DNA from: an uncultured Bacteroidota bacterium
GTDB taxonomy: Bacteria; Bacteroidota; Bacteroidia; Flavobacteriales; Flavobacteriaceae
Assembly: GCA_902586435.1 (NCBI GenBank)
Contig: CACIHJ010000001.1
Coordinates: 1-64,000, forward strand
Length of the DNA: 64,000 nt
Direction: 5' to 3'
Under the pieces are notes generated by a model, which made no database searches, was not told where the DNA came from, and worked only from the letters and a program-made list of their open reading frames with translations. Both the position numbers and the translations under genes were made by a program. Position 1 is the stretch's first letter. Every line of letters begins with the position of its first letter. Positions 1-64,000 of the stretch are shown here, piece by piece.

Positions 1-117
1 CAAATGGAAATTGCATCTAGACAAAAAATAATAACTGATGAATATAGTGGAAGGATTCTTATTGATCCTGCTCTTGCAGAAGAGGAAATGGAAAAGATGA
101 AATCTATTTTTTCTTAA
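1..117 (+). CDS. 3' end of an unidentified protein (partial)
   Basis: An open frame enters from the left edge and ends at a TAA at 115-117, giving the last 38 residues of a protein. The tail is charged and probably helical, ending 'EEEMEKMKSIFS'. I do not recognise the family from this fragment. It is convergent with the glycosylasparaginase gene and the two coding ends overlap by four bases, as at several other junctions in this window. That it is real is inferred from the open frame and the tight packing. Confidence 0.55.
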   Translation, partial: QMEIASRQKIITDEYSGRILIDPALAEEEMEKMKSIFS

Positions 118-1064
118 AAAGCAGAATCAGAAATTATTTCTTTGTTTTCCCCTTTATAATAATCCATATAAGAAAACCCTGGTTCAATACTGTATGATCC
201 TACCTCACCTGATTTATTGATTGCTAAATAAGCAACTTGAAATCTATTAACCTGTTTATTAGTATCCACAATTCTCTTTACTGCAATTTCACAAGCTTCT
301 TGGGGAGAATTTCCTTGCCTCATTAGTTCAACAACAAGATAAGAACCTACTGTTTTGACTACTTCCTCACCTAATCCTGTAGCAACAGCTCCACCAACTT
401 TATTATCTATAAAAAGACCTGAGCCAATTATAGGGGAATCTCCTACTCTACCTCTCATTTTATATGCCAATCCACTAGTTGTACAAGCTCCTGATATATT
501 ATTCTTTTTATCTAAACAAAGCATTCCAATAGTGTCATGATTTTCAATATTTATGATAGGTTTATATTCTTGATTTTTTAACCAACTCTCCCACTCTTTT
601 TTTGATTCTTTCGTCAATAGTTCTCTAGATTTATATCCAACTGAGTATGCAAATTCTTCAGCTCCTTCTCCAGCAAGTATAACATGAGGTGTCTTTTCCA
701 TTACGTCCTTAGCTAACCTAGCTACATGAACTATATTTTCAACAGCCATAACTGATCCACAGTCTCCAAGATGATTCATTACACATGCATCAAGGGTAAC
801 AATACCTGTTCTATCGGGGGAACCTCCAAGACCAACAGTTGTATTTTTTGGATTAGACTCTTCTATGGCAACACCTTCAACTGCGGCATCTAAAGAATTT
901 GAACCTTTATCTAATAGTTGACCTGCTTTAAGATTTGCATCTGAAGTTTTCCAAGTTGAGACAGATCTTACCATTCCAGTATTTTTTATAAACTTAATCT
1001 TATTTTTTATAATAGAGAAAACACCTAAGCCTAAAATATCAAATACAAAAATTCTTCTATTCAT
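114..1064 (-). CDS. N(4)-(beta-N-acetylglucosaminyl)-L-asparaginase (glycosylasparaginase)
   Basis: Ntn-hydrolase of the asparaginase type 2 (T2) family. Known members cleave the amide bond between N-acetylglucosamine and asparagine in N-linked glycopeptides, and are made as a precursor that cuts itself before the nucleophilic threonine. The motif 'HDTIGM' places that threonine at residue 178. It is followed by the glycine-rich small-subunit motifs 'GRVGDSPIIGSG' and 'GGAVATGLGEE'. The length of 316 aa fits the bacterial enzyme. The N-terminus has a hydrophobic stretch (about residues 6-19) that may act as an export signal, as in the periplasmic enzyme of Elizabethkingia, though it is not a textbook signal peptide. 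It lies seven bases downstream of the M48 protease gene and is probably cotranscribed with it. Confidence 0.9.
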   Translation of the reverse strand: MNRRIFVFDILGLGVFSIIKNKIKFIKNTGMVRSVSTWKTSDANLKAGQLLDKGSNSLDAAVEGVAIEESNPKNTTVGLGGSPDRTGIVTLDACVMNHLGDCGSVMAVENIVHVARLAKDVMEKTPHVILAGEGAEEFAYSVGYKSRELLTKESKKEWESWLKNQEYKPIINIENHDTIGMLCLDKKNNISGACTTSGLAYKMRGRVGDSPIIGSGLFIDNKVGGAVATGLGEEVVKTVGSYLVVELMRQGNSPQEACEIAVKRIVDTNKQVNRFQVAYLAINKSGEVGSYSIEPGFSYMDYYKGENKEIISDSAF

Positions 1065-1071
1065 TAGGACT

Positions 1072-2298
1072 TTATTTTAAAGCTTGAAGTCTTTTAATTA
1101 ATGGAGGATGAGAGTAGTGAATAAAAACATATGCTGGATGAGGATATATATTTGATAGACTATCAACAGACAATTTTTTTAATGCAAGTGAAAGATGATG
1201 GCCACTAGATGTTTCTTTAGCATAAGAATCAGCTTCAAATTCATTTTTCCTACTTAAATAATTCATAAAAATACCAGAGATTAATGATATAGGAGAAAAG
1301 ATAAAACTAAAGCCAATTAACCCTAAGTGAAATGACATTTCACCACCACCTAAAGCATATGAAATCTCAGGTTGTTTTAAGCAGAACTCAAGAAAAAATG
1401 CAGTTATACCTAATTGAATAATTGTCAATAAAAGTCCTGAAAAAATATGTTTCTTTTTATAATGTCCAACTTCATGGGCTAACACTGCAACTAACTCATC
1501 ATCAGTATGTTTCTCAATCAAAGTATCATATAAAGCTATTGTTTTTTTAGGTCCAAGACCACTAAAAAAAGCATTTGCCTTAGTAGATCTTTTAGACCCA
1601 TCAATTACATAAATATTTTTTAATAAATATCCAACTTTTGATGAATACTGCTCTATTTTTTTTCTTAAATCCCCATTCTCAAGAGGTGTTAATTTATTAA
1701 ATAATGGAACTATCAAATCAGCATAAAACATATTTATAAATATCATAAGAGCTGAAACTCCAATCCATAACCATATCCAGAAACCAGACTCTAAAGTTTC
1801 AAAAAGATATATAGAAGGAAAAAGTAAAATTGAACCAATAATTAATGTAAGAATTAGTGATTTAATTATATCTAAGAAAAATGTCTTTTTCGTTGTTTTG
1901 TTAAAACCAAATTCCTCTTCAATCACAAAAGTATTATAGTAAGAAAATGGAACAGAAATTATACTCGATATAAAATAAAGAATTATAAAAAACACTCCTG
2001 ATTGAATATAACTAGAATTGTAATTTGATACAAAATCGTTTATATATCCATAACCATTAAAACAAAGAAGACCAATAATTAAAGTGAATCCGAAGAGACT
2101 AGAGATTTGTGATATCTTATTTCTTTTTATAGAATATTCTCTAGCCTTTTTATATTTTTCAGGTTTATAAAAGTCCTTAAGCTCATTTGGAATCAAGTCT
2201 TTCCAATTCAAGTGATTTATATAGTCTAATCCTGTAGAGAATAAAAAATTAAAAATTACAAGACCTAAAATTATTAAAAACCAAATTCCTGAATCCAT
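1072..2298 (-). CDS. M48 family metalloprotease (Ste24/CAAX prenyl protease 1-like)
   Basis: Integral-membrane zinc protease of the Ste24 branch of M48. The zinc motif 'HEVGH' is at residues 275-279, and the second glutamate ligand is in 'NEFEAD' near 352-357. Several hydrophobic segments (about 5-22, 66-80, 100-118, 147-165, 172-192, 285-303 and 325-347) surround the catalytic loop, matching the multi-pass Ste24 fold. The length of 408 aa is normal. Bacterial members are thought to act in membrane protein quality control; the CAAX name comes from the eukaryotic enzyme. It is the first gene of a likely pair with the asparaginase. Its start codon lies 14 bases from the probable start of the divergent small membrane protein. 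Confidence 0.92.
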   Translation of the reverse strand: MDSGIWFLIILGLVIFNFLFSTGLDYINHLNWKDLIPNELKDFYKPEKYKKAREYSIKRNKISQISSLFGFTLIIGLLCFNGYGYINDFVSNYNSSYIQSGVFFIILYFISSIISVPFSYYNTFVIEEEFGFNKTTKKTFFLDIIKSLILTLIIGSILLFPSIYLFETLESGFWIWLWIGVSALMIFINMFYADLIVPLFNKLTPLENGDLRKKIEQYSSKVGYLLKNIYVIDGSKRSTKANAFFSGLGPKKTIALYDTLIEKHTDDELVAVLAHEVGHYKKKHIFSGLLLTIIQLGITAFFLEFCLKQPEISYALGGGEMSFHLGLIGFSFIFSPISLISGIFMNYLSRKNEFEADSYAKETSSGHHLSLALKKLSVDSLSNIYPHPAYVFIHYSHPPLIKRLQALK

Positions 2299-2312
2299 TG
2301 TTATATTATATA

Positions 2313-2534
2313 ATGGTAAATTTACTTAAAATAAAATTTAATAAAGTGATAAATAAATATGTAATTATAGCAACAACAGGAATTATGATTTTTAGCTCTG
2401 GATTATGTTTATTTGGAGAAGCTATCATAAGAAAATATCAAGGGCTTGAATTTTTTAACCTAGGCACATTATCTCTAATACTTATTAATGCAGGTGTATG
2501 TATTATGATAAGTTCAAAAGAATTATCTAATTAG
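2313..2534 (+). CDS. small two-helix membrane protein, unknown function
   Basis: A 73-aa protein with two hydrophobic segments (about residues 16-34 and 50-66) and a basic N-terminus, consistent with two transmembrane helices. The frame can be extended to a TTG at 2298 that overlaps the divergent M48 start codon, but the ATG at 2313 is the more likely start. I do not recognise a family. Its end overlaps the end of the convergent DUF2834 gene by eight bases. Tight packing and a membrane-like composition argue that it is real. Confidence 0.6.
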   Translation: MVNLLKIKFNKVINKYVIIATTGIMIFSSGLCLFGEAIIRKYQGLEFFNLGTLSLILINAGVCIMISSKELSN

Positions 2535-2829
2535 CATCATGAGTATCGTAAAGATATAATGGCAATGCAAGAGAGAATCCTACCATGAATAAACATGCAA
2601 AATATCTTAATAACCTTAATGGCTTATTTCTAAATTTATAAATCAGAAATGCAAAGAATGATAATGCTGCAACTGATAAATCCCATGATATCATTGATAC
2701 TGCACTATTAGCATATAAAAGATCAAAAAAACCATTCATAGACCAGTTATTAGCTTGTAGAAAATTAATTAAATGATAGTATGGAAAGGCAATACCTATA
2801 ATACAAAAGAATAAATATATTTTTTTCAT
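2527..2829 (-). CDS. DUF2834 domain membrane protein
   Basis: A 100-aa protein with three hydrophobic segments. The features 'GIAFPYYHLINFL', a central 'FFDLLYANSAVS', and 'SWDLSVAALSFFAF' fit my recollection of DUF2834 proteins, small bacterial membrane proteins of unknown role. It stands alone on the minus strand between two plus-strand genes. Family assignment is from pattern memory and no function can be given. Confidence 0.7.
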   Translation of the reverse strand: MKKIYLFFCIIGIAFPYYHLINFLQANNWSMNGFFDLLYANSAVSMISWDLSVAALSFFAFLIYKFRNKPLRLLRYFACLFMVGFSLALPLYLYDTHDAN

Positions 2830-2890
2830 TTTTTTTTAATTAATTTAATGAAAAAGGTTCATATAAAAGCAATTAAGAAACCTATAAATA

Positions 2891-3799
2891 ATGAGTAACT
2901 CAATATTTAGAAAAGATGGAACAGCTCAAGGAGTTGCAAAACAAAGATTAATTGAGTCTCTAGCTAAACCTAGTAAACGTATTATTTATGATCCATATGC
3001 TGAAAATTTTGTGCTTGGGGCAGGTATAATTAAACTTATGGGGCATGACTTCAGTGTTTGGTTGAGTAAAAAATTCGTTCCTGGATTTCATGAACATCTA
3101 ATTTCTCGAACACGATTTATTGATGATCTGATTAAAAAAAGTATCTCTGAGCAGGTAGAACAATATGTTATTTTAGGAGCAGGTTATGATTCAAGAGCGT
3201 ATAATCTCGAACTTCCATCCGGATTAAAAATATTCGAAGTTGATCAGCCTGAAGTTCAAGAAATAAAAATATCTAAACTTCCAGATGAGATACCTAATGC
3301 AGAAAATATAACCTATGTTAGTGTTGATTTTAATCACCAATCTCTCAAAAATCAACTTTTAAATTCAGGATTTGATAAAAGAAAGTCAACTATATATACA
3401 CTTGAAGGAGTTTCACAGTATATTACAAGAGAAGCACTTAACTCAACTTTAACTGAACTGGCTCTCTTAACCCCTAATTCAAATGCAACTTTCTTTATGT
3501 CATATGTAAGTAAACTTCTGAGAGAAGATCCAAAAGCCTGTTTTGGTATGGGTTATTTAAAACCTGAAAAAGCAGCTAAATTTATAACAAATGGAGCAGC
3601 AAAGGTAGGTGAACCCTGGATATCATTATACTCTTCTAAAGAAATTGAGGATTTACTATCTCAAAATAGTTTCACTTTGATAGAGAATAAAACCTTAGCT
3701 GATCTTAATTCTAAATATTTTACTCCAGTTGGTAGAACCATCCCTGAAAATCATATTTTCAAAATTGAACATTTTGTAGTAGCTAAAAGTAAAGTTTAA
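2891..3799 (+). CDS. class I SAM-dependent methyltransferase, leucine carboxyl methyltransferase (LCM) type
   Basis: The SAM-binding motif I appears as 'YVILGAGYDSRAYNL', the signature of the bacterial LCM-like family (PF04072; TIGR00027-type proteins). The acidic residue after motif I lies in 'IFEVDQPEVQ', also typical. The length of 302 aa matches the family. Substrates of bacterial members are mostly unknown, and related enzymes occur in polyketide methylation, so the substrate here is undetermined. It stands alone on the plus strand and converges on the GDPD gene across an 11-base gap. Confidence 0.85.
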   Translation: MSNSIFRKDGTAQGVAKQRLIESLAKPSKRIIYDPYAENFVLGAGIIKLMGHDFSVWLSKKFVPGFHEHLISRTRFIDDLIKKSISEQVEQYVILGAGYDSRAYNLELPSGLKIFEVDQPEVQEIKISKLPDEIPNAENITYVSVDFNHQSLKNQLLNSGFDKRKSTIYTLEGVSQYITREALNSTLTELALLTPNSNATFFMSYVSKLLREDPKACFGMGYLKPEKAAKFITNGAAKVGEPWISLYSSKEIEDLLSQNSFTLIENKTLADLNSKYFTPVGRTIPENHIFKIEHFVVAKSKV

Positions 3800-3810
3800 A
3801 ATAATCCCTT

Positions 3811-4566
3811 TCATTTATTGACCCTTTCAGGATAATCTGTAATTATAGCATCTACTCCAAGCTTAATCATTCTTTCTATATCATCTAATTCATTTATAGT
3901 ATAGGGAAAAACTTTAAGCCCAGTTGATTGAATTTTTTCTATATTTTTTTGATTTAAATCCTTAAAATCCGGGTTAATAGCAATCGCTTTTATTTTTTTT
4001 GCAAAGGGTAAGGCATCAATAGGATTAACATTCGAGTTAACTAAAACTGCAATTGGAATAGTCATATTTAGTTCTCTAATCTTTTCTAATTCATCCCACT
4101 TAAAACTTGAAATAATAAACTTATCCTCTGTCCACCCACCTTTATTATTATATTGATTTATCAAATGATTTGTTGGAGATGCAGTCCCATAACCTTTAAG
4201 CTCAATATTTAACTTAACCTGCCCATCAATCAATTGTAAAACCTCTTCCAAAGTTGGAATTCTATATTTATCTAGAACTATTATATTTTTTATTGAGTCT
4301 AATTCAAGAGATTCTATAGAGCCCGATGAATTTGTTAATCTTTCAAGTCTCTTATCATGAAAAACAACTAATTCACCTGACTTGCATTTAAAAACATCAA
4401 TCTCAATACCATCAACTCCTAATTCCATAGCCTTGTTGATTGAAGGAATTGTATTTTCAGCAATATGCCCCATAGCTCCTCTGTGACCTATTATCATAAC
4501 TTTATCAAATTTATTACAACTTAATACTGTGATCAAAGTTAGAAATGATATTATTAATCTAAACAT
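3811..4566 (-). CDS. glycerophosphodiester phosphodiesterase lipoprotein
   Basis: TIM-barrel phosphodiesterase (GDPD family) that hydrolyses glycerophosphodiesters to glycerol-3-phosphate and an alcohol. 'IGHRGAMG' (H28, R29), 'AENTI' (E37, N38), 'GIEIDV' and 'VFHDKRLERLT' supply the family's catalytic and metal-binding residues, and 'DAIITDYPE' closes the barrel. The N-terminus 'ITVLSC' is a lipobox with C17, so the enzyme is probably a lipoprotein exposed to the periplasm. The length of 251 aa is normal. In a marine bacterium it plausibly recovers phosphate and glycerol from phospholipid head groups, which is inference. It is divergent from the dehydratase gene, with 46 bases between them. 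Confidence 0.93.
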   Translation of the reverse strand: MFRLIISFLTLITVLSCNKFDKVMIIGHRGAMGHIAENTIPSINKAMELGVDGIEIDVFKCKSGELVVFHDKRLERLTNSSGSIESLELDSIKNIIVLDKYRIPTLEEVLQLIDGQVKLNIELKGYGTASPTNHLINQYNNKGGWTEDKFIISSFKWDELEKIRELNMTIPIAVLVNSNVNPIDALPFAKKIKAIAINPDFKDLNQKNIEKIQSTGLKVFPYTINELDDIERMIKLGVDAIITDYPERVNK

Positions 4567-4612
4567 ATTGAAAGATAAGATTTTATGAATAAAAATGAAT
4601 AATTAGTATATT

Positions 4613-5554
4613 ATGGTTATGGATAAGAACAGTTTAGTTGAATGTCATGATCGAATAAAACCATATATTCATAATACTCCTGTTATTACATCTACTCAAA
4701 TAAATAGAATGACAGGAGCTGAAATATATTTTAAATGTGATAATTTCCAAAAAATGGGGGCATTTAAAATGAGAGGGGCTGCAAATGCTATACTTCAACT
4801 ACCTGAGGATAAAAAAGCAAACGGAGTTGTAACTCATTCATCTGGAAATTTTGGACAGGCTCTTGCACTAGCTGCTCAAAGTATAGGTGTTAAAGCATAT
4901 ATAGTTATGCCTTCAAATGCAACAGAAATAAAAAAGACTGCAGTTAAGGGATATGGAGGTGAATTAATTGAGTCTGAATCAAATGTTGAGTCAAGAGAAG
5001 CTACTGCTCAAGAGGTTGTTGAATCAAAAGGAGCAACTTTTATTCATCCTTCAAATGATAATAATGTTATTTTGGGTCAAGGGACTGCATGCAAAGAACT
5101 TCTAGAAGATTATAATTTTTTAGAATATGTTATAACTCCAGTTGGAGGAGGAGGATTAATTGCAGGTAGCGCATTAGCAGCAAAATACTTTGGCAAAGAC
5201 TGCTCAGTTATTGGTGCAGAACCACTTGTAGTTGATGATGCTTATAGATCACTAAAGAGTGGTAAGATAGAAACAAACAATACTACAAGAACAATAGCTG
5301 ATGGATTAAATACTCAGTTAGGTGATAAAAACTTTCCTATAATTCAAAAAGAAGTACATTCAATAATTAGGGTAACTGAAGATGAAATTATTGAATCAAT
5401 GAAGATTATATGGGAGAGATTAAAAATAGTATGCGAACCTTCTTGTTCTCCTGCATTAGCAGCAGTTTTAAAAGACAAAAAGTTATTTAATAATAAAAAG
5501 GTTGGAATAATAATTTCAGGTGGGAATGTTGATTTAAATAAACTTCCATTTTAA
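4613..5554 (+). CDS. PLP-dependent threonine/serine dehydratase (serine racemase/threonine ammonia-lyase type)
   Basis: Fold-type II pyridoxal-phosphate enzyme. The cofactor lysine is K52 in 'MGAFKMRGA', the substrate loop is 'THSSGNFGQALA', the phosphate loop is 'PVGGGGLIAG', and 'IISGGN' lies near the C-terminus. The length of 313 aa, with no ACT domain, fits the short catabolic or serine-racemase-like group rather than allosteric biosynthetic IlvA. It deaminates threonine or serine, and racemase activity is possible. The start could be either ATG at 4613 or 4619. It is followed after 11 bases by the sulfatase gene, so the two may share a transcript without an obvious functional link. Confidence 0.88.
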   Translation: MVMDKNSLVECHDRIKPYIHNTPVITSTQINRMTGAEIYFKCDNFQKMGAFKMRGAANAILQLPEDKKANGVVTHSSGNFGQALALAAQSIGVKAYIVMPSNATEIKKTAVKGYGGELIESESNVESREATAQEVVESKGATFIHPSNDNNVILGQGTACKELLEDYNFLEYVITPVGGGGLIAGSALAAKYFGKDCSVIGAEPLVVDDAYRSLKSGKIETNNTTRTIADGLNTQLGDKNFPIIQKEVHSIIRVTEDEIIESMKIIWERLKIVCEPSCSPALAAVLKDKKLFNNKKVGIIISGGNVDLNKLPF

Positions 5555-5565
5555 ATTTATTCTCT

Positions 5566-7023
5566 ATGAAAAATATACTATTTATTATATCGTTATGCTT
5601 TATAAGTTGTTCCAAAGACAGAACATTGCAAAAAATCTCTTCAATTGAAAACCCAAACATCGTTTTAATATTTATGGATGATTTAGGCTATGGAGATATA
5701 ATGCAGTTTGGATCTATAAATTATGAAACCCCACATATAAACAAACTTGCAAAAGAAGGGATGCTGTTTACTAATTTTTACTCAGTCCAAGCAGTTTGTA
5801 GCGCCTCAAGAGCAGCCCTATTAACAGGATCATATCCTAATAGGATGGGAATAAGTGGAGCATTAATGCCATACTCAACTACTGGTCTTAATGAAAATGA
5901 AATTACAATAGCTGAGTTGTTAAAAGAAAAAGGCTATGCAACATCTATATTTGGTAAATGGCATTTAGGATTTCAAGAAAAATTTCTTCCGCTAAATCAT
6001 GGTTTTGATACCTTTCTAGGGTTACCTTATTCAAATGACATGTGGCCTGTTGATTTTGATGGAAATCAAATATCTGATTCATCTGATTGGAGAAAAAAGT
6101 CTTACCCGCAGCTACCTTTAATTGAAAACTTCAACAAAATTGATGAAATTAGAACATTAGAAGACCAGGCTAAACTTACAACATTATTAACTGAAAGGTC
6201 TGTTGAATTTATAAACAATAATAAAGACAATCCATTCTTCTTATACGTACCTCATCCTATGCCTCATGTTCCTATAGCTGTATCAAATAAGTTTAAGGGT
6301 AAAAGCCCTCAAGGTCTATATGGTGATTTAATGATGGAAATTGATTGGTCAGTTGGCGAAATAGTAAAAGCACTAAAACAAAACAATTTAGAAGAAAATA
6401 CACTTGTAATCTTCACAAGTGATAATGGTCCATGGTTAAATTTTGGAAATCATGCAGGATCTACAGGAGGATTAAGAGAAGGTAAAGGTACTAGCTTTGA
6501 AGGAGGTCAAAGAGTACCAACAATAATGAAGTGGCCAAAAGTAATATCAGCTGGAAGCATCTCAAATAATATTGCGGCTACAATTGATGTTTTTCCTACA
6601 ATTGCTAATATAGTTTCATCTGAGCTTCCTAAACATAAAATAGATGGTGTTGATATATCTTCTATACTAGAAGGAAGAAGAGATTCTAATCCTAGAGATC
6701 ATTTATATTACTATTATGGAAAAAATAATTTAGAAGCAGTAAGAAAAGATAACTGGAAGTTGGTATTCCCTCATGAAAGCAGATCTTATAAAAATGTACT
6801 TCCAAAAAACGATGGTCATCCTGGACCATATTCTAAATTTACTGCAGAATATGCACTTTACAATCTTAGAAGAGATCCTGGTGAAGAATATAATGTAAAA
6901 GAACTTTATCCAGAAATTGTAAAAGAGCTTGAAGATCTAGCGGAAATAGCAAGAAATGACCTTGGCGATGATTTAAATAATCGTATAGGGAATAATTTAA
7001 GAGAGCCTGGAACTATTGAATAA
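5566..7023 (+). CDS. sulfatase lipoprotein, S1 (arylsulfatase/GalNAc-6-sulfatase-like) family
   Basis: Formylglycine-dependent sulfatase that removes sulfate esters, probably from algal or glycosaminoglycan-like sugars. Metal-binding aspartates are in 'FMDDLGYGD' (D38, D39). The nucleophile is C78 in 'CSASRAALLTG', which has alanine where the classical signature C-x-P-S-R has proline. Further conserved blocks are 'GKWHLGF', 'PHPMPHVP' and 'TSDNGPW'. The N-terminus 'LCFISC' is a lipobox (C15), so the enzyme is probably membrane-anchored in the periplasm or on the surface. The length of 485 aa is normal. No maturase lies in the window, so the formylglycine-generating enzyme must be elsewhere. 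It follows the dehydratase by 11 bases. Confidence 0.9.
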   Translation: MKNILFIISLCFISCSKDRTLQKISSIENPNIVLIFMDDLGYGDIMQFGSINYETPHINKLAKEGMLFTNFYSVQAVCSASRAALLTGSYPNRMGISGALMPYSTTGLNENEITIAELLKEKGYATSIFGKWHLGFQEKFLPLNHGFDTFLGLPYSNDMWPVDFDGNQISDSSDWRKKSYPQLPLIENFNKIDEIRTLEDQAKLTTLLTERSVEFINNNKDNPFFLYVPHPMPHVPIAVSNKFKGKSPQGLYGDLMMEIDWSVGEIVKALKQNNLEENTLVIFTSDNGPWLNFGNHAGSTGGLREGKGTSFEGGQRVPTIMKWPKVISAGSISNNIAATIDVFPTIANIVSSELPKHKIDGVDISSILEGRRDSNPRDHLYYYYGKNNLEAVRKDNWKLVFPHESRSYKNVLPKNDGHPGPYSKFTAEYALYNLRRDPGEEYNVKELYPEIVKELEDLAEIARNDLGDDLNNRIGNNLREPGTIE

Positions 7024-7041
7024 ATATTGAAGTTAAAAATG

Positions 7042-7116
7042 TGGGCGCTGAGGGATTCGAACCCCCGACCCCTTGGGTGTAAACCAAGTGCTCTAAACCA
7101 ACTGAGCTAAGCGCCC
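7042..7116 (-). tRNA. tRNA-Val (anticodon TAC)
   Basis: The minus strand folds as a full cloverleaf. The acceptor stem GGGCGCT pairs with AGCGCCC, the D arm contains 'AGCTCAGTTGG', the anticodon stem is CTTGG/CCAAG with loop TTTACAC giving anticodon TAC (valine), and the T arm contains 'GGTTCGAATCC'. The discriminator base is A and CCA is not encoded. A perfect -7 promoter box lies nine bases before its 5' end. Confidence 0.97.
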
Positions 7117-7125
7117 GGGAGAATG

Positions 7126-7133
7126 CAAATATA
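7126..7133 (-). promoter_or_regulatory. -7 promoter box for tRNA-Val
   Basis: The minus strand reads TATATTTG, a perfect match to the Bacteroidota -7 consensus TAnnTTTG, ending nine bases upstream of the tRNA 5' end. The -33 element is not obvious. The consensus is established knowledge and the assignment is inferred from position. Confidence 0.65.
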
Positions 7134-7190
7134 ATATAAATTAGCTAATAAGGTTTAGATATATATTTTGTAATTTCTATCATAATTATT

Positions 7191-8084
7191 GTGAAAAAAG
7201 AAATCAAATTACTTGATGGAAGTCTGTCTTATCCACTTGAAAAAGAAGGATATGATCTTAATAATAATTTATGGACTGGCGATGCACTAATAAATAACCC
7301 AGATTTTATAAAGAAAATACATAAAGATTATTTGTTTGCAGGTGTTGACTTTATTTCTACTTCAACTTATCAAATAAGCTACAAGGTTCTAAAAGAGATG
7401 GGATATAATCTCAATGAGATAAAAGATATATTTAAAAGATCCGTTGATCTTGCAAAGTGTGCAATAAAAGAGACAAAAATTAAAAAGGGAATTAAAATAG
7501 TAGGGAGTTACGGTCCATTCGGTTCATCACTATCTAATGGTTCTGAATACACAGGAAGATATAATACCCCAAATCAAATAATAAAGAAGTTTCACATAGA
7601 AAATATGAATATTATAAAAGAATTAGATATAGATATTATTCTTTATGAGACAATTCCATGTTTAACTGAAATTGAGATACTTTCAAAATTAGTAGAGGAA
7701 TATGAAAAAGAAGTTTGGGTATCATTTACCTGTAATGAAAATTTAGAATTTAGAGATGGCTCATCAATAATAAAAGCATGTAAAATTCTATCTTCAATAA
7801 AAAATATTTCTACTATAGGTATAAATTGTTTCTCTCCATTATTAGTAGAAAAAGCAATAAAAAGATTGAAAGATAATTCAAATAAAAAAATATTAATCTA
7901 TCCAAACTCTGGAGAAATTTATAATAGTAAAAATAAAGATTGGTGTGGTGAAAATTTGTTTGATAGTTCTATGATTAAAAAATGGGTAGATCTGTCCCCA
8001 GATATTATTGGCGGATGTTGTAGAGTTGATTGTAAAGACATTAAGAATATGAGAAAAGAAATTAATTTTTTTCAGCAACTATAG
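7191..8084 (+). CDS. homocysteine S-methyltransferase family protein
   Basis: Zinc-dependent TIM-barrel methyltransferase (S-methyl-transferase/BHMT family, MmuM-like) that moves a methyl group from a donor such as S-methylmethionine to homocysteine to give methionine. The N-terminal 'LLDGSLSYPLE' stands where the family has its D-G-[GA] motif. 'STSTYQISY' and 'YETIP' are typical strands, the first zinc cysteine is in 'GINCFSP' and the other pair in 'IGGCCRVD'. The length of 297 aa is normal. The start codon is GTG at 7191 and no better start lies nearby. The methyl donor cannot be told from sequence. Confidence 0.88.
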   Translation: MKKEIKLLDGSLSYPLEKEGYDLNNNLWTGDALINNPDFIKKIHKDYLFAGVDFISTSTYQISYKVLKEMGYNLNEIKDIFKRSVDLAKCAIKETKIKKGIKIVGSYGPFGSSLSNGSEYTGRYNTPNQIIKKFHIENMNIIKELDIDIILYETIPCLTEIEILSKLVEEYEKEVWVSFTCNENLEFRDGSSIIKACKILSSIKNISTIGINCFSPLLVEKAIKRLKDNSNKKILIYPNSGEIYNSKNKDWCGENLFDSSMIKKWVDLSPDIIGGCCRVDCKDIKNMRKEINFFQQL

Positions 8085-8126
8085 CATAATTTTATATAGT
8101 AAAAAGTAATTTCATATATTGCCTAT

Positions 8127-8966
8127 ATGAAACAATCTTTCCTAGAGATATCATTTGCTGCTATTGCCTTTACTTTAGCTTTTTCTATTGCATATGCAAC
8201 AGGATTAGACATTGTAAAGGATGCTGTTTTATATGCTTTTATTATTCAGTGGATCTTATATATTCCGGCATATTTATTTCAAACTGAAAAGTTTTATGAT
8301 CTCTCTGGAAGTATTACTTATATTTTTGTTATCTCTTACATACTCTATTCAACATATGAACCAAATGAAATAGATTATGGAAATATTATCTTATCCTTAT
8401 TTATATCAATTTGGGCAATTAGACTTGGCAGTTTCCTTTTTATGAGAATCAAAAAAGCCGGAGAAGATAAAAGATTTAGATTAATAAAGAAATCCCCTAC
8501 TAGATTCTTCATGACATGGACTCTTCAAGGCATGTGGGTATCTGTATGCTCTGCATGTGCTCTAACAGGCATGGCAAATGGAATCATTTTAAATCCTCTA
8601 TTTTATTTTGGAGCATTTATTTTTCTTTTAGGATTTTTAGTTGAAATAATAGCAGATAATCAAAAAACAAAATTTAGAAAAGACCCAATAAATAAGGATA
8701 ATTTTATAACTACAGGCTTATGGAAATATTCTAGACATCCAAATTATTTAGGGGAAATAACTTTATGGCTTGGAGTTGCTGTAATGTCTCTATCATCTCT
8801 GTCAGGATTGCAATTAATAACATTAGTTTCTCCTATTTTTACTTATTTCCTTTTAGTATATGTTAGCGGTGTTAGAATTCTAGAAGAAACGGGAAGAAAG
8901 AAATGGGGACATCTAGACAGCTACAAAGAATATATAAAAAATACGCCTTCTCTTTTATTTAAATGA
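8127..8966 (+). CDS. DUF1295 membrane protein (steroid 5-alpha-reductase-like C-terminal fold)
   Basis: A 279-aa protein with about seven hydrophobic segments. The C-terminal motif 'SRHPNYLGEI' is the hallmark of the DUF1295/3-oxo-5-alpha-steroid 4-dehydrogenase/ICMT superfamily (PF06966), where this region binds a nucleotide or SAM cofactor. The exact reaction of bacterial DUF1295 proteins is not settled. It sits 42 bases after the homocysteine methyltransferase gene and overlaps the following 84-aa ORF by four bases (ATGA), which suggests translational coupling. Confidence 0.85.
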   Translation: MKQSFLEISFAAIAFTLAFSIAYATGLDIVKDAVLYAFIIQWILYIPAYLFQTEKFYDLSGSITYIFVISYILYSTYEPNEIDYGNIILSLFISIWAIRLGSFLFMRIKKAGEDKRFRLIKKSPTRFFMTWTLQGMWVSVCSACALTGMANGIILNPLFYFGAFIFLLGFLVEIIADNQKTKFRKDPINKDNFITTGLWKYSRHPNYLGEITLWLGVAVMSLSSLSGLQLITLVSPIFTYFLLVYVSGVRILEETGRKKWGHLDSYKEYIKNTPSLLFK

Positions 8967-9217
8967 AAACGGTTTTACTAATAATATTATTTATATGGGG
9001 AATACCTAGTACCTATTTTAGAAGTAAATTCAGAAAAATTGTATATAATACTAATGATTGGAAAATTAATATAAAGCCTTTATTTAAAAAAGAGCTCCTC
9101 GCATTATTTGGAAATATTTTTCCTGATAATAAAGAATATATAAAGACAAGAAACTATTATAGAATATACTTAATAGTATACTCTATAATATTTCTTATAT
9201 ATTTTTCAATTGATTGA
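8963..9217 (+). CDS. small membrane protein coupled to the DUF1295 gene, unknown
   Basis: An 84-aa basic protein with a hydrophobic N-terminal segment (about 3-15), a charged middle and a hydrophobic C-terminal segment (about 67-82). The start codon overlaps the stop of the DUF1295 gene as ATGA, the usual arrangement for coupled translation, which is the main support for its being real. I do not recognise a family. A partner role with the DUF1295 protein is inferred only from coupling. Confidence 0.6.
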   Translation: MKTVLLIILFIWGIPSTYFRSKFRKIVYNTNDWKINIKPLFKKELLALFGNIFPDNKEYIKTRNYYRIYLIVYSIIFLIYFSID

Positions 9218-9221
9218 ATCC

Positions 9222-9455
9222 TTAGTTAGAAGACCAAGAAAAGCAAAGCATTCCAGGAGCTGATTTTTCAGAATTTGGACATGCTTCTGTTTGATAGTTT
9301 GAGCAATTCAAACAATCTGACATTTTAGAGAATGACTCTTTTATATTATGATCATTACAAACATTATCTATTTCAACTGAAATATCATGCTTTATACATT
9401 TTAATGAATCGACAAGATTTTCACAAGTCAAACATGTATTTACTGATTTTATCAT
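9222..9455 (-). CDS. cysteine-rich small protein with a duplicated Cys4 module
   Basis: A 77-aa protein with eight cysteines at residues 8, 11, 20, 33 and 48, 51, 59, 71. The two halves repeat the same spacing: CxxC, then 8 or 7 residues, C, then 12 or 11 residues, C. The halves also begin alike ('CLTCENL' and 'CLNCSNY'). This looks like an internal duplication of a metal-binding knuckle or disulfide module. There is no signal peptide, so a cytoplasmic zinc or iron site is more likely than disulfides. I do not recognise a named family. It lies convergently beside the DUF1295 pair and downstream of the fbp operon, so an iron-related role is possible but unproved. Confidence 0.7.
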   Translation of the reverse strand: MIKSVNTCLTCENLVDSLKCIKHDISVEIDNVCNDHNIKESFSKMSDCLNCSNYQTEACPNSEKSAPGMLCFSWSSN

Positions 9456-9549
9456 AACTTAATTTTTGGTAAATATAAAATGAATTGAGTTTAGAATGAA
9501 TTTAAATTAGCTGATATACAGTAATTTAGAAGCATTTTAAATAATAAGC

Positions 9550-10524
9550 TTATTTACTATTTATGGTAAAATAGTTACTACACGTAGAATCAAATTCCAA
9601 TAAATCTTTTTTATCAAAATCTATATATACTTTTTCATTAACTGATATTGGTTGATCATGAAAAAAATGCCAAATTTGATTGTCTGCTTTTGCCCTTATT
9701 TTATATTCTTTCCCAACAAAGAGCGATTTTTCAATTATAGCTTTAAATTTTGAATTATTCGAAAGCTTCATATTTTCAGGTCTCAAATAATATGTCTTAT
9801 TATCTGTGTTTATTTGATTCAAATCACCCAAAATTTTTGCACAGTAACAGTTTACTGGGTTACAATACATCTCTATCGGTTTATCATATTGTTGAAGAAT
9901 CCCTGCTTTAAATATTAAAATTTTATCAGATATATTAAAAGTATCTCTTATATCATGAGTAACAAGTATTGTAGTGGTCTGAGTTTTTTTAATAATCCTA
10001 TGGATTTCATCTTGAATAGAAGATTTAATATTTGAGTCTAGATTACTAAATGGTTCATCTAAAAGCAGAAGATTAGGTTCTCTAACAAGAGCTCTTGCTA
10101 GACAAACTCTTTGTTGTTCTCCACCAGATAATTCATGTGGATATCTTGATTCCAGATTCTTTAAACCTGCCAATTCAATAAAATAATCAATTTTATTATG
10201 AAATTTTTCTTCTAGATTAAGAGTTATGTTTTGAATAACATCAATATGCGGAAAAAGAGGATAATCTTGAAAAACAAATCCTATTTTTCTTAGATGAGGC
10301 TTAACAAAAGTGTTATCATTATTAAGTACTTCTCCATTTAAGCTAATAACACCAGAGTTTATTCCCTCTAAACCTGCTAAACACTTTAAAAATGTTGTCT
10401 TACCTGAGCCACTCTCTCCAATAAACGATATTATTTCACCCTTATTTACAGAAAAGCTTAACTTCTCAATCAACGGAAGTTTTTTACTATAAAACTTTTG
10501 TAGGTTTTCAACTTTAAGAAACAT
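9550..10524 (-). CDS. fbpC: ferric iron ABC transporter ATP-binding protein
   Basis: ATPase of an iron(III) or spermidine-type importer. Walker A 'GESGSGKT' is at residues 36-43, the Q-loop at about Q86, the ABC signature 'LSGGEQQRV' near 132-140 and Walker B 'LLLLDEP' near 152-158, followed by the H-loop in 'VTHD'. The C-terminal ~100 residues form a TOBE-like regulatory region ('YYLRPENMKLS'). The length of 324 aa fits FbpC/PotA. Its start overlaps the end of the permease gene by 11 bases, and the order substrate-binding protein, permease, ATPase is the classical fbpABC order. Iron specificity is inferred from the FbpA-like binding protein in the same operon. Confidence 0.92.
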   Translation of the reverse strand: MFLKVENLQKFYSKKLPLIEKLSFSVNKGEIISFIGESGSGKTTFLKCLAGLEGINSGVISLNGEVLNNDNTFVKPHLRKIGFVFQDYPLFPHIDVIQNITLNLEEKFHNKIDYFIELAGLKNLESRYPHELSGGEQQRVCLARALVREPNLLLLDEPFSNLDSNIKSSIQDEIHRIIKKTQTTTILVTHDIRDTFNISDKILIFKAGILQQYDKPIEMYCNPVNCYCAKILGDLNQINTDNKTYYLRPENMKLSNNSKFKAIIEKSLFVGKEYKIRAKADNQIWHFFHDQPISVNEKVYIDFDKKDLLEFDSTCSNYFTINSK

Positions 10525-12124
10525 TGATTTGTTTATTTACAATTTTCTTCAAAAATATTAACAAAATTGAACCAATCATAACAATTGTCAATGAATATAC
10601 TGCTGATTTTGGTATCATCTCCTCTATTGCAAATTGATATGTTTGGACTGCTAGAGTATCAAAATTAAAAGGTCTTAATATTAAAGTAATTGGAAGTTCT
10701 TTCATTATATCAATAAAACATAATAAAAACGCTATTAGAATAGCCGATCTATTTATTGGAAGATGAATTTTTTTAAATAATCTAAATGGTGTTAATCCAA
10801 GATTAATTCCTGTATCATCATAAGAATTTGGATGTTTTTCAAAACTTGATTTTAAAGGTGAAATACCAACTGCCATATGTCTAATGGAATATGCATAGAT
10901 TAACAAAAAAAAGGACCCAATAAAAATATTTGAATTAATAATGTTAGGGAATGAAGTAACTAAAATTATTAGTGATAAACCAACAACTGCTCCTGGAAGA
11001 GCATAAGTCAAGGAAATCATATCACTACAAATCATAACTATTCTACTTTTAGAAACTTTTCTAAAAAACTGAAATAATACAGCAATCAATACAATTATAA
11101 TTGCAGAGACCAATGATATTGATAGTGTATTGAATATTAGATCAATTAATTTAGAGAAATTAATTCTTGCAAATTCATTAATTACATTATCAATAATAAA
11201 AAGTATAGGTATTAAAAAACCAAAAATTATTGGTATTAAGCATACCAGATGAACAACTAATCTTCTTGAATACGAAAGTGAAAAATTACTCTCCTGATTA
11301 GTATTAGCTGAATAATTAAATTGATAATTTGAATTGATATACCTTTCCAAGAAGAAAAAAAATACTACTATAACAAATAATGATACAGCAAGTAAAGATG
11401 CCGTATCTACATCTTGCATTGAATACCATGATCTAAATATTCCACTTGTAAAAGTATTTACACCAAAATATTTAACCGCTCCATATTCATTTAAAACCTC
11501 CATAATTACTAAAAATAAACCTGAGAAAATTGCAACTCTTGAAATAGGTAGAATTATCTTAAAAAATGTCTTCATCTGGGACATTCCTAGATTTCTAGAT
11601 AAATCAATATAATTTGAACCCACTAAAGAAAAAGATATTCGGCATGCGGTGTAAATATATGGATATAGAGCTAAACCCATAATTATAGCTAAAACTTCAA
11701 TTTGTAAATAATCTTGATTTAGAATATTTGAAATTTCTGGCATATGTTTTCTTGCAAAACTTTGAATAGGTCCTGTATAGCTAAGTATATCACTGTATGT
11801 AAAAGCCATTATATATGTTGGAATTGCCAGAGGAAGATAGAGTATAATATCATATAGGTTTCTGCCTTTAAATTTTGAGGTACTTATAAACCAGGCTGGA
11901 AAAATTCCAAAAATAAGAGAGAAAAAACATGTTAGTAAAACAAGATAAATTGTATTTAAAGAGTAATCAATTAAAAGATTGTCCCATAAATAGTAGAAAT
12001 TATTTAAGTCTACTTTAAAAACACTTAATAACAGAGCAAATAATGGGATTACTATAAATAAGGATAGAAAGAAAGAAGAGATGTTTACACCTCTATTATT
12101 TGTAATATTTTTTTCTACTTCCAA
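10514..12124 (-). CDS. fbpB: ferric iron ABC transporter permease, fused double-domain type
   Basis: Inner-membrane permease of 536 aa with about twelve hydrophobic segments in two homologous halves, as in FbpB/SfuB/HitB. Each half carries a coupling-loop motif: 'LGMSQMKTFFKIILP' near residue 185 and 'LGLTPFRLFKKIHLP' near 445. It overlaps fbpA at its 5' end (10 bases) and fbpC at its 3' end (11 bases), so the three are almost certainly one translationally coupled operon read toward lower coordinates. Confidence 0.93.
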   Translation of the reverse strand: MEVEKNITNNRGVNISSFFLSLFIVIPLFALLLSVFKVDLNNFYYLWDNLLIDYSLNTIYLVLLTCFFSLIFGIFPAWFISTSKFKGRNLYDIILYLPLAIPTYIMAFTYSDILSYTGPIQSFARKHMPEISNILNQDYLQIEVLAIIMGLALYPYIYTACRISFSLVGSNYIDLSRNLGMSQMKTFFKIILPISRVAIFSGLFLVIMEVLNEYGAVKYFGVNTFTSGIFRSWYSMQDVDTASLLAVSLFVIVVFFFFLERYINSNYQFNYSANTNQESNFSLSYSRRLVVHLVCLIPIIFGFLIPILFIIDNVINEFARINFSKLIDLIFNTLSISLVSAIIIVLIAVLFQFFRKVSKSRIVMICSDMISLTYALPGAVVGLSLIILVTSFPNIINSNIFIGSFFLLIYAYSIRHMAVGISPLKSSFEKHPNSYDDTGINLGLTPFRLFKKIHLPINRSAILIAFLLCFIDIMKELPITLILRPFNFDTLAVQTYQFAIEEMIPKSAVYSLTIVMIGSILLIFLKKIVNKQINVS

Positions 12125-13137
12125 CCTGTTTTATCAAATATTCTGATTGCCTCTTCCCTTTTAATACCAAGCATATTTAGATCTAGAGGATCTTTTTTAA
12201 ACTTACCCCAAGCTTGGACAATTTCATCTGGCATAATATTAGGATTCACTGAATATTCATAAGTATTATTAACGTAAGTTTTTTGGGCTTCATCAGTAGT
12301 CAAATATTTAATTAATTCAATTGCATTATTTCTATTAGGGGAATTTTTTGCAATAGCAATTCCAGAAACATTAACATGAGCGCCCCTTTCATTATTTCCT
12401 TGATTAGGGAAAAATACTCCAATTGATTTTCCTGCATTAAGCTCTTCCTCTTTTTCTGAAGACAATAAAAGGCCTATGTAATAGGAGTTAACTATTGCGA
12501 TATCTCCTTGACCAGCAGCAATTGCCTTTACTTGGTCCCTATCACTTCCCTTAGGGTCTCTTGCAAAATTTGATACAACAGCATCTGACCACTGAGTAGT
12601 TAAATCAGAACCCAGATTAGCTACAATAGAAGACATTAAGGCTTGGTTATATGAATTGGATGAGGATCTAACAAGAAGTCTTCCTTTCCATTTTTTATTT
12701 GCTAAATCTTCATATGTACTCAACTCATCTTTACTGACTCTTTCCTTACTATATACAATTATCCTAGATCTGTATGTTACTGGAATCCAATAACCATTTT
12801 TATCTAACAATTCTGAGCTAATATTTTTTGTTATATCCCTATCTTCAAATTTTTGTAAAAGACCCATTTCAGAAGCTTGCCAGAGCTTCCCAACATCAAC
12901 AGTTATAAACAAATCGGCAGGACTATTTTCTCCCTCATTTTTCATTCTTTGAATTAATTCATCTGCATTTGCCTTAACAACATTTACTTTAATACCTGTC
13001 TTCTTTTCAAAATTTGCATATTGAAGCTCATCAACATTATAATGCCTTTGACTATATATATTTATTTCATTAGAATTTTCATTTTGAGAACAACTAGATA
13101 AGATTAATGTGAACGTTATAAGTAAATATTTCTTCAT
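12115..13137 (-). CDS. fbpA: iron(III) ABC transporter substrate-binding lipoprotein
   Basis: Periplasmic ferric-binding protein of the transferrin-like FbpA family (extracellular solute-binding family 1). A lipobox 'LILSSC' places the lipidated cysteine at C16. The adjacent tyrosines of the family's iron site appear in 'NSYYIG' (Y219, Y220), and the first strand 'INIYSQRHY' is also typical. The length of 340 aa is normal. It is the first gene of the fbpABC operon. The 113-base region upstream, shared with the divergent DUF6607 gene, carries a -7 box for each direction and a 15-base palindrome. Confidence 0.93.
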   Translation of the reverse strand: MKKYLLITFTLILSSCSQNENSNEINIYSQRHYNVDELQYANFEKKTGIKVNVVKANADELIQRMKNEGENSPADLFITVDVGKLWQASEMGLLQKFEDRDITKNISSELLDKNGYWIPVTYRSRIIVYSKERVSKDELSTYEDLANKKWKGRLLVRSSSNSYNQALMSSIVANLGSDLTTQWSDAVVSNFARDPKGSDRDQVKAIAAGQGDIAIVNSYYIGLLLSSEKEEELNAGKSIGVFFPNQGNNERGAHVNVSGIAIAKNSPNRNNAIELIKYLTTDEAQKTYVNNTYEYSVNPNIMPDEIVQAWGKFKKDPLDLNMLGIKREEAIRIFDKTGWK

Positions 13138-13156
13138 AATTTATGATTTAGACAGA

Positions 13157-13164
13157 CGAATTTA
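13157..13164 (-). promoter_or_regulatory. -7 promoter box for fbpA
   Basis: The minus strand reads TAAATTCG, matching TAnnTTTG at seven of eight positions. It ends 19 bases before the fbpA start codon. The same eight bases occur on the plus strand at 13223-13230 facing DUF6607. Assignment is inferred from sequence and spacing. Confidence 0.5.
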
Positions 13165-13196
13165 ATGAAAAAGTGTAAGTAAAAAAAAATTATTTA

Positions 13197-13211
13197 TATT
13201 TAGTCTAAATA
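13197..13211. promoter_or_regulatory. 15-bp palindrome, candidate operator between fbpA and DUF6607
   Basis: A perfect 7-1-7 inverted repeat, TATTTAG-T-CTAAATA. It lies about where the -33 element of the DUF6607 promoter should be and upstream of the fbpA promoter, so one bound repressor could affect both. The 7-1-7 layout resembles Fur-family sites, while the TTAG/CTAA core recalls DtxR-family sites. Neither consensus is matched in full and the regulator is unknown. Confidence 0.45.
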
Positions 13212-13222
13212 AAAATAATACC

Positions 13223-13230
13223 TAAATTCG
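13223..13230 (+). promoter_or_regulatory. -7 promoter box for the DUF6607 gene
   Basis: TAAATTCG matches TAnnTTTG at seven of eight positions and ends 20 bases before the ATG at 13251. It mirrors the box assigned to fbpA. Confidence 0.5.
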
Positions 13231-13250
13231 CATATCATTAAAAGATTATT

Positions 13251-14147
13251 ATGAAATCATTCCTATTAAAAACAGCATTTATATTAGTTGCAATTAATTT
13301 AAATGCTCAGTCTAAACTTAAAAAAGATATTGCATCTATAAAACAGATGTGTGGATGTTTCGAGATTACTTTTGAATTCTCAGAGACTTTTATTTATTCT
13401 AAAGATTCTCTATATCAACCATCAAAAAATAAAACTGATAGAGGATTAGAGTGGGCACAACTTGTTGTAGATGAAAAAGATAGAATAACAATTCAACATA
13501 TACTTCAAGTTGGAGACTCATCAGATCCATATATAGTCAAACATTGGCGTCAAGACTGGTTATATCAAAATCAAGAATTTTATCATTATGATGGAGATAA
13601 TAATTGGAAGTATGTTAAACTACCTAAACAAGATGTTAAAGGTCAGTGGACTCAAAAAGTATTCCAAGTTGATGATAGTCCTCGTTATGAGGGGTCATCA
13701 AGTTGGGTTCATATTGATGGGAAAAGTTATTGGGAAAATTATACAGATGCTCCATTACCAAGAAGAGAACGTACAATAAGATCTGACTATAATGTATTAA
13801 ATAGAGGTAATAGGCATGAAATAAAGGAAATAGGTTGGGTACACGATCAAAATAATAAAAAAATAGTTCGTTCGGAAAATAAAGATCTAGTAATTGCAAT
13901 GGAGAAGGGATATAATACTTATAAAAGAGTTGAAGATGAAAAATGTAGTGGAGCTTCTGATTGGTGGGAAGAAAACAAAGAAAAATGGGAATTAGTTAGA
14001 TTAAAATGGGATGAAGTTTTTTCACGTAATAGTCAGCTATCCTTAAAAAGTCAAGTTGATGATAAGCCTTTATTTATGTACCTTTTTACTGATGATTATA
14101 ATGATAAAAATACTATTGAATCAATTATTGATACATTTGTCAAATAG
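13251..14147 (+). CDS. exported DUF6607-type protein
   Basis: A 298-aa protein with a signal peptide ending near 'INLNAQ' (residues 1-20). It resembles the Bacteroidota DUF6607 family, judged from a conserved N-terminal 'MCGCFEITFEFSETF', a tryptophan/tyrosine-rich middle ('HWRQDWLYQNQEFYHYDG') and 'SSSWVHIDGKSYWEN'. Its function is unknown. The neighbourhood (fbpABC divergent, AraC regulator 24 bases downstream, heme receptor pair beyond) suggests an iron or heme role, which is inference. The family name is from memory. Confidence 0.7.
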   Translation: MKSFLLKTAFILVAINLNAQSKLKKDIASIKQMCGCFEITFEFSETFIYSKDSLYQPSKNKTDRGLEWAQLVVDEKDRITIQHILQVGDSSDPYIVKHWRQDWLYQNQEFYHYDGDNNWKYVKLPKQDVKGQWTQKVFQVDDSPRYEGSSSWVHIDGKSYWENYTDAPLPRRERTIRSDYNVLNRGNRHEIKEIGWVHDQNNKKIVRSENKDLVIAMEKGYNTYKRVEDEKCSGASDWWEENKEKWELVRLKWDEVFSRNSQLSLKSQVDDKPLFMYLFTDDYNDKNTIESIIDTFVK

Positions 14148-14171
14148 TTATCTGGTAAAATTCAAATTTTA

Positions 14172-15047
14172 ATGAATAAGATTGAACTTAATGCAAGAAA
14201 TAGCTTATTAATTGATAAAAATCTTTTCTATTATAATTTTATTAATCTTGAAAATAAGCAAGCTTTTGTTTCTTATGAAACGGATATTGAATTCATTCAA
14301 TTTCATTTTTGTTTAAATGGATCATTGAATTTTTCATATAATAATGGAGCATATTCTCTTAACTTAAATGAGGAAAGTTCAATTATACTTTTTAATCCAT
14401 CTACTAACTTACCAGTTAACGTCACACTAGCTCCAAAATCAAAATTACTGAGCATATTAATTAGTATAGACAAGTTCCATAGTCTTTTTTCAGATAGTTT
14501 TAATTCAATACCTTTTTTGTCAAAAGAAAATATTAATAAAAAGTATTACAAAGAGACTAAGCTTTCTCCATTTATTATCACAATTCTTACTCAAATGATT
14601 AATGAAAAAATGAATGAAAATGTTAGAAAGCTTTACCTAAAAGGTAAAATATTTGAATTATTAAGTTTATATTTTGATATCTCTAATGAGTTAGACGTAG
14701 AACAATGTCCTTTTTTATCTGATGACAAAAATGTAATAAAAATAAAAAAGGTAAAAGAGATTTTAATTAGTAGAATGGACGATCCTCCTACGCTAAAAGA
14801 GCTTGCTAGTCAAGTTGAGATATCATTAAATAATTTAAAAGAAGGGTTTAAACAAGTCTATGGTAATACCGTTTTTGGTTTCCTGTTTGATTATAAAATG
14901 AATATTGCTAGTCATTTACTTTCATCTAAAAACTATAATGTTAATGAGGTTGCCCATCACTTGGGTTATAGTACTGCAAGTCATTTTATTACTGCATTTA
15001 AAAGCAAATTCGGAACTACTCCCAAAAGATATTTAAACTCTAATTGA
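14172..15047 (+). CDS. AraC family transcriptional regulator
   Basis: A 291-aa regulator with an N-terminal sensing region (about 1-185, no recognised motif) and two C-terminal helix-turn-helix motifs. The first HTH is around 'TLKELASQVEISLNNLKEGF'. The second contains 'NVNEVAHHLGYSTASHFI' and ends 'FGTTPKRYL', the classical AraC signature. It resembles siderophore- or heme-responsive PchR-type regulators in layout. It lies 24 bases after the DUF6607 gene in the same direction and converges on hmuY. Control of the adjacent iron and heme genes is the simplest inference. Confidence 0.88.
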   Translation: MNKIELNARNSLLIDKNLFYYNFINLENKQAFVSYETDIEFIQFHFCLNGSLNFSYNNGAYSLNLNEESSIILFNPSTNLPVNVTLAPKSKLLSILISIDKFHSLFSDSFNSIPFLSKENINKKYYKETKLSPFIITILTQMINEKMNENVRKLYLKGKIFELLSLYFDISNELDVEQCPFLSDDKNVIKIKKVKEILISRMDDPPTLKELASQVEISLNNLKEGFKQVYGNTVFGFLFDYKMNIASHLLSSKNYNVNEVAHHLGYSTASHFITAFKSKFGTTPKRYLNSN

Positions 15048-15056
15048 GAAAATAAA

Positions 15057-15092
15057 AAATGGCATATAGATTAAATAAATTATATGCCATTT
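15057..15092 (-). terminator. rho-independent terminator for the hmuR-hmuY transcript
   Basis: A perfect 12-bp stem (AAATGGCATATA with TATATGCCATTT) around a 12-base loop. On the minus strand the stem is followed by TTTATTTTC, extending the stem's own T's into a long T-rich run, as expected for a terminator of hmuY. On the plus strand no such T run follows, so it is a poorer terminator for the AraC gene. Confidence 0.7.
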
Positions 15093-15105
15093 ATCAGTTA
15101 GCTTA

Positions 15106-15744
15106 TTAGAAACTTGTCACACCCTCATTTGGTTGATATATATAATTAAATGTATAATATCTACCTTGACTAAACCTATAATCAGGTGTTGGAGGTGAAT
15201 CTTTATAATAACTTAGTATTTCCACTTTTGCATATTTTCCATCTGCAGTTCTAAATACAAGTATTTTCCCTGGTGTTGGGGTAATCAAGAAAGTAGGAGG
15301 ACCGCTATATGTATACCATCCGTTACCACTTCCGCTAGCAATTGCATACCCATTTGAAGAGTCTTGAGATAAAAGAGTAGTATCAACTTGTGATACAGAA
15401 GAAAGAGTTCCACTTGCTACATAACCTGCAGCATCTCCTGTTCTGGATGGTTCATCAGTAGTTCCTAATGAAACGCCTCCATTTACTATAATTGTGGTAC
15501 CTCTAAAGCCAATATCCCAATCAGTATCAGAAATAGTTATGCTTCCAGTAGAAAAATCGAATTTAGTAAATTCGCCTGAAATAGGAGTAGGTGGTCCACC
15601 ACCTGAACCTCCTTGCTGAGGAGCATGAAGATTAATAACTTGATTTGATACTACATCTAGTAAAGTTATTGAATCATCCTCTTTGGTACATGATGAGAAA
15701 ATCATCATTAAAATAAGAAGTTTATAAGTAGTTGTTGTTTTCAT
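15106..15744 (-). CDS. hmuY: HmuY family heme-binding lipoprotein
   Basis: A 212-aa lipoprotein with lipobox 'IFSSC' (C19). The pattern 'FTKFDFSTG' followed by 'DTDWDIGFRGTTIIVNGG' is characteristic of the HmuY family (PF14064), hemophore-like surface proteins that bind heme and pass it to the HmuR receptor. The C-terminal 'RYYTFNYIYQP' strand is also typical. It lies 18 bases downstream of the TonB-dependent receptor gene, as in hmuRY operons. A glycine/proline-rich linker ('QQGGSGGGPPTP') follows the N-terminal tail. The heme ligands cannot be assigned by eye. Confidence 0.87.
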   Translation of the reverse strand: MKTTTTYKLLILMMIFSSCTKEDDSITLLDVVSNQVINLHAPQQGGSGGGPPTPISGEFTKFDFSTGSITISDTDWDIGFRGTTIIVNGGVSLGTTDEPSRTGDAAGYVASGTLSSVSQVDTTLLSQDSSNGYAIASGSGNGWYTYSGPPTFLITPTPGKILVFRTADGKYAKVEILSYYKDSPPTPDYRFSQGRYYTFNYIYQPNEGVTSF

Positions 15745-15762
15745 AATTTTGAATTGATTTAT

Positions 15763-17850
15763 TTATAGTTTTAAATTAAATCTTCCATATAAAATCCTTC
15801 CGGGAAGATTTGAAATATTTGAAGGATCAGTATAGTCAAGTAAGTTGTCTATACCAAAATTTATTGTTATTGATCTATTTATTTTCTTTGAAGCGGCTAT
15901 ATCTAGGTCAATATATCCTTTAACAAGATCATCATAATTGTCAAGAAAATCATTTCCATTAGAGTCAAATAAGCCATATTTACTTCTATATTTTGATCTT
16001 AAATTAAACTTTAGATCATTTTTTGCTTCAAGAAATATCTTTAAATTAAAGGTGTGCTTTGATCTGTTGTAAAGACCAAAATAATCTTTAGGTTGTAATA
16101 CAAAAGACGGAGAATTTGAAGATTTTCTTGCAAAAACTTCCCCATTATTGATTGAGGTTACAATATCTTTGTCTTTTGCCTCAAGATATTGGTAGCCAAT
16201 TATAAAATTTAATTTTTCATTTGGTCTATAATTGAATGTAGATTCAAACCCTTGGGTATAAACTTTGTTTAAGTTAAAATAGCTAAACAAATTTTGTCCA
16301 TTAATTTTATTAGCGATAACCCTATAGTCAATTAGATCATTAATATCATTTCTAAATAGGTTAATTTCTATTTTTAATTGATTAGAAGGATTATAGTTTA
16401 ATCCTAGATTTAAGCTTAATGAAGTTTCAGGTTTTAGTTTTTGATTAAATTCATTTAAAGGAACAATCAAATTTGCAATTTGATTATTTTCAGTTAATTT
16501 AGAAATAACATCAATTACAACATTGTGGCCCACCACTGAATACCCTACTGTAGAATTTGTGAAATTAAAGAATAACTGTCTAAAATCAGGTGCCTTAAAA
16601 CCTTTCCCTATTGATGATTTTAAGGAGACATCCTTAAATATTTTAGTTCTGAAAGCTATCCTAGGGCTGATTTGAGATTTATAATTATTATAATTATCAT
16701 ATCTAGCTCCAATTATATAGTTTGAATTCTTATCAGTAAAACCTTCAAATTGAGCAAATATATTGACAGAAGACTGTGTAATGTTGTTTTTATAAAAATT
16801 ATTTCTACTTAATGATTCGTCTAAATATCCTAGTCCTAAAATGAACTTATTCTGAATTCCAAAATCAACTATTCCCCTTACTTCAGATTTAATTAAGAAC
16901 TGATCAAAATAACTTTCCTCTTCTTCAATACCTCCAGAAGAAATATCTTCTTCAGCATTATATGAGGTGAAATATATATCAGACTCAATATTAAAATTAT
17001 CAGTAATTTTCAAACCTAATTTAGAGTTTGAACTCCATTCTGAAGTGTTATTATCTCCAAATAAATTTTCATTTACTTTAAAACTTTGCTTTTCATCAAA
17101 AATTCTAGCAGAAGAAAAAAATGAAAAATTGTTTTTTGAAAAAGAATATTTAATAAAACCTGTATAATTATTATAAGGATCTACTGTATTAAGGTTATCT
17201 GTTTTATCGAGGTCATAGCCATCAGTAGAATAGGAATTAACGAATATATTAAACTTTTTTCCATCTTTAGTTATCAGTCCAGTTGAAAAATTTATATCAT
17301 TTGTATTGTATGAAGCAAGTTTATAATCAATGTTTAATGGAAGAGAATCTTTTATTTCTGATGAAATAATATTAACTACTCCTCCTAGTGCCTCTGAACC
17401 ATATAAACTAGAAGAGCTTCCATTTATGACCTCAATTTGTTCAATATTTCCAATTGCAATTCTATTTAAATCTAAGGTTCCAGATTGCCTGCCAATTAGA
17501 GGAAGGCCATCAATTAGAATTAATATGTATTCAGAATCTAATCCTTGAATTTGGATTCCTTCTCCACCTCCAAAATCAGGCACTATAATAATACCTGTTT
17601 GTTCATCTAAAACATCTTTAAGTCTACTAGAATTTATTTCATCTATTTCATTTTTAGAAATTAGCTTAGCAGGTAATGGAAGTGACGATAATTGACGCTT
17701 AGTTTTAGTTCCTGTTACTATAACTTCTTCTAATGATTTTGTTGAAATTGAATCATTAACGACTTGTGCTGAACTTAAATAACTTGATAATATAAATGTT
17801 ATTAAGAAAAGGCGTGAACTAATTTTTATATAATGTTTTATTAAACTCAA
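15763..17850 (-). CDS. hmuR: TonB-dependent outer-membrane receptor, heme (HmuR) type
   Basis: A 695-aa receptor with a signal peptide ('SSYLSSAQ'), a TonB-box-like stretch 'LEEVIVTGTKTKRQ', a plug domain ('LKDVLDEQTGIIIVPDFG', 'ILIDGLPLIGR', 'GSSSSLYGSEALGGVVNII') and a 22-strand-type barrel ending in 'LPGRILYGRFNLKL'. It lacks the N-terminal CarboxypepD_reg domain of SusC proteins, so it is a siderophore/heme/vitamin-type receptor. The adjacent hmuY gene points to heme. A perfect -7 box lies upstream and the pair ends at a strong hairpin. Confidence 0.88.
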   Translation of the reverse strand: MSLIKHYIKISSRLFLITFILSSYLSSAQVVNDSISTKSLEEVIVTGTKTKRQLSSLPLPAKLISKNEIDEINSSRLKDVLDEQTGIIIVPDFGGGEGIQIQGLDSEYILILIDGLPLIGRQSGTLDLNRIAIGNIEQIEVINGSSSSLYGSEALGGVVNIISSEIKDSLPLNIDYKLASYNTNDINFSTGLITKDGKKFNIFVNSYSTDGYDLDKTDNLNTVDPYNNYTGFIKYSFSKNNFSFFSSARIFDEKQSFKVNENLFGDNNTSEWSSNSKLGLKITDNFNIESDIYFTSYNAEEDISSGGIEEEESYFDQFLIKSEVRGIVDFGIQNKFILGLGYLDESLSRNNFYKNNITQSSVNIFAQFEGFTDKNSNYIIGARYDNYNNYKSQISPRIAFRTKIFKDVSLKSSIGKGFKAPDFRQLFFNFTNSTVGYSVVGHNVVIDVISKLTENNQIANLIVPLNEFNQKLKPETSLSLNLGLNYNPSNQLKIEINLFRNDINDLIDYRVIANKINGQNLFSYFNLNKVYTQGFESTFNYRPNEKLNFIIGYQYLEAKDKDIVTSINNGEVFARKSSNSPSFVLQPKDYFGLYNRSKHTFNLKIFLEAKNDLKFNLRSKYRSKYGLFDSNGNDFLDNYDDLVKGYIDLDIAASKKINRSITINFGIDNLLDYTDPSNISNLPGRILYGRFNLKL

Positions 17851-17876
17851 ATATTTTATATAAAGTTTTTCAGGTG

Positions 17877-17884
17877 CAAATTTA
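17877..17884 (-). promoter_or_regulatory. -7 promoter box for hmuR
   Basis: The minus strand reads TAAATTTG, a perfect TAnnTTTG match ending 26 bases before the hmuR start. The remainder of the 154-base gap up to 18004 is AT-rich and I see no further clear element in it. No convincing -33 TTTG stands at the usual distance, which could mean the promoter needs an activator. Confidence 0.6.
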
Positions 17885-18004
17885 ACCTCTAGCTATTATA
17901 TAAAATAACGTTAAAAGTCAAAAAAATATAGCTTTAAGCATAATATAAGAAAGGAATATCATATTTATTAATAAAAAAATAACGATATAAGTTTTGAGAG
18001 TATT

Positions 18005-18400
18005 TTAGTAAATGAACTTGCCTTTTTTAATTTCTATTGTGGGGCAGGACTGGTACTTTCCAAATAGAATATATCTTGTTTTTGCAACTATATCATAAAA
18101 GAAATTTGATAAAAATAAAGGGCAGATATTTAAAATAATTCTAAAAAATAAAAATTTTTTCAACCTATTAAGTATATGTCTTACAGCATTACTCTTGTAG
18201 ATAATTTTACCATCTATTTGGATTACTGCAACTGAGTTGTTTTTTTTTAAATCTGGAAATTTTTCTTTGATAAATTCACTATCAAGATTAGAAAATAGAA
18301 ACAAGTCATTTTCATCTCTTTTTATTACCCATCTGATGATGTTATTACATAAGACACATAGTCCGTCATAAATAATAATTTCTTTTGTCAATGTTCTCAT
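18005..18400 (-). CDS. DCC-family (DUF393) thiol-disulfide oxidoreductase-like protein
   Basis: A 131-aa protein beginning 'IIIYDGLCVLCNNIIRWVI', the DxxCxxC signature of the DCC/DUF393 family (PF04134), proposed to have a thioredoxin-like redox role. Further family features are 'FSNLDSEFIKEKFP', 'KIIYKSNAVRHIL' and the C-terminal 'YDIVAKTRYILFGK'. It is the last gene of a minus-strand run, 14 bases after the beta-barrel protein. The substrate is unknown. Confidence 0.87.
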   Translation of the reverse strand: MRTLTKEIIIYDGLCVLCNNIIRWVIKRDENDLFLFSNLDSEFIKEKFPDLKKNNSVAVIQIDGKIIYKSNAVRHILNRLKKFLFFRIILNICPLFLSNFFYDIVAKTRYILFGKYQSCPTIEIKKGKFIY

Positions 18401-18414
18401 ACAGATAAAGTTAT

Positions 18415-19131
18415 TTAATTAAAGGCTATACTATATCCTATTGATAAAAAGAATAATTCATTATTTAACCCCCTAGCAAAAGATAAGTCAAGTTGCTTAT
18501 TTTTATCTAACTGATATGTAATTCCAGAATCAAAATTGAATATAGACAAATTGGATGATTCATTTCCAAATAACTCTATAAACATTCCAAATGAATTAAA
18601 ACCTTTTGAATAAACAAGTGTATAGACAAACTCGCCATCGTAATTTTTAAATTTATTATATCCAATATTATAGGCAATTTGATCTGAGTCACTTATATCA
18701 TGAGAGACAATAAATCTATTTAATAAACCGTATTCATTATTAGAGAATATTTCAGGAGATGTTGGAATAGAAATATGAGTAAGGAATCCCATTTTAGTTT
18801 TTTTAGCTTCATTATCTTGAATTCTAAATTTAGCTCCTACTTCAAAATCTGTAAAAGAGGACTTTCTTAAACTTGATATCTGATCATTTATTAAGTAGTT
18901 TGAATTTAACCTAAGCTCAACACCATTAAACATTCCAAATCTAAACAGTGTGTTAATATTTGATTGCTCCTTTTCAATAGCTATTCCTGTTTCAACCTGA
19001 ATATGACCTAAAGTAATTGTTGTAGGTGATTCTGTTTGATCTGGTCTATCGGTAGTAATTTGAGAAAGTAAAAAGTTTGGAAGACTAGCAAACAAAAGAG
19101 ACAGTAAAAAAAAAGACCTATTCATTATCAA
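18415..19131 (-). CDS. outer-membrane beta-barrel protein, 'transporter' (MetA-pathway-like) family
   Basis: A 238-aa protein with a signal peptide ending 'NFLLSQ' and a mature N-terminus 'ITTDRPDQTESPTTI', the hallmark of Bacteroidota proteins usually named transporter or phenol-degradation MetA-like (PF13557). Alternating hydrophobic residues and the terminal 'FLSIGYSIAFN' fit a beta-barrel that ends in an aromatic-type strand. The cargo is unknown. The frame starts with two close ATGs (19131 and 19125) overlapping the end of folC; the second directly precedes the signal peptide and may be the true start. Confidence 0.78.
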   Translation of the reverse strand: MIMNRSFFLLSLLFASLPNFLLSQITTDRPDQTESPTTITLGHIQVETGIAIEKEQSNINTLFRFGMFNGVELRLNSNYLINDQISSLRKSSFTDFEVGAKFRIQDNEAKKTKMGFLTHISIPTSPEIFSNNEYGLLNRFIVSHDISDSDQIAYNIGYNKFKNYDGEFVYTLVYSKGFNSFGMFIELFGNESSNLSIFNFDSGITYQLDKNKQLDLSFARGLNNELFFLSIGYSIAFN

Positions 19132-20317
19132 TTATATCGTTAATTAAAAAATTACTTCCAGTAATTATTATTAAATCATCTTTTGAAGCAATCTTCTTTA
19201 CCTTTAAAAATTGACTTCCAGGATTTTTATCAAAGTTAAAGTTTTTTCCAATATTTCTTGATAATTCTTCTTGATCCATACCTCTAAATATAGAAGGTTG
19301 AGTGAAATAAAGATTTGCTCTAGAAGGGAGAAAATCTATTAGCTCTTTTATTTTTTTGCCTTTAACAAAACCAAGGATTATATGTAAATTATTATAGTTT
19401 AATTTCTCAATTTGTAAAGCTAGATACTCAAAACCTGAAATATTATGAGCTACGTCTACTAAGACAGTAGGGTCTTCGCTTAACTTAAACCATCTTCCAA
19501 AATAGCCAGTGTTTTCAATAACATTTTTAATTCCGTTTTCTATATTAAGTTTTGAGATATTAAAACCAATAAGATTTTTGATTGCAAAAATTGCAGTTGA
19601 AATATTTTTGTTTTGATATAAAATATCAGAATATGATTTATCAGACTGATTATTAAAGTAAATTTTTGAGTTTTTTTCTTTAGCTATTTTTGTAAAAATC
19701 TTATTAGTTAAATTATTCTTTTCTCCAATTATTGCAACTGAATCTCTCTTAATAATTCCTGATTTTTCTAGAGCAATCTCTTTAATCGTCTCTCCTAGCA
19801 GATCTGTGTGATCTAAAGAAATATTTGTAATTATAGACATTAGTGGATTAATTACATTTGTAGCATCTAGCCTTCCGCCTAATCCTACCTCGATTATACC
19901 TACATCTATTTTATTATCATGAAAATATTTTGCAGCAAGTCCAAATGATAATTCAAAAAAAGAAAGAGATAGATCCTCGGCGATTTCTTTATTTGATCTA
20001 ATAAATTCATTAACATATGACTTTGTTATCTTTTTATTATTTGTTCTAATCCTCTCTCTATAATCAAAAAAATGTGGAGATGTAAATAGACCTACAGAAT
20101 ATCCTGATTCTTGCAATATTGAGGAAATATAGTGACATGTTGACCCTTTACCATTTGTTCCAGCAACATGAATAAATTTTAAACTTTTGTGTGGATTACT
20201 TAGGACTTCAAGAAAACTACTTATTCTCTCTAAACCAGGCTTATATGCTTCATTTCCTTTCTCTTGATAGAAAGGCAACTTTTCAAGAATCCAATCTATG
20301 CTTTCTTTATAATTCAA
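19118..20317 (-). CDS. folC: bifunctional folylpolyglutamate synthase/dihydrofolate synthase
   Basis: ATP-dependent Mur-ligase-type enzyme that adds glutamate to dihydropteroate and to folates. The P-loop 'GTNGKGS' is at residues 53-59 and the dihydrofolate/pterin loop is in 'GLFTSPHFFDYRERI'. Other conserved blocks are 'EVGLGGRLDATNV' and 'DHTDLLG', with 'DVAHN' in the C-terminal domain. The length of 399 aa is normal. It follows nhaD by nine bases and overlaps the start of the beta-barrel gene, so it lies in the middle of a minus-strand run. Confidence 0.94.
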   Translation of the reverse strand: MNYKESIDWILEKLPFYQEKGNEAYKPGLERISSFLEVLSNPHKSLKFIHVAGTNGKGSTCHYISSILQESGYSVGLFTSPHFFDYRERIRTNNKKITKSYVNEFIRSNKEIAEDLSLSFFELSFGLAAKYFHDNKIDVGIIEVGLGGRLDATNVINPLMSIITNISLDHTDLLGETIKEIALEKSGIIKRDSVAIIGEKNNLTNKIFTKIAKEKNSKIYFNNQSDKSYSDILYQNKNISTAIFAIKNLIGFNISKLNIENGIKNVIENTGYFGRWFKLSEDPTVLVDVAHNISGFEYLALQIEKLNYNNLHIILGFVKGKKIKELIDFLPSRANLYFTQPSIFRGMDQEELSRNIGKNFNFDKNPGSQFLKVKKIASKDDLIIITGSNFLINDIIDNE

Positions 20318-20326
20318 TAATATATA

Positions 20327-21649
20327 TTAAAGTATATAAGTCTCCATAAGAACAAAGGTGATCATTCCTGCAAGGAAACCAATAAATGCAAGCCAACCTA
20401 TTTTTTTAAGATACCAGAAGAATTCAATTTTTTCCATACCCATAGCAACAACTCCGGCAGCAGATCCAATAATTAAAACACTTCCACCTGTTCCAGCTGC
20501 AAATGCAATAAGATGCCATAAAGAATCATCAATGGGCTGTGAGAACATACCTATTGAAGCAGCTACTAATGGAACATTATCAATTACTGCTGATCCTAAC
20601 CCCAGTAGTCCTGCTACAATTCTAATATCCGGTATAACTTCTTCTAGATATTGAGCAAATTCAAAAAGATACCCAATAGATTCAAGTGCAGCAACTGCCA
20701 TTAATATTCCTAGAAAGAAAAGTATACTTGGTAGTTCAATTTTAGTTAATGCTGAGTGAACAGGACTTTGACTATGCATAATATTATCTTCATCAACAGC
20801 AGTAATACTAAATTTTGTTCCACTATAAATCTCTGCAAAAGTTGCTACAACTGCCAAGGATAACATCATACCAACATATGGTTGTAATCCAGTTAAAACT
20901 TTAAATATTGGAACAAAAACAATAGAAATTAAACCAAGATATAACATAGTAGTTCCAACCTTAGTTATCTTACTTTCATCATTATCTATATTATTTATGT
21001 TACCCTGGAAAGGTTTTAAAAATGTGGCAATATATATAGGGACAACCATACAAACAACAGAAGGGATAAAGACATAATAAAGTAACATTGGCACAGTTAC
21101 TTTTTCTGCAATCCACAACATAGTTGTAGTTACGTCTCCAATTGGAGACCAGGCTCCTCCAGCATTTGCTGCTATAACAACAAGACCAGCAAACCAAAGC
21201 CTTAATTTTTTTTCTTTAATAACTTTTTGAAGAATTGTTACTAATACAATTGTAGCTGTTAGATTATCAATAATTGCAGAAAGAATAAACGCTAAAATTG
21301 CAAAAATCCATAAAAGTCTTTTCTTTGATTTTGTTCTAATAAAGGCTTTAATCTTCTCAAATCCATTATAATAATCAATTATTTCTACAATAGTCATGGC
21401 ACCTAGAAGAAATATCAAAATTTCTGCAGTATGGGCAAGATGATATGCCATAATCTTTTTTGTCTTAGTAGGAATTAACTCCCGGAGCTCTGTATCAACC
21501 TCAAAAACAGGAATATGAAAAATCGCAATAACAGCCCATAAAAATGCCATCATTGCTAAAGCAGGAATTAACTTATCAATTTTTAGAGAGTGCTCTAAAG
21601 TAATTAATAAATAACCTGTAATAAATATTCCTAGTAAAATTGTTTCCAT
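20327..21649 (-). CDS. nhaD: NhaD-type Na+/H+ antiporter
   Basis: A 440-aa protein with about twelve hydrophobic segments, matching the NhaD family of the ion transporter superfamily. Conserved stretches include 'FLLGAMTIVEIIDYYNGF', 'SAIIDNLTATIVLVTIL', 'ANAGGAWSPIGDVTTTMLW' and 'GLGSAVIDNVPLVAASIGMF'. NhaD exports sodium in exchange for protons and is common in marine Bacteroidota. It lies 11 bases downstream of the secreted-protein gene and nine bases before folC. Confidence 0.94.
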   Translation of the reverse strand: METILLGIFITGYLLITLEHSLKIDKLIPALAMMAFLWAVIAIFHIPVFEVDTELRELIPTKTKKIMAYHLAHTAEILIFLLGAMTIVEIIDYYNGFEKIKAFIRTKSKKRLLWIFAILAFILSAIIDNLTATIVLVTILQKVIKEKKLRLWFAGLVVIAANAGGAWSPIGDVTTTMLWIAEKVTVPMLLYYVFIPSVVCMVVPIYIATFLKPFQGNINNIDNDESKITKVGTTMLYLGLISIVFVPIFKVLTGLQPYVGMMLSLAVVATFAEIYSGTKFSITAVDEDNIMHSQSPVHSALTKIELPSILFFLGILMAVAALESIGYLFEFAQYLEEVIPDIRIVAGLLGLGSAVIDNVPLVAASIGMFSQPIDDSLWHLIAFAAGTGGSVLIIGSAAGVVAMGMEKIEFFWYLKKIGWLAFIGFLAGMITFVLMETYIL

Positions 21650-21660
21650 TTAAATAAAAA

Positions 21661-22332
21661 TTATTCCCAAGACTGCATCATAACTCTAGTAATTGTCCTT
21701 GTAAGTTTTCCAAATTCAGTTACACCTCCTAAAGATTGATTCATTTGACTAAAATCTAATGCAGTGTTAAGATCTGGATAGGTTGCATATATATAATGGC
21801 TCTCTCCATTTTCATTTCCATGAGATGTTTGACCAATAGATACATAACCTGATTTTTCACCAAAAACACTCATTAAATCTGCAAATGTAGAAATAAAAGA
21901 ATAAGGGTCATTAACAATAAATTGCCAGCTTTGAGCAATTGGTTGTTGCCATTTATCTAGATTATATCTAACCAATGTTGTTCCAGCAGTTACTGAAAAA
22001 CCATCCGAGTCTGTTAATGAATTTAGTTGGGCAACATAAGCATCCCATTCAGGTGTTAATTTCCTTGATTCAAACTCTACAAGCGCGTCAGTAGGACCAG
22101 CTAAATTTAAAACATGAGTAGCTTTTTCAGAAGCCCCTTTAAATTGAATATTCCAAAGAGAAACTCTAACACCCTCAGGTATTTCAATATTAGAATAAAA
22201 CCCATCAATTAAATTAAATACTGCTTGAGAATTCTCATTCGGGACATTTAATGTTATATTTTGCCATGTTATATTTTGTGAAAAAAGGTATCCACTAGAC
22301 AATAAACATAAACTTAAAATAAGTTTTTTCAT
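21661..22332 (-). CDS. exported protein of unknown function
   Basis: A 223-aa protein with a signal peptide (residues 1-18, ending 'GYLFSQ'). The mature part contains repeated mentions of a ferredoxin-like or stress-responsive barrel style ('AVFNLIDGFYSNIEIPEG', 'SHYIYATYPDLNTALDF') and no cysteines after the signal. I do not recognise a family. The two halves each contain a helix-forming stretch followed by strands, so an internal dimeric alpha/beta barrel is possible but speculative. It sits between anmK (49 bases) and nhaD (11 bases). Confidence 0.72.
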   Translation of the reverse strand: MKKLILSLCLLSSGYLFSQNITWQNITLNVPNENSQAVFNLIDGFYSNIEIPEGVRVSLWNIQFKGASEKATHVLNLAGPTDALVEFESRKLTPEWDAYVAQLNSLTDSDGFSVTAGTTLVRYNLDKWQQPIAQSWQFIVNDPYSFISTFADLMSVFGEKSGYVSIGQTSHGNENGESHYIYATYPDLNTALDFSQMNQSLGGVTEFGKLTRTITRVMMQSWE

Positions 22333-22381
22333 TTAAATTAAAATTAAGGTTAAGGCGGCAATATATTAAATATTTTAATAA

Positions 22382-23440
22382 TTATGGTAAAAAAATGTCA
22401 CCTGAGCAATGGTCTTTTGAACTTCCTGTTACTGAAGAATAGCAATTATTTATATTAAGAAGCTTTAACACACCTAAGAAACCAAATATAACTGCCTCTT
22501 TATAATCAATTAATGTATTATCTGGAATAATAAGATTATTCTTTAATTTTTGATTAATCAAATTAATTAAAAACTTATTTTTTGCACCGCCTCCAGTAAC
22601 CAAGACATTTTTTTCATCAATTATATTCCTTGAAACTTGTTCTGCAATATGGCAACTGAATGTATGTAAAAGATCCACTATTTGATTTGGATATTTGTCC
22701 AACAATGGTATAATAGTTGAATTTACCCATTCAATTCCTAAAGACTTAGGGTGGGTTTTATCATAATAATCTATTTTATTAAGTTTATTAAAGAGGTCTT
22801 TAATCAGATTCCCACTTTTTGATACCTCTCCATCTTTGTCAAAATCTAAGTTTATTCTGTTAGATAAATAATTTAAAATCGTGTTTACTGGACATATGTC
22901 ATATGCTATAATCTTTTCATCTAAAGTCATGGAAATATTAGCAAATCCACCAAGGTTAATACATGAGTCATATTCAGAGAAAAGATATTTTTCTCCAACA
23001 GGTACAAGGGGAGCTCCTTGTCCTCCTAATTTAACATCCTGTTCTCTAAAATTACATACTACTTTATGTCCAATTTGTTTAGAAATCTTGGGCAAATTAC
23101 CTATCTGATGTGTATAGTTATTTTTTGGATCATGGAAAACTGTATGGCCATGGGAAGATATAGCATCAATATCATTAATTGAAAAATCATTAATAAACCT
23201 TAATATTTGTCTCGATAATAATAGAGTATATTCTTCATCTAATTTAGTTAGTTCACTCATGGATGAACTAACTGATATCTTTAATTTACTAGACCATTCT
23301 TTAGAATATTCATATGTAACTGAATGTAAAATTTTATAGTTCCATTTCTCATTTTTTTCAAAATTTACATATACTAAATCTAGTCCGTCAATTGACGTAC
23401 CTGACATAGCTCCTATTATTTTATAACTTTTCTTATTCAA
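22382..23440 (-). CDS. anmK: anhydro-N-acetylmuramic acid kinase
   Basis: Sugar kinase of the AnmK family that phosphorylates and opens 1,6-anhydro-MurNAc during peptidoglycan recycling. The N-terminus 'GAMSGTSIDGLDL' is the family signature. 'ISSHGHTVFHDP', 'GNLPKISKQIG', 'QGAPLVPVGEKYLF', 'NLGGFANIS' and 'VTGGGAKNKFL' complete the ASKHA nucleotide-binding fold. The length of 352 aa is normal for Bacteroidota. It starts three bases after the porin gene stop, so the two are probably cotranscribed. No murQ etherase is seen in the window. Confidence 0.94.
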   Translation of the reverse strand: MNKKSYKIIGAMSGTSIDGLDLVYVNFEKNEKWNYKILHSVTYEYSKEWSSKLKISVSSSMSELTKLDEEYTLLLSRQILRFINDFSINDIDAISSHGHTVFHDPKNNYTHQIGNLPKISKQIGHKVVCNFREQDVKLGGQGAPLVPVGEKYLFSEYDSCINLGGFANISMTLDEKIIAYDICPVNTILNYLSNRINLDFDKDGEVSKSGNLIKDLFNKLNKIDYYDKTHPKSLGIEWVNSTIIPLLDKYPNQIVDLLHTFSCHIAEQVSRNIIDEKNVLVTGGGAKNKFLINLINQKLKNNLIIPDNTLIDYKEAVIFGFLGVLKLLNINNCYSSVTGSSKDHCSGDIFLP

Positions 23441-23443
23441 TAT

Positions 23444-25486
23444 TTATTCGAAAAAATTCCATACAACTCCAAATCTAACAGATAAATCTCTATATGGATT
23501 AAATGGATCTGAATAATAATCATATCCTGTAGAAGATGAATTTAAATGTTCAACCTTTATAAAAATTCTGGTTTGTTGAATTGTTGCATTAACAAAAAAA
23601 TCAAACCTTGGATATTCTCCAATTTCTTTATAATTCTGTGTTACAAATTCTGACAAAAGAGGATTATAATAGTCAGCATAGAACTTGGTGAAAAAATTAA
23701 ATGTAACACCTGTCTGAAGAAATAAAGAATTATTAAACAAATCTGTAGAATATAATAATGTATTTCTTGTTACCCATTCAGGAACATTCAAAGTATATAG
23801 TTCATTAAATTCTAATTCATTTTGTTCCTTTTTCTGATATTGAGCAGTATTTATAAATGCAAACTTTCCTATTCTGTTATGATTCTCTAACTTGATTTTA
23901 TAATATTTAATTTGACCTGAAGCCTGATAAGGCCTAGCTATTCTTTTTAAATCCATTTCCCCTTGTAAAGCATTTGTGGTCTCTTTGAAATAAGTATAAT
24001 TATCAATTATAAAATAATCAGCTGAAATCTTTATCAAATCTTTGTATGATATCTTAAAATGCGCATTAGCAGTCTTTTGATTATTTAAGTCTTGATTATA
24101 CCAGTTATAATTATTATAAATACTTCTGAATAACGTGAAATTAAAGTTTGGAGATCTACTCGAGTTTGATATTTCTATGTCTGTTTTTATATTTTTTAAA
24201 GGAATAGCATTAACTCCAAATTTTAAATAATTAGAAGCAAATTCATCTTTACTAGAGTTATTGAATTCTAGATTTAAGTTAAGTATTGAAGTTAATTTAT
24301 TCCATCTAATGTTAAGATTTGTTTGATTGTTTTCAAGCTTCAATTCCAAGTCCGATAAAGCTCCGTCATAATCATCATAAGAATTTTGCCATTTAATTAA
24401 ACTTAAACCTATATTAAAGCTCCCAAGTTTCTCTAGATCTGATTCTAAATAGATTTTGTTTTCCTGAAAATATAACCTTGATCTATCCATTACAGTTCCA
24501 TCAAGCTTATCACCAAAAATGAAAGAAGTTGTAGACTGGTCTATATATTCAATTTTCTTATATTCATGAGTGAATTGATAACCAATCGAAAGCAAGCTTT
24601 TTTCTTTATCTCCAATTATTTTTCTTTTAAAATTTGAATAAACCCTTTTTGAATAAAGACTACTCTCAGCAAAAACCCATGCACCAAGTCTTGACCTATC
24701 AAGATAGCCATCATATTCAATCATTTCATAACTTCCGTCTTCGTTAATTATTTGATCTCCTTTCTCATCAAGAACAAAATAATTTGTGGCTTGTTCAAAA
24801 AAGTATATAGAGTCAGGATCTAGACCTGCACTCTCCTGATTGAAAATATTTTGTGAGGTAAAATGTAATCTCCAAGTATTTTTTGTGTTTTCTGAAATAT
24901 AATTTGATGAAAATCTAAATTGGTTTCCTCTAGATCTAGTACTTTGATATTTCCCCAAAGATTTATATCCTTTATGGGCCAATGTAAAGTTATACTCAGG
25001 TGTTAAGTTTAACGATACTAAAGCATCTAATATTTGACCTTGTTCAAATGTTGATTTAGCAAATAATTCCGTATAGGGTGTGGGAATATTAAAATAAGGA
25101 ATGTCTTCTATTTCAAAATAAGAAAAATGTTTTCCCCTAGCACCGAATTGTGGTAATTTAAATTCATCATTAAAATTATAGCCAAGTTTATTATAGGTAT
25201 GACCAACATTGGCAAAAGATAATAGCTCAAAATCATCCTCTCTAATAAAGTTAAATTTATAATCTTTATAAATAGTTAGGGTAGTATCTACACTTTTCTC
25301 TATACCATTGGAAAAGAAATATTTATAATCAGTTATAGGTATTGAGTCCTTTTTTTCAGATTTCTTTTCAGTTTCTTGTTTTAATTGTTCTTTACCTCTA
25401 AGAACTTCTTCATCTGTCATTTCATCTTGAGAAAATATTATTAATGGAGATGAAAAAAAAATTAGAACAAGAAAAAATCTATTCAT
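23444..25486 (-). CDS. putative outer-membrane porin (Porin_10 family)
   Basis: A 680-aa protein with a signal peptide ending 'LIIFSQ' and a highly charged Lys/Glu stretch after it. The region 'FSFANVGHTYNKLGY'-like ('LLSFANVGHTYNKLGYNF'), followed by 'YFEIEDIPYFNIPTPYTEL', is typical of the Bacteroidota Porin_10 family (PF14121). The remainder alternates aromatic and polar residues and ends 'DLSVRFGVVWNFFE' with a C-terminal aromatic, as expected for an outer-membrane barrel. The substrate is unknown. It is the first gene of a long minus-strand run and is divergent from rnhB. Confidence 0.8.
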   Translation of the reverse strand: MNRFFLVLIFFSSPLIIFSQDEMTDEEVLRGKEQLKQETEKKSEKKDSIPITDYKYFFSNGIEKSVDTTLTIYKDYKFNFIREDDFELLSFANVGHTYNKLGYNFNDEFKLPQFGARGKHFSYFEIEDIPYFNIPTPYTELFAKSTFEQGQILDALVSLNLTPEYNFTLAHKGYKSLGKYQSTRSRGNQFRFSSNYISENTKNTWRLHFTSQNIFNQESAGLDPDSIYFFEQATNYFVLDEKGDQIINEDGSYEMIEYDGYLDRSRLGAWVFAESSLYSKRVYSNFKRKIIGDKEKSLLSIGYQFTHEYKKIEYIDQSTTSFIFGDKLDGTVMDRSRLYFQENKIYLESDLEKLGSFNIGLSLIKWQNSYDDYDGALSDLELKLENNQTNLNIRWNKLTSILNLNLEFNNSSKDEFASNYLKFGVNAIPLKNIKTDIEISNSSRSPNFNFTLFRSIYNNYNWYNQDLNNQKTANAHFKISYKDLIKISADYFIIDNYTYFKETTNALQGEMDLKRIARPYQASGQIKYYKIKLENHNRIGKFAFINTAQYQKKEQNELEFNELYTLNVPEWVTRNTLLYSTDLFNNSLFLQTGVTFNFFTKFYADYYNPLLSEFVTQNYKEIGEYPRFDFFVNATIQQTRIFIKVEHLNSSSTGYDYYSDPFNPYRDLSVRFGVVWNFFE

Positions 25487-25555
25487 CTATTTTGTAATTT
25501 AATACTAAGTTAATATTTCTTTATCTAATTATTTATTTTAAAACTTTTATATAGT

Positions 25556-26155
25556 ATGTTAAAAAGTCAGTATAGTAATTATGATTATGAAGCTGGAGTT
25601 GATGAGGCAGGTAGAGGTTCTCTAGCTGGTCCTGTTACAGCCTCAGCTGTAATCTTTCCAAAAGGCTATAAGAATAAACATCTAATTGACTCAAAAAAAA
25701 TTACACCGAAAAGACGAGAAATTTTAAGAGAGGTAATTGAAAAGGATGCAATTGCATATTCAATAGTTAATATTAGCCCAGAAATTATTGATAAAGAGAA
25801 CATCTTGAATGCAACTTTTATTGCCATGAATTCAGCCGTAGAAAAATTAATAGTTAAGCCTGAGTTTATTATTATTGATGGCAATAGATTTAACAATTTC
25901 ATAGAAATTCCATTCAAATGTATAGTTAGAGGAGATCAAAAGTATTTAAATATAGCTGCAGCTTCAATATTAGCTAAAACATATAGAGATAAAATTATGC
26001 AGAAACTTCATTTAGACCACCCTAAATATAAATGGTTTAAAAATAAAGGTTATGGAACACCTGAGCACAGAAAATCTATAATTAAATATGGTAGAACAAA
26101 ATTTCATAGAAAGACATATAAACTCAAGGAGGAACAATTAAAATTAAATATATAA
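25556..26155 (+). CDS. rnhB: ribonuclease HII
   Basis: Type 2 RNase H that cuts the RNA strand of RNA/DNA hybrids and single ribonucleotides in DNA. The motif 'GVDEAGRGSLAGPV' carries the catalytic D16 and E17, with further acidic residues in 'IIIDGNRF' and 'IAAASILAKTYRDKIM'. The terminal 'YKWFKNKGYGTPEHRKSI' is typical. The length of 199 aa is normal. Its stop TAA shares its last base with the ATG of the next gene, which implies coupled translation. Confidence 0.95.
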   Translation: MLKSQYSNYDYEAGVDEAGRGSLAGPVTASAVIFPKGYKNKHLIDSKKITPKRREILREVIEKDAIAYSIVNISPEIIDKENILNATFIAMNSAVEKLIVKPEFIIIDGNRFNNFIEIPFKCIVRGDQKYLNIAAASILAKTYRDKIMQKLHLDHPKYKWFKNKGYGTPEHRKSIIKYGRTKFHRKTYKLKEEQLKLNI

Positions 26156-28581
26156 TGAAGAGGATAGAAACAATAATTCTTTTAATAATGTTATTTGTAT
26201 CATGTAATCAAGAAGCTGAAAAAAATAACTTGATGCTAAACCTAATTCCTAATGAGTCAAAAATTGTATTACAAATTAATGATTTAGGTTATATTAAAAA
26301 TTTTATAAATAACAATCAGTTATTTTCACAAACAAACTTTGCAAAGGACTCATTAAATAATTTAATTGACGGGATTAATATTGATCAATCTAAAAATTCC
26401 GGCTTATTAAGTTTTTCAAATTATGGAAAAAATAATACAGCCATTACATTTATCTCTAATAAGAATTATTCAGATTCACTGAACATCAATAATAACAAGT
26501 CTTATAAATATAATAGGTATGATATCTTCCAAGAGGGAGATTATTTTAAAAGTTATCTAGGGAATACAGTTATTAGCTCAACTTCTGATATAATTATAGA
26601 GAATACAATTAGGAACTATAATTCAGGAAAAAGGGGAATTAACAACCCTAACTTTTATGATTTGATTTTATCTTCCAATAAAAATGAACCAATTAATATT
26701 ATAACAGACTCTGGATTAGACAAGTTCTCAAAAGAATACTTTAGATCCATTGAATTTTACCCTTTAATTAATACCTCATGGAAAAGCTATGATCTATCTA
26801 AATCAAATGATGATATTAGACTGACAGGAATTACAAGAATTAACGATTCAATAAAAAGTAAGCTATCTATACTAAAAAATATAAACCCAAAATCATTAGA
26901 GTCAGATAGATTAATTCCAAATACATTTAAATCATTTCTAAGTATTACAATCTCTGATAGTAATTTGTTTCTAAAAAACTATAAGGATTATTTAACTCAA
27001 ATAAATATAGCAGATGGGCTAGGTGAATTTGAGGAAATTGAGGTTATTAATGAAATAACTTTTTTACAAGATGATGAAAAGTCAATCATCCTAAGTCTTG
27101 TTGACCTAGAATCAATTGATAAACTCTCATTTTCAGAAAGCATTGATTATTCTAATAAAATATTTAATCTAGAGGTCTCTAAAAATTTAAGTGAATTATT
27201 TGGTTTATTTGACAAGAACTTAAATATACAATATGGTATATTAATAGATAAGTTTCTCGTATTAAGTAATTCAAAGAATCAATTAAAAAAAATATTAACA
27301 AGTTTTGAAAATAAAAGAACCCTTAATAATGATGTTTATTACCAAAAAAATAGAGAGAATTCAATAAATAAATTATCTTTTCTATGGTTAGCAAACACAA
27401 AACGAATTAAAGAGGATAAGACTTTTATTAATTCTGTAAGTAAAAAACTGGACACTAAACTCTACCCTTTTATAAGTTATGAGGGTATAGTAGACAAACA
27501 ATTATCACTTCTTAATTTTCATATTGATAGAGCTGAAACAAGAGAATCATCAGGGAATATCTATAATGAATTAATTGTCTCTAATACCAATAAAATAACT
27601 GTACCTCCAAAATGGTTAAAAAATCATAGGAATAATCAATATGATTTTGCTTATCAAGATGATGAAAATTATCTATATCTGTATTCCAATAAAGGTAATT
27701 TACTTTGGAAAAAAAAGCTTTCTAGTCAAATTATTGGTGAAATTCAACAAGTAGATCTATATAAAAATGGAAGATTGCAGATGGCATTTAGAACATCTGA
27801 TAAATTTTTTATAATTGATAGGAATGGGAGCATAGTTAAACCTTTTGAAATTTCATTTAAAAAATCAAATTATATTAATCCTCTTTCAATTTTTGATTAT
27901 GATAATAGTAAAGATTATAGGTTTTTATTATCTCAAGATAACTTGATAAAAATGTATGATAACAGAGGGAAAATTGTATCTGGATTTAATCCAGATGAAT
28001 TTAATGCAGACATACTGAACCCTCCTGTTCATATAAGAATAAAAGGCAAAGACTATATTCTTTTACAATTAAAAAATGGTGAATTAAAAATATTGAATAG
28101 AAGAGGGAGACAAAGAATATCCGTAAATAAGAATATTGATTTTAGCAACAACAACTTTTTTTCTTTCATGGACTTATTTACAACTACTGATATTAATGGG
28201 AATCTAATCCAAATAGACATGAACGGTAATGTAGTTCAAAACAGTTATAATCTTGAAGGCAATAATACAATAGAAGTAAGAATGGATAATATATTGATTC
28301 ATTCTGGAAATTCAATGAATATAAATGGAAAAATAATTAATCTTCCTCAAGGCCGATATACAAAACCTAAATTATTTAATTATAAAGACCTACTATATAT
28401 ATCAATTACTGATGAAAAAGAGAATAAGATATATCTGTTTAATAATGAAGGTGATATGGTTAATGGCTTTCCTTTGAAGGGAACAAATAATGTTGATATT
28501 GTCGATTCTGATAATGATGGTAAAATTGAATTGATTTCTCAACTAGATAATAATTCAGTTATCTCATATGAGATTAATTAA
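26155..28581 (+). CDS. large lipoprotein of unknown function with probable C-terminal beta-propeller
   Basis: An 808-aa protein with lipobox 'LFVSC' (C17), so probably a membrane-anchored lipoprotein. Residues ~20-480 have no recognisable motif. Residues ~490-808 show repeated short strands of the PQQ/WD-like type, such as 'YLYLYSNKGNLLWKKKL', 'KFFIIDRNGSIVKPF', 'LIKMYDNRGKIVSGF', 'ELKILNRRGRQRISV' and 'KIYLFNNEGDMVNGFPL', at roughly 45-55 residue intervals. This suggests a six- or seven-bladed propeller. The last blade carries 'DSDNDGKIEL', an EF-hand-like or VCBS-like calcium motif. It overlaps rnhB by one base and converges with lipB over eight bases. Confidence 0.72.
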   Translation: MKRIETIILLIMLFVSCNQEAEKNNLMLNLIPNESKIVLQINDLGYIKNFINNNQLFSQTNFAKDSLNNLIDGINIDQSKNSGLLSFSNYGKNNTAITFISNKNYSDSLNINNNKSYKYNRYDIFQEGDYFKSYLGNTVISSTSDIIIENTIRNYNSGKRGINNPNFYDLILSSNKNEPINIITDSGLDKFSKEYFRSIEFYPLINTSWKSYDLSKSNDDIRLTGITRINDSIKSKLSILKNINPKSLESDRLIPNTFKSFLSITISDSNLFLKNYKDYLTQINIADGLGEFEEIEVINEITFLQDDEKSIILSLVDLESIDKLSFSESIDYSNKIFNLEVSKNLSELFGLFDKNLNIQYGILIDKFLVLSNSKNQLKKILTSFENKRTLNNDVYYQKNRENSINKLSFLWLANTKRIKEDKTFINSVSKKLDTKLYPFISYEGIVDKQLSLLNFHIDRAETRESSGNIYNELIVSNTNKITVPPKWLKNHRNNQYDFAYQDDENYLYLYSNKGNLLWKKKLSSQIIGEIQQVDLYKNGRLQMAFRTSDKFFIIDRNGSIVKPFEISFKKSNYINPLSIFDYDNSKDYRFLLSQDNLIKMYDNRGKIVSGFNPDEFNADILNPPVHIRIKGKDYILLQLKNGELKILNRRGRQRISVNKNIDFSNNNFFSFMDLFTTTDINGNLIQIDMNGNVVQNSYNLEGNNTIEVRMDNILIHSGNSMNINGKIINLPQGRYTKPKLFNYKDLLYISITDEKENKIYLFNNEGDMVNGFPLKGTNNVDIVDSDNDGKIELISQLDNNSVISYEIN

Positions 28582-29281
28582 TATGGGACAATTCTGCATT
28601 AAATAATCTAGCAAAATTTTCATAGATTTTTTGCTTAACTATTCTAGTTGTTATTGTTTTGTTTAAAGTCTCTTCTAAAGAAGTAACTCCTTTATCAGAA
28701 ATGCCACAGGGAACTATATAATCAAAATATTTTAGATCTGTATTAACATTTAAGGCAAATCCATGCATTGTAACCCATCTACTTGCTTTTATTCCAAAAG
28801 CACATATTTTCTTATCTGAATTTAATTTATCCTTTACCCAAACACCTGTCTCCCCATTTATTCTATATCCTTTAAGTCCAAAAAATCCTATAGCTGAAAT
28901 TATGACTTCTTCAAGAGTTCTGAGGTATTGACCTATATCAGTAAAGAAATTATCCAGATCAAGAATTGGATAGCCAACTACTTGGCCTGAACCATGAAAA
29001 GTTATATCTCCACCTCTATTTATTTTTTTAAATTCAATATTTTTTGATTTGAGTTGTTTTGTATCCAATAAAAGGTTTGAGGTATCTCCACTTTTACCAA
29101 TCGTAAATATAGGTTTATGCTCAACAATTAGAAGATAATTATCTGTCTTATCTTTTTTCTTTAAGGTTCTGTTTTTAATTTTTTGGGAAATAATATTATC
29201 AAATATTTTTTTTTGATATACCCAACTATCTTCATAGGATAAAACTCCAAGATCCTTTACAACAATTCTATTATTTTTCAT
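28574..29281 (-). CDS. lipB: lipoyl(octanoyl) transferase
   Basis: Transfers octanoyl groups from acyl carrier protein to lipoate-dependent enzymes. The signature 'RGGDITFHGSGQ' is at residues 89-100, the conserved lysine in 'FGIKASRWVTMHGFALNV' is at about 165 and the catalytic cysteine is C192 in 'VPCGISDKGVTSLEE'. The length of 235 aa is normal. Its promoter box sits only eight bases upstream of the start codon, so the transcript should have almost no leader. It is divergent from lysS with 71 bases between. Confidence 0.95.
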   Translation of the reverse strand: MKNNRIVVKDLGVLSYEDSWVYQKKIFDNIISQKIKNRTLKKKDKTDNYLLIVEHKPIFTIGKSGDTSNLLLDTKQLKSKNIEFKKINRGGDITFHGSGQVVGYPILDLDNFFTDIGQYLRTLEEVIISAIGFFGLKGYRINGETGVWVKDKLNSDKKICAFGIKASRWVTMHGFALNVNTDLKYFDYIVPCGISDKGVTSLEETLNKTITTRIVKQKIYENFARLFNAELSHIN

Positions 29282-29289
29282 AAATATTT

Positions 29290-29297
29290 CAAATATA
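29290..29297 (-). promoter_or_regulatory. -7 promoter box for lipB
   Basis: The minus strand reads TATATTTG, a perfect TAnnTTTG match ending eight bases before the lipB ATG. Transcription starting about seven bases downstream would give a nearly leaderless mRNA. Confidence 0.55.
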
Positions 29298-29331
29298 GAA
29301 ATTTAGACTTCAATGATAATCTTAATAAAGC

Positions 29332-29339
29332 TATCTTTG
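29332..29339 (+). promoter_or_regulatory. -7 promoter box for lysS
   Basis: TATCTTTG matches TAnnTTTG perfectly and ends 13 bases before the lysS TTG start. This position supports the TTG start, since there is little room for an upstream alternative. Confidence 0.6.
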
Positions 29340-29352
29340 TAAAAAAAATATT

Positions 29353-31044
29353 TTGAAACTTTCAGAGCAGGAAAAAATAAGAAGGGAAAAATTGGCTGAA
29401 TTAATCAAGCTTGGAATTAATCCCTATCCAGCAAAACTATATCCTGTTAATCATCTATCTGATGAGATTAAAACTAAATTTTCTGAAAATAAAAAAGTTA
29501 TAATTGCCGGAAGAATAATGTCTAGGAGAATTCAAGGTAATGCATCATTTGCTGAAATTCTTGATAGTAAAGGCAAAATTCAAGTCTACTTTAATAGAGA
29601 TGAAATATGTAAAGGTGAAAACAAAGAAAAATATAATATTATATATAAAAAGCTTCTTGATATAGGAGATATAATTGGAATTGAAGGGGAACTTTTTACT
29701 ACAAAAGTAGGAGAGAAAACTGTTTTAGTTAAAGATTTTACCCTGCTTAATAAATCTCTTCGCCCTTTACCTCTCCCAAAAGAAGACTCTGATGGAAAAA
29801 CATATGATGAATTTACTGATACTGAACAAAGATACAGACAACGATATGTTGATCTGATAGTAAATCCAGAAGTTAAAGAAACATTCATAAAAAGAACTAA
29901 AATTATCAATCTTATAAGAGATTTTCTGAATAATAAAGGATACCTTGAAGTTGAGACTCCTATCCTACAGACAATTCCTGGAGGAGCTAATGCTAGGCCT
30001 TTTATTACTCACCATAATACATTGGATATTCCTCTTTACCTTAGAATTGCTGATGAGCTTTTCCTAAAAAGATTAATTGTAGGAGGCTTTGATGCTGTCT
30101 ATGAGTTCTCAAGAGATTTTAGAAATGAGGGTATGGATAAAAATCACAATCCTGAGTTTACAATTCTTGAGCTTTATGTTGCTTACAAAGATTATTTCTG
30201 GATGATGGAGCTAACAGAATCTCTGCTTGAAAAAGTATGTATGGAATTAAATGGAGATACATCAATTACTTTTGATTCCAAAAAGATCAGTTTCAAAAAA
30301 CCATTTAAGCGAATTACAATATTTGATGCTATTGAACAATATACAGGTTATGATATTTCAAGTATGCAAGAGAATGAACTCAGAGATATCTGCAAGAAGA
30401 TGGATATAGAGGTAACAGATCAAATGGGTGAGGGTAAGTTAATTGATGCAATATTTGGGAATAAATGTGAAAAAGAAATTATTGACCCAACATTTATCAT
30501 GGACTATCCTAAATCAATGAGCCCATTAACTAAAGAACATAGAGATAATGTAAACCTAACTGAAAGATTTGAATTAATAGTAAATGGTATGGAGATAGCA
30601 AACGCTTATTCTGAGCTAAATGATCCCATTGATCAATTAAGCAGATTTGAAAAACAACTAGAACTTAGTAAAAGAGGAGATGAAGAGGCGATGTTTATTG
30701 ATAAAGATTTTATAAGATCTCTTGAATACGGAATGCCCCCTACATCAGGAATTGGAATTGGAATTGATAGATTTATTATGCTGATGACTGATAATACATC
30801 TATTCAAGAAGTATTATTCTTTCCTCAGATGAAGCCTGAAAATCCAAGTCTTGACATTTCTGAAGAATCTTCTAAAATTCTGAATATAATAAAGAATAAC
30901 GTAGAGCTGAACATAGACGATTTAAAAGGAAAAATTGATTTTTCAAATAAAAAATGGGATAAATTCCTTAAGGAACTTAGAGATAAAGGGTTAATAACAA
31001 TCTTTAAGGATGAAAGAGATCAGATATTAGTCAAGCTGACTTAA
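29353..31044 (+). CDS. lysS: lysyl-tRNA synthetase, class II
   Basis: Charges tRNA-Lys. An N-terminal OB-fold anticodon-binding domain (about 50-150) is followed by the class II catalytic core with motif 2 'SRDFRNEGMDKNHNPEFT' and motif 3 'PPTSGIGIGIDRFIML'. The usual bacterial enzyme ends soon after motif 3, but here about 66 further residues (498-563) form a helix-rich extension ('NNVELNIDDLKGKIDFSNKK'), resembling a winged-helix fold. The start is TTG at 29353, which gives the family's usual N-terminus 'LSEQEKIRREKL'. It converges with the glucosaminidase gene, overlapping by 18 bases. Confidence 0.96.
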   Translation: MKLSEQEKIRREKLAELIKLGINPYPAKLYPVNHLSDEIKTKFSENKKVIIAGRIMSRRIQGNASFAEILDSKGKIQVYFNRDEICKGENKEKYNIIYKKLLDIGDIIGIEGELFTTKVGEKTVLVKDFTLLNKSLRPLPLPKEDSDGKTYDEFTDTEQRYRQRYVDLIVNPEVKETFIKRTKIINLIRDFLNNKGYLEVETPILQTIPGGANARPFITHHNTLDIPLYLRIADELFLKRLIVGGFDAVYEFSRDFRNEGMDKNHNPEFTILELYVAYKDYFWMMELTESLLEKVCMELNGDTSITFDSKKISFKKPFKRITIFDAIEQYTGYDISSMQENELRDICKKMDIEVTDQMGEGKLIDAIFGNKCEKEIIDPTFIMDYPKSMSPLTKEHRDNVNLTERFELIVNGMEIANAYSELNDPIDQLSRFEKQLELSKRGDEEAMFIDKDFIRSLEYGMPPTSGIGIGIDRFIMLMTDNTSIQEVLFFPQMKPENPSLDISEESSKILNIIKNNVELNIDDLKGKIDFSNKKWDKFLKELRDKGLITIFKDERDQILVKLT

Positions 31045-31575
31045 ATTAAACCTTTCAATTAAGCTAATCAACTTTTTTGAATAGTCTGGATCTGTTGCAT
31101 ATCCAGCTTTTTTTAATCCTTTTGCCCAAGATTTATAATCTTTACTATTTAAATCAAATAAAAATCTATATCTATCTCTATTAGCTAAAAAAAGAGAATG
31201 ATCTTTATATGATTTAACAGGGTTGCTATATGATCTAAAACATTCATTCTCTTCATCGTCATCATGAAAAATTTTTTTCCCTTTCCAATCCTTATGGCAT
31301 TTTATTCCAAAATGATTATTTCCTTTTTTAGCTAAAGTTGCTTCACCATAACCTGATTCTAGAATTCCTTGAGCCATTGTAACACTTGCAGGAATTTTAT
31401 ATGCTTTCATTTGTTTCCTAGCTATTGGCGCATATAGCTTTATATATCTCTTAATTTTTTGTTCTACAGTAATGTTATTATTAGAATCATTTAGTCTATT
31501 TATTGTTCCACAAGAGAATGTCAGAAGAGATATAAGGAATAAAGCAAAAAATTTTATAAATTTGTTTTTAACCAT
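31027..31575 (-). CDS. glucosaminidase-domain lipoprotein (peptidoglycan hydrolase)
   Basis: Cleaves N-acetylglucosaminyl bonds in peptidoglycan. The lipobox 'LLTFSC' gives C22. The domain (PF01832) shows 'VTMAQGILESGYGEATLAKK' with the catalytic glutamate, followed by 'GNNHFGIKCHKDWKGK' and 'CFRSYSNPVKSYKDHSLFL', typical of the FlgJ/LytD-like glucosaminidase fold. The length of 182 aa means it is one domain without cell-wall-binding repeats. It is divergent from the DUF4136 lipoprotein gene with only 12 bases between start codons. Confidence 0.9.
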   Translation of the reverse strand: MVKNKFIKFFALFLISLLTFSCGTINRLNDSNNNITVEQKIKRYIKLYAPIARKQMKAYKIPASVTMAQGILESGYGEATLAKKGNNHFGIKCHKDWKGKKIFHDDDEENECFRSYSNPVKSYKDHSLFLANRDRYRFLFDLNSKDYKSWAKGLKKAGYATDPDYSKKLISLIERFNLSQLD

Positions 31576-31587
31576 TAAGACTAAGTT

Positions 31588-32118
31588 ATGTTTAAATTAA
31601 ACAAACTAAAAATATTTTTTTTCACAATATTCTTATTCCTACAATCTTGTGGAGTTTATGTTCATTCTGATTATGATAGGGATGTGAATTTTTCAGAATA
31701 CAATACTTTTGCATTTTATAAACCTGATATTGATAAAGTAAATATTTCAGATTTAGATAAGAAGAGAATACTTAAGTATATTGATTTGGGTCTAAAACAA
31801 AAGGGGTTAACTAGATCTGACAGTCCTGATATAGTTATTTCTATTGAAACTACATCTAGACAAAGGGTTTATCTTAGAAATAATTTGGCTTATGGTTATT
31901 ATCCTCCATTTTGGGGATTCTATAATCATCCTAGTAGCTCAGTCACTTCAAATACTCAAGGGACTCTTTTTATAAATATCATTGATGCTAAAAATAATCA
32001 ATTGGTGTGGCAAGGGAGAGGTGTTGGTATTATAAATGAATTCAGAAGAGACAGAGATGAGATGATTGGTGAATTTGTAAATAAAATATTTGAAGAATAT
32101 CCCCCTAAATCTGATTAA
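31588..32118 (+). CDS. DUF4136 lipoprotein
   Basis: A 176-aa lipoprotein with lipobox 'LFLQSC' (C21). 'SDYDRDVNFSEYNTFAFY', 'ISIETTSRQRVY' and the C-terminal 'LVWQGRGVGI' are typical of the DUF4136 family (PF13590), widespread outer-membrane-associated lipoproteins of unknown function. A tyrosine/proline-rich loop ('YGYYPPFWGFYNHP') is also usual. It converges with alaS, overlapping by 14 bases. Confidence 0.85.
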   Translation: MFKLNKLKIFFFTIFLFLQSCGVYVHSDYDRDVNFSEYNTFAFYKPDIDKVNISDLDKKRILKYIDLGLKQKGLTRSDSPDIVISIETTSRQRVYLRNNLAYGYYPPFWGFYNHPSSSVTSNTQGTLFINIIDAKNNQLVWQGRGVGIINEFRRDRDEMIGEFVNKIFEEYPPKSD

Positions 32119-34678
32119 TTATTTTTTTAGATTGATTTAATACGGCCTTAATGCCATCTATTTTTTTTCCACCAGCTGTTGCAAAGAAAGGTTGACCTCC
32201 TCCATTTCCATCTATAATCGGGGAAAGCTCTTTAACAATATTCGATGCATTGAGTCCTTTTTCTTCTACTAGTTCTTTTGACACAAAACATGAAATAAAT
32301 ACTTTTTCATCAGTCTTAGAAACGATAATCACAAATAGTTTCTCAATTTTATCAGATAACATAAAACATAAATCTTTAATTGATTTTAAGTCAAGCTCTA
32401 ATTCACCTATATAAGTATTAACACTATTAGATAATCGGATATTTTTAATTATATCTTCTTTAATAGACTCAACTTTAATTTTATTAATTGACTCATTCTC
32501 TTTTTTGAGTAATCTATTAGCCTGATCAGTTGCCGCCTTCTCTTTTATAGACTTTTGCTTAAGATTTTCTTCTAAGATCTTTTTCTCAGAACTTGTGGCA
32601 ACAATTCTTCTAATTCCAAAGGCTTGGGATCCTTCTGAAATAATCTTGAAACTACCTATATCTTTTGTATTATTTACATGTGTACCTCCACACAATTCAT
32701 ATGATTCGTTAAACTTTATGGTTCTTACTTTTTCTCCATATTTTTCTGAAAAAAGTCCGATCGCACCTTTCTTTATAACTTCCTTATAATCTGCGGATCT
32801 TTCTTCTATCAAATCAATACTTTCTTTAATTAGGTTGTTTACATATTCTTCAACTTTATTAAGCTCCTCTTTAGAAAGTTTTATTTGATGTGAGAAATCA
32901 AATCTAAATGATTCTTCCGATATCATAGATCCTCTTTGCTCAACATTGGTTCCTAATATTTTTTTCAATGCCAAATTTAGAAGATGTGTTGAAGTATGAT
33001 TTGATGTAATTTGTTGTCTCCTTTTTGAATCTACTATACCTATAAAAGGAGAGTCTTGATTATTTGGCATTTTATTAGTAACATGGATTATATAGTCATT
33101 ATCCTTTATTGTATCTATTATTTCAATAACCTCTTTTGATGAGGACTCAATTGAACCAGTATCGCCAATTTGCCCTCCTGATTCAGCATAAAATGGTGTA
33201 TTATCAAATACTAGATGGAGATTCATTCCATTTTCTGTTTCAATTTCCCTAAATCTTATTAGATTCATTTCACTTTTTAATTTATCATATCCGATAAAAT
33301 TAGATTCAGCATTTTCATCTATAATATTCCAATCAGAGTATTTTATTTTAGATTTTGATGAAGATCGTTCTTTTTGTTTTTGCATATTTTCATCAAACCC
33401 TTTTACATTAACTTTAAAGCCACTCTCAGCAGCAATTAATGATGTTAGATCAACAGGGAATCCATAGGTATCGTATAATTTGAATGCATCTTGACCATCT
33501 ATAATTTTATTCTCAGAGTTCTTTATTAACTTATTTAATAATACAATTCCTTGATCTAGAGTTTTTAAGAAAGCTGATTCTTCATCTTTTATAACTGTCT
33601 CTATAATCTTGTTGTCATCTTTAATGTTTGGATATACATTTTGTAAATCTTTTGAAACTTTGGAGACTAACTTATATATAAAGGGATCTTTAATATTTAA
33701 ATAAGTATATCCAAATCTTATAGCTCTTCTTAAGATTCTTCTTATGACATAACCTGGGCCAATATTGCTTGGATGTTGTCCATCAGCTATTGATATAACT
33801 ACTGCCCTAGTATGGTCTGAGATAACTCTAATTGCTTTATCTATTTTATCATCCTCTAGGTATTTTGAACCTGAAATCTTTTCAATCTCAGAGATTAATG
33901 ATTCAAATAGATCAGTTTCATATGTAGATTTTTTATTTTGAAGTACCATGCAAAGTCTTTCAAGCCCCATTCCAGTATCAACATATTTATTATCAAGCTT
34001 TTTAAGTGAGCCATCCGTCAAACGATTATATTGTATAAATACAAGATTCCATATTTCAATTATATGAGGATGATCTTTATTTATTAGATCTCTGGCATTA
34101 ATTTTATTTTTTTCATCTTTTGATCTAATGTCAATATGGATTTCAGAACATGGCCCACATGGTCCATACTCTCCCATCTCCCAGAAATTTTCCTTTTTAT
34201 CGCAATAGATTATTTTTTCATCTGGAAATAATTTCTTCCAATAATTAAATGACTCCTCATCTGCTGGAGTATTATCTTCTGTAGAACCTTTAAAAATAGT
34301 TACATATAAATCGTCTTTATCAATTTTATAGTGATCAGTCAATAGTTCAAATGACCAATTGATAATCTCTTCTTTGAAATAATCTCCAAAACTCCAATTT
34401 CCAAGCATTTCAAAAAAAGTATGATGATATGTATCTATTCCAACCTCTTCAAGATCATTGTGTTTTCCTGATACTCTTAGACATTTTTGAGAATTAACAA
34501 TTCTTAAATCATTAGGTTTTTGAGTTCCTATAAAAATATTTTTAAATTGATTCATACCAGCATTTGTAAACATAAGGTTATCATCATAATTGTTTAAGAT
34601 AGATGCTGAAGATATTTGTTTATGATCTTTTGACTTAAAAAAATCAATGAATTTTTGTCTAACCTCAGATGATGTCAT
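32105..34678 (-). CDS. alaS: alanyl-tRNA synthetase
   Basis: Class II synthetase charging tRNA-Ala, with an editing domain. The N-terminal core has 'FTNAGMNQFKNIF', 'YHHTFFEMLGNWSFGDYFK' and 'EMGEYGPCGPCSEIH'. The editing/SAD domain has 'SNHTSTHLLNLAL' and 'ELCGGTHVNNT', which supply the zinc ligands. The C-terminal C-Ala domain ends with 'GGGQPFFATAGGK'. The length of 857 aa is normal. It is divergent from the M23 peptidase gene with 62 bases between starts. Confidence 0.97.
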   Translation of the reverse strand: MTSSEVRQKFIDFFKSKDHKQISSASILNNYDDNLMFTNAGMNQFKNIFIGTQKPNDLRIVNSQKCLRVSGKHNDLEEVGIDTYHHTFFEMLGNWSFGDYFKEEIINWSFELLTDHYKIDKDDLYVTIFKGSTEDNTPADEESFNYWKKLFPDEKIIYCDKKENFWEMGEYGPCGPCSEIHIDIRSKDEKNKINARDLINKDHPHIIEIWNLVFIQYNRLTDGSLKKLDNKYVDTGMGLERLCMVLQNKKSTYETDLFESLISEIEKISGSKYLEDDKIDKAIRVISDHTRAVVISIADGQHPSNIGPGYVIRRILRRAIRFGYTYLNIKDPFIYKLVSKVSKDLQNVYPNIKDDNKIIETVIKDEESAFLKTLDQGIVLLNKLIKNSENKIIDGQDAFKLYDTYGFPVDLTSLIAAESGFKVNVKGFDENMQKQKERSSSKSKIKYSDWNIIDENAESNFIGYDKLKSEMNLIRFREIETENGMNLHLVFDNTPFYAESGGQIGDTGSIESSSKEVIEIIDTIKDNDYIIHVTNKMPNNQDSPFIGIVDSKRRQQITSNHTSTHLLNLALKKILGTNVEQRGSMISEESFRFDFSHQIKLSKEELNKVEEYVNNLIKESIDLIEERSADYKEVIKKGAIGLFSEKYGEKVRTIKFNESYELCGGTHVNNTKDIGSFKIISEGSQAFGIRRIVATSSEKKILEENLKQKSIKEKAATDQANRLLKKENESINKIKVESIKEDIIKNIRLSNSVNTYIGELELDLKSIKDLCFMLSDKIEKLFVIIVSKTDEKVFISCFVSKELVEEKGLNASNIVKELSPIIDGNGGGQPFFATAGGKKIDGIKAVLNQSKKIINQI

Positions 34679-34684
34679 TTTTTT

Positions 34685-34692
34685 TATATTTG
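34685..34692 (+). promoter_or_regulatory. -7 promoter box for the M23 peptidase gene
   Basis: TATATTTG matches TAnnTTTG perfectly and lies 48 bases before the ATG at 34741, so the transcript would carry a leader of about 40 bases. It could also be a chance match in an AT-rich gap. Confidence 0.4.
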
Positions 34693-34740
34693 TATATAAA
34701 AGCTGGTATAATCTAGTAGAAAATTACAACAAATTGGCCT

Positions 34741-35718
34741 ATGTCCAAAACTAAATATTATTTTGATAAAGATAATCTGGAGTTTATTCCAATAAAGAGA
34801 ACTAATCTTAACAAGTTATTTAATTTAATCTTGTTCTTAATAAGTTCAATAATTTTTGCTGGATTTATTACTGTATTACTTCTAAATACTGAATTTATTA
34901 ATACTCCTCAAGAACTAGTCCAGTCAAGAGAGATCAAGAATTATGAGCTTCAGATGAAAGTTCTTAATAAAAAATTAGAACAAGTAGAATCAGCTTTAGC
35001 TAATATTGAAAAAAGGGACAATAATCTTTATAGAGTATACTTTGAGGCTAGCCCAATTCCAGAAGAGCAAAGAAGGATGGGATTTGGAGGTATTAATAGA
35101 TATGATTATTTAAATGGATATGAAAATTCTGATTTAATCATTAATACAACAGAAAGGATTGATATACTTACAAAAGAACTTGTGATTCAATCTAAATCAT
35201 TAGATGAGATTGAACTTCTTGCAAAAAATAATGAATCACTTCTTTCATCTATACCTACCATTCAACCAATTAGTAATTCTGATTTAAAAAGGATGGCATC
35301 TGGATTTGGATGGAGAACAGATCCTTTTACAAAAAAAAGAAAAAGACACTGGGGTATGGACTTTTCAGCTGAAAGAGGTTCACCAATATATGCTACCGGT
35401 GATGGTAAAATATCTAGAGCTGATAATAGAGCTGCTGGTTTTGGAAATCATGTTAGAATTGACCATGGTTTTGGTTATGTTAGCATTTATGCTCATATGG
35501 ATAAAATTAGTGTAAGGAGAGGTAATAGAGTTAAAAGGGGAGATATTATTGGATATGTTGGAAGTTCTGGGCGATCAGTAGCTCCTCACCTGCATTATGA
35601 GATAATAAAAGATGGGAAAAAAATTAATCCTATTAATTTCTATTATGGTAATCTTTCTCCAACAGAATTTGAAACTCTTGTAAATCAAGCTTCACAGGAG
35701 AACCAATCTCTTGACTAA
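34741..35718 (+). CDS. M23 family metallopeptidase, membrane-anchored
   Basis: LytM-type zinc endopeptidase acting on peptidoglycan cross-links. The N-terminus is cytoplasmic, with one transmembrane segment at about 27-48 and a coiled coil at about 57-95. The C-terminal LytM domain has zinc ligands H203 and D207 in 'HWGMD' and the catalytic 'HLH' at 283-285. All ligands are present, so the enzyme should be active rather than an EnvC-like activator. The length of 325 aa is normal. It lies five bases before the MerR-family gene, and the alaS - M23 - merR order is one I recall from other flavobacteria. Confidence 0.92.
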   Translation: MSKTKYYFDKDNLEFIPIKRTNLNKLFNLILFLISSIIFAGFITVLLLNTEFINTPQELVQSREIKNYELQMKVLNKKLEQVESALANIEKRDNNLYRVYFEASPIPEEQRRMGFGGINRYDYLNGYENSDLIINTTERIDILTKELVIQSKSLDEIELLAKNNESLLSSIPTIQPISNSDLKRMASGFGWRTDPFTKKRKRHWGMDFSAERGSPIYATGDGKISRADNRAAGFGNHVRIDHGFGYVSIYAHMDKISVRRGNRVKRGDIIGYVGSSGRSVAPHLHYEIIKDGKKINPINFYYGNLSPTEFETLVNQASQENQSLD

Positions 35719-35723
35719 GAGTT

Positions 35724-36053
35724 ATGTATTTTGAACTACCTGACAAAAAGTATTTTAGCATAAGCGAAGTGTCTAAACTTTTTAATGTAAACAATTCTCT
35801 ACTAAGGTTTTGGGAAAAAGAGTTTGAAATATTAAAACCTAAAGTAAAACCCTCTGGTGTTAGAAAATTTACAAAAGAAGATATTGAGAAGATCTCTTCA
35901 ATATATAGACTTCTTAAAGAAGAAGGTTTAACAATTCAAGGAGCAAAGAAAAGACTTAAGTCAAAGAATAAAGAAAGTCTAGATAGCTCTTCTATTATCA
36001 AAAAACTTGAAAAAATTAAATTTGAGTTGAAGAACCTAAAGTCAAATATTTGA
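35724..36053 (+). CDS. MerR family transcriptional regulator, short form
   Basis: A 109-aa protein with an N-terminal MerR helix-turn-helix: 'YFSISEVSKLFNVNNSLLRFWEKEF', then 'RKFTKEDIEKISSIYRLL' and 'GLTIQGAKKRL'. It then has a short coiled-coil tail for dimerisation. There is no effector domain or metal-binding cysteine, so the signal is unknown. It follows the M23 gene by five bases and abuts the end of der exactly. Confidence 0.87.
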   Translation: MYFELPDKKYFSISEVSKLFNVNNSLLRFWEKEFEILKPKVKPSGVRKFTKEDIEKISSIYRLLKEEGLTIQGAKKRLKSKNKESLDSSSIIKKLEKIKFELKNLKSNI

Positions 36054-37355
36054 TTATTTTTTCCTAAAATAAATATCTATAGGAACTCCTTTAAAATCAT
36101 ACTCTTTCCTTAATTGATTCTCTATAAACCTTTTATAAGCTTCCTTTATGTATTGAGGTAAGTTACAGTAAAAAGCGAATTGAGGATATGGTGTAGGCAG
36201 CTGTCTAGAAAATTTAATTTTTATATATTTTCCTTTATTACTTGGTGGAGGTGTTTTCTCAATTATTGGCAGGATATAATCATTAAGCTTTTTTGTCGGG
36301 ATTTTTTGTTTTCTTTTATCATAAACCTCCATTGCTTTTTTTATAGCATCAAATACTCTTTGTTTTTCAGTTGATGAAATAAAAACAATAGGAATATCTA
36401 CAAAAGGTGCTGTCTTTTCATGAATTTTTTGCTCAATAAGGGTAGTTGTATTTTGTTCTTTTTCTACTAAATCCCATTTATTTGCAAGGATTACGATGCC
36501 TTTCTTATTTTTTGAAGCTAACCAAAATATATTTTGATCTTGCGCGTCAAATCCTCTTTGAGCATCATAAATTAAAATGCAAAGATCTGACTTTTCAATA
36601 GCTCTAATAGATCTTAGAATAGAATAGAATTCAATATTTTCACTTATTTTAGTTTTCTTTCTTATTCCTGCAGTATCAATTAGATCAAATTCAAAACCAA
36701 ATTGATTATACCTAGTATATAGACTATCTCTAGTAGTTCCGGCGATATCTGTAACAATGAACCTGTCCTGGCCAATTAAAGCATTAATAAATGAAGATTT
36801 TCCAGCATTTGGCCTTCCTATTACAGAAAATTTTGGGACAAGATCCTCAACAGATTCTTTTTCAGGTAAAAGCTTAACTAATTCATCCAATAATTCCCCT
36901 GAGCCTTGACCATTTATAGATGATATACAAAAAAGGTTATCAAACCCTAAAGAATAAAATTCATTTGAACTTTTAATTAGCTTTGAATTATCAACCTTAT
37001 TTACTAAAATTAGAACTGGTTTTGAAGTTTTGTGAAGAAGCTTAGCTATTGTCTCATCCATTCCATTTAAGCCATCCTTTACATCAACAACAAATAAAAT
37101 AATATCAGATTCTTCAATTGCTATAATTACCTGCTTATCAATCTCTTTTTGAAAAACATCATCTCCAAGTTTAAGATATCCACCTGTATCAATTACTGTA
37201 AATTCTTTACCATTCCAATCTGACTTTCCATAATGCCTATCTCTTGTAACACCACTTGATTCATCAACTATAGCATCTTTTTTTTGGATAAGTCGATTGA
37301 ATAGTGTCGATTTTCCAACATTTGGCCTTCCAACTATGGCAACAATTCCTCCCAT
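36054..37355 (-). CDS. der: ribosome-assembly GTPase Der (EngA)
   Basis: Double-GTPase required for 50S subunit assembly. The first G domain has P-loop 'GRPNVGKSTLFN' and 'DTGGY'. The second has 'GRPNAGKSSFIN' and 'DTAGIRKKTK', with 'NKVD' and 'NKWD' as G4 motifs. A C-terminal KH-like domain ends 'FKGVPIDIYFRKK'. The length of 433 aa is normal. It follows era by 12 bases on the minus strand, and the two ribosome-assembly GTPases are probably cotranscribed. Confidence 0.96.
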   Translation of the reverse strand: MGGIVAIVGRPNVGKSTLFNRLIQKKDAIVDESSGVTRDRHYGKSDWNGKEFTVIDTGGYLKLGDDVFQKEIDKQVIIAIEESDIILFVVDVKDGLNGMDETIAKLLHKTSKPVLILVNKVDNSKLIKSSNEFYSLGFDNLFCISSINGQGSGELLDELVKLLPEKESVEDLVPKFSVIGRPNAGKSSFINALIGQDRFIVTDIAGTTRDSLYTRYNQFGFEFDLIDTAGIRKKTKISENIEFYSILRSIRAIEKSDLCILIYDAQRGFDAQDQNIFWLASKNKKGIVILANKWDLVEKEQNTTTLIEQKIHEKTAPFVDIPIVFISSTEKQRVFDAIKKAMEVYDKRKQKIPTKKLNDYILPIIEKTPPPSNKGKYIKIKFSRQLPTPYPQFAFYCNLPQYIKEAYKRFIENQLRKEYDFKGVPIDIYFRKK

Positions 37356-37367
37356 TTAAATTAATTT

Positions 37368-38267
37368 CTATAAATTATATCCAAACCTTTTTAAAGATAA
37401 TTTATCATTTCTCCAATTCTTTTTTACTTTAATAAAAACTTCTAAAAATATCTTTTTATTAAAGAATCTTTCTAAATCCTTTCTCGCATTTGATGCGACC
37501 TTTTTTAATGCTGCTCCCTTATGACCAATTAATATCTTTTTTTGGGAATCTCTTTCAGTGAAAATAACAGATCTTATTTTTATTATTTTACTTGTTTCCT
37601 TAAATTCTTCAGTTATAACCTCAACTGAGTATGGAATTTCTTTATCATAATTAAGCAATATCTGTTCTCTTAATGACTCATTTACAAAAAATCTTTCTGA
37701 TTTATCTGTAAACTGATCTTTAGGGAAAAAAGGCGGTGACTCAGGAATACTATTAATAAATATTTCCTTTAATTCATTTACAAAGAACCCCTCCTTTGCA
37801 GATATTGGATATATTTTTATTTCTGGAAAAATTTTTTCCCAATATATCAAAGAGCTCTCTAATTTATTCTGATCAAAAAGATCAATTTTATTTAGTAAGA
37901 CCATTTTTGGAACCTTTAGTTTATTAATTTTTTCGATTAATGAATCATTCTTAAATTCCTTACTCCCCACTTCATCAATAAAAACTAATATATCAGAATC
38001 AATTAAAGTTTCATTTATAAACTTCATCATAACTTCTTGAAGTTGATAATTAGGATCTAATATCCCTGGGGTATCTGATATAACTATTTGATAATCATCA
38101 CCATTGATAATTCCCCTTATTCTATGTCGGGTTGTTTGTGCTTTTGAAGTAATAATAGATAGTTTATCCTCCATTAAAGCATTTATCAATGTTGATTTCC
38201 CTACATTAGGTCTCCCAATTATAGAGACAAACCCAGATTTATGATTTTTCTTTCTCATTTTTCGCAA
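37368..38267 (-). CDS. era: GTPase Era
   Basis: Small-subunit assembly GTPase. The G domain has P-loop 'GRPNVGKSTLIN', 'SDTPGILDPNYQLQ' and 'LLNKIDLF'. The C-terminal KH RNA-binding domain has 'ILIGHKGAALKKVASNARKD'. The length of 299 aa is normal. The frame begins with two close methionines (M1 and M4), either of which could be the start. It is the first gene of the era-der pair. Confidence 0.95.
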   Translation of the reverse strand: MRKMRKKNHKSGFVSIIGRPNVGKSTLINALMEDKLSIITSKAQTTRHRIRGIINGDDYQIVISDTPGILDPNYQLQEVMMKFINETLIDSDILVFIDEVGSKEFKNDSLIEKINKLKVPKMVLLNKIDLFDQNKLESSLIYWEKIFPEIKIYPISAKEGFFVNELKEIFINSIPESPPFFPKDQFTDKSERFFVNESLREQILLNYDKEIPYSVEVITEEFKETSKIIKIRSVIFTERDSQKKILIGHKGAALKKVASNARKDLERFFNKKIFLEVFIKVKKNWRNDKLSLKRFGYNL

Positions 38268-38290
38268 AGATAGTTACTAATATTTAATGG

Positions 38291-38322
38291 TTTGTCTATA
38301 GTTAGTAAAGTTTATATATTTG
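38291..38322 (+). promoter_or_regulatory. promoter of tRNA-fMet (-33 TTTG and -7 TATATTTG)
   Basis: TTTG at 38291-38294 and TATATTTG at 38315-38322 are separated by 20 bases, and the -7 box ends ten bases before the tRNA. Both elements match the Bacteroidota primary-sigma consensus, making this the best-formed promoter in the window. Confidence 0.75.
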
Positions 38323-38332
38323 CATTCTATAT

Positions 38333-38404
<72 letters not shown>

Positions 38405-38407
38405 CTA

Positions 38408-38434
38408 AAAAACCCGCTAATTTAGTGGGTTTTT
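38408..38434. terminator. bidirectional rho-independent terminator
   Basis: The stem AACCCGCTA pairs with TAGTGGGTT (one G-T pair) around a three-base loop, flanked by A's on the left and T's on the right. It ends the tRNA-fMet transcript on the plus strand and can also end the gamma-glutamyltransferase transcript on the minus strand, whose stop codon it touches. Confidence 0.8.
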
Positions 38435-40043
38435 ATCTTTTATAATAACTAGAGACAGTGCCTTCCCAGTCAGGGTCAGCAGATCCAACCCATAGCTTTT
38501 TTAACGAATCTAAGGCTACAGCATGAACTCTACCAAAATAAGCCTTATGAGGTATTCTTTCCACATTATATCTATTAGGAAATAGTTGTGCATTGATTCT
38601 ATTAATACCAAGATGATCTTCGATATAGAGGATGCCATCATTTTTATAGTACCTTGGAAGGTAAAGAGCATCACTTAGCGGAGAATTTTGTGCTAAGTAT
38701 CTGTATGCTACTTGAGTAATTGCAGTTATAATTCTTTGACCTCCTGCAGCGCCAAGTGCTAAAACCACTTCATCTTCATTTGTAAATAAAGTAGGAGAAA
38801 TATGGGAAGAGGCCCTATCTCCTGGCTTGTCCTCACCAAGGTATCCTCCTAGATATGGTCCCATAGTAACATTATATAAAAAACCTAAACCTTTTGTTGC
38901 AACTTTTGAACCCATATTTGGCCCTAAAGTTTGAGTAATTGCAACTACATTTCCATGTTGATCAGCAGTTGTTAGATGCGTAGTATGTCCAACCGCAAGA
39001 TCAGAATAGACAGGCTGATTTGATTCACTCTTTAATGAAAGTAATGAATCATCATTATCTATTTTGTTGGCAATTTTTCTTGCCACATCATAAGATAATA
39101 TACTTCTTAGGGAGTCTTCATTATTTTGATAATAACGATATTCAAATGCTCTTTCAGAAGCGCTAGAAATTTTAATTGCTAATTCATTCTCATTCTGAAT
39201 ATTTAAATTATCCAAAATTTGAAGAATTTGTATGGTTATAGCGCCATATGAAGGAAGATATAGTGAATGTATATCATAACCTTGAAAACTTCCAGTTAAA
39301 ATTTTTGAATCATGAGCTAAATAATTTTTTAAATCATCTAATGTAATAAGACCTCCATTAGATTGAATATCATTGACTATTTTTTCAGCTATTTCTCCCT
39401 CATAAAATCCTTCTCTACCATTTTCAGAGATTATTTTCAAAGTATTAGCTAAATCTTTTTGAAAAACTATATCTCCTCCAATAAATGAATCACCATCAGA
39501 ATTTAAGAAATAATGCTTGGTGCCTTCAAAACTTTCTATTATATCTTTAGCACTTGCTTGTCTTTTAGCTTCACCAGGAAAAATCATATATCCTTCTTCA
39601 GCATGTCTAATTGATGGCGCCATTACAGTTTTTAAATCAAGAACACCATGCTCTTCATGCAATTTAATAAGGCCTGCAACTACACCTGGAATCCCAATGG
39701 TTTTATAGCCATAGCTATCAGATGAACTGTTTTTACTATCATAATTTAATGGAACTTGTGTTGTTGCATCTACCCCAGATATATTTCCATCTTGAGTTTT
39801 ATATATTGATTGCAGTCTTCCTCCAATTCCACTCATACTTGGCTCAACAACTGATAATGTGAATGCAGCTGATACAGCTGCATCAAATGCATTACCTCCA
39901 ATAGAAAACATGTCTTTTCCAGCCTGAGATGCTAGAGGATGAGGTGATGATATAATATCATTCTTATGTTGATTTTTGACACTACAGCCTACAGCCAAAA
40001 AACATACAATTAAGTATATATATATATTTCTTAAAAAAGTCAT
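38433..40043 (-). CDS. ggt: gamma-glutamyltransferase lipoprotein
   Basis: Ntn-hydrolase that removes gamma-glutamyl groups from glutathione and related peptides. The self-cleavage site and nucleophile are T354 in 'GHTTHLTTADQHGNVVA', and the glycine-rich 'LGAAGGQRIITAI' closes the small subunit. The N-terminal 'SPHPLASQAGKDMFSIGGNAFDAAVSA' region is typical of the large subunit. A lipobox 'FLAVGC' (C20) suggests anchoring in the periplasm or outer membrane. The length of 536 aa is normal. It follows the susD gene in the same direction, but a strong terminator lies between, so it probably has its own promoter. Confidence 0.92.
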   Translation of the reverse strand: MTFLRNIYIYLIVCFLAVGCSVKNQHKNDIISSPHPLASQAGKDMFSIGGNAFDAAVSAAFTLSVVEPSMSGIGGRLQSIYKTQDGNISGVDATTQVPLNYDSKNSSSDSYGYKTIGIPGVVAGLIKLHEEHGVLDLKTVMAPSIRHAEEGYMIFPGEAKRQASAKDIIESFEGTKHYFLNSDGDSFIGGDIVFQKDLANTLKIISENGREGFYEGEIAEKIVNDIQSNGGLITLDDLKNYLAHDSKILTGSFQGYDIHSLYLPSYGAITIQILQILDNLNIQNENELAIKISSASERAFEYRYYQNNEDSLRSILSYDVARKIANKIDNDDSLLSLKSESNQPVYSDLAVGHTTHLTTADQHGNVVAITQTLGPNMGSKVATKGLGFLYNVTMGPYLGGYLGEDKPGDRASSHISPTLFTNEDEVVLALGAAGGQRIITAITQVAYRYLAQNSPLSDALYLPRYYKNDGILYIEDHLGINRINAQLFPNRYNVERIPHKAYFGRVHAVALDSLKKLWVGSADPDWEGTVSSYYKR

Positions 40044-40050
40044 AGAAATA

Positions 40051-40080
40051 AAAAAAGGGCTTATTAAATAAGCCCTTTTT
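40051..40080 (-). terminator. rho-independent terminator after the susCD pair
   Basis: The stem GGGCTTAT pairs with ATAAGCCC, extended by AAAAA/TTTTT, around a three-base loop. On the minus strand it is followed by a T-rich run. It lies between the susD stop and the ggt start. The symmetric A/T flanks mean it could work in either direction. Confidence 0.8.
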
Positions 40081-40091
40081 AGTGTTAGTTA

Positions 40092-41516
40092 TTATTGATT
40101 TACCTTAGTTTTAGTAAAAATACCTGGATCTTCTGCAGGTGCATTTGCATTTGAATTTAATTCATTATAAGAATAAGGCATTCTCTCCGGATATGGAGCA
40201 CCAGGACCATCTACAAGAACAAATGGTACGCTTATAGCGCTATCACTTTTTCTTAGTCTTCTGGCATCATTAAAAGCCATATGCATTCCAAATCCACTTA
40301 CATACCTTTCCTCAATAACTTCTCTTAAAAAAGCTGATGTTGGATCAATACCATCTGCATTTTCAATTCCTCCAGCATTAAAATCTGCAGCATCAAAAGC
40401 AGCATAATTATATGGATCAGTATTGTGATTATCATTTAAACCACCACCTGAGTTTAGCCAAGCTCGAACATTATTAAGGTGAGGTAATCCACTAGATATA
40501 CCCCCTGATCTTCCCTTAGCTTCTGCAAGAATTAATTGATTTTCAAAATACGTAACCATATTTTGAGGTTCATCTTCTGCAATTACACCAGTATTTGCTG
40601 AACCACTAGATGAATTAATTTTATAGTAACCATATCTAGCAGTCTCATCTGTTTTAGAATGATTTCTATTAATTGGATAAGAATTGCTTAATAGCTGTAA
40701 TAAATAACTTTCAGATCCTCCAGATGAGTTACCAAGGTCTCCCGCTCTTGATCCATTAAGAATGGTAGCGAAAAGGTTTACATCACCTGAATTCTGAGAT
40801 GCTGGTGGATTATAAGTCATATCACCAGATGCAGAACTAATTCCACTGTTAGCAGCAGAAGCTGCAGCACCATAATCTTTCTTATGAAGATGAAAACGTG
40901 CTTTCAAAGTATGAGCAGCAGCTATCCATTTATTTTTATCTCCACCATAGATTATGTCTTGAGATAAACCTCCTGATGGAGCACCAGATAATGTTTGAAT
41001 ACCAGCGTCTAACTTAGATATTGCAGCATTATAAACTGAAACTTGATCATCAAAAATAGGGTCTTCAATCTCAGGATTTCCAGCTTCACTATATGGGATA
41101 TCCCCCCAAAGTGATGCTGCTGTTCCAAAAGCATGACCTTCCATTATCTGCGATATACCCACTAAAAGAGAATTAGATGAGTTTTCTTGCAGATATTTCA
41201 TGTTAGTCAAAACACCAACATAAAGTGCATTCCATGAACCGTTTGCTTCTACAGTTGATAAACTATATCCATATATGTTTGCATATAAAGAACTAAAACC
41301 TATCAATTGTCCAGAATACATTCCACTGATTCTGTTTAAATGTCCAAGTTGAAGTTGGATAGTTGCTAACTGTGAACCTGTTAAAAATAGCTTGTCTTCA
41401 ACATCCGATATTAAAATATCATTAGGATTTGAATTAATATCTTCATTTAAGTCCTCACAAGAGAACGAAAATATAAGAACTAAAGCTAATATTGATTTTG
41501 TGTATAATTTTTTCAT
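40092..41516 (-). CDS. SusD/RagB family outer-membrane lipoprotein
   Basis: Surface nutrient-binding lipoprotein that caps its SusC channel. The lipobox 'FSFSC' gives C20. The N-terminal 'EDLNEDINSNPNDI' is typical, and the fold is helical TPR-like throughout ('AAHTLKARFHLHKKDYGAAA', 'ENQLILAEAKGRSG', 'EERYVSGFGMHMAFNDARRL'). The form 'LAEAKGRSG' and the late 'RYVSGFG' fit the SusD-like_2 branch (PF12771), often tied to peptides or glycans. The length of 474 aa is normal. It lies four bases downstream of the susC gene. Confidence 0.92.
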   Translation of the reverse strand: MKKLYTKSILALVLIFSFSCEDLNEDINSNPNDILISDVEDKLFLTGSQLATIQLQLGHLNRISGMYSGQLIGFSSLYANIYGYSLSTVEANGSWNALYVGVLTNMKYLQENSSNSLLVGISQIMEGHAFGTAASLWGDIPYSEAGNPEIEDPIFDDQVSVYNAAISKLDAGIQTLSGAPSGGLSQDIIYGGDKNKWIAAAHTLKARFHLHKKDYGAAASAANSGISSASGDMTYNPPASQNSGDVNLFATILNGSRAGDLGNSSGGSESYLLQLLSNSYPINRNHSKTDETARYGYYKINSSSGSANTGVIAEDEPQNMVTYFENQLILAEAKGRSGGISSGLPHLNNVRAWLNSGGGLNDNHNTDPYNYAAFDAADFNAGGIENADGIDPTSAFLREVIEERYVSGFGMHMAFNDARRLRKSDSAISVPFVLVDGPGAPYPERMPYSYNELNSNANAPAEDPGIFTKTKVNQ

Positions 41517-41520
41517 TTTC

Positions 41521-44500
41521 TTAATAATTTATAGTTAGACTAAACAGAAAACCTTTTGTCTGAGGGTTAGTAAAGTATTCCACACCTTGCGCAACACTTA
41601 CACCTTTTGTATTTATCTCAGGATCAATTCCATCAACTTCGTTGATGTTAATTAGGTCTCTTCCAGTAAAAGTTAAAACCACATCACTTAAACCAAGAGA
41701 TTTAATACGTGAGTCATCCCAAATATAACTAAGAGATAAGTCTCTTAACTTTGTCCATGTTGCGTCGGCAATAGAGAAGTTATAAGCTTGGTTATCACCA
41801 AATCCTCCCCCGATTCCTGTTCTATACCAGTTTTCATCTAAAAGTACTGGACCTCCTCCGAAATCTTTTATATTACCTCTTACAGTTGTACCAGCAGCAA
41901 TTGTATTTCCTCTATAGTTTACTAAAGGCTGGTCTAATGTAAGTCTATTTGCAGTCTCTGCTGTTGTTCCAAATCTATTTAATACCCATAGAGTTCTTGG
42001 TGAAAATTCACCACCATGAGAGTGTTCAAGAACAGCATTAAGTCTCCATTTTTTATATCTCATATTCATAGATACACCTGCTCTCCAGTCTGGATTTGGA
42101 TCTCCAAGAACTATTGGACTAGATGTAATTTGAGGGAATCCATTTGAATTTAAATCTAAACTTCCATCTGGATTTGTCTTTGAACCTGTTCCATATAGAG
42201 TTCCTAATGGGTGGCCAACAATTGCTCTTGAACTAACTGAAGCTCCAGGAGACAAGTTAATAGTTTCTGTCCCATATAAATCTGTTACCTCATTATCATT
42301 TCTAGACCAGTTTATAGCAGTCGAAAGACCAAAATCAGCCTCATCAATTATATCATATCCCCAATCGATTTCCATCCCGATGTTTGTCATTTCTCCATAA
42401 TTTCCATATTGAGTTGCATAACCTGAAGAAGGAGATAATGTAACATCTAGAAGAATACCTTCTATTATGTTATCATAATATGTGAATGATAAAGACATTC
42501 TATCATCAAGGAATCTAAGATCTGCTCCAATTTCCCATTCAGTTTTTATCTCAGGTTCTAGATTAGGATTACCTAAGTTGTTATCCAATCTAAATCCACC
42601 TCCAAATAAGTTACTATCTAGTGGATCACTATAAGTTGAATAGCCAAAACCTCCTTCAGCTAAAGTTTCAAATTTATGAGCTGATGGTTGAACACCTACC
42701 TGACCCCAAGAACCTCTAAGCTTTGCAAAAGAGATTGCATCAGATTGAATAGCACTTTCAGTTACTACCCATGCTACATCAGCAGCAGGATAGAAAAATG
42801 ATCCATTAATTGTAGATGCAGATTCTAGCGCACCAGATACATTAAGGAATAACTCATTAGCAACATCAAGGTTAAGTACTCCATAACCTCTATTTGATCT
42901 TCTAAAGCTTCTATAGTTGTCAAAACTAGATGCCTCAGAAGAAGTATTCAATGCTGTAGTCTGTTTTGATGAATTTACAAGAAAACCTGTAATGTTTCCA
43001 GAAATTCTATTATACTTTCTATCATTATAACTCCAACCAGCTGTTGCGGTAAGATTTATATTATCGGCAAGATCAAAGTTAGCCTTTCCAATAATATCTA
43101 ATGAAGAATTTCTAATATCAATCACATCCTCCTGGAATTGCCCATTTGCTCTAGAACTAGCATCCCCCACCGGGAAGAAGTAAGTTCTTTTATCATCTGC
43201 AACATCTACATTTCCTCTTGTAATTACTGAAAACCAGTTAGTTGGTTTAATAGTTAATTGAGGAGTAACAGTTATCCTATTTACTTTGGTAAGTGATGTT
43301 TGTTCATTAACTGTCCAAAGCGGGTTTGTATAAGATTGATTTGAACTTTGACCTATAGGTTTTCTATAAGATCTACCTCTATTAACATATTCTGTTCCTC
43401 CAGAACTAGTATATGTACCCTTGTAATCTCTTCCATCAAAATCAGGAGGAGTTCTTAAGAGTCCAAGCATTAATCCTGACACATTTGAACTTTGCTGAAT
43501 TCTATTTGATTTTGTAAAAGTATAAGCCATCTTAGACGATAAAGTAATTTTATCATTTAATTTTGCTTCATAATTCAAACGAGCATTTGTTCTTTCATAA
43601 GTAGCATTTTTTATCATTCCATCTTGATCTAGGTGACCTAGACTAAAGAAATAGGTGCTATTATCTCCACCTCCACTTATAGTTAAATCATTTTGTAAAG
43701 CATGACCTGTTCCAAAAACTGAATCAAAGTTTTCATCTACATAAGTTTGAGTAGAATTTTTATCGTCGATTGCTTTATACACTGTACCATTTTCAGCTGT
43801 AAAAAATGCACCTGACTTATATGTATCCATACTACCTGATCTCCCTGGGATCCAATCACCCCATGACTCAGCTCTGTTTGTTCCAAAAACTCCACTACGT
43901 CCTTGACCCCAAGTATCCTGCATTTCTATTCTTTCTGATATTTCATCAAAAGAGTATGAGGATTTGAATGTAATCTTAGCTTCTCCTCTTGACCCTTTTT
44001 TTGTAGTTATTACCACAACTCCGTTCGCAGCTTTACTCCCATATAAAGCACCTGCTGATGCTCCTTTTAAAACCTGAACAGATTCAATGTCATTAGGATT
44101 AATATCATTAAGACGTGATCCTTGCGTCACACCTCCATTACTACCAGTAATATTATTTCCACCGGCATATGATGTTGTATTATCCATTGGCACACCATCT
44201 ACAATTATAAGTGGTTGTATAGAACCATCAATTGTATTTGCACCACGAATTCTAATTGTACTTCCTGCACCTGGGTCTCCGTTTGATCGAGTAATCCTAA
44301 CACCTGATGCTTTTCCACTTAAGGCATTAACTACTGTAGGTTCAGCAGATCTAATAACATCATCAGTTGCAATAACAGATGAGGTTGATCCTTGTTGATC
44401 CCGAACAGCAGCAAAACCAAGAGCAGTAACAACAACCTCTTCTAATTCATTGTCAAGTTGAAGTGATATTGTAATACTATCTTGGTTTCCAACAGTGATA

Positions 44501-44730
44501 TATTCACTAGTATATCCAATATAGCTAATTACTAGAACCTCTCCTGAGTTAGCGTTAATTGTAAAATTACCATCAAAGTCTGTAGAAACTCCAGTACTTG
44601 TATTCTCAATAACTACATTGGCTCCAGGAAGAGGACCTCCGTTTTCATCAAGAACAACTCCGCTTATTCCTCCTTGTCCAAATAGAACTAATGAACTGAA
44701 AAGAAATAATGTTGTAATAAATTGTTTCAT
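41521..44730 (-). CDS. SusC/RagA family TonB-linked outer-membrane protein
   Basis: A 1069-aa TonB-dependent channel of the SusC class. The signal peptide 'LVLFGQ' is followed by a CarboxypepD_reg-like domain ('GISGVVLDENGGPLPGANVV', 'STDFDGNFTINANSGEVLVI'). Next comes the plug with the SusC-specific signature 'IRIRGANTIDGSIQPLIIVDG' read in two parts, 'VPMDNTTS' and 'LKGASAGALYGSKAANGVV', then the barrel ending 'TKGFLFSLTINY'. It imports the substrate bound by the adjacent SusD. No glycosidase lies beside the pair, so this is not a classical polysaccharide locus. Confidence 0.95.
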   Translation of the reverse strand: MKQFITTLFLFSSLVLFGQGGISGVVLDENGGPLPGANVVIENTSTGVSTDFDGNFTINANSGEVLVISYIGYTSEYITVGNQDSITISLQLDNELEEVVVTALGFAAVRDQQGSTSSVIATDDVIRSAEPTVVNALSGKASGVRITRSNGDPGAGSTIRIRGANTIDGSIQPLIIVDGVPMDNTTSYAGGNNITGSNGGVTQGSRLNDINPNDIESVQVLKGASAGALYGSKAANGVVVITTKKGSRGEAKITFKSSYSFDEISERIEMQDTWGQGRSGVFGTNRAESWGDWIPGRSGSMDTYKSGAFFTAENGTVYKAIDDKNSTQTYVDENFDSVFGTGHALQNDLTISGGGDNSTYFFSLGHLDQDGMIKNATYERTNARLNYEAKLNDKITLSSKMAYTFTKSNRIQQSSNVSGLMLGLLRTPPDFDGRDYKGTYTSSGGTEYVNRGRSYRKPIGQSSNQSYTNPLWTVNEQTSLTKVNRITVTPQLTIKPTNWFSVITRGNVDVADDKRTYFFPVGDASSRANGQFQEDVIDIRNSSLDIIGKANFDLADNINLTATAGWSYNDRKYNRISGNITGFLVNSSKQTTALNTSSEASSFDNYRSFRRSNRGYGVLNLDVANELFLNVSGALESASTINGSFFYPAADVAWVVTESAIQSDAISFAKLRGSWGQVGVQPSAHKFETLAEGGFGYSTYSDPLDSNLFGGGFRLDNNLGNPNLEPEIKTEWEIGADLRFLDDRMSLSFTYYDNIIEGILLDVTLSPSSGYATQYGNYGEMTNIGMEIDWGYDIIDEADFGLSTAINWSRNDNEVTDLYGTETINLSPGASVSSRAIVGHPLGTLYGTGSKTNPDGSLDLNSNGFPQITSSPIVLGDPNPDWRAGVSMNMRYKKWRLNAVLEHSHGGEFSPRTLWVLNRFGTTAETANRLTLDQPLVNYRGNTIAAGTTVRGNIKDFGGGPVLLDENWYRTGIGGGFGDNQAYNFSIADATWTKLRDLSLSYIWDDSRIKSLGLSDVVLTFTGRDLININEVDGIDPEINTKGVSVAQGVEYFTNPQTKGFLFSLTINY

Positions 44731-44818
44731 TTTGTTAACTTTTTGTTAAATTTTATTTGAATAAGTTACAAAAAAATAGGACTTATACTAAGAAATATCC
44801 TGATAAATAATAGTTTCC

Positions 44819-44826
44819 TATCTTTG
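44819..44826 (+). promoter_or_regulatory. -7 promoter box directly before the 64-aa Cys-rich gene
   Basis: TATCTTTG matches TAnnTTTG perfectly and ends five bases before the ATG at 44832. Transcription starting at the normal distance would begin at or next to the A of the start codon, giving a leaderless mRNA. Confidence 0.6.
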
Positions 44827-44831
44827 ATACT

Positions 44832-45026
44832 ATGGATTCAACATATACATGTTCTCAGTGTGGAATGTCAGTAAAAAGTCAATGTGCTAAATGTGATGAG
44901 CCTCTTCTAAATAATTCTATCACTCTTGATAATGGGGATGAGGTTCAAGTTTCATATTGCCCAACTTGTGAAGGTAAGATTAAATCTCCAATGTGTTGCG
45001 GAGAAGATATGTCTTGCGTATTCTAA
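44832..45026 (+). CDS. 64-aa zinc-ribbon-like cysteine-rich protein
   Basis: Nine cysteines at residues 7, 10, 18, 21, 43, 46, 55, 56 and 62 in 64 residues. The first four form CxxC-x7-CxxC ('CSQCGMSVKSQCAKC'), a compact zinc ribbon. The second group is 'YCPTCEGKIKSPMCCGEDM'. The adjacent cysteines in 'CCGEDM' recall the C-C-G-x-x-M end of desulforedoxin-type iron sites, though the spacing is shorter here. No signal peptide is present. The stop lies 22 bases before the DASS carrier gene. I do not recognise a named family. Confidence 0.75.
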   Translation: MDSTYTCSQCGMSVKSQCAKCDEPLLNNSITLDNGDEVQVSYCPTCEGKIKSPMCCGEDMSCVF

Positions 45027-45048
45027 ATTGAGATTTTAAACCCTAAAT

Positions 45049-46518
45049 ATGACCATGAACTCAAAAAATATCGGCCTAATTTCAGGTCCTTTAGCGTTTA
45101 TATTCGTTTTACTTTTCTTTCGTCCGGAAGGCTTGAATCCACAAGCTAATGCCGTTTTAGCATCAACAATATGGATTGCAATTTGGTGGATAACTGAAGC
45201 CATTCCAATAGCAGTTACTGCTTTATTACCAATTGTTTTATTTCCATTAACTGGTGGATTAGGATTATCTGAAACAACAGCCTCTTTTGGGCATAAATAT
45301 GTTTTCCTTTATGTAGGAGGGTTTATTCTTGCTATTGCAATTCAAAAATGGAACTTACATAAAAGGATAGCATTAAATATCATTAATTTCATTGGCACCA
45401 ATGTAGTTAATATAATTCTTGGTTTTATGATTGCTACTGCATTTATGTCAATGTGGATATCAAATACTGCAACAGCTGTTATGATGTTACCAATAGCTAT
45501 GGCAATTGTATCGCAATTGAGAGATAATCCTGACACAATTGAAGATGAAAATAAAATTTTTGGAAAAGCTATAATGCTAGGAATAGCATACAGTGCATCA
45601 ATTGGAGGTTTAGCTACCTTGATTGGGACACCTCCTAATTTAGTTTTAGCAGGAGTAGTCCAAGAATCATTTGGATATGAAATTACCTTTGCACAATGGT
45701 TTAAATTTGGTTTTCCTATCTCCATAGTTCTGTTATTTTTATGCTGGAAATACCTAACAGGTTTTGCCTTCAAGTTTAAACAAAAGTCATTCCCTGGAGG
45801 GCGTGCAGAAATCAGAAAACAATTAATATCATTAGGTCAAGTTAGTTATGAAGAAAAGTTGGTAGCTATAATATTTGCCTTAACAGCTACTGCATGGGTT
45901 ACAAGAGATTTTGTTCTAAAACTAATAGTTCCTTCTATTGATGATACTATTATAGCTATGATTAGTGCAGTCATAATTTTTTTAATACCAACAAAAAATA
46001 AAAAAAGACGACTGTTAAATTGGGAAGAAGCTGTAAAATTGCCATGGGGAATTTTGTTATTATTTGGAGGAGGGATGGCCTTAGCTGCAGGTTTTAAAGA
46101 TAGCGGATTAGCTTTATGGATTGGGACTCAAATGACATTATTAGATGGTGTCTCTTTGTTTTTACTAGTATTTATCTTAATTGCTTCTGTTAATTTCTTA
46201 ACTGAAATTACGTCTAATCTAGCAACTACTGCTATGTTGTTACCTGTTCTATACCCGATGGCAATGACAATTGATGTACATCCATTTATTTTAATGGTTT
46301 CTGCAACAGTAGCTGCTTCTTGTGCATTTATGTTACCTGTTGCAACTCCCCCTAATGCTGTAGTTTTTGGCTCAGGTTATTTGCGTATTCCTGATATGGT
46401 TCGTGTTGGCATATGGATGAACCTACTCTCAATAGTTCTTCTAAGCCTTATTGTATATTTTTTACTTCCATATTTATGGGATTTTGATCCTTTGAAATAT
46501 GTAGTTCCACAAAATTAG
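45049..46518 (+). CDS. DASS/SLC13 family sodium-coupled anion symporter
   Basis: A 489-aa membrane protein with about eleven hydrophobic segments. Two SNT-type substrate/sodium motifs are visible: 'WISNTATAVMMLPIAMA' and 'LTEITSNLATTAMLLP', the pair that forms the binding site in SLC13/DASS carriers. 'GLATLIGTPPNLVLAG' and 'CAFMLPVATPPNAVVFG' are also conserved. It probably takes up dicarboxylates such as succinate or malate with sodium; sulfate cannot be excluded. It abuts the convergent M20 hydrolase gene with no gap. Confidence 0.92.
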   Translation: MTMNSKNIGLISGPLAFIFVLLFFRPEGLNPQANAVLASTIWIAIWWITEAIPIAVTALLPIVLFPLTGGLGLSETTASFGHKYVFLYVGGFILAIAIQKWNLHKRIALNIINFIGTNVVNIILGFMIATAFMSMWISNTATAVMMLPIAMAIVSQLRDNPDTIEDENKIFGKAIMLGIAYSASIGGLATLIGTPPNLVLAGVVQESFGYEITFAQWFKFGFPISIVLLFLCWKYLTGFAFKFKQKSFPGGRAEIRKQLISLGQVSYEEKLVAIIFALTATAWVTRDFVLKLIVPSIDDTIIAMISAVIIFLIPTKNKKRRLLNWEEAVKLPWGILLLFGGGMALAAGFKDSGLALWIGTQMTLLDGVSLFLLVFILIASVNFLTEITSNLATTAMLLPVLYPMAMTIDVHPFILMVSATVAASCAFMLPVATPPNAVVFGSGYLRIPDMVRVGIWMNLLSIVLLSLIVYFLLPYLWDFDPLKYVVPQN

Positions 46519-48117
46519 TTAGTCATCTTTAATTTCAGGATAATCGACACCTAATTGCTCGAGATAAGTATCATACTTAGTTTCATCAAAATAAAATTTT
46601 TCCATCTCAGATCTATACTTTTCCATTTTATCTGTATTAAGATAAAAAGGTGGTGGATCTGTATCAGAGATCATTGGTCTGTAGAAGTCCGCTTTGCTTT
46701 GAACATTATTAAAGTAATCTTTAGCTTCAATTAATTTATTAGGTTTTGTCAAAAAGTCTATTACAGTCATAGCAACTACTTTTGCTCCAGCATCTGCTCC
46801 TTTATGGGCTATAGGTGTAGCTGCAGCAATACTTGCTGACCAGTGATGACCTGTTGAATTCGGAATATTTGATGGAAACCTCAATACAACAGTAGGTACT
46901 TTCCATGACACATCACCAATATCATCTGATCCTCCACTTATATCATATGGTAGAGGCTCACGTAGAGGAGGTAATTTTGTTGCAAGCCCATTTTGGGATT
47001 CAATTCCAATTACTTTTTGCACTGCCTTTGCTAATTTTTGATCATCTTCAGACCACTCTGGTAATCCAACTTTTTTAATATTTTCATACATTTCTTCAGC
47101 AATTACCTTGTTGAAATGTCTTGGCCAAGCAGCTCCTAAAACTTCTGAATCGTAACTTGTATTGGTCATTAAAGCAGCACCTTGAGCCATTTTATCTGCA
47201 GTGTCATACATATTCATTATCCCCGTATAAGTTATTTCTCTTAAAAAAAACCAAATTGATGCTTTTGAAGGGACAACATTAGGTTGATCTCCAGCATCAA
47301 GGAAAATTGAATGAGATCTTTGAAGAGGATGAAGGTGTTCTCTTTTATAATTCCATCCAATATTCATCAATTCAGCTGCATCTAGTGCGCTTCTTGCTCT
47401 CCAGGGTGAACCAGCAGAATGGGCTGTTTCTCCATAGAAGTTATATTTAACTGAAATAAGCCCAGTTCCTGATGGCCTTCCCCATGAGGTAGACATATTA
47501 GAACTAACGTGAGTAAAAATACACATATCAACATCATCAAAATAGCCATCTCTAACATACCACGCTTTGGAACCTAATATTTCCTCTGCAACTCCAGGCC
47601 AAAGTAGAAGTGTTCCATTAATATTATTTTCTTCCATTAATTTTTTAACAGATAATGCAGCAGTAATTACAATTGGAACACCAATGTTATGTCCTTCGCC
47701 ATGTCCAGGGGCACCTTCAACTACAGGTTTCTCATATGCTACTCCAGGGTATTGAGAAGTAGAAGGAACTCCATCAAAATCACTACCAAGAGCAATAACA
47801 GGTCCTCCTTCACCATTTGACCATGAGGCTAGCCATGAGGTTGGAATACCAGATATTTGGTATTCAACATCAAATCCATTTTCTTCAAGTATTCTGCTTA
47901 GATATTTTGAAGTTTCAAATTCTTGAAACCCAAGCTCACCAAAACTGAAAACTTTATCAATCATGACCTGTGTCATTTTTTTATCTTCTTCAACTAATTG
48001 TGCTGCTTGATTTTTAAGATTATTAATTTTTTTATTTGAATATTTCTTCTGAGCATTAAGGTTCATCCCTACTGAAAGAACCATTACAGAAGTAATTATT
48101 GTAGTTATCGTTCTCAT
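46519..48117 (-). CDS. exported M20 amidohydrolase, AbgB-like
   Basis: A zinc peptidase-like amidohydrolase (M20D) with a signal peptide ending 'GMNLNAQ', so it acts outside the cytoplasm. It shows 'MIDKVFSFGELGFQEFETS', 'GEGHNIGVPIVITAALSV', 'PGVAEEILGSKAWYV' and 'GGSDDIGDVSWKVPTVVL', which match AbgB, the p-aminobenzoyl-glutamate hydrolase subunit. The length of 532 aa is slightly above E. coli AbgB because of the signal peptide and C-terminal tail. It cleaves amide bonds of N-acyl amino acids, with substrate undetermined. It follows the nagB-fusion gene by 33 bases. Confidence 0.88.
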   Translation of the reverse strand: MRTITTIITSVMVLSVGMNLNAQKKYSNKKINNLKNQAAQLVEEDKKMTQVMIDKVFSFGELGFQEFETSKYLSRILEENGFDVEYQISGIPTSWLASWSNGEGGPVIALGSDFDGVPSTSQYPGVAYEKPVVEGAPGHGEGHNIGVPIVITAALSVKKLMEENNINGTLLLWPGVAEEILGSKAWYVRDGYFDDVDMCIFTHVSSNMSTSWGRPSGTGLISVKYNFYGETAHSAGSPWRARSALDAAELMNIGWNYKREHLHPLQRSHSIFLDAGDQPNVVPSKASIWFFLREITYTGIMNMYDTADKMAQGAALMTNTSYDSEVLGAAWPRHFNKVIAEEMYENIKKVGLPEWSEDDQKLAKAVQKVIGIESQNGLATKLPPLREPLPYDISGGSDDIGDVSWKVPTVVLRFPSNIPNSTGHHWSASIAAATPIAHKGADAGAKVVAMTVIDFLTKPNKLIEAKDYFNNVQSKADFYRPMISDTDPPPFYLNTDKMEKYRSEMEKFYFDETKYDTYLEQLGVDYPEIKDD

Positions 48118-48150
48118 ATTAGTATATTTATTTAAATATAATAATATCTT

Positions 48151-50070
48151 TTAATAGTGATATCTTTTAAAGGATTCAATTGCAGCATAATCTGCAAGTC
48201 CCATTTTTTTATATTTCAGTGCAGTCTCTTTATTTCTTTCCTCTGCCCTAACCCAAAATTCCCTTAGATCTTGTCCTTGAAACATAACACCATCCTTTTG
48301 TGTTTGGTGAAAGAAAATTGAAGTTCTTTTTCTTAATACTTGATTTGGACTCATTGGTACAGCCATATCTATATCATGAATATCCCATTCTAACCAGGCT
48401 CCTCTATAAAGCCATAGCCAGCAATCTTTAATAAACTTTTCTTTTTTTATTGATTTTAATGAATCGAATATTATGTTTAGACATACCTTATGTGTTCCGT
48501 GTGGATCTTCTAGATCTCCAGCTGCATAAATTTGATGAGGCTTTATTTTTTTAATTAATGAGACTGTCTTTTCTATGTCTTTAGTTGTAGGAGTATTTTT
48601 TTGAATCTTACCAGTTTCATAAAAGGGTAAATTCATAAAATGAGTATTCTTATCTGGAATCCCTATATAACGAGTAGCAGCAATTGCTTCACTTTTTCGT
48701 ATAAAACCTTTTAATCTTCTAACTTGTCTTGAGTCAATTTGATCAATTTTTTTATTTTTTAACTCTTTGATTAGATTTTTAACATCATTGTTTTTATCTA
48801 TTTCAGTAACATCTTTTGAGACTTCGAGAAACTTTAATGCATCATGGTCAGTAACAGCTATATTTCCAGAAGTTTGATATGCAACATGAACATCATGACC
48901 TTGTGCAACAAGTCTATCAAAAGTTCCTCCCATTGATACAACATCATCGTCCGGGTGTGGACTAAATATTATAACCCTTTTTGGGTTGGGAGATTTTCTC
49001 TCTGGCCTTGTCGAATCATCTGCATTTGGTTTTCCACCAGGCCATCCTGTAATTGTATTTTGAAAATGATTGAAGATTTTAATATTTAATTCATATGAAG
49101 ATCCTTCAAGTGCTAATAAATCAGAAAGTCCATTTTGGTTATAATCTTCATCAGTTAATTTAAGTATAGACTTACCACTAATTTCACTTAGCCATGCTAC
49201 AGCTCTTCTTGTCATTAAAGAAGTCCACTTACAAGTATCAACTAACCATGGAGTTTTAGATTTTATCAACTCACTTGCTGATTCATTATCTAGCACTAAA
49301 GTTGTATTTTTATGCTTTTGAAGATATGAAACAGGAACTAATGATGTTACATCTCCTTCAACCGATTTTTTTACAATTAAACTCTTATGAATCCCCCATG
49401 CCATAACTAATATTCTTTTAGAATTAAAAATAGTCCTAACACCCATAGTAATTGCAGTGTTTGGAACATTTTCTATTCCTCCAAAAGTTTTACTAGCGTC
49501 AAATCTAGTAGTATGATCTAGTGTAATTAACCTAGTTTTAGAATTGAAATGTGACCCAGGTTCATTAAAACCTATATGACCTGTTCTACCTATCCCTAAA
49601 AGTTGAAGGTCTATTCCTCCGGACTCTTTAATTTTATTTTCATAAAAATCACAAAACTTTTCTATATCATTAGGTTTTACTTTTCCAGAAGGAATATTTA
49701 TATTTCCTTTAGGAATGTCTAGGTGATCAAATAGATTCTCATTCATAAAATGATGATAACTATTCTTATCATTAGGTTTTATTGGATAGTACTCATCAAG
49801 ATTGAATGCAATAACATTTTTAAAGCTAATAGATTCTTCTTTATGTATTCTAATTATTTCTTTATATACAAGGGTTGGAGATGATCCAGTTGCAAAACCT
49901 AGTACACATTTTTTCCCTTTCTCATGTTTTGATTTAACAAGGTCACATATCTCTCTTGCTATTAAATTTGATGCAATTTCAGAATTGTCAAAAGTTACAG
50001 TATGGAGTTTCTCAAATCTAGTCCCTTCATTTATTCCAGGAGATTGATATTTCAGATTTTTTTTACCCAT
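48151..50070 (-). CDS. nagB: glucosamine-6-phosphate deaminase fused to a PIG-L/LmbE-type deacetylase domain
   Basis: A 639-aa two-domain protein. Residues ~20-290 are NagB-like, with the catalytic base D92 in 'FNLDEYYPIK' and H165 and E170 in 'GIGRTGHIGFNEPGS'. E. coli NagB has aspartate two residues before this histidine, where this protein has T163. Residues ~365-639 are a PIG-L/LmbE zinc deacetylase fold, with 'SPHPDDDVVSMGG' at 370-382 and 'DPHGTHKVC' later. The fusion is known across Bacteroidota. It should convert GlcN6P to fructose-6-P, and the second domain may deacetylate an amino sugar, which is inference. A perfect -7 box lies upstream. Confidence 0.9.
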   Translation of the reverse strand: MGKKNLKYQSPGINEGTRFEKLHTVTFDNSEIASNLIAREICDLVKSKHEKGKKCVLGFATGSSPTLVYKEIIRIHKEESISFKNVIAFNLDEYYPIKPNDKNSYHHFMNENLFDHLDIPKGNINIPSGKVKPNDIEKFCDFYENKIKESGGIDLQLLGIGRTGHIGFNEPGSHFNSKTRLITLDHTTRFDASKTFGGIENVPNTAITMGVRTIFNSKRILVMAWGIHKSLIVKKSVEGDVTSLVPVSYLQKHKNTTLVLDNESASELIKSKTPWLVDTCKWTSLMTRRAVAWLSEISGKSILKLTDEDYNQNGLSDLLALEGSSYELNIKIFNHFQNTITGWPGGKPNADDSTRPERKSPNPKRVIIFSPHPDDDVVSMGGTFDRLVAQGHDVHVAYQTSGNIAVTDHDALKFLEVSKDVTEIDKNNDVKNLIKELKNKKIDQIDSRQVRRLKGFIRKSEAIAATRYIGIPDKNTHFMNLPFYETGKIQKNTPTTKDIEKTVSLIKKIKPHQIYAAGDLEDPHGTHKVCLNIIFDSLKSIKKEKFIKDCWLWLYRGAWLEWDIHDIDMAVPMSPNQVLRKRTSIFFHQTQKDGVMFQGQDLREFWVRAEERNKETALKYKKMGLADYAAIESFKRYHY

Positions 50071-50089
50071 TGTCGATAATATGGAGCTA

Positions 50090-50097
50090 CAAAGTTA
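50090..50097 (-). promoter_or_regulatory. -7 promoter box for the nagB fusion gene
   Basis: The minus strand reads TAACTTTG, a perfect TAnnTTTG match ending 19 bases before the ATG at 50070. It would drive the nagB-fusion gene and the M20 hydrolase gene behind it. Confidence 0.55.
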
Positions 50098-50159
50098 ATA
50101 ATGTTTTAATTTAAAATTATTCTTTTATTTTTTTAATTTTTATATTCATGGCTTAATTT

Positions 50160-51083
50160 ATGGATACATTAATTATTGGTAGTGGCCCAGCTGGATATAC
50201 AGCTGCAATATATGCAGCTAGAGCAGATTTAAAGCCTGTAATTTATACTGGTCTTGAACCTGGTGGTCAATTGACAACAACTACAGATGTTGACAACTTT
50301 CCCGGATATCCAAAAGGAATAGATGGTCCTAAAATGATGGATGAATTGAAAGAACAAGCCGAAAGGTTTGGAACTGAAGTGAAAATTGATTTTATCTCTA
50401 AGGTAGAGTTCTCAAAAAACAAAGGAAGTCTTCATAAGGTGTTTTCTCAAGACGGAACAGAAATTGAGGCCAAAACAATTATAATTTGTACTGGAGCTTC
50501 TGCTAAATATCTTGGACTACCAAGTGAACAAAAATTAATTGGTGGTGGAGTGTCTGCATGTGCAGTTTGTGATGGGTTTTTCTATAAGAATCAAGAGGTG
50601 GCTGTTATTGGTGGTGGTGATACTGCAGTTGAAGAAGCCACTTATTTAGCTAAAATATGCTCTAAAGTAACTATGATTGTTAGAAAAGATCACCTAAGAG
50701 CTTCAAAGGCTATGCAAAATAGAATTACTAAATACCCTAATATTTCCATTTTATATAATCATGAAGTGGAAGAGGTTATTGGAGATAACCTAGTTGTGGG
50801 TATAAAAACAATAAATAATTTAACTAAAGAAACAAGTGAGATAAAAATAACCGGGTTATTTTTAGCTATTGGACATACTCCTAATACCGAAATTTTTAAA
50901 GGACAAATCAATATGGATGAAAGTGGATACATAATTACAGAGCCTAAATCAACTATTACAAATATACCTGGAGTTTTTGCAGCTGGAGATGTTCAAGATA
51001 AAGAATACAGACAAGCTGTAACTGCTGCTGGAACAGGATGTATGGCGGCTTTGGATGCTGAAAGATATTTACAGGAAATTTAA
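50160..51083 (+). CDS. trxB: thioredoxin-disulfide reductase
   Basis: FAD/NADPH enzyme reducing thioredoxin. The FAD motif 'IIGSGPAGYTAAIYAAR' is at 5-21 and the redox site 'CAVC' at 134-137. The NADPH motif is 'VIGGGDTAVEEA', and 'GVFAAGDV' binds FAD near the C-terminus. The length of 307 aa is normal. It overlaps the convergent arginase-like gene by four bases. Confidence 0.96.
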   Translation: MDTLIIGSGPAGYTAAIYAARADLKPVIYTGLEPGGQLTTTTDVDNFPGYPKGIDGPKMMDELKEQAERFGTEVKIDFISKVEFSKNKGSLHKVFSQDGTEIEAKTIIICTGASAKYLGLPSEQKLIGGGVSACAVCDGFFYKNQEVAVIGGGDTAVEEATYLAKICSKVTMIVRKDHLRASKAMQNRITKYPNISILYNHEVEEVIGDNLVVGIKTINNLTKETSEIKITGLFLAIGHTPNTEIFKGQINMDESGYIITEPKSTITNIPGVFAAGDVQDKEYRQAVTAAGTGCMAALDAERYLQEI

Positions 51084-52216
51084 ATTCTCTTTATAGCTCT
51101 TAGCCATCTTTCGGGAATATTATTATTTAATGCAGAAATATAATCACTTTCAAGACAAGGCAGATATCTTTTATTTACATTTTTCTCAGATAAAATAATT
51201 TCTAACCACCATCTTTCACTTTCTTTACTCTTGATAAAAATTAAATCTCTTCCTGATACAGAAACATTATATCTTATAAATCCTGACTCATCACTAAATG
51301 TTGGTTCAGAAAATCTAGAATTAACCCCTTCAATAAAATACCAGATTATTTGAGCATAAAGTTTAGTTGAAATAGAATTGTTCAATAGTTCAAACAGACC
51401 AAAGTATTTGCATTTATCACTTATTCCAGAGTATCTAGATAGTATACATGTTAGCCTACTGTCAATACCATTAGGATTACCATATTCAGAATCTCCAGAT
51501 GAGACCCAAGATAATGCTTTCATATCTAAGCCTATTATATGTGCATCCCTTAAAATTGGTTCTGCACATTTATCATTCCCTATCAAATCTCCCAAAGAAA
51601 TATAATCAAAAAAAAGCTTCTCCATCAGATCTATCTCGCTTGGAGAGCAAAGATGTCTTTGGTAACCTAAATTTGTAAAGTCATTTAGTTTTGACGAGTC
51701 ATCAATAATTATTTTATTCATATATGATCTGCTTGATAGAAGATCTTCTTCTTGGTGAAGATCAAATTGATTATCTATCGATACAATATTTACCTTTTTA
51801 TTATAATCATTATAAGACTTGAAGATTGGAAAAATTATGTCATTACTTCCCCCTATCAATATTGTTATTATATTTTTTTCTCTAAGAAAAAGGCATATTT
51901 CAGTAATTGCGTGGTATGTATCTTTAGTTGATTCTCCATCTGGAAGATTTCCTAAATCAGAGATAGACTTTCTCCACTTTCCAAGATTTAATTTATAGAA
52001 CTCATTTCGAAAATTAGATAAATTGAAATCGACTGATTTAAAATATGAATTTCTAGTTTCACTAATTCCTATAATTGCAACATCAGTTGATTCTAGATCA
52101 GGGAATCCTAATCTACTTGTATGAATTTGAATCTTTTCTCCAATTGAACCTATCTTATTTGAATTTGCGAGATTAATTATATCGTCGTTAATAGGTTTGA
52201 GAAGCTCAATACTCAT
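51080..52216 (-). CDS. arginase/formimidoylglutamase-fold protein, metal ligands degenerate
   Basis: A 378-aa protein of the ureohydrolase fold, usually called formimidoylglutamase (HutG) in flavobacteria. The expected manganese motifs are partly lost. 'GGSND' (122-126) stands for GG[DE]HS, losing the histidine. 'SIDNQFDL' (146-153) keeps D148 and D152 but has Q150 for the histidine of DAHxD. 'GLDMKALSW' keeps D231 but has K233 for the second aspartate of SxDxD. Half of the six ligands are therefore missing. It overlaps topA by four bases. A role in histidine breakdown is doubtful, and a structural or regulatory job is possible. Confidence 0.75.
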   Translation of the reverse strand: MSIELLKPINDDIINLANSNKIGSIGEKIQIHTSRLGFPDLESTDVAIIGISETRNSYFKSVDFNLSNFRNEFYKLNLGKWRKSISDLGNLPDGESTKDTYHAITEICLFLREKNIITILIGGSNDIIFPIFKSYNDYNKKVNIVSIDNQFDLHQEEDLLSSRSYMNKIIIDDSSKLNDFTNLGYQRHLCSPSEIDLMEKLFFDYISLGDLIGNDKCAEPILRDAHIIGLDMKALSWVSSGDSEYGNPNGIDSRLTCILSRYSGISDKCKYFGLFELLNNSISTKLYAQIIWYFIEGVNSRFSEPTFSDESGFIRYNVSVSGRDLIFIKSKESERWWLEIILSEKNVNKRYLPCLESDYISALNNNIPERWLRAIKRI

Positions 52217-54666
52217 TTCTTCTTTTTTGTTTTAAGATAATTTTGTGCTTCTTCTAGTGAAATCTTTGTTGGATCAATTTCTTTAGAAATCTCAACTTTT
52301 TTCTTTGGATTAGAAATTGCAGATCTACCCCATCTAGTTTTTTCAATTTTTATTTCATGTTCAGGCCACTCTTTAATTAACTTATCCTTGTCTTTCTGGA
52401 TTTTATTTTTAATTAATTCTTCTATATTTTCAATAGTAAGATTATCAAAGTCATAGGTCTTATTTACATTTATAAAGCCTTCATTCCATTTTATATAAGG
52501 TCCAAACCTTCCGACCCCTTTTGTCACAGGTAATTCATCATAAAAATGAATTGGTTCATCAGCTTTGAGTTTTTCATCAATTAGCTCAATTGCTTCACTG
52601 ATCTCTATTGTATGTGGATCAAAATTAGTTGGAATTGAAATAGATTTTGATGAAAATTTAATATACGGTCCATATCTTCCATTATTAACTGTAATAGTTT
52701 CATTCTTATACTCACCTATTTCTTTTGGAAACTTAAATAAGTCAAGCGCTTCTTCTAAGGTTATATTTTCAAGTTGTTGATCCTTAGTTAAACTAGCAAA
52801 AATTGGTTTTTCTTCATCTTCTGTATTACCAATTTGAGCAAGTGGTCCAAATCTTCCAAGTCTAACTTTAACAACCCTTCCTGATTTTGGGTCATTTCCT
52901 AGAATTTTTTCTCCTGATTGTCTCTCTGCAGTTTCATTAACTTCAGTTACATTAGAATGAAAATCTTTATAGAACCTCTTAATTATTTCAGACCATTTTT
53001 CATTTCCAGATGCAATTTCATCGAAATTCTTCTCTACCTCAGCTGTAAACCCATAGTCTAGAATATTTCTAAAATTCTCAACCAAAAAGTCATTAACAAT
53101 TACTCCAATATCAGTAGGAATAAGCCTACCCTTGTTTGAACCTGTTTTTTCTTTTAAAATCCTATCTGAGATTTCATTATTTGAAAATTCAAATAATTTA
53201 TAATCTCTCTCAGAACCTTCATTACTTCCTTTTTCAATATATCCTCTTTTTTGAATTGTTGAAATTGTTGTTGCATATGTTGCGGGTCTTCCAATTCCAA
53301 GTTCTTCCATTTTTTTAACTAAAGATGCTTCAGTATATCGAGATGGAGGTCTTGAAAACATCTCTTTTGAAGTTATTTTATCTAGTTCCAGATCTTCTCC
53401 TTCAGTAATTTTTGGAAGTACGGCTTTCTCTTCTTCACTCTCATCATCCGTGCCCTCAAGATAAACTTTCAGAAAACCTTCAAAAATTATTACTTCTCCA
53501 GTTGATGTAAATTTATAGTCGTATTTATTAGATTGTATTTTTACTATAGTTTTTTCTATCTCAGCATCCGCCATTTGAGAAGAAATTGTTCTCTTCCAAA
53601 TTAATTTATATAATCTTTGCTGGTCGAAGTCAGACGTTATCTCTTCAACATCTATTTTGGTGGGTCTAACAGCTTCATGAGCTTCTTGTGCAGATTTGTT
53701 TTTATTTTGAAAATCTCTTGAATAAACAAATTTGTCACCAAATTTTGATTTTATCTTATTAATTATCGACTCTTTAGCTTCATTTGAAATAGTAACACTA
53801 TCTGTTCTCATATAAGTTATAAGTCCAGCTTCATATAGTTTTTGAGCAGTACTCATTGTCCTAGAAACTCCAAAACCAAGTTTTCTTGATGCTTCTTGTT
53901 GAAGAGTTGAAGTTGTAAAAGGAGGAGTCGGTGATCTCTTTGATGGCTTCTTAGATAAAGAGTTAATATGAAAAGTTGCATTTTCATTTTGAATTAAAAA
54001 GTTTCTTATTTCTTCATCTGAATTAAACCTAGTGTCAAGTTCAGATTTGATTGACTTTCCCTCTAGATTATTAAAAATACCTTGAGTCTTGAAGCTACTT
54101 TTAGATTCATGCTTTTGGATTTCCCTTTCTCTTTCTACAATTACTCTAACGCAAACTGATTGAACTCTTCCTGCGGATAGTCCAGTCTTAACTTTTTTCC
54201 ATAAAACAGGAGATAATTCATATCCAACAAGTCTATCTAAAACTCTTCTAGCCTGTTGAGCATTAACTAGGTTGTAATCAATTGATCTTGGATTGTCTAA
54301 AGCCTTTAATATCGCATTTTTGGTGATTTCATGGAAAACAATTCTATCAGATTCTTTATTACTTAGATTAAGATTCTCATATAAATGCCAAGCAATTGCT
54401 TCACCTTCTCTATCTTCATCACTTGCTAGCCAAACTTTTTCAGATTGTTTAACATGTTTTTTCAGGTCTTTAATAACCTGTTGTTTTTCATCTGGTATAA
54501 TATATTTTGGTTTAAAATCATTATCTACATCAACTCCAATCTCACTAACAGGTAGATCAGATATATGACCAACACAAGAGACGACCTTATAATCTTCTCC
54601 TAGTATTTTTTCAATTGTCTTTGCTTTTGTAGCTGACTCTACGATAACTAAATTTCTTGACATCAA
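52213..54666 (-). CDS. topA: DNA topoisomerase I
   Basis: Type IA topoisomerase relaxing negative supercoils. The TOPRIM domain opens 'RNLVIVESATKAKTIEKIL' and has 'ASDEDREGEAIAWHL'. The catalytic tyrosine lies in 'GLITYMRTDSVTIS'. The C-terminus carries repeated topo_C elements ('GRFGPLAQIG', 'GRYGPYIKF', 'GRFGPYIKW', 'TRWGRSAIS') instead of four-cysteine zinc fingers, as usual in Bacteroidota. The length of 817 aa is normal. The frame starts with two adjacent methionines, and the second may be the start. Confidence 0.97.
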   Translation of the reverse strand: MMSRNLVIVESATKAKTIEKILGEDYKVVSCVGHISDLPVSEIGVDVDNDFKPKYIIPDEKQQVIKDLKKHVKQSEKVWLASDEDREGEAIAWHLYENLNLSNKESDRIVFHEITKNAILKALDNPRSIDYNLVNAQQARRVLDRLVGYELSPVLWKKVKTGLSAGRVQSVCVRVIVEREREIQKHESKSSFKTQGIFNNLEGKSIKSELDTRFNSDEEIRNFLIQNENATFHINSLSKKPSKRSPTPPFTTSTLQQEASRKLGFGVSRTMSTAQKLYEAGLITYMRTDSVTISNEAKESIINKIKSKFGDKFVYSRDFQNKNKSAQEAHEAVRPTKIDVEEITSDFDQQRLYKLIWKRTISSQMADAEIEKTIVKIQSNKYDYKFTSTGEVIIFEGFLKVYLEGTDDESEEEKAVLPKITEGEDLELDKITSKEMFSRPPSRYTEASLVKKMEELGIGRPATYATTISTIQKRGYIEKGSNEGSERDYKLFEFSNNEISDRILKEKTGSNKGRLIPTDIGVIVNDFLVENFRNILDYGFTAEVEKNFDEIASGNEKWSEIIKRFYKDFHSNVTEVNETAERQSGEKILGNDPKSGRVVKVRLGRFGPLAQIGNTEDEEKPIFASLTKDQQLENITLEEALDLFKFPKEIGEYKNETITVNNGRYGPYIKFSSKSISIPTNFDPHTIEISEAIELIDEKLKADEPIHFYDELPVTKGVGRFGPYIKWNEGFINVNKTYDFDNLTIENIEELIKNKIQKDKDKLIKEWPEHEIKIEKTRWGRSAISNPKKKVEISKEIDPTKISLEEAQNYLKTKKKK

Positions 54667-54741
54667 ATAAAAATTTGGGCTTAAAAGTAAACAGATTTAT
54701 TTTGTCAAAAATATAAAAATTAATTTTTCTCAATTTTTACT

Positions 54742-54784
54742 GTACTTTTTTTTGATAATTTTTTAAAAAAACAAAGTACTTTTG
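54742..54784 (+). promoter_or_regulatory. promoter of the MBL-rhodanese gene, flanked by an inverted repeat
   Basis: TTTG at 54751-54754 and TACTTTTG at 54777-54784 (a perfect -7 box) are 22 bases apart. The -7 box ends nine bases before the ATG at 54794, so the leader is very short. GTACTTT at 54742-54748 and AAAGTAC at 54773-54779 form an inverted repeat whose arms bracket the -33 element and enter the -7 box, a plausible operator layout. The repeat is simple in an AT-rich stretch and could be chance. Confidence 0.55.
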
Positions 54785-54793
54785 TATATAATT

Positions 54794-56173
54794 ATGATAG
54801 TAGAACAAATATATACAAGCTGTCTATCTCAGGGCTCATATTATATTGAGAGTAATAATGAAGTAGCAATTATTGACCCCATTAGAGAAATAGATTCATA
54901 TATAGAGAGAGCGAGTAAAACAAATTCCAAAATAAAATACATTTTTGAGACCCATTTACATGCTGATTTTATAAGTGGCCATATTACCTTGGCAAAAAGA
55001 ACAGGAGCTGATATTGTTTATGGGCCAGATGTTGAAACGTCTTTTAATATATTATCTGCAAAAGATGGACAAGAATTTAAAATTGGAAACATTACAATTC
55101 ATGCAATACATACCCCTGGGCACACCCTTGAAAGTACAACATATCTTCTAAAAGATGAAAATGGAGATGAATATGCAATTTTTACAGGTGATACATTATT
55201 CATAGGAGATGTTGGGAGACCTGATCTATCTCAAAACAGTAAAGTTGATAGCAAATATTTGGCTGGATTGCTATATGATAGCCTGAGAAACAAAATTATG
55301 ACGTTAGATGATAAAATAATAATTTATCCAGCTCATGGAGAAGGATCCTCATGTGGGAAAAATCTTAGTTCTGAAACATTTGGAACTCTTGGTGATCAAA
55401 AGAAAACAAATTACGCACTAAGAGAGAGTATGACAAAGACCGAGTTTATTGATGAGCTCTTGGATGGACTTGATAAACCGCCAAAATATTTCCCCTTGAA
55501 TGTCTCAATGAATAAAAACGGGTATAATGATTCAAAAGAAGTCCTTGAAAAAAATTTAAACCCTCTTGACCCTGATAAATTTGAAGAATTAATTTCGAAA
55601 AGAAATGCAATTGTTCTTGATGTTAGACATCAAGATGATTTTGCTAAAGAACATATTCCCAATTCTATCTTTATAGGATTAGATGGGAGGTTTGCTCCAT
55701 GGGTAGGAGAAATCCTAGAAGATATTAATACACCTCTTTTAGTATTAGTACCTAATGGGAGAGAAGAAGAAGTGATTACTAGATTATCAAGAGTTGGTTT
55801 TGATCATACCCTAGGGTATTTAGAAGGAGGTATAGAAAATTGGAAATCAAAAGGTAAATTAACTTCATCAATAGACTCAACTGAAGGATCTGTTCTTAAA
55901 GATCTGGGAAACAAATCAAATAATTCTATTCTTGATGTAAGAAGTCAAAGTGAACATCAAAATGAGTCTATATCAGGTTCTCTTAATATTCCTTTAAAAT
56001 TGGTGAATCAGTCTATAAATCAGATTGATTTTAAATCAAAATTTTTTATTCACTGCCAAGGTGGATATAGAAGTATGATAGCTGCATCAATATTAAAAAA
56101 GAATGGTATACACAGCTTTTACGACGTTAAAGGGGGGTATAACTCAATAAAAAAGGCTAGTCTGAACACCTAG
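54794..56173 (+). CDS. metallo-beta-lactamase fold hydrolase with two rhodanese domains (persulfide dioxygenase-like)
   Basis: A 459-aa protein. Residues ~1-240 form an MBL-fold domain with 'ETHLHADFISGH', 'HTPGHTLEST' and 'FTGDTLFIGDVGRPDL', like ETHE1/CstB persulfide dioxygenases. Two rhodanese domains follow. The first (~260-355) has 'LVPNGREEE' in the active-site loop and no cysteine, so it should be inactive. The second (~375-459) has C421 in 'IHCQGGYRS' and should transfer sulfur. The protein probably oxidises persulfides and handles sulfane sulfur. The frame also opens at a TTG at 54782, but that lies inside the -7 box, so the ATG is preferred. Confidence 0.88.
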   Translation: MIVEQIYTSCLSQGSYYIESNNEVAIIDPIREIDSYIERASKTNSKIKYIFETHLHADFISGHITLAKRTGADIVYGPDVETSFNILSAKDGQEFKIGNITIHAIHTPGHTLESTTYLLKDENGDEYAIFTGDTLFIGDVGRPDLSQNSKVDSKYLAGLLYDSLRNKIMTLDDKIIIYPAHGEGSSCGKNLSSETFGTLGDQKKTNYALRESMTKTEFIDELLDGLDKPPKYFPLNVSMNKNGYNDSKEVLEKNLNPLDPDKFEELISKRNAIVLDVRHQDDFAKEHIPNSIFIGLDGRFAPWVGEILEDINTPLLVLVPNGREEEVITRLSRVGFDHTLGYLEGGIENWKSKGKLTSSIDSTEGSVLKDLGNKSNNSILDVRSQSEHQNESISGSLNIPLKLVNQSINQIDFKSKFFIHCQGGYRSMIAASILKKNGIHSFYDVKGGYNSIKKASLNT

Positions 56174-56208
56174 ATACTGACAAATTGGCATAATTTAATA
56201 TAATTCGT

Positions 56209-56216
56209 TACTTTTA
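56209..56216 (+). promoter_or_regulatory. possible -7 promoter box for miaB
   Basis: TACTTTTA matches TAnnTTTG at seven of eight positions, with TTG at 56185-56187 about 21 bases upstream as a weak -33. Transcription would begin about 14 bases before the ATT at 56236. Confidence 0.35.
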
Positions 56217-56235
56217 CAAGTCAAATTATTAAGTA

Positions 56236-57621
56236 ATTAAAGAGAATAAACTATATATAGAGACTTATGGCTGTCAGATGAACTTTTCTGATAGTGAAGT
56301 TGTTGCCTCAATTCTTAAGAATAAAGGCTATGAATTAACTGATAATTCTAAAGACGCAAGTTTAATACTGCTTAATACATGCTCAATTAGAGATAAAGCT
56401 GAACAAACTGTTAGAAATAAATTAAAGAATTTTAATTCTTTGAAAAAAGATAACGATAAGCTAAAAGTTGGAGTATTAGGATGTATGGCAGAGAGACTAA
56501 AAGAAAAATTCTTGGAAGAAGAGAAAATAGTTGATCTAGTAGTAGGCCCAGACTCTTACAAGGATTTACCCAACCTATTAAATGAAGTTGAAAACAATCA
56601 AAGAGCTGTCAATGTTATCTTGTCTAAGTCTGAAACTTATGGAGATATTTCACCTGTCAGAATTCACAATAATGGCATTAGCGCTTTTGTATCTATTACA
56701 AGGGGGTGTGATAATATGTGTACTTTTTGTGTTGTTCCCTTTACAAGAGGAAGAGAAAGAAGTAGAAGTCCTGAGAGTATTATTAGAGAAATGCAAGAGC
56801 TTTCAGATAAAGGATATAAAGAAGTCACTCTTCTTGGGCAAAATGTAGACAGTTATTTATGGTACGGAGGGGGGCCAAAAAAAGATTTCATTAAAGCGAA
56901 TGAAGAAAAAAAGAAAAATTCAATAAGATTTTCTCAACTTCTTGACCTAATAGCAACAAGCTTTCCTAAAATTAGAATTAGATTCTCAACATCTAACCCT
57001 CAGGATATGACTATTGATGTTATTAGGACTATGGCTAAATATGAAAATATATGTAATCATATTCATTTACCAATTCAATCTGGGAGTGATAGAATTCTTA
57101 AGAAGATGAATAGACTTCACACTCGACAGGAGTATCTTGATCTTATAAAAAAAATTAAAGAAATTATTCCAAACTGTGGAATTTCTCATGATATAATGAC
57201 TGGCTTTCCAACTGAAACTGAAAAAGACCATCAAGATACATTAACTTTGATGGAAGAGGTAAAATATGATTATGGATATATGTTTGCCTACTCTGAAAGA
57301 CCAGGAACTTATGCTGCAAGGAAGTTTGATGATGATGTAAATAATGATATTAAACAGAGAAGGCTTGAAGAAATAATAAATTTGCAACAAAAACACAGTA
57401 AGGAAAGGAATCAAAGGTTTATTAAAAAAACATGTCCTGTTTTAGTGGATAAATCATCCAAAAAATCAAAAGAATTTTGGAGTGGTAGAACAAGCGAAAA
57501 CAATGTAGTTGTATTTCCTAAACAAAACTTCTCTCCTGGAGAAATTGTTGACGTTACAATTGAAGACTGTACTTCAGCTACATTAATTGGTAAAGTAAAA
57601 AAGAAATCAATTGCAATCTAG
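56236..57621 (+). CDS. miaB: tRNA-2-methylthio-N6-dimethylallyladenosine synthase
   Basis: Radical-SAM methylthiotransferase that adds a 2-methylthio group to i6A37 of tRNAs. From the proposed ATT start the protein is 461 aa. The N-terminal domain has three cluster cysteines: C13 ('ETYGCQMNFSD'), C49 ('LNTCSIRDKA') and C83 ('GCMAERL'). The radical SAM motif 'GCDNMCTFC' has C158, C162 and C165, and a TRAM domain ends the protein. The first ATG in this frame is at 56278, just after C13, so it would delete an essential ligand. Between the upstream stop at 56230 and that ATG there is no ATG, GTG or TTG, so I place the start at ATT 56236. This start is inference. Confidence 0.9.
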   Translation: MKENKLYIETYGCQMNFSDSEVVASILKNKGYELTDNSKDASLILLNTCSIRDKAEQTVRNKLKNFNSLKKDNDKLKVGVLGCMAERLKEKFLEEEKIVDLVVGPDSYKDLPNLLNEVENNQRAVNVILSKSETYGDISPVRIHNNGISAFVSITRGCDNMCTFCVVPFTRGRERSRSPESIIREMQELSDKGYKEVTLLGQNVDSYLWYGGGPKKDFIKANEEKKKNSIRFSQLLDLIATSFPKIRIRFSTSNPQDMTIDVIRTMAKYENICNHIHLPIQSGSDRILKKMNRLHTRQEYLDLIKKIKEIIPNCGISHDIMTGFPTETEKDHQDTLTLMEEVKYDYGYMFAYSERPGTYAARKFDDDVNNDIKQRRLEEIINLQQKHSKERNQRFIKKTCPVLVDKSSKKSKEFWSGRTSENNVVVFPKQNFSPGEIVDVTIEDCTSATLIGKVKKKSIAI

Positions 57622-57622
57622 T

Positions 57623-58906
57623 ATGGAATCAATTCAATCGGTAAAGCAGAGGTTTGGAATTATTGGAAATAATGAGAAGCTAAACAGAGCTCTTGAAAAA
57701 TCTATTCAGGTTTCAAATTCTGATATTTCTGTTCTTGTCACTGGAGAAAGTGGAGTTGGTAAAGAAAATATTCCTAAAATAATTCATCAGTATTCACATA
57801 GAAAACATGCAAAATATATTGCTGTTAATTGTGGGGCTATTCCTGATGGCACAATAGATTCTGAACTATTTGGGCATGAAAAAGGTGCCTTTACAGGGGC
57901 TACTAGTAATAGGAGTGGATATTTTGAAGTTGCTGATGGAGGCACTATTTTTTTAGATGAAGTTGGAGAGCTCCCTCTTTCTACTCAGGTTAGGTTACTT
58001 AGAATTCTTGAGAGTGGTGAATACATAAAAGTAGGTTCGTCAAAAGTTGAAAAAACAAATGTTAGGATTGTTGCTGCAACAAATATAAACATGGAAGATG
58101 CTATAAGTTCTGGCAAATTCAGGGAAGACCTTTTTTATAGATTAAGTACAATTGTTATAAATATTCCTCCATTAAGAGACAGAAAAGAGGATATTCCAAT
58201 TCTCTTTAGGAAATTTGCATCAGACTTTGCTCAAAAATATAATATGCCAACTTTAAGGCTTGATGAGAAAGCTGAAGATTTGTTATGTCAAAATGAGTGG
58301 AGAGGTAATATTAGACAACTAAGAAATATAGCTGAACAAATGTCTATACTTGAAAAAGAGAGACTATTAAATAGTGAAAATTTAGATGGATATTTACCAA
58401 ATAAAACTAGCAAACTACCTGCTAAACTTGATAGTATAAAAAGTGATTCAAATTCATTTTCATCAGAAAGAGAGATATTATATAAAGTTCTATTTGATAT
58501 GAAGAGCGATTTAACTGATTTAAAACAATTAACTTTAGAATTAATTAAAAATGATGACTCTACTGAAGTAAAAGAGAAAAATCGAGGGCTGATTGACAAA
58601 ATTTATGGAGATAAGAGTCAAGAGGAAAAAGAAATGTCACATGAGATAGACTCAGTAAATATTAAAGATTCTAGTTTAAGCATTGGTAATGAAGAAATCA
58701 ATAATTCTGAAAAATTTGAGTATGCTGAAACTATAGAGGAAGAGGAAACACTTTCACTATTAGACAAGGAGATTGAGATGATTAAGCAAGCTCTGATTCG
58801 TACTAGGGGGAAGAGAAAATTAGCATCTAAGGAATTAGGAATTTCTGAAAGAACACTTTATAGAAAAATTAAACAATATAACTTAGGAGATATAAATGAG
58901 ACATAA
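57623..58906 (+). CDS. sigma-54-dependent transcriptional activator (AAA+ plus Fis-type HTH)
   Basis: A 427-aa bacterial enhancer-binding protein. The AAA+ domain has Walker A 'GESGVGKE' at about 41-48 and the sigma-54-contacting loop 'GAFTGA' at about 88-93, followed by 'GTIFLDEVGELPL' (Walker B). The C-terminal helix-turn-helix lies in 'KLASKELGISERTLYRKI'. There is no N-terminal receiver or sensor domain, and a ~130-residue acidic linker joins the AAA+ and DNA-binding parts. The frame extends to a TTG at 57611, but the ATG one base after the miaB stop is the likelier start. It overlaps lptE by 11 bases. Confidence 0.92.
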   Translation: MESIQSVKQRFGIIGNNEKLNRALEKSIQVSNSDISVLVTGESGVGKENIPKIIHQYSHRKHAKYIAVNCGAIPDGTIDSELFGHEKGAFTGATSNRSGYFEVADGGTIFLDEVGELPLSTQVRLLRILESGEYIKVGSSKVEKTNVRIVAATNINMEDAISSGKFREDLFYRLSTIVINIPPLRDRKEDIPILFRKFASDFAQKYNMPTLRLDEKAEDLLCQNEWRGNIRQLRNIAEQMSILEKERLLNSENLDGYLPNKTSKLPAKLDSIKSDSNSFSSEREILYKVLFDMKSDLTDLKQLTLELIKNDDSTEVKEKNRGLIDKIYGDKSQEEKEMSHEIDSVNIKDSSLSIGNEEINNSEKFEYAETIEEEETLSLLDKEIEMIKQALIRTRGKRKLASKELGISERTLYRKIKQYNLGDINET

Positions 58907-59408
58907 ATATATATTTATTGGTTTTTATTTAATAGTTAGTGCATGTGGAATTTATTCTTTTACCGGTTCATCTATTCCAATAGGAGCAGAAACTTTTCAG
59001 GTCAATTATTTTGAGAACAATTCTGGTGGTAAACCTGGATCAACAATAGAACCAGGGCTTGATAGAGACTTTACCATAGCGCTTCAAGACCTAATAGTTA
59101 ATCAGACGAGTCTAAGTCTTGTAAATGAAGGTGGAGATTTATTATATGAAGGGGAAATAACTGAATTTAGTATAACTCCAATGGCAGCAAGTGCCGAAAT
59201 GAGAGCTTCACAGAATAGACTTACAATGAGAATTACTCTTAACTACGAAAACAGGCTAAATGAAGAAGACAATTTCTCAAAACCTTTTTCTTTTTATTAT
59301 GATTTTCCCGGCAATCTTCAACTATATGATGTTAAGGATTCAGCATTATCTGATATTTTTGAGAGAATTACTCAAGATATATTTAATGAGACATTAGCAA
59401 AGTGGTAA
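58896..59408 (+). CDS. lptE: LptE family LPS-assembly lipoprotein
   Basis: A 170-aa lipoprotein with lipobox 'LIVSAC' (C17). 'GIYSFTGSSIPIGAETFQV', 'PGLDRDFTIALQDLIVNQT' and 'GDLLYEGEITEFSITPMA' match the Bacteroidota LptE family (PF04390-like), the plug of the LptD outer-membrane channel that delivers lipopolysaccharide to the surface. It overlaps the sigma-54 activator gene by 11 bases and is followed after three bases by the TPR-like protein, so it belongs to the conserved miaB-groEL block. Confidence 0.87.
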   Translation: MRHKYIFIGFYLIVSACGIYSFTGSSIPIGAETFQVNYFENNSGGKPGSTIEPGLDRDFTIALQDLIVNQTSLSLVNEGGDLLYEGEITEFSITPMAASAEMRASQNRLTMRITLNYENRLNEEDNFSKPFSFYYDFPGNLQLYDVKDSALSDIFERITQDIFNETLAKW

Positions 59409-59411
59409 TTT

Positions 59412-60020
59412 ATGGCATCTGAAAAATTTAACTTTATTATAAATAACTTCAAACCAAAGGATCACAAGCAGTTATCCGACCTGAAGGTACTATTTAATAA
59501 GTACCCCTATTCACAGACTATCTCCGCATATTACCTTAAATCGATAAAGGATCAAAATAAACATAACTTTTCTCATATGCTTAGAAGAACTGCAATTTTA
59601 TCATTTGATAGATCCAATCTAAGAAATTGGATTAGTTCTGATATAAGTCAAGGAAAAGAAAGAAGTGAAAATAAAATAGACAAACAGACTGAGGATAGAT
59701 TCACTTTTTTAGATTGGTTTGATCAAATCTCTAATAATAAAAATAACATTGATGAAAAAATAAATCTAATTGAAAGCTTTATCGATAATAAATCTAAAAG
59801 AATTCTTAAGAATAATGACAAAGAATATAAATTTGATATCAGTAAATACGATAAAGATAATCCAGAGCTTGTGACAGAGACACTTGCTAAAATTTTAACC
59901 AATCAAAAAAAATATAAAAAAGCTATAAAAGCATACAGGATATTAAGTTTGAAATATCCAAAAAAAAGTAGTTTCTTTGCAGACCATATAAGGGAAATTA
60001 AAAAATTAGATAAAGAGTAA
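59412..60020 (+). CDS. conserved protein with a C-terminal TPR-like motif, unknown
   Basis: A 202-aa, lysine- and asparagine-rich soluble protein. The C-terminal part 'ETLAKILTNQKKYKKAIKAY' followed by 'LSLKYPKKSSFFADHIREI' reads as one tetratricopeptide repeat, and an internal 'FLDWFDQIS' is also recognisable from similar proteins. No signal peptide. Function unknown. It sits three bases after lptE and four bases before secG, a position I recall as conserved in flavobacteria. Confidence 0.75.
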   Translation: MASEKFNFIINNFKPKDHKQLSDLKVLFNKYPYSQTISAYYLKSIKDQNKHNFSHMLRRTAILSFDRSNLRNWISSDISQGKERSENKIDKQTEDRFTFLDWFDQISNNKNNIDEKINLIESFIDNKSKRILKNNDKEYKFDISKYDKDNPELVTETLAKILTNQKKYKKAIKAYRILSLKYPKKSSFFADHIREIKKLDKE

Positions 60021-60024
60021 AATA

Positions 60025-60366
60025 ATGGGAACATTTTGGATATTTATTTCGTTAATTGTTTTTGTTTGTTTTCTTTTGATACTTGTTGTAATGGTTCAAA
60101 ACCCAAAAGGGGGTGGCCTTTCATCAACATTTGGTGGAGCTCAACAACAAATTGGAGGAGTTCAAAAAACAACTGACTTTCTTGATAAAAGCACATGGAT
60201 CCTGGCAATAATTCTTGGCTCATTAATTCTTGTTTCTAATGTATCTTTAATTAATGATTCTAACGATAGTGAATCTATTTTAATTGATGAATCTACTTTT
60301 GAAGAAACAATTCCAGAAATTCCAGAAATTCCAGAAATTCCAGAAAGCACTGGTGAAAACAACTAA
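60025..60366 (+). CDS. secG: preprotein translocase subunit SecG
   Basis: A 113-aa protein with two transmembrane segments (about 4-22 and 55-73) joined by the conserved 'MVQNPKGGGLSSTFGG' loop, the SecG signature. It supports protein export through SecYEG. The C-terminal tail is acidic and contains four tandem IPE units encoded by an exact nine-base DNA repeat, so its length may vary among strains. It follows the TPR-like gene by four bases and precedes the groES promoter region. Confidence 0.93.
   Translation: MGTFWIFISLIVFVCFLLILVVMVQNPKGGGLSSTFGGAQQQIGGVQKTTDFLDKSTWILAIILGSLILVSNVSLINDSNDSESILIDESTFEETIPEIPEIPEIPESTGENN
60308..60343 (+). repeat. four tandem copies of a 9-bp repeat in secG
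   Basis: The unit AAATTCCAG occurs four times in tandem (the first copy has C for the first A), coding for repeated Glu-Ile-Pro in the SecG tail. The period of nine keeps the frame, so slippage would change the tail by three residues at a time. Confidence 0.85.
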
Positions 60367-60374
60367 TCTATTTG

Positions 60375-60417
60375 CTGTGCCAAAGTGTCATCTATTTATT
60401 ATTGGCACAGTTTATGA
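60375..60417 (+). promoter_or_regulatory. candidate sigma-54-type promoter and inverted repeat upstream of groESL
   Basis: CTGTGCCAA (60375-60383) and TTGGCACAG (60402-60410) form a perfect 9-bp inverted repeat with an 18-base spacer. The right arm also reads as a sigma-54 -24 element: TTGGCAC, with GG at 60404-60405. Ten bases later GA (60416-60417) stands at the -12 position, where GC is the consensus. A start about 12 bases on would fall near 60429, 12 bases before the groES ATG. Two TGYCA repeats (TGCCA, TGTCA) overlap the left arm. Sigma-54 use is inference. Confidence 0.5.
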
Positions 60418-60440
60418 AAAAATTAAAATAAATTATAGTT

Positions 60441-60719
60441 ATGAGTAAAATGAACATTAAACCACTAGCAGATAGAGTTCTAGTTCAGGCTTCAGAGGCT
60501 GAAACTAAAACATCTTCTGGGATAATTATTCCAGATACTGCAAAAGAAAAACCTCAAAGAGGAAAAATAGTAGCTGTTGGTCCTGGAACAAAGGAGAATC
60601 CAATAACAGTTAAAGTTGGAGATATTGTACTTTATGGTAAATACTCAGGGACTGAGCTACAACATGATGGAATGGACTATTTGATTATGAAAGAAAGTGA
60701 CATTCTAGCAATTGTTTAA
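60441..60719 (+). CDS. groES: co-chaperonin GroES
   Basis: A 92-aa Hsp10. '[19 protein letters not shown]' and the mobile loop '[20 protein letters not shown]' are diagnostic, and '[14 protein letters not shown]' ends the protein. It caps GroEL during ATP-driven protein folding. It lies 16 bases before groEL and the two form the usual groESL operon, ended by a terminator after groEL. Confidence 0.97.
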
Positions 60720-60723
60720 TTAA

Positions 60724-62370
<1,647 letters not shown>

Positions 62371-62387
62371 TTAAAGTTTTAAAAACT

Positions 62388-62416
62388 AAACCTGCTAATT
62401 ATAGCAGGTTTTTTTT
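62388..62416 (+). terminator. rho-independent terminator after groEL
   Basis: The stem CCTGCTA pairs with TAGCAGG around a four-base loop, extended by AAA/TTT and followed by eight T's. It closes the groESL operon and separates it from purH. Confidence 0.9.
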
Positions 62417-62440
62417 GTATTTTAGAATTTCGATAAATTA

Positions 62441-63937
62441 ATGAAGAAAATCACTTCTGCTTTAATCTCTGTTTTTGATAAGTCTGGTATCGATCAGATA
62501 GTTAAAAAGCTTCATTCATCTCAAGTTAAATTATATTCTACTGGTGGAACTTATGATTATATCAAAAAGCTAAATATTAATGTTACAAAAGTTGAAGATA
62601 TAACAACTTATCCTTCAATTTTAAAAGGAAGGGTTAAAACTCTTCATCCAAAAATATTTGGAGGAATCCTAAAAACAGATTCAGAATCAGACAAAAATGA
62701 TGCTGATAAATATGATATTCCAGATATAGATCTGGTGATAGTTGACCTATATCCTTTCTCAGATACTGTTAAAAAAACAAATGATGCTGATCAAATAATT
62801 GAAAAAATTGATATTGGAGGAATCTCTCTTATTAGAGCAGCAGCAAAAAATTTTAAATCAGTACTATGTATATCATCAAAATTACAATATCAAGATTTAA
62901 TGACACTTTTAGATAAAGATTGTAGTTCAAACATTGAGATTCGAAAAGAGTTTGCAAATAAAGCGTTTAATAATACAATGAATTATGATTCTGATATTTT
63001 TAAATATTTCAATCAATCTAACATAAATAAAAAACAGCTTAGATATGGAGAGAATCCTCATCAAGAAGGTTTCTTTATTGGAAACTTAAATAAGATTTTT
63101 AATCAATTAAATGGAAAAGATATTTCATATAATAATCTTTTAGATATTGATTCTGCAATTAATCTAATGAAAGACTTAAATTTTGAAAAAAATGTATTTG
63201 CAATATTAAAGCATAACAATCCATGTGGAGTTGCAATTAGATCAAAATTAGTTGATTCCTATAAAGATTCGCTCTCTAGTGATAATGTCTCTGCTTTTGG
63301 GGGTGTTTTAATCACGAATAGTGAAGTAGATTTTGAAACAGCTAATGAAATAAACAAGTTGTTTTTTGAAATATTAATTGCACCATCATTTGAAAAAGAT
63401 GCATTAGATATATTAAAATCTAAAAAAAATAGAATAATACTAGAGTTGATTAAATACCCAGATAACAAAAAAAATTATAGAAGCTGCCTGGGCGGTGAAT
63501 TAGTACAATCTATTGATAATATAATTGATGTCTCAAAAAACTTTGACATTGTTACTAAAGAATCTCCTGATATTGCAATTATCAATGATCTAGTCTTTGC
63601 CTCAATAATTGCAAAACATACAAAATCAAACTGCATAATTTTAGCGAAAGATTATAAATTAATTGGATCAGGAATGGGTCAAGTATCGAGAATAGATGCT
63701 TTAAACCAAGCTATTGAAAAATCTAAAAATTTTGGTTTTAAATCTGAATTAAGTAGCTGCGTAATGGCAAGTGATGCATTTTTCCCATTTAAAGACTGCG
63801 TAGAGCTAGCAAACCTAAATAAAATTAAAAATATTATCCAACCTGGAGGGTCAATAAGAGATAATGAATCTATAAAGTTTTGTGACAAACACAAAATGAC
63901 AATGGTTTTTACTGGAACTAGACATTTTAGGCATTAA
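62441..63937 (+). CDS. purH: bifunctional AICAR formyltransferase/IMP cyclohydrolase
   Basis: Catalyses the last two steps of IMP synthesis. The N-terminal MGS-like cyclohydrolase domain has 'LISVFDKSGI', 'LYSTGGT', 'LKGRVKTLHPKIFGGIL' and 'DLVIVDLYPF'. The transformylase domain has 'RYGENPHQEG' (201-210) and the catalytic lysine-histidine pair in 'LKHNNPCGVA' (K257, H258), and it ends 'GSIRDNESI', 'MVFTGTRHFRH'. The length of 498 aa is slightly short but all blocks are present. It is followed by the probable start of mreB. Confidence 0.96.
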   Translation: MKKITSALISVFDKSGIDQIVKKLHSSQVKLYSTGGTYDYIKKLNINVTKVEDITTYPSILKGRVKTLHPKIFGGILKTDSESDKNDADKYDIPDIDLVIVDLYPFSDTVKKTNDADQIIEKIDIGGISLIRAAAKNFKSVLCISSKLQYQDLMTLLDKDCSSNIEIRKEFANKAFNNTMNYDSDIFKYFNQSNINKKQLRYGENPHQEGFFIGNLNKIFNQLNGKDISYNNLLDIDSAINLMKDLNFEKNVFAILKHNNPCGVAIRSKLVDSYKDSLSSDNVSAFGGVLITNSEVDFETANEINKLFFEILIAPSFEKDALDILKSKKNRIILELIKYPDNKKNYRSCLGGELVQSIDNIIDVSKNFDIVTKESPDIAIINDLVFASIIAKHTKSNCIILAKDYKLIGSGMGQVSRIDALNQAIEKSKNFGFKSELSSCVMASDAFFPFKDCVELANLNKIKNIIQPGGSIRDNESIKFCDKHKMTMVFTGTRHFRH

Positions 63938-63952
63938 TTTGTAATATTTCAT

Positions 63953-63960
63953 TAAATTTG
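63953..63960 (+). promoter_or_regulatory. -7 promoter box before the right-edge gene
   Basis: TAAATTTG matches TAnnTTTG perfectly and lies 26 bases before the ATG at 63987. No clear -33 element is seen. Confidence 0.45.
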
Positions 63961-63986
63961 GAATCCAATTAATTTTAAACTAGAAA

Positions 63987-64000
63987 ATGGGAATCTTTAC
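63987..64000 (+). CDS. 5' end of a gene, probably mreB (partial)
   Basis: An ATG at 63987 opens 'MGIF' before the window ends. MreB of flavobacteria typically starts MG[FI]F and is commonly found directly after purH, so mreB is the likely identity, but four codons cannot prove it. A perfect -7 box lies upstream. Confidence 0.4.

Follow-up and report, generated by a model that had tools for sequence, protein, structure and literature searches.

A 77-residue protein made of two four-cysteine modules is encoded beside ferric-iron-type importer genes in the DNA of an uncultured Flavobacteriaceae bacterium (the window, meaning the whole 64,000-nucleotide stretch that was analysed). This two-module cysteine protein is real, conserved and so far unnamed. 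The operator-like sites ahead of the gene indicate that it is probably under Fur control and on in iron starvation, and the arrangement of its eight cysteines suggests that they probably hold two metal or iron-sulfur centres. The gene and its modules are as follows.

9222..9455, minus strand: two-module cysteine protein, 77 aa, with an ATG start, stop codon included
9357..9434, minus strand: module 1, C8-x2-C11-x8-C20-x12-C33, with H23, and H36 just past it, as CxxH in the window clade; occurs alone in 40-aa congeners
9234..9314, minus strand: module 2, C48-x2-C51-x7-C59-x11-C71, plus the conserved W74 (from sequence and alignment)

The protein and its family

The 77-residue frame reads from 9455 to 9222 on the minus strand; the plus-strand reading of 9222-9455 has many stops. 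A preliminary description of this DNA had reported cysteine spacings of CxxC-x8-C-x12-C and CxxC-x7-C-x11-C, with C-L-x-C at the start of both sets, and the protein bears out the spacings and the shared opening alike. A convergent 84-residue ORF (8963-9217) meets the gene on its other side. Among the aligned sequences, 7-8 residues separate the start codon from the first cysteine, which leaves no room for an export leader, and a cytosolic protein is the best reading.

Full-length homologues that keep the cysteines occur in many genera, so the frame, as first proposed, is a real gene, and this conservation rules out a chance ORF. All eight cysteines and one tryptophan are kept in 60/60 distinct full-length aligned sequences, a set gathered by a pattern that demands the cysteines, and again in 14/14 loci fetched later. 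One diverged, decaying copy (locus L097 of genome G306, 1501-1734), with its second cysteine changed to phenylalanine and a stop at the conserved tryptophan codon, was found by HMM outside the cysteine pattern and is therefore absent from the 60. Alignment A2 takes in 55 of the 60, leaving out three sequences with unread residues and two near-duplicates.

A single-sequence search returned nine named relatives at 63-76% identity, from flavobacterial or Bacteroidetes assemblies. Searched at the level of the taxonomic family, 46/199 genomes matched at E<=0.1; those taken further had E below about 1e-7, plus two weaker ones, and only G079 lay above 5e-4. A module 1 profile found matches in 66/397 genomes of the same family, spread over 53/237 genera. 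Matches came from 24/296 genomes at the level of the order and from 10/395 at the level of the phylum, two of the latter chance-like when read, and two other taxonomic families gave 14/52 and 3/92. The distribution across Bacteroidota is patchy.

The family could not be named from the window sequence at first, and no Pfam or NCBIfam model claims the two-module protein: neither collection gave a match above cut-off for it or its members. A PDB sequence search (P0001, A1, A2) returned chance-level matches only, so a named family was set aside. A phage gene was likewise rejected, as three phage records matched and the best E was only 2. The passages of PMC9478572, PMC5609570, PMC12358834 and PMC7760384 covered here make no mention of a two-module cysteine family.

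What had been described as a clear internal duplication is supported, but modestly. The profile score of half 1 against half 2 is 15.3, a value equalled by 4/200 column shuffles with the cysteines fixed, and the alignment spans only 13 columns, around CxxC.

The preliminary description held that homologues lacking one set of cysteines would speak against its reading, and part of this was found. The first set alone is carried by 15 of the 24 other genomes of the genus, as a 40-residue protein (41 in L014) ending at a stop, and no second module appears when roughly 360 bases from the start of these genes are read in all three frames. Of the remaining nine congeners, G003 keeps module 2 as a decayed remnant and eight are without a match, though most of the assemblies are incomplete. 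Module 1 also stands alone in two other genera, G091 and G079, both checked by reading, and apparently in G1049, judged from frame length only. Among the module 1 profile matches, 4/66 frames are of 53 residues or fewer and 62/66 of at least 76. Its occurrence alone in 15/24 congeners and at least two other genera makes module 1 a separable unit, and the motif is not meaningless.

The G003 remnant (L082, about 8134-8190, minus strand) has several gaps relative to the window gene. Its contig is without fbp clusters, yet two of the window's neighbours are present (L082 1195-2922).

Iron-gene neighbourhoods and Fur-box-like operators

Upstream of the 77-residue gene lie the importer genes and several operator-like sites.

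9550..10524, minus strand: FbpC-like ATPase (ABC transporter) of the neighbouring ferric-iron-type importer (PF00005)
10514..12124, minus strand: FbpB-like permease (PF00528)
12115..13137, minus strand: FbpA-like solute-binding lipoprotein (PF13416 and others)
9489..9507, strand not given: proximal Fur-box-like operator, about -33 from the start codon, 15/18 positions
9524..9542, strand not given: distal Fur-box-like operator, about -68 from the start codon, 16/18 positions
13192..13210, strand not given: Fur-box-like operator before fbpA, a positive control, 3 mismatches

The name Fbp rests here on gene arrangement and on the first naming of these genes, not on an iron-specificity profile. 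The 77-residue gene had been placed directly downstream of the fbp operon, on the same strand and 95 bases away. Strand and adjacency hold, with an actual gap of 94 bases (9456-9549), but this gap contains the gene's own pair of Fur-box-like operators, which makes it unlikely that the gene is just the last one of the fbp operon.

We opened 75 stretches, 71 of which contain the gene pattern; L082, L083, L084 and L133 are without it and were left out. The fbpC gene is directly upstream on the same strand in 23/71 loci, namely 13 two-module loci (the window, L021-L029, L058, L060 and L062) and all 10 one-module loci opened. DUF4856, imelysin and HTTM genes and a TonB receptor of one cluster occur within 9 kb in 13 loci, 11 of them without fbpA/B. 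In 23 loci guaB is nearby, and a PepSY_TM gene is directly upstream in two, L066 and L142. At least one recognised iron-gene cluster falls within 9 kb in 40/71 loci and none in 31/71, a group that counts L028, whose truncated stretch retains fbpC. Blast clusters served to recognise these iron genes, with Pfam checks on a few members, and the count leaves out receptors of other clusters and a periplasmic-binding-protein gene of L139. Genes for guaB and TonB are neighbours in both the fbp and the imelysin/TonB contexts, which may go back to a single ancestral locus and are therefore not counted as independent.

A place as the last gene of the fbp operon only was rejected because the gene has its own operator-like sites and in 48/71 loci does not stand directly behind fbpC. 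The same 48 loci bear on another account, in which the protein would be an iron buffer, chaperone or sensor, its cysteines binding Fe(II) or an assembling cluster and passing it on, or reporting iron status to the importer. FeoC, for comparison, has been proposed to play such a part for FeoB. Iron-starvation-type operators before the gene and its place directly beside an ABC ATPase gene in 23/71 loci would fit such a role, but its separation from fbpC in most loci makes a dedicated importer subunit unlikely, and we hold the account as a whole to be improbable.

On the downstream side, all 10 one-module loci opened (L078-L081, L146-L151) have a gene of one cluster directly behind the module gene on the same strand. 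In L078 this gene encodes a histidine kinase, judged by Pfam; the window and L021 have no such gene there. A few genes further on, these one-module loci have members of a cluster that we take to be of NrdB type.

We scanned the 150 bases before each gene with the Riemerella Fur box (PMC5609570) as consensus, scoring out of 18. A score of at least 14/18 was reached by 63/71 family-gene upstreams, with 8/71 loci below it, against 89/829 other upstreams in the same loci, a comparison set that includes the positive controls fbpA and DUF4856. These controls scored 15-18 in 34/35 cases (fbpA 17/17 and DUF4856 17/18 at 15 or above). A matrix made only from the 11 boxes published in Table 5 of PMC5609570 gave the family genes a mean of 14.1, versus 2.6 for 757 other upstreams. 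By this matrix p<=0.05 against dinucleotide shuffles held in 60/71 loci; these include 26 of the 31 that have no recognised iron-gene cluster inside 9 kb.

Relatives are not independent, so we also counted on 41 non-redundant loci (less than 75% protein identity). Here 33/41 scored at least 14/18, with 1.3 expected from shuffles, and 17/41 had paired sites 28-60 bases apart, with 0.3 expected. Among 14 loci fetched later, 11 scored at least 14 (0.34 expected) and 8 had pairs (0.05 expected); these loci are partly kin to the earlier ones, as the L177 and L197 proteins are identical to used ones, L181 and L182 are near-identical to each other and several share earlier genera. Five one-module genes are each preceded by two Fur-box-like sites.

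The window holds 8 Fur-box matches with at most three mismatches, against 1.03 expected, and two of them lie in the 94-base gap. In the 1.0-Mb assembly three sites have two mismatches or fewer, and the distal operator (9524..9542) is one of them. Enrichment of the motif genome-wide is mild, at 17 sites versus 10 for the reversed pattern.

Several of the other sites can be placed. Of the remaining two with two mismatches or fewer in the assembly, one, a two-mismatch site at 18128-18146, is inside a small ORF (18005-18400), about 280 bases ahead of a TonB receptor gene (15763-17850). The other, also with two mismatches, at C18:4261-4279 of G000 (L156), is just ahead of an ORF that we take to be NrdB; the contig ends inside this ORF. 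A three-mismatch site at 9747-9765 lies within the FbpC-like ORF. Two more, at 24103-24121 and 25255-25273, fall inside a single minus-strand ORF of about 680 residues and are thus probably chance matches or not operators of a start.

Like the mild genome-wide enrichment, it counts against Fur control that no Fur-family gene was found in the window's own assembly, which is 84% complete, whereas 22/25 genomes of the genus have one. PerR, Zur and other relatives of Fur fall under the same model. In Riemerella, according to passages of PMC5609570, Fur boxes are listed and Fur binding was shown at four promoters, and iron restriction induces a TonB receptor, a gamma-carboxylase (HTTM-type), imelysin and hypothetical neighbours. 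The same passages report that iron still affects the TonB/imelysin genes in a fur deletion. That Fur binds the sites before the two-module gene is an inference.

Nature of the metal centres

Two metal sites, or a two-lobed iron or zinc protein, had been suggested from the window sequence. This is supported in part: the protein is small and conserved, has two four-cysteine sets that very plausibly form two metal or iron-sulfur sites, and is encoded next to an iron-type transporter. We tentatively favour a cytosolic, iron-starvation-induced protein with two HiPIP-like [4Fe-4S] lobes that transfers electrons in iron assimilation, and give this something close to an even chance. In its favour, both Foldseek chains of the better structural model are iron-sulfur proteins; against it, the commonest weak Pfam matches of the family are zinc-type.

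A first AlphaFold model of the window protein reached pLDDT 43.8, and a fold search with it returned no chain. The second, better model reached 56.8, and Foldseek returned two chains only, the HiPIP 1ISU (E 3.3, probability 0.16) and a ferredoxin (E 8.9, probability 0.01). VIA-align placed residues 1-41 of this model (pLDDT 57) on 1ISU with Z 3.9, 1.7 A over 41 residues and 27% identity; a Z under 8 may reflect merely a common arrangement.

HiPIPs have a CxxC, then two single cysteines, with an aromatic residue three positions past the last cysteine, and they are exported to the periplasm. The window protein resembles 1ISU, the best fold match of the better model, in the CxxC followed by two single cysteines and, in module 2, in the aromatic at the last cysteine +3. 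That position is tryptophan in 60/60 sequences in module 2; in module 1 it is phenylalanine in 30, histidine in 28 (the window protein among them) and tyrosine in 2. It differs from HiPIP in having two lobes of about 38 residues per chain, no room for an export signal, iron-starvation-type operators before its gene and no sequence match to PF01355. This model was absent from the window protein's 3 Pfam matches at E<=10 and from the 12 Pfam families that 55 members hit at E<=0.05, and at E<=10 it gave no match in the window's own genome. Of 200 cysteine-fixed shuffles, 53 equalled the profile score against HiPIP. The modelled likeness to HiPIP is a lead, not a membership.

The main rival to the iron-sulfur reading is zinc: a miniprotein with one Zn(Cys)4 or Zn(Cys3His) knuckle per module, serving in the response to iron starvation as a Fur-controlled adaptor or regulator that binds protein or nucleic acid and has no redox role. 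Such a small cytosolic protein would need no iron when iron is scarce, and the CxxC pairs, joined in the window clade by CxxH pairs, suit it. So do the commonest weak Pfam matches among the 55 members, which are Prok-RING_2 (6/55, best E 0.012) and the EHMT1-2 Cys-rich region (3/55, best E 0.0077), along with zf-FCS in 1/55. However, these matches touch few members, and the one with scores shown lies below the Pfam cut-off (15.6 versus 22.4 bits). Only the cysteines are universal. H23 is kept in 58/60 sequences and is glutamine in 2/60, and H36 is histidine in 28/60, phenylalanine in 30/60 and tyrosine in 2/60, which argues against histidines as universal ligands and rules out obligatory ones. 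With iron-sulfur proteins as the sole two Foldseek matches, we judge zinc possible but rather doubtful.

Each module could instead hold a single Fe(Cys)4 site and act as a rubredoxin-like electron carrier. Passages of PMC12358834 give a precedent in MASS-delta, whose CX2CXnCXnC motif was expected to bind [4Fe-4S] and holds one Fe in a rubredoxin-like fold. There the ligands are Cys3, Cys6, Cys32 and Cys35, whereas the third and fourth cysteines of each module here are single, with no second CxxC. We consider a rubredoxin-like site very unlikely.

A further comparison is with the small subunit HpdC of 4-hydroxyphenylacetate decarboxylase (NF033716; PDB 2Y8N/2YAJ). HpdC has 86 residues, and one of its cluster ligands is a histidine; it differs in being a subunit of an anaerobic glycyl radical enzyme. 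Inspection by eye of those neighbours for which sequences were read revealed no glycyl radical enzyme. Passages of PMC12358834 describe HpdC as holding two [4Fe-4S] clusters in a HiPIP-like fold of a single chain, and group HiPIP 1ISU with glycyl radical enzyme accessory subunits, several with CX2CXnCXnC. The HpdC profile score was equalled by 1/200 cysteine-fixed shuffles, with only 14 columns aligned, and NF033716 was matched by 1/35 members at E 0.13, not above cut-off. As another profile run aligned a different part (probability 5%), homology is not claimed.

A candidate role in iron assimilation

When iron is plentiful, Fur would occupy a single operator or a pair of them, some 33 and 68 bases upstream of the start codon, and so repress the gene. 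In iron starvation the gene would be expressed along with a ferric-iron importer, which is FbpABC here and, in other genera, a TonB/imelysin system. Each module would then take up one metal centre, most likely as a small HiPIP-like [4Fe-4S] lobe, making the 77-residue protein a two-cluster electron carrier or a cluster-based partner. Much as Bfd does, the carrier may help the cell to reduce Fe(III), whether newly imported or from stores, to Fe(II) that it can use. We infer the metal identity ([4Fe-4S] rather than Zn or a single Fe), the electron transfer and the partner.

An iron-containing protein made in iron starvation is counter-intuitive, and Bfd is, by analogy, a precedent. Bfd itself is induced by iron starvation. 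Like the proposed carrier, it is a very small iron-sulfur electron donor tied to iron supply; it differs in having one [2Fe-2S] site, where the 77-residue protein has eight cysteines in two repeats. The Bfd model (Fer2_BFD, PF04324) was absent from the window protein's matches at E<=10 and from the 12 families of the 55 members at E<=0.05. In P. aeruginosa, as passages of PMC7760384 describe, electrons handed over by the [2Fe-2S] cluster of Bfd bring about the release of Fe(II) from BfrB.

A bolder extension, which we think unlikely as a whole, is that Bacteroidota have their own cytosolic, Fur-controlled, two-cluster HiPIP-like carrier that plays Bfd's part, giving electrons to Fe(III) from importers or ferritin, and that genome-reduced marine lineages have cut it to a dimeric 40-residue module. 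If true, this single module would be among the smallest natural iron-sulfur proteins.

To our knowledge, the cytosolic reduction and distribution of iron after uptake is little described in Bacteroidota. For iron handling in this phylum, an eight-cysteine protein that no family model describes and that Fur probably controls offers a concrete candidate, open to expression, metal analysis and gene deletion in laboratory strains. An operator scan can yield a lead on function for miniproteins that sequence and fold searches leave unnamed. The 40-residue one-module forms may offer a natural minimal metalloprotein.
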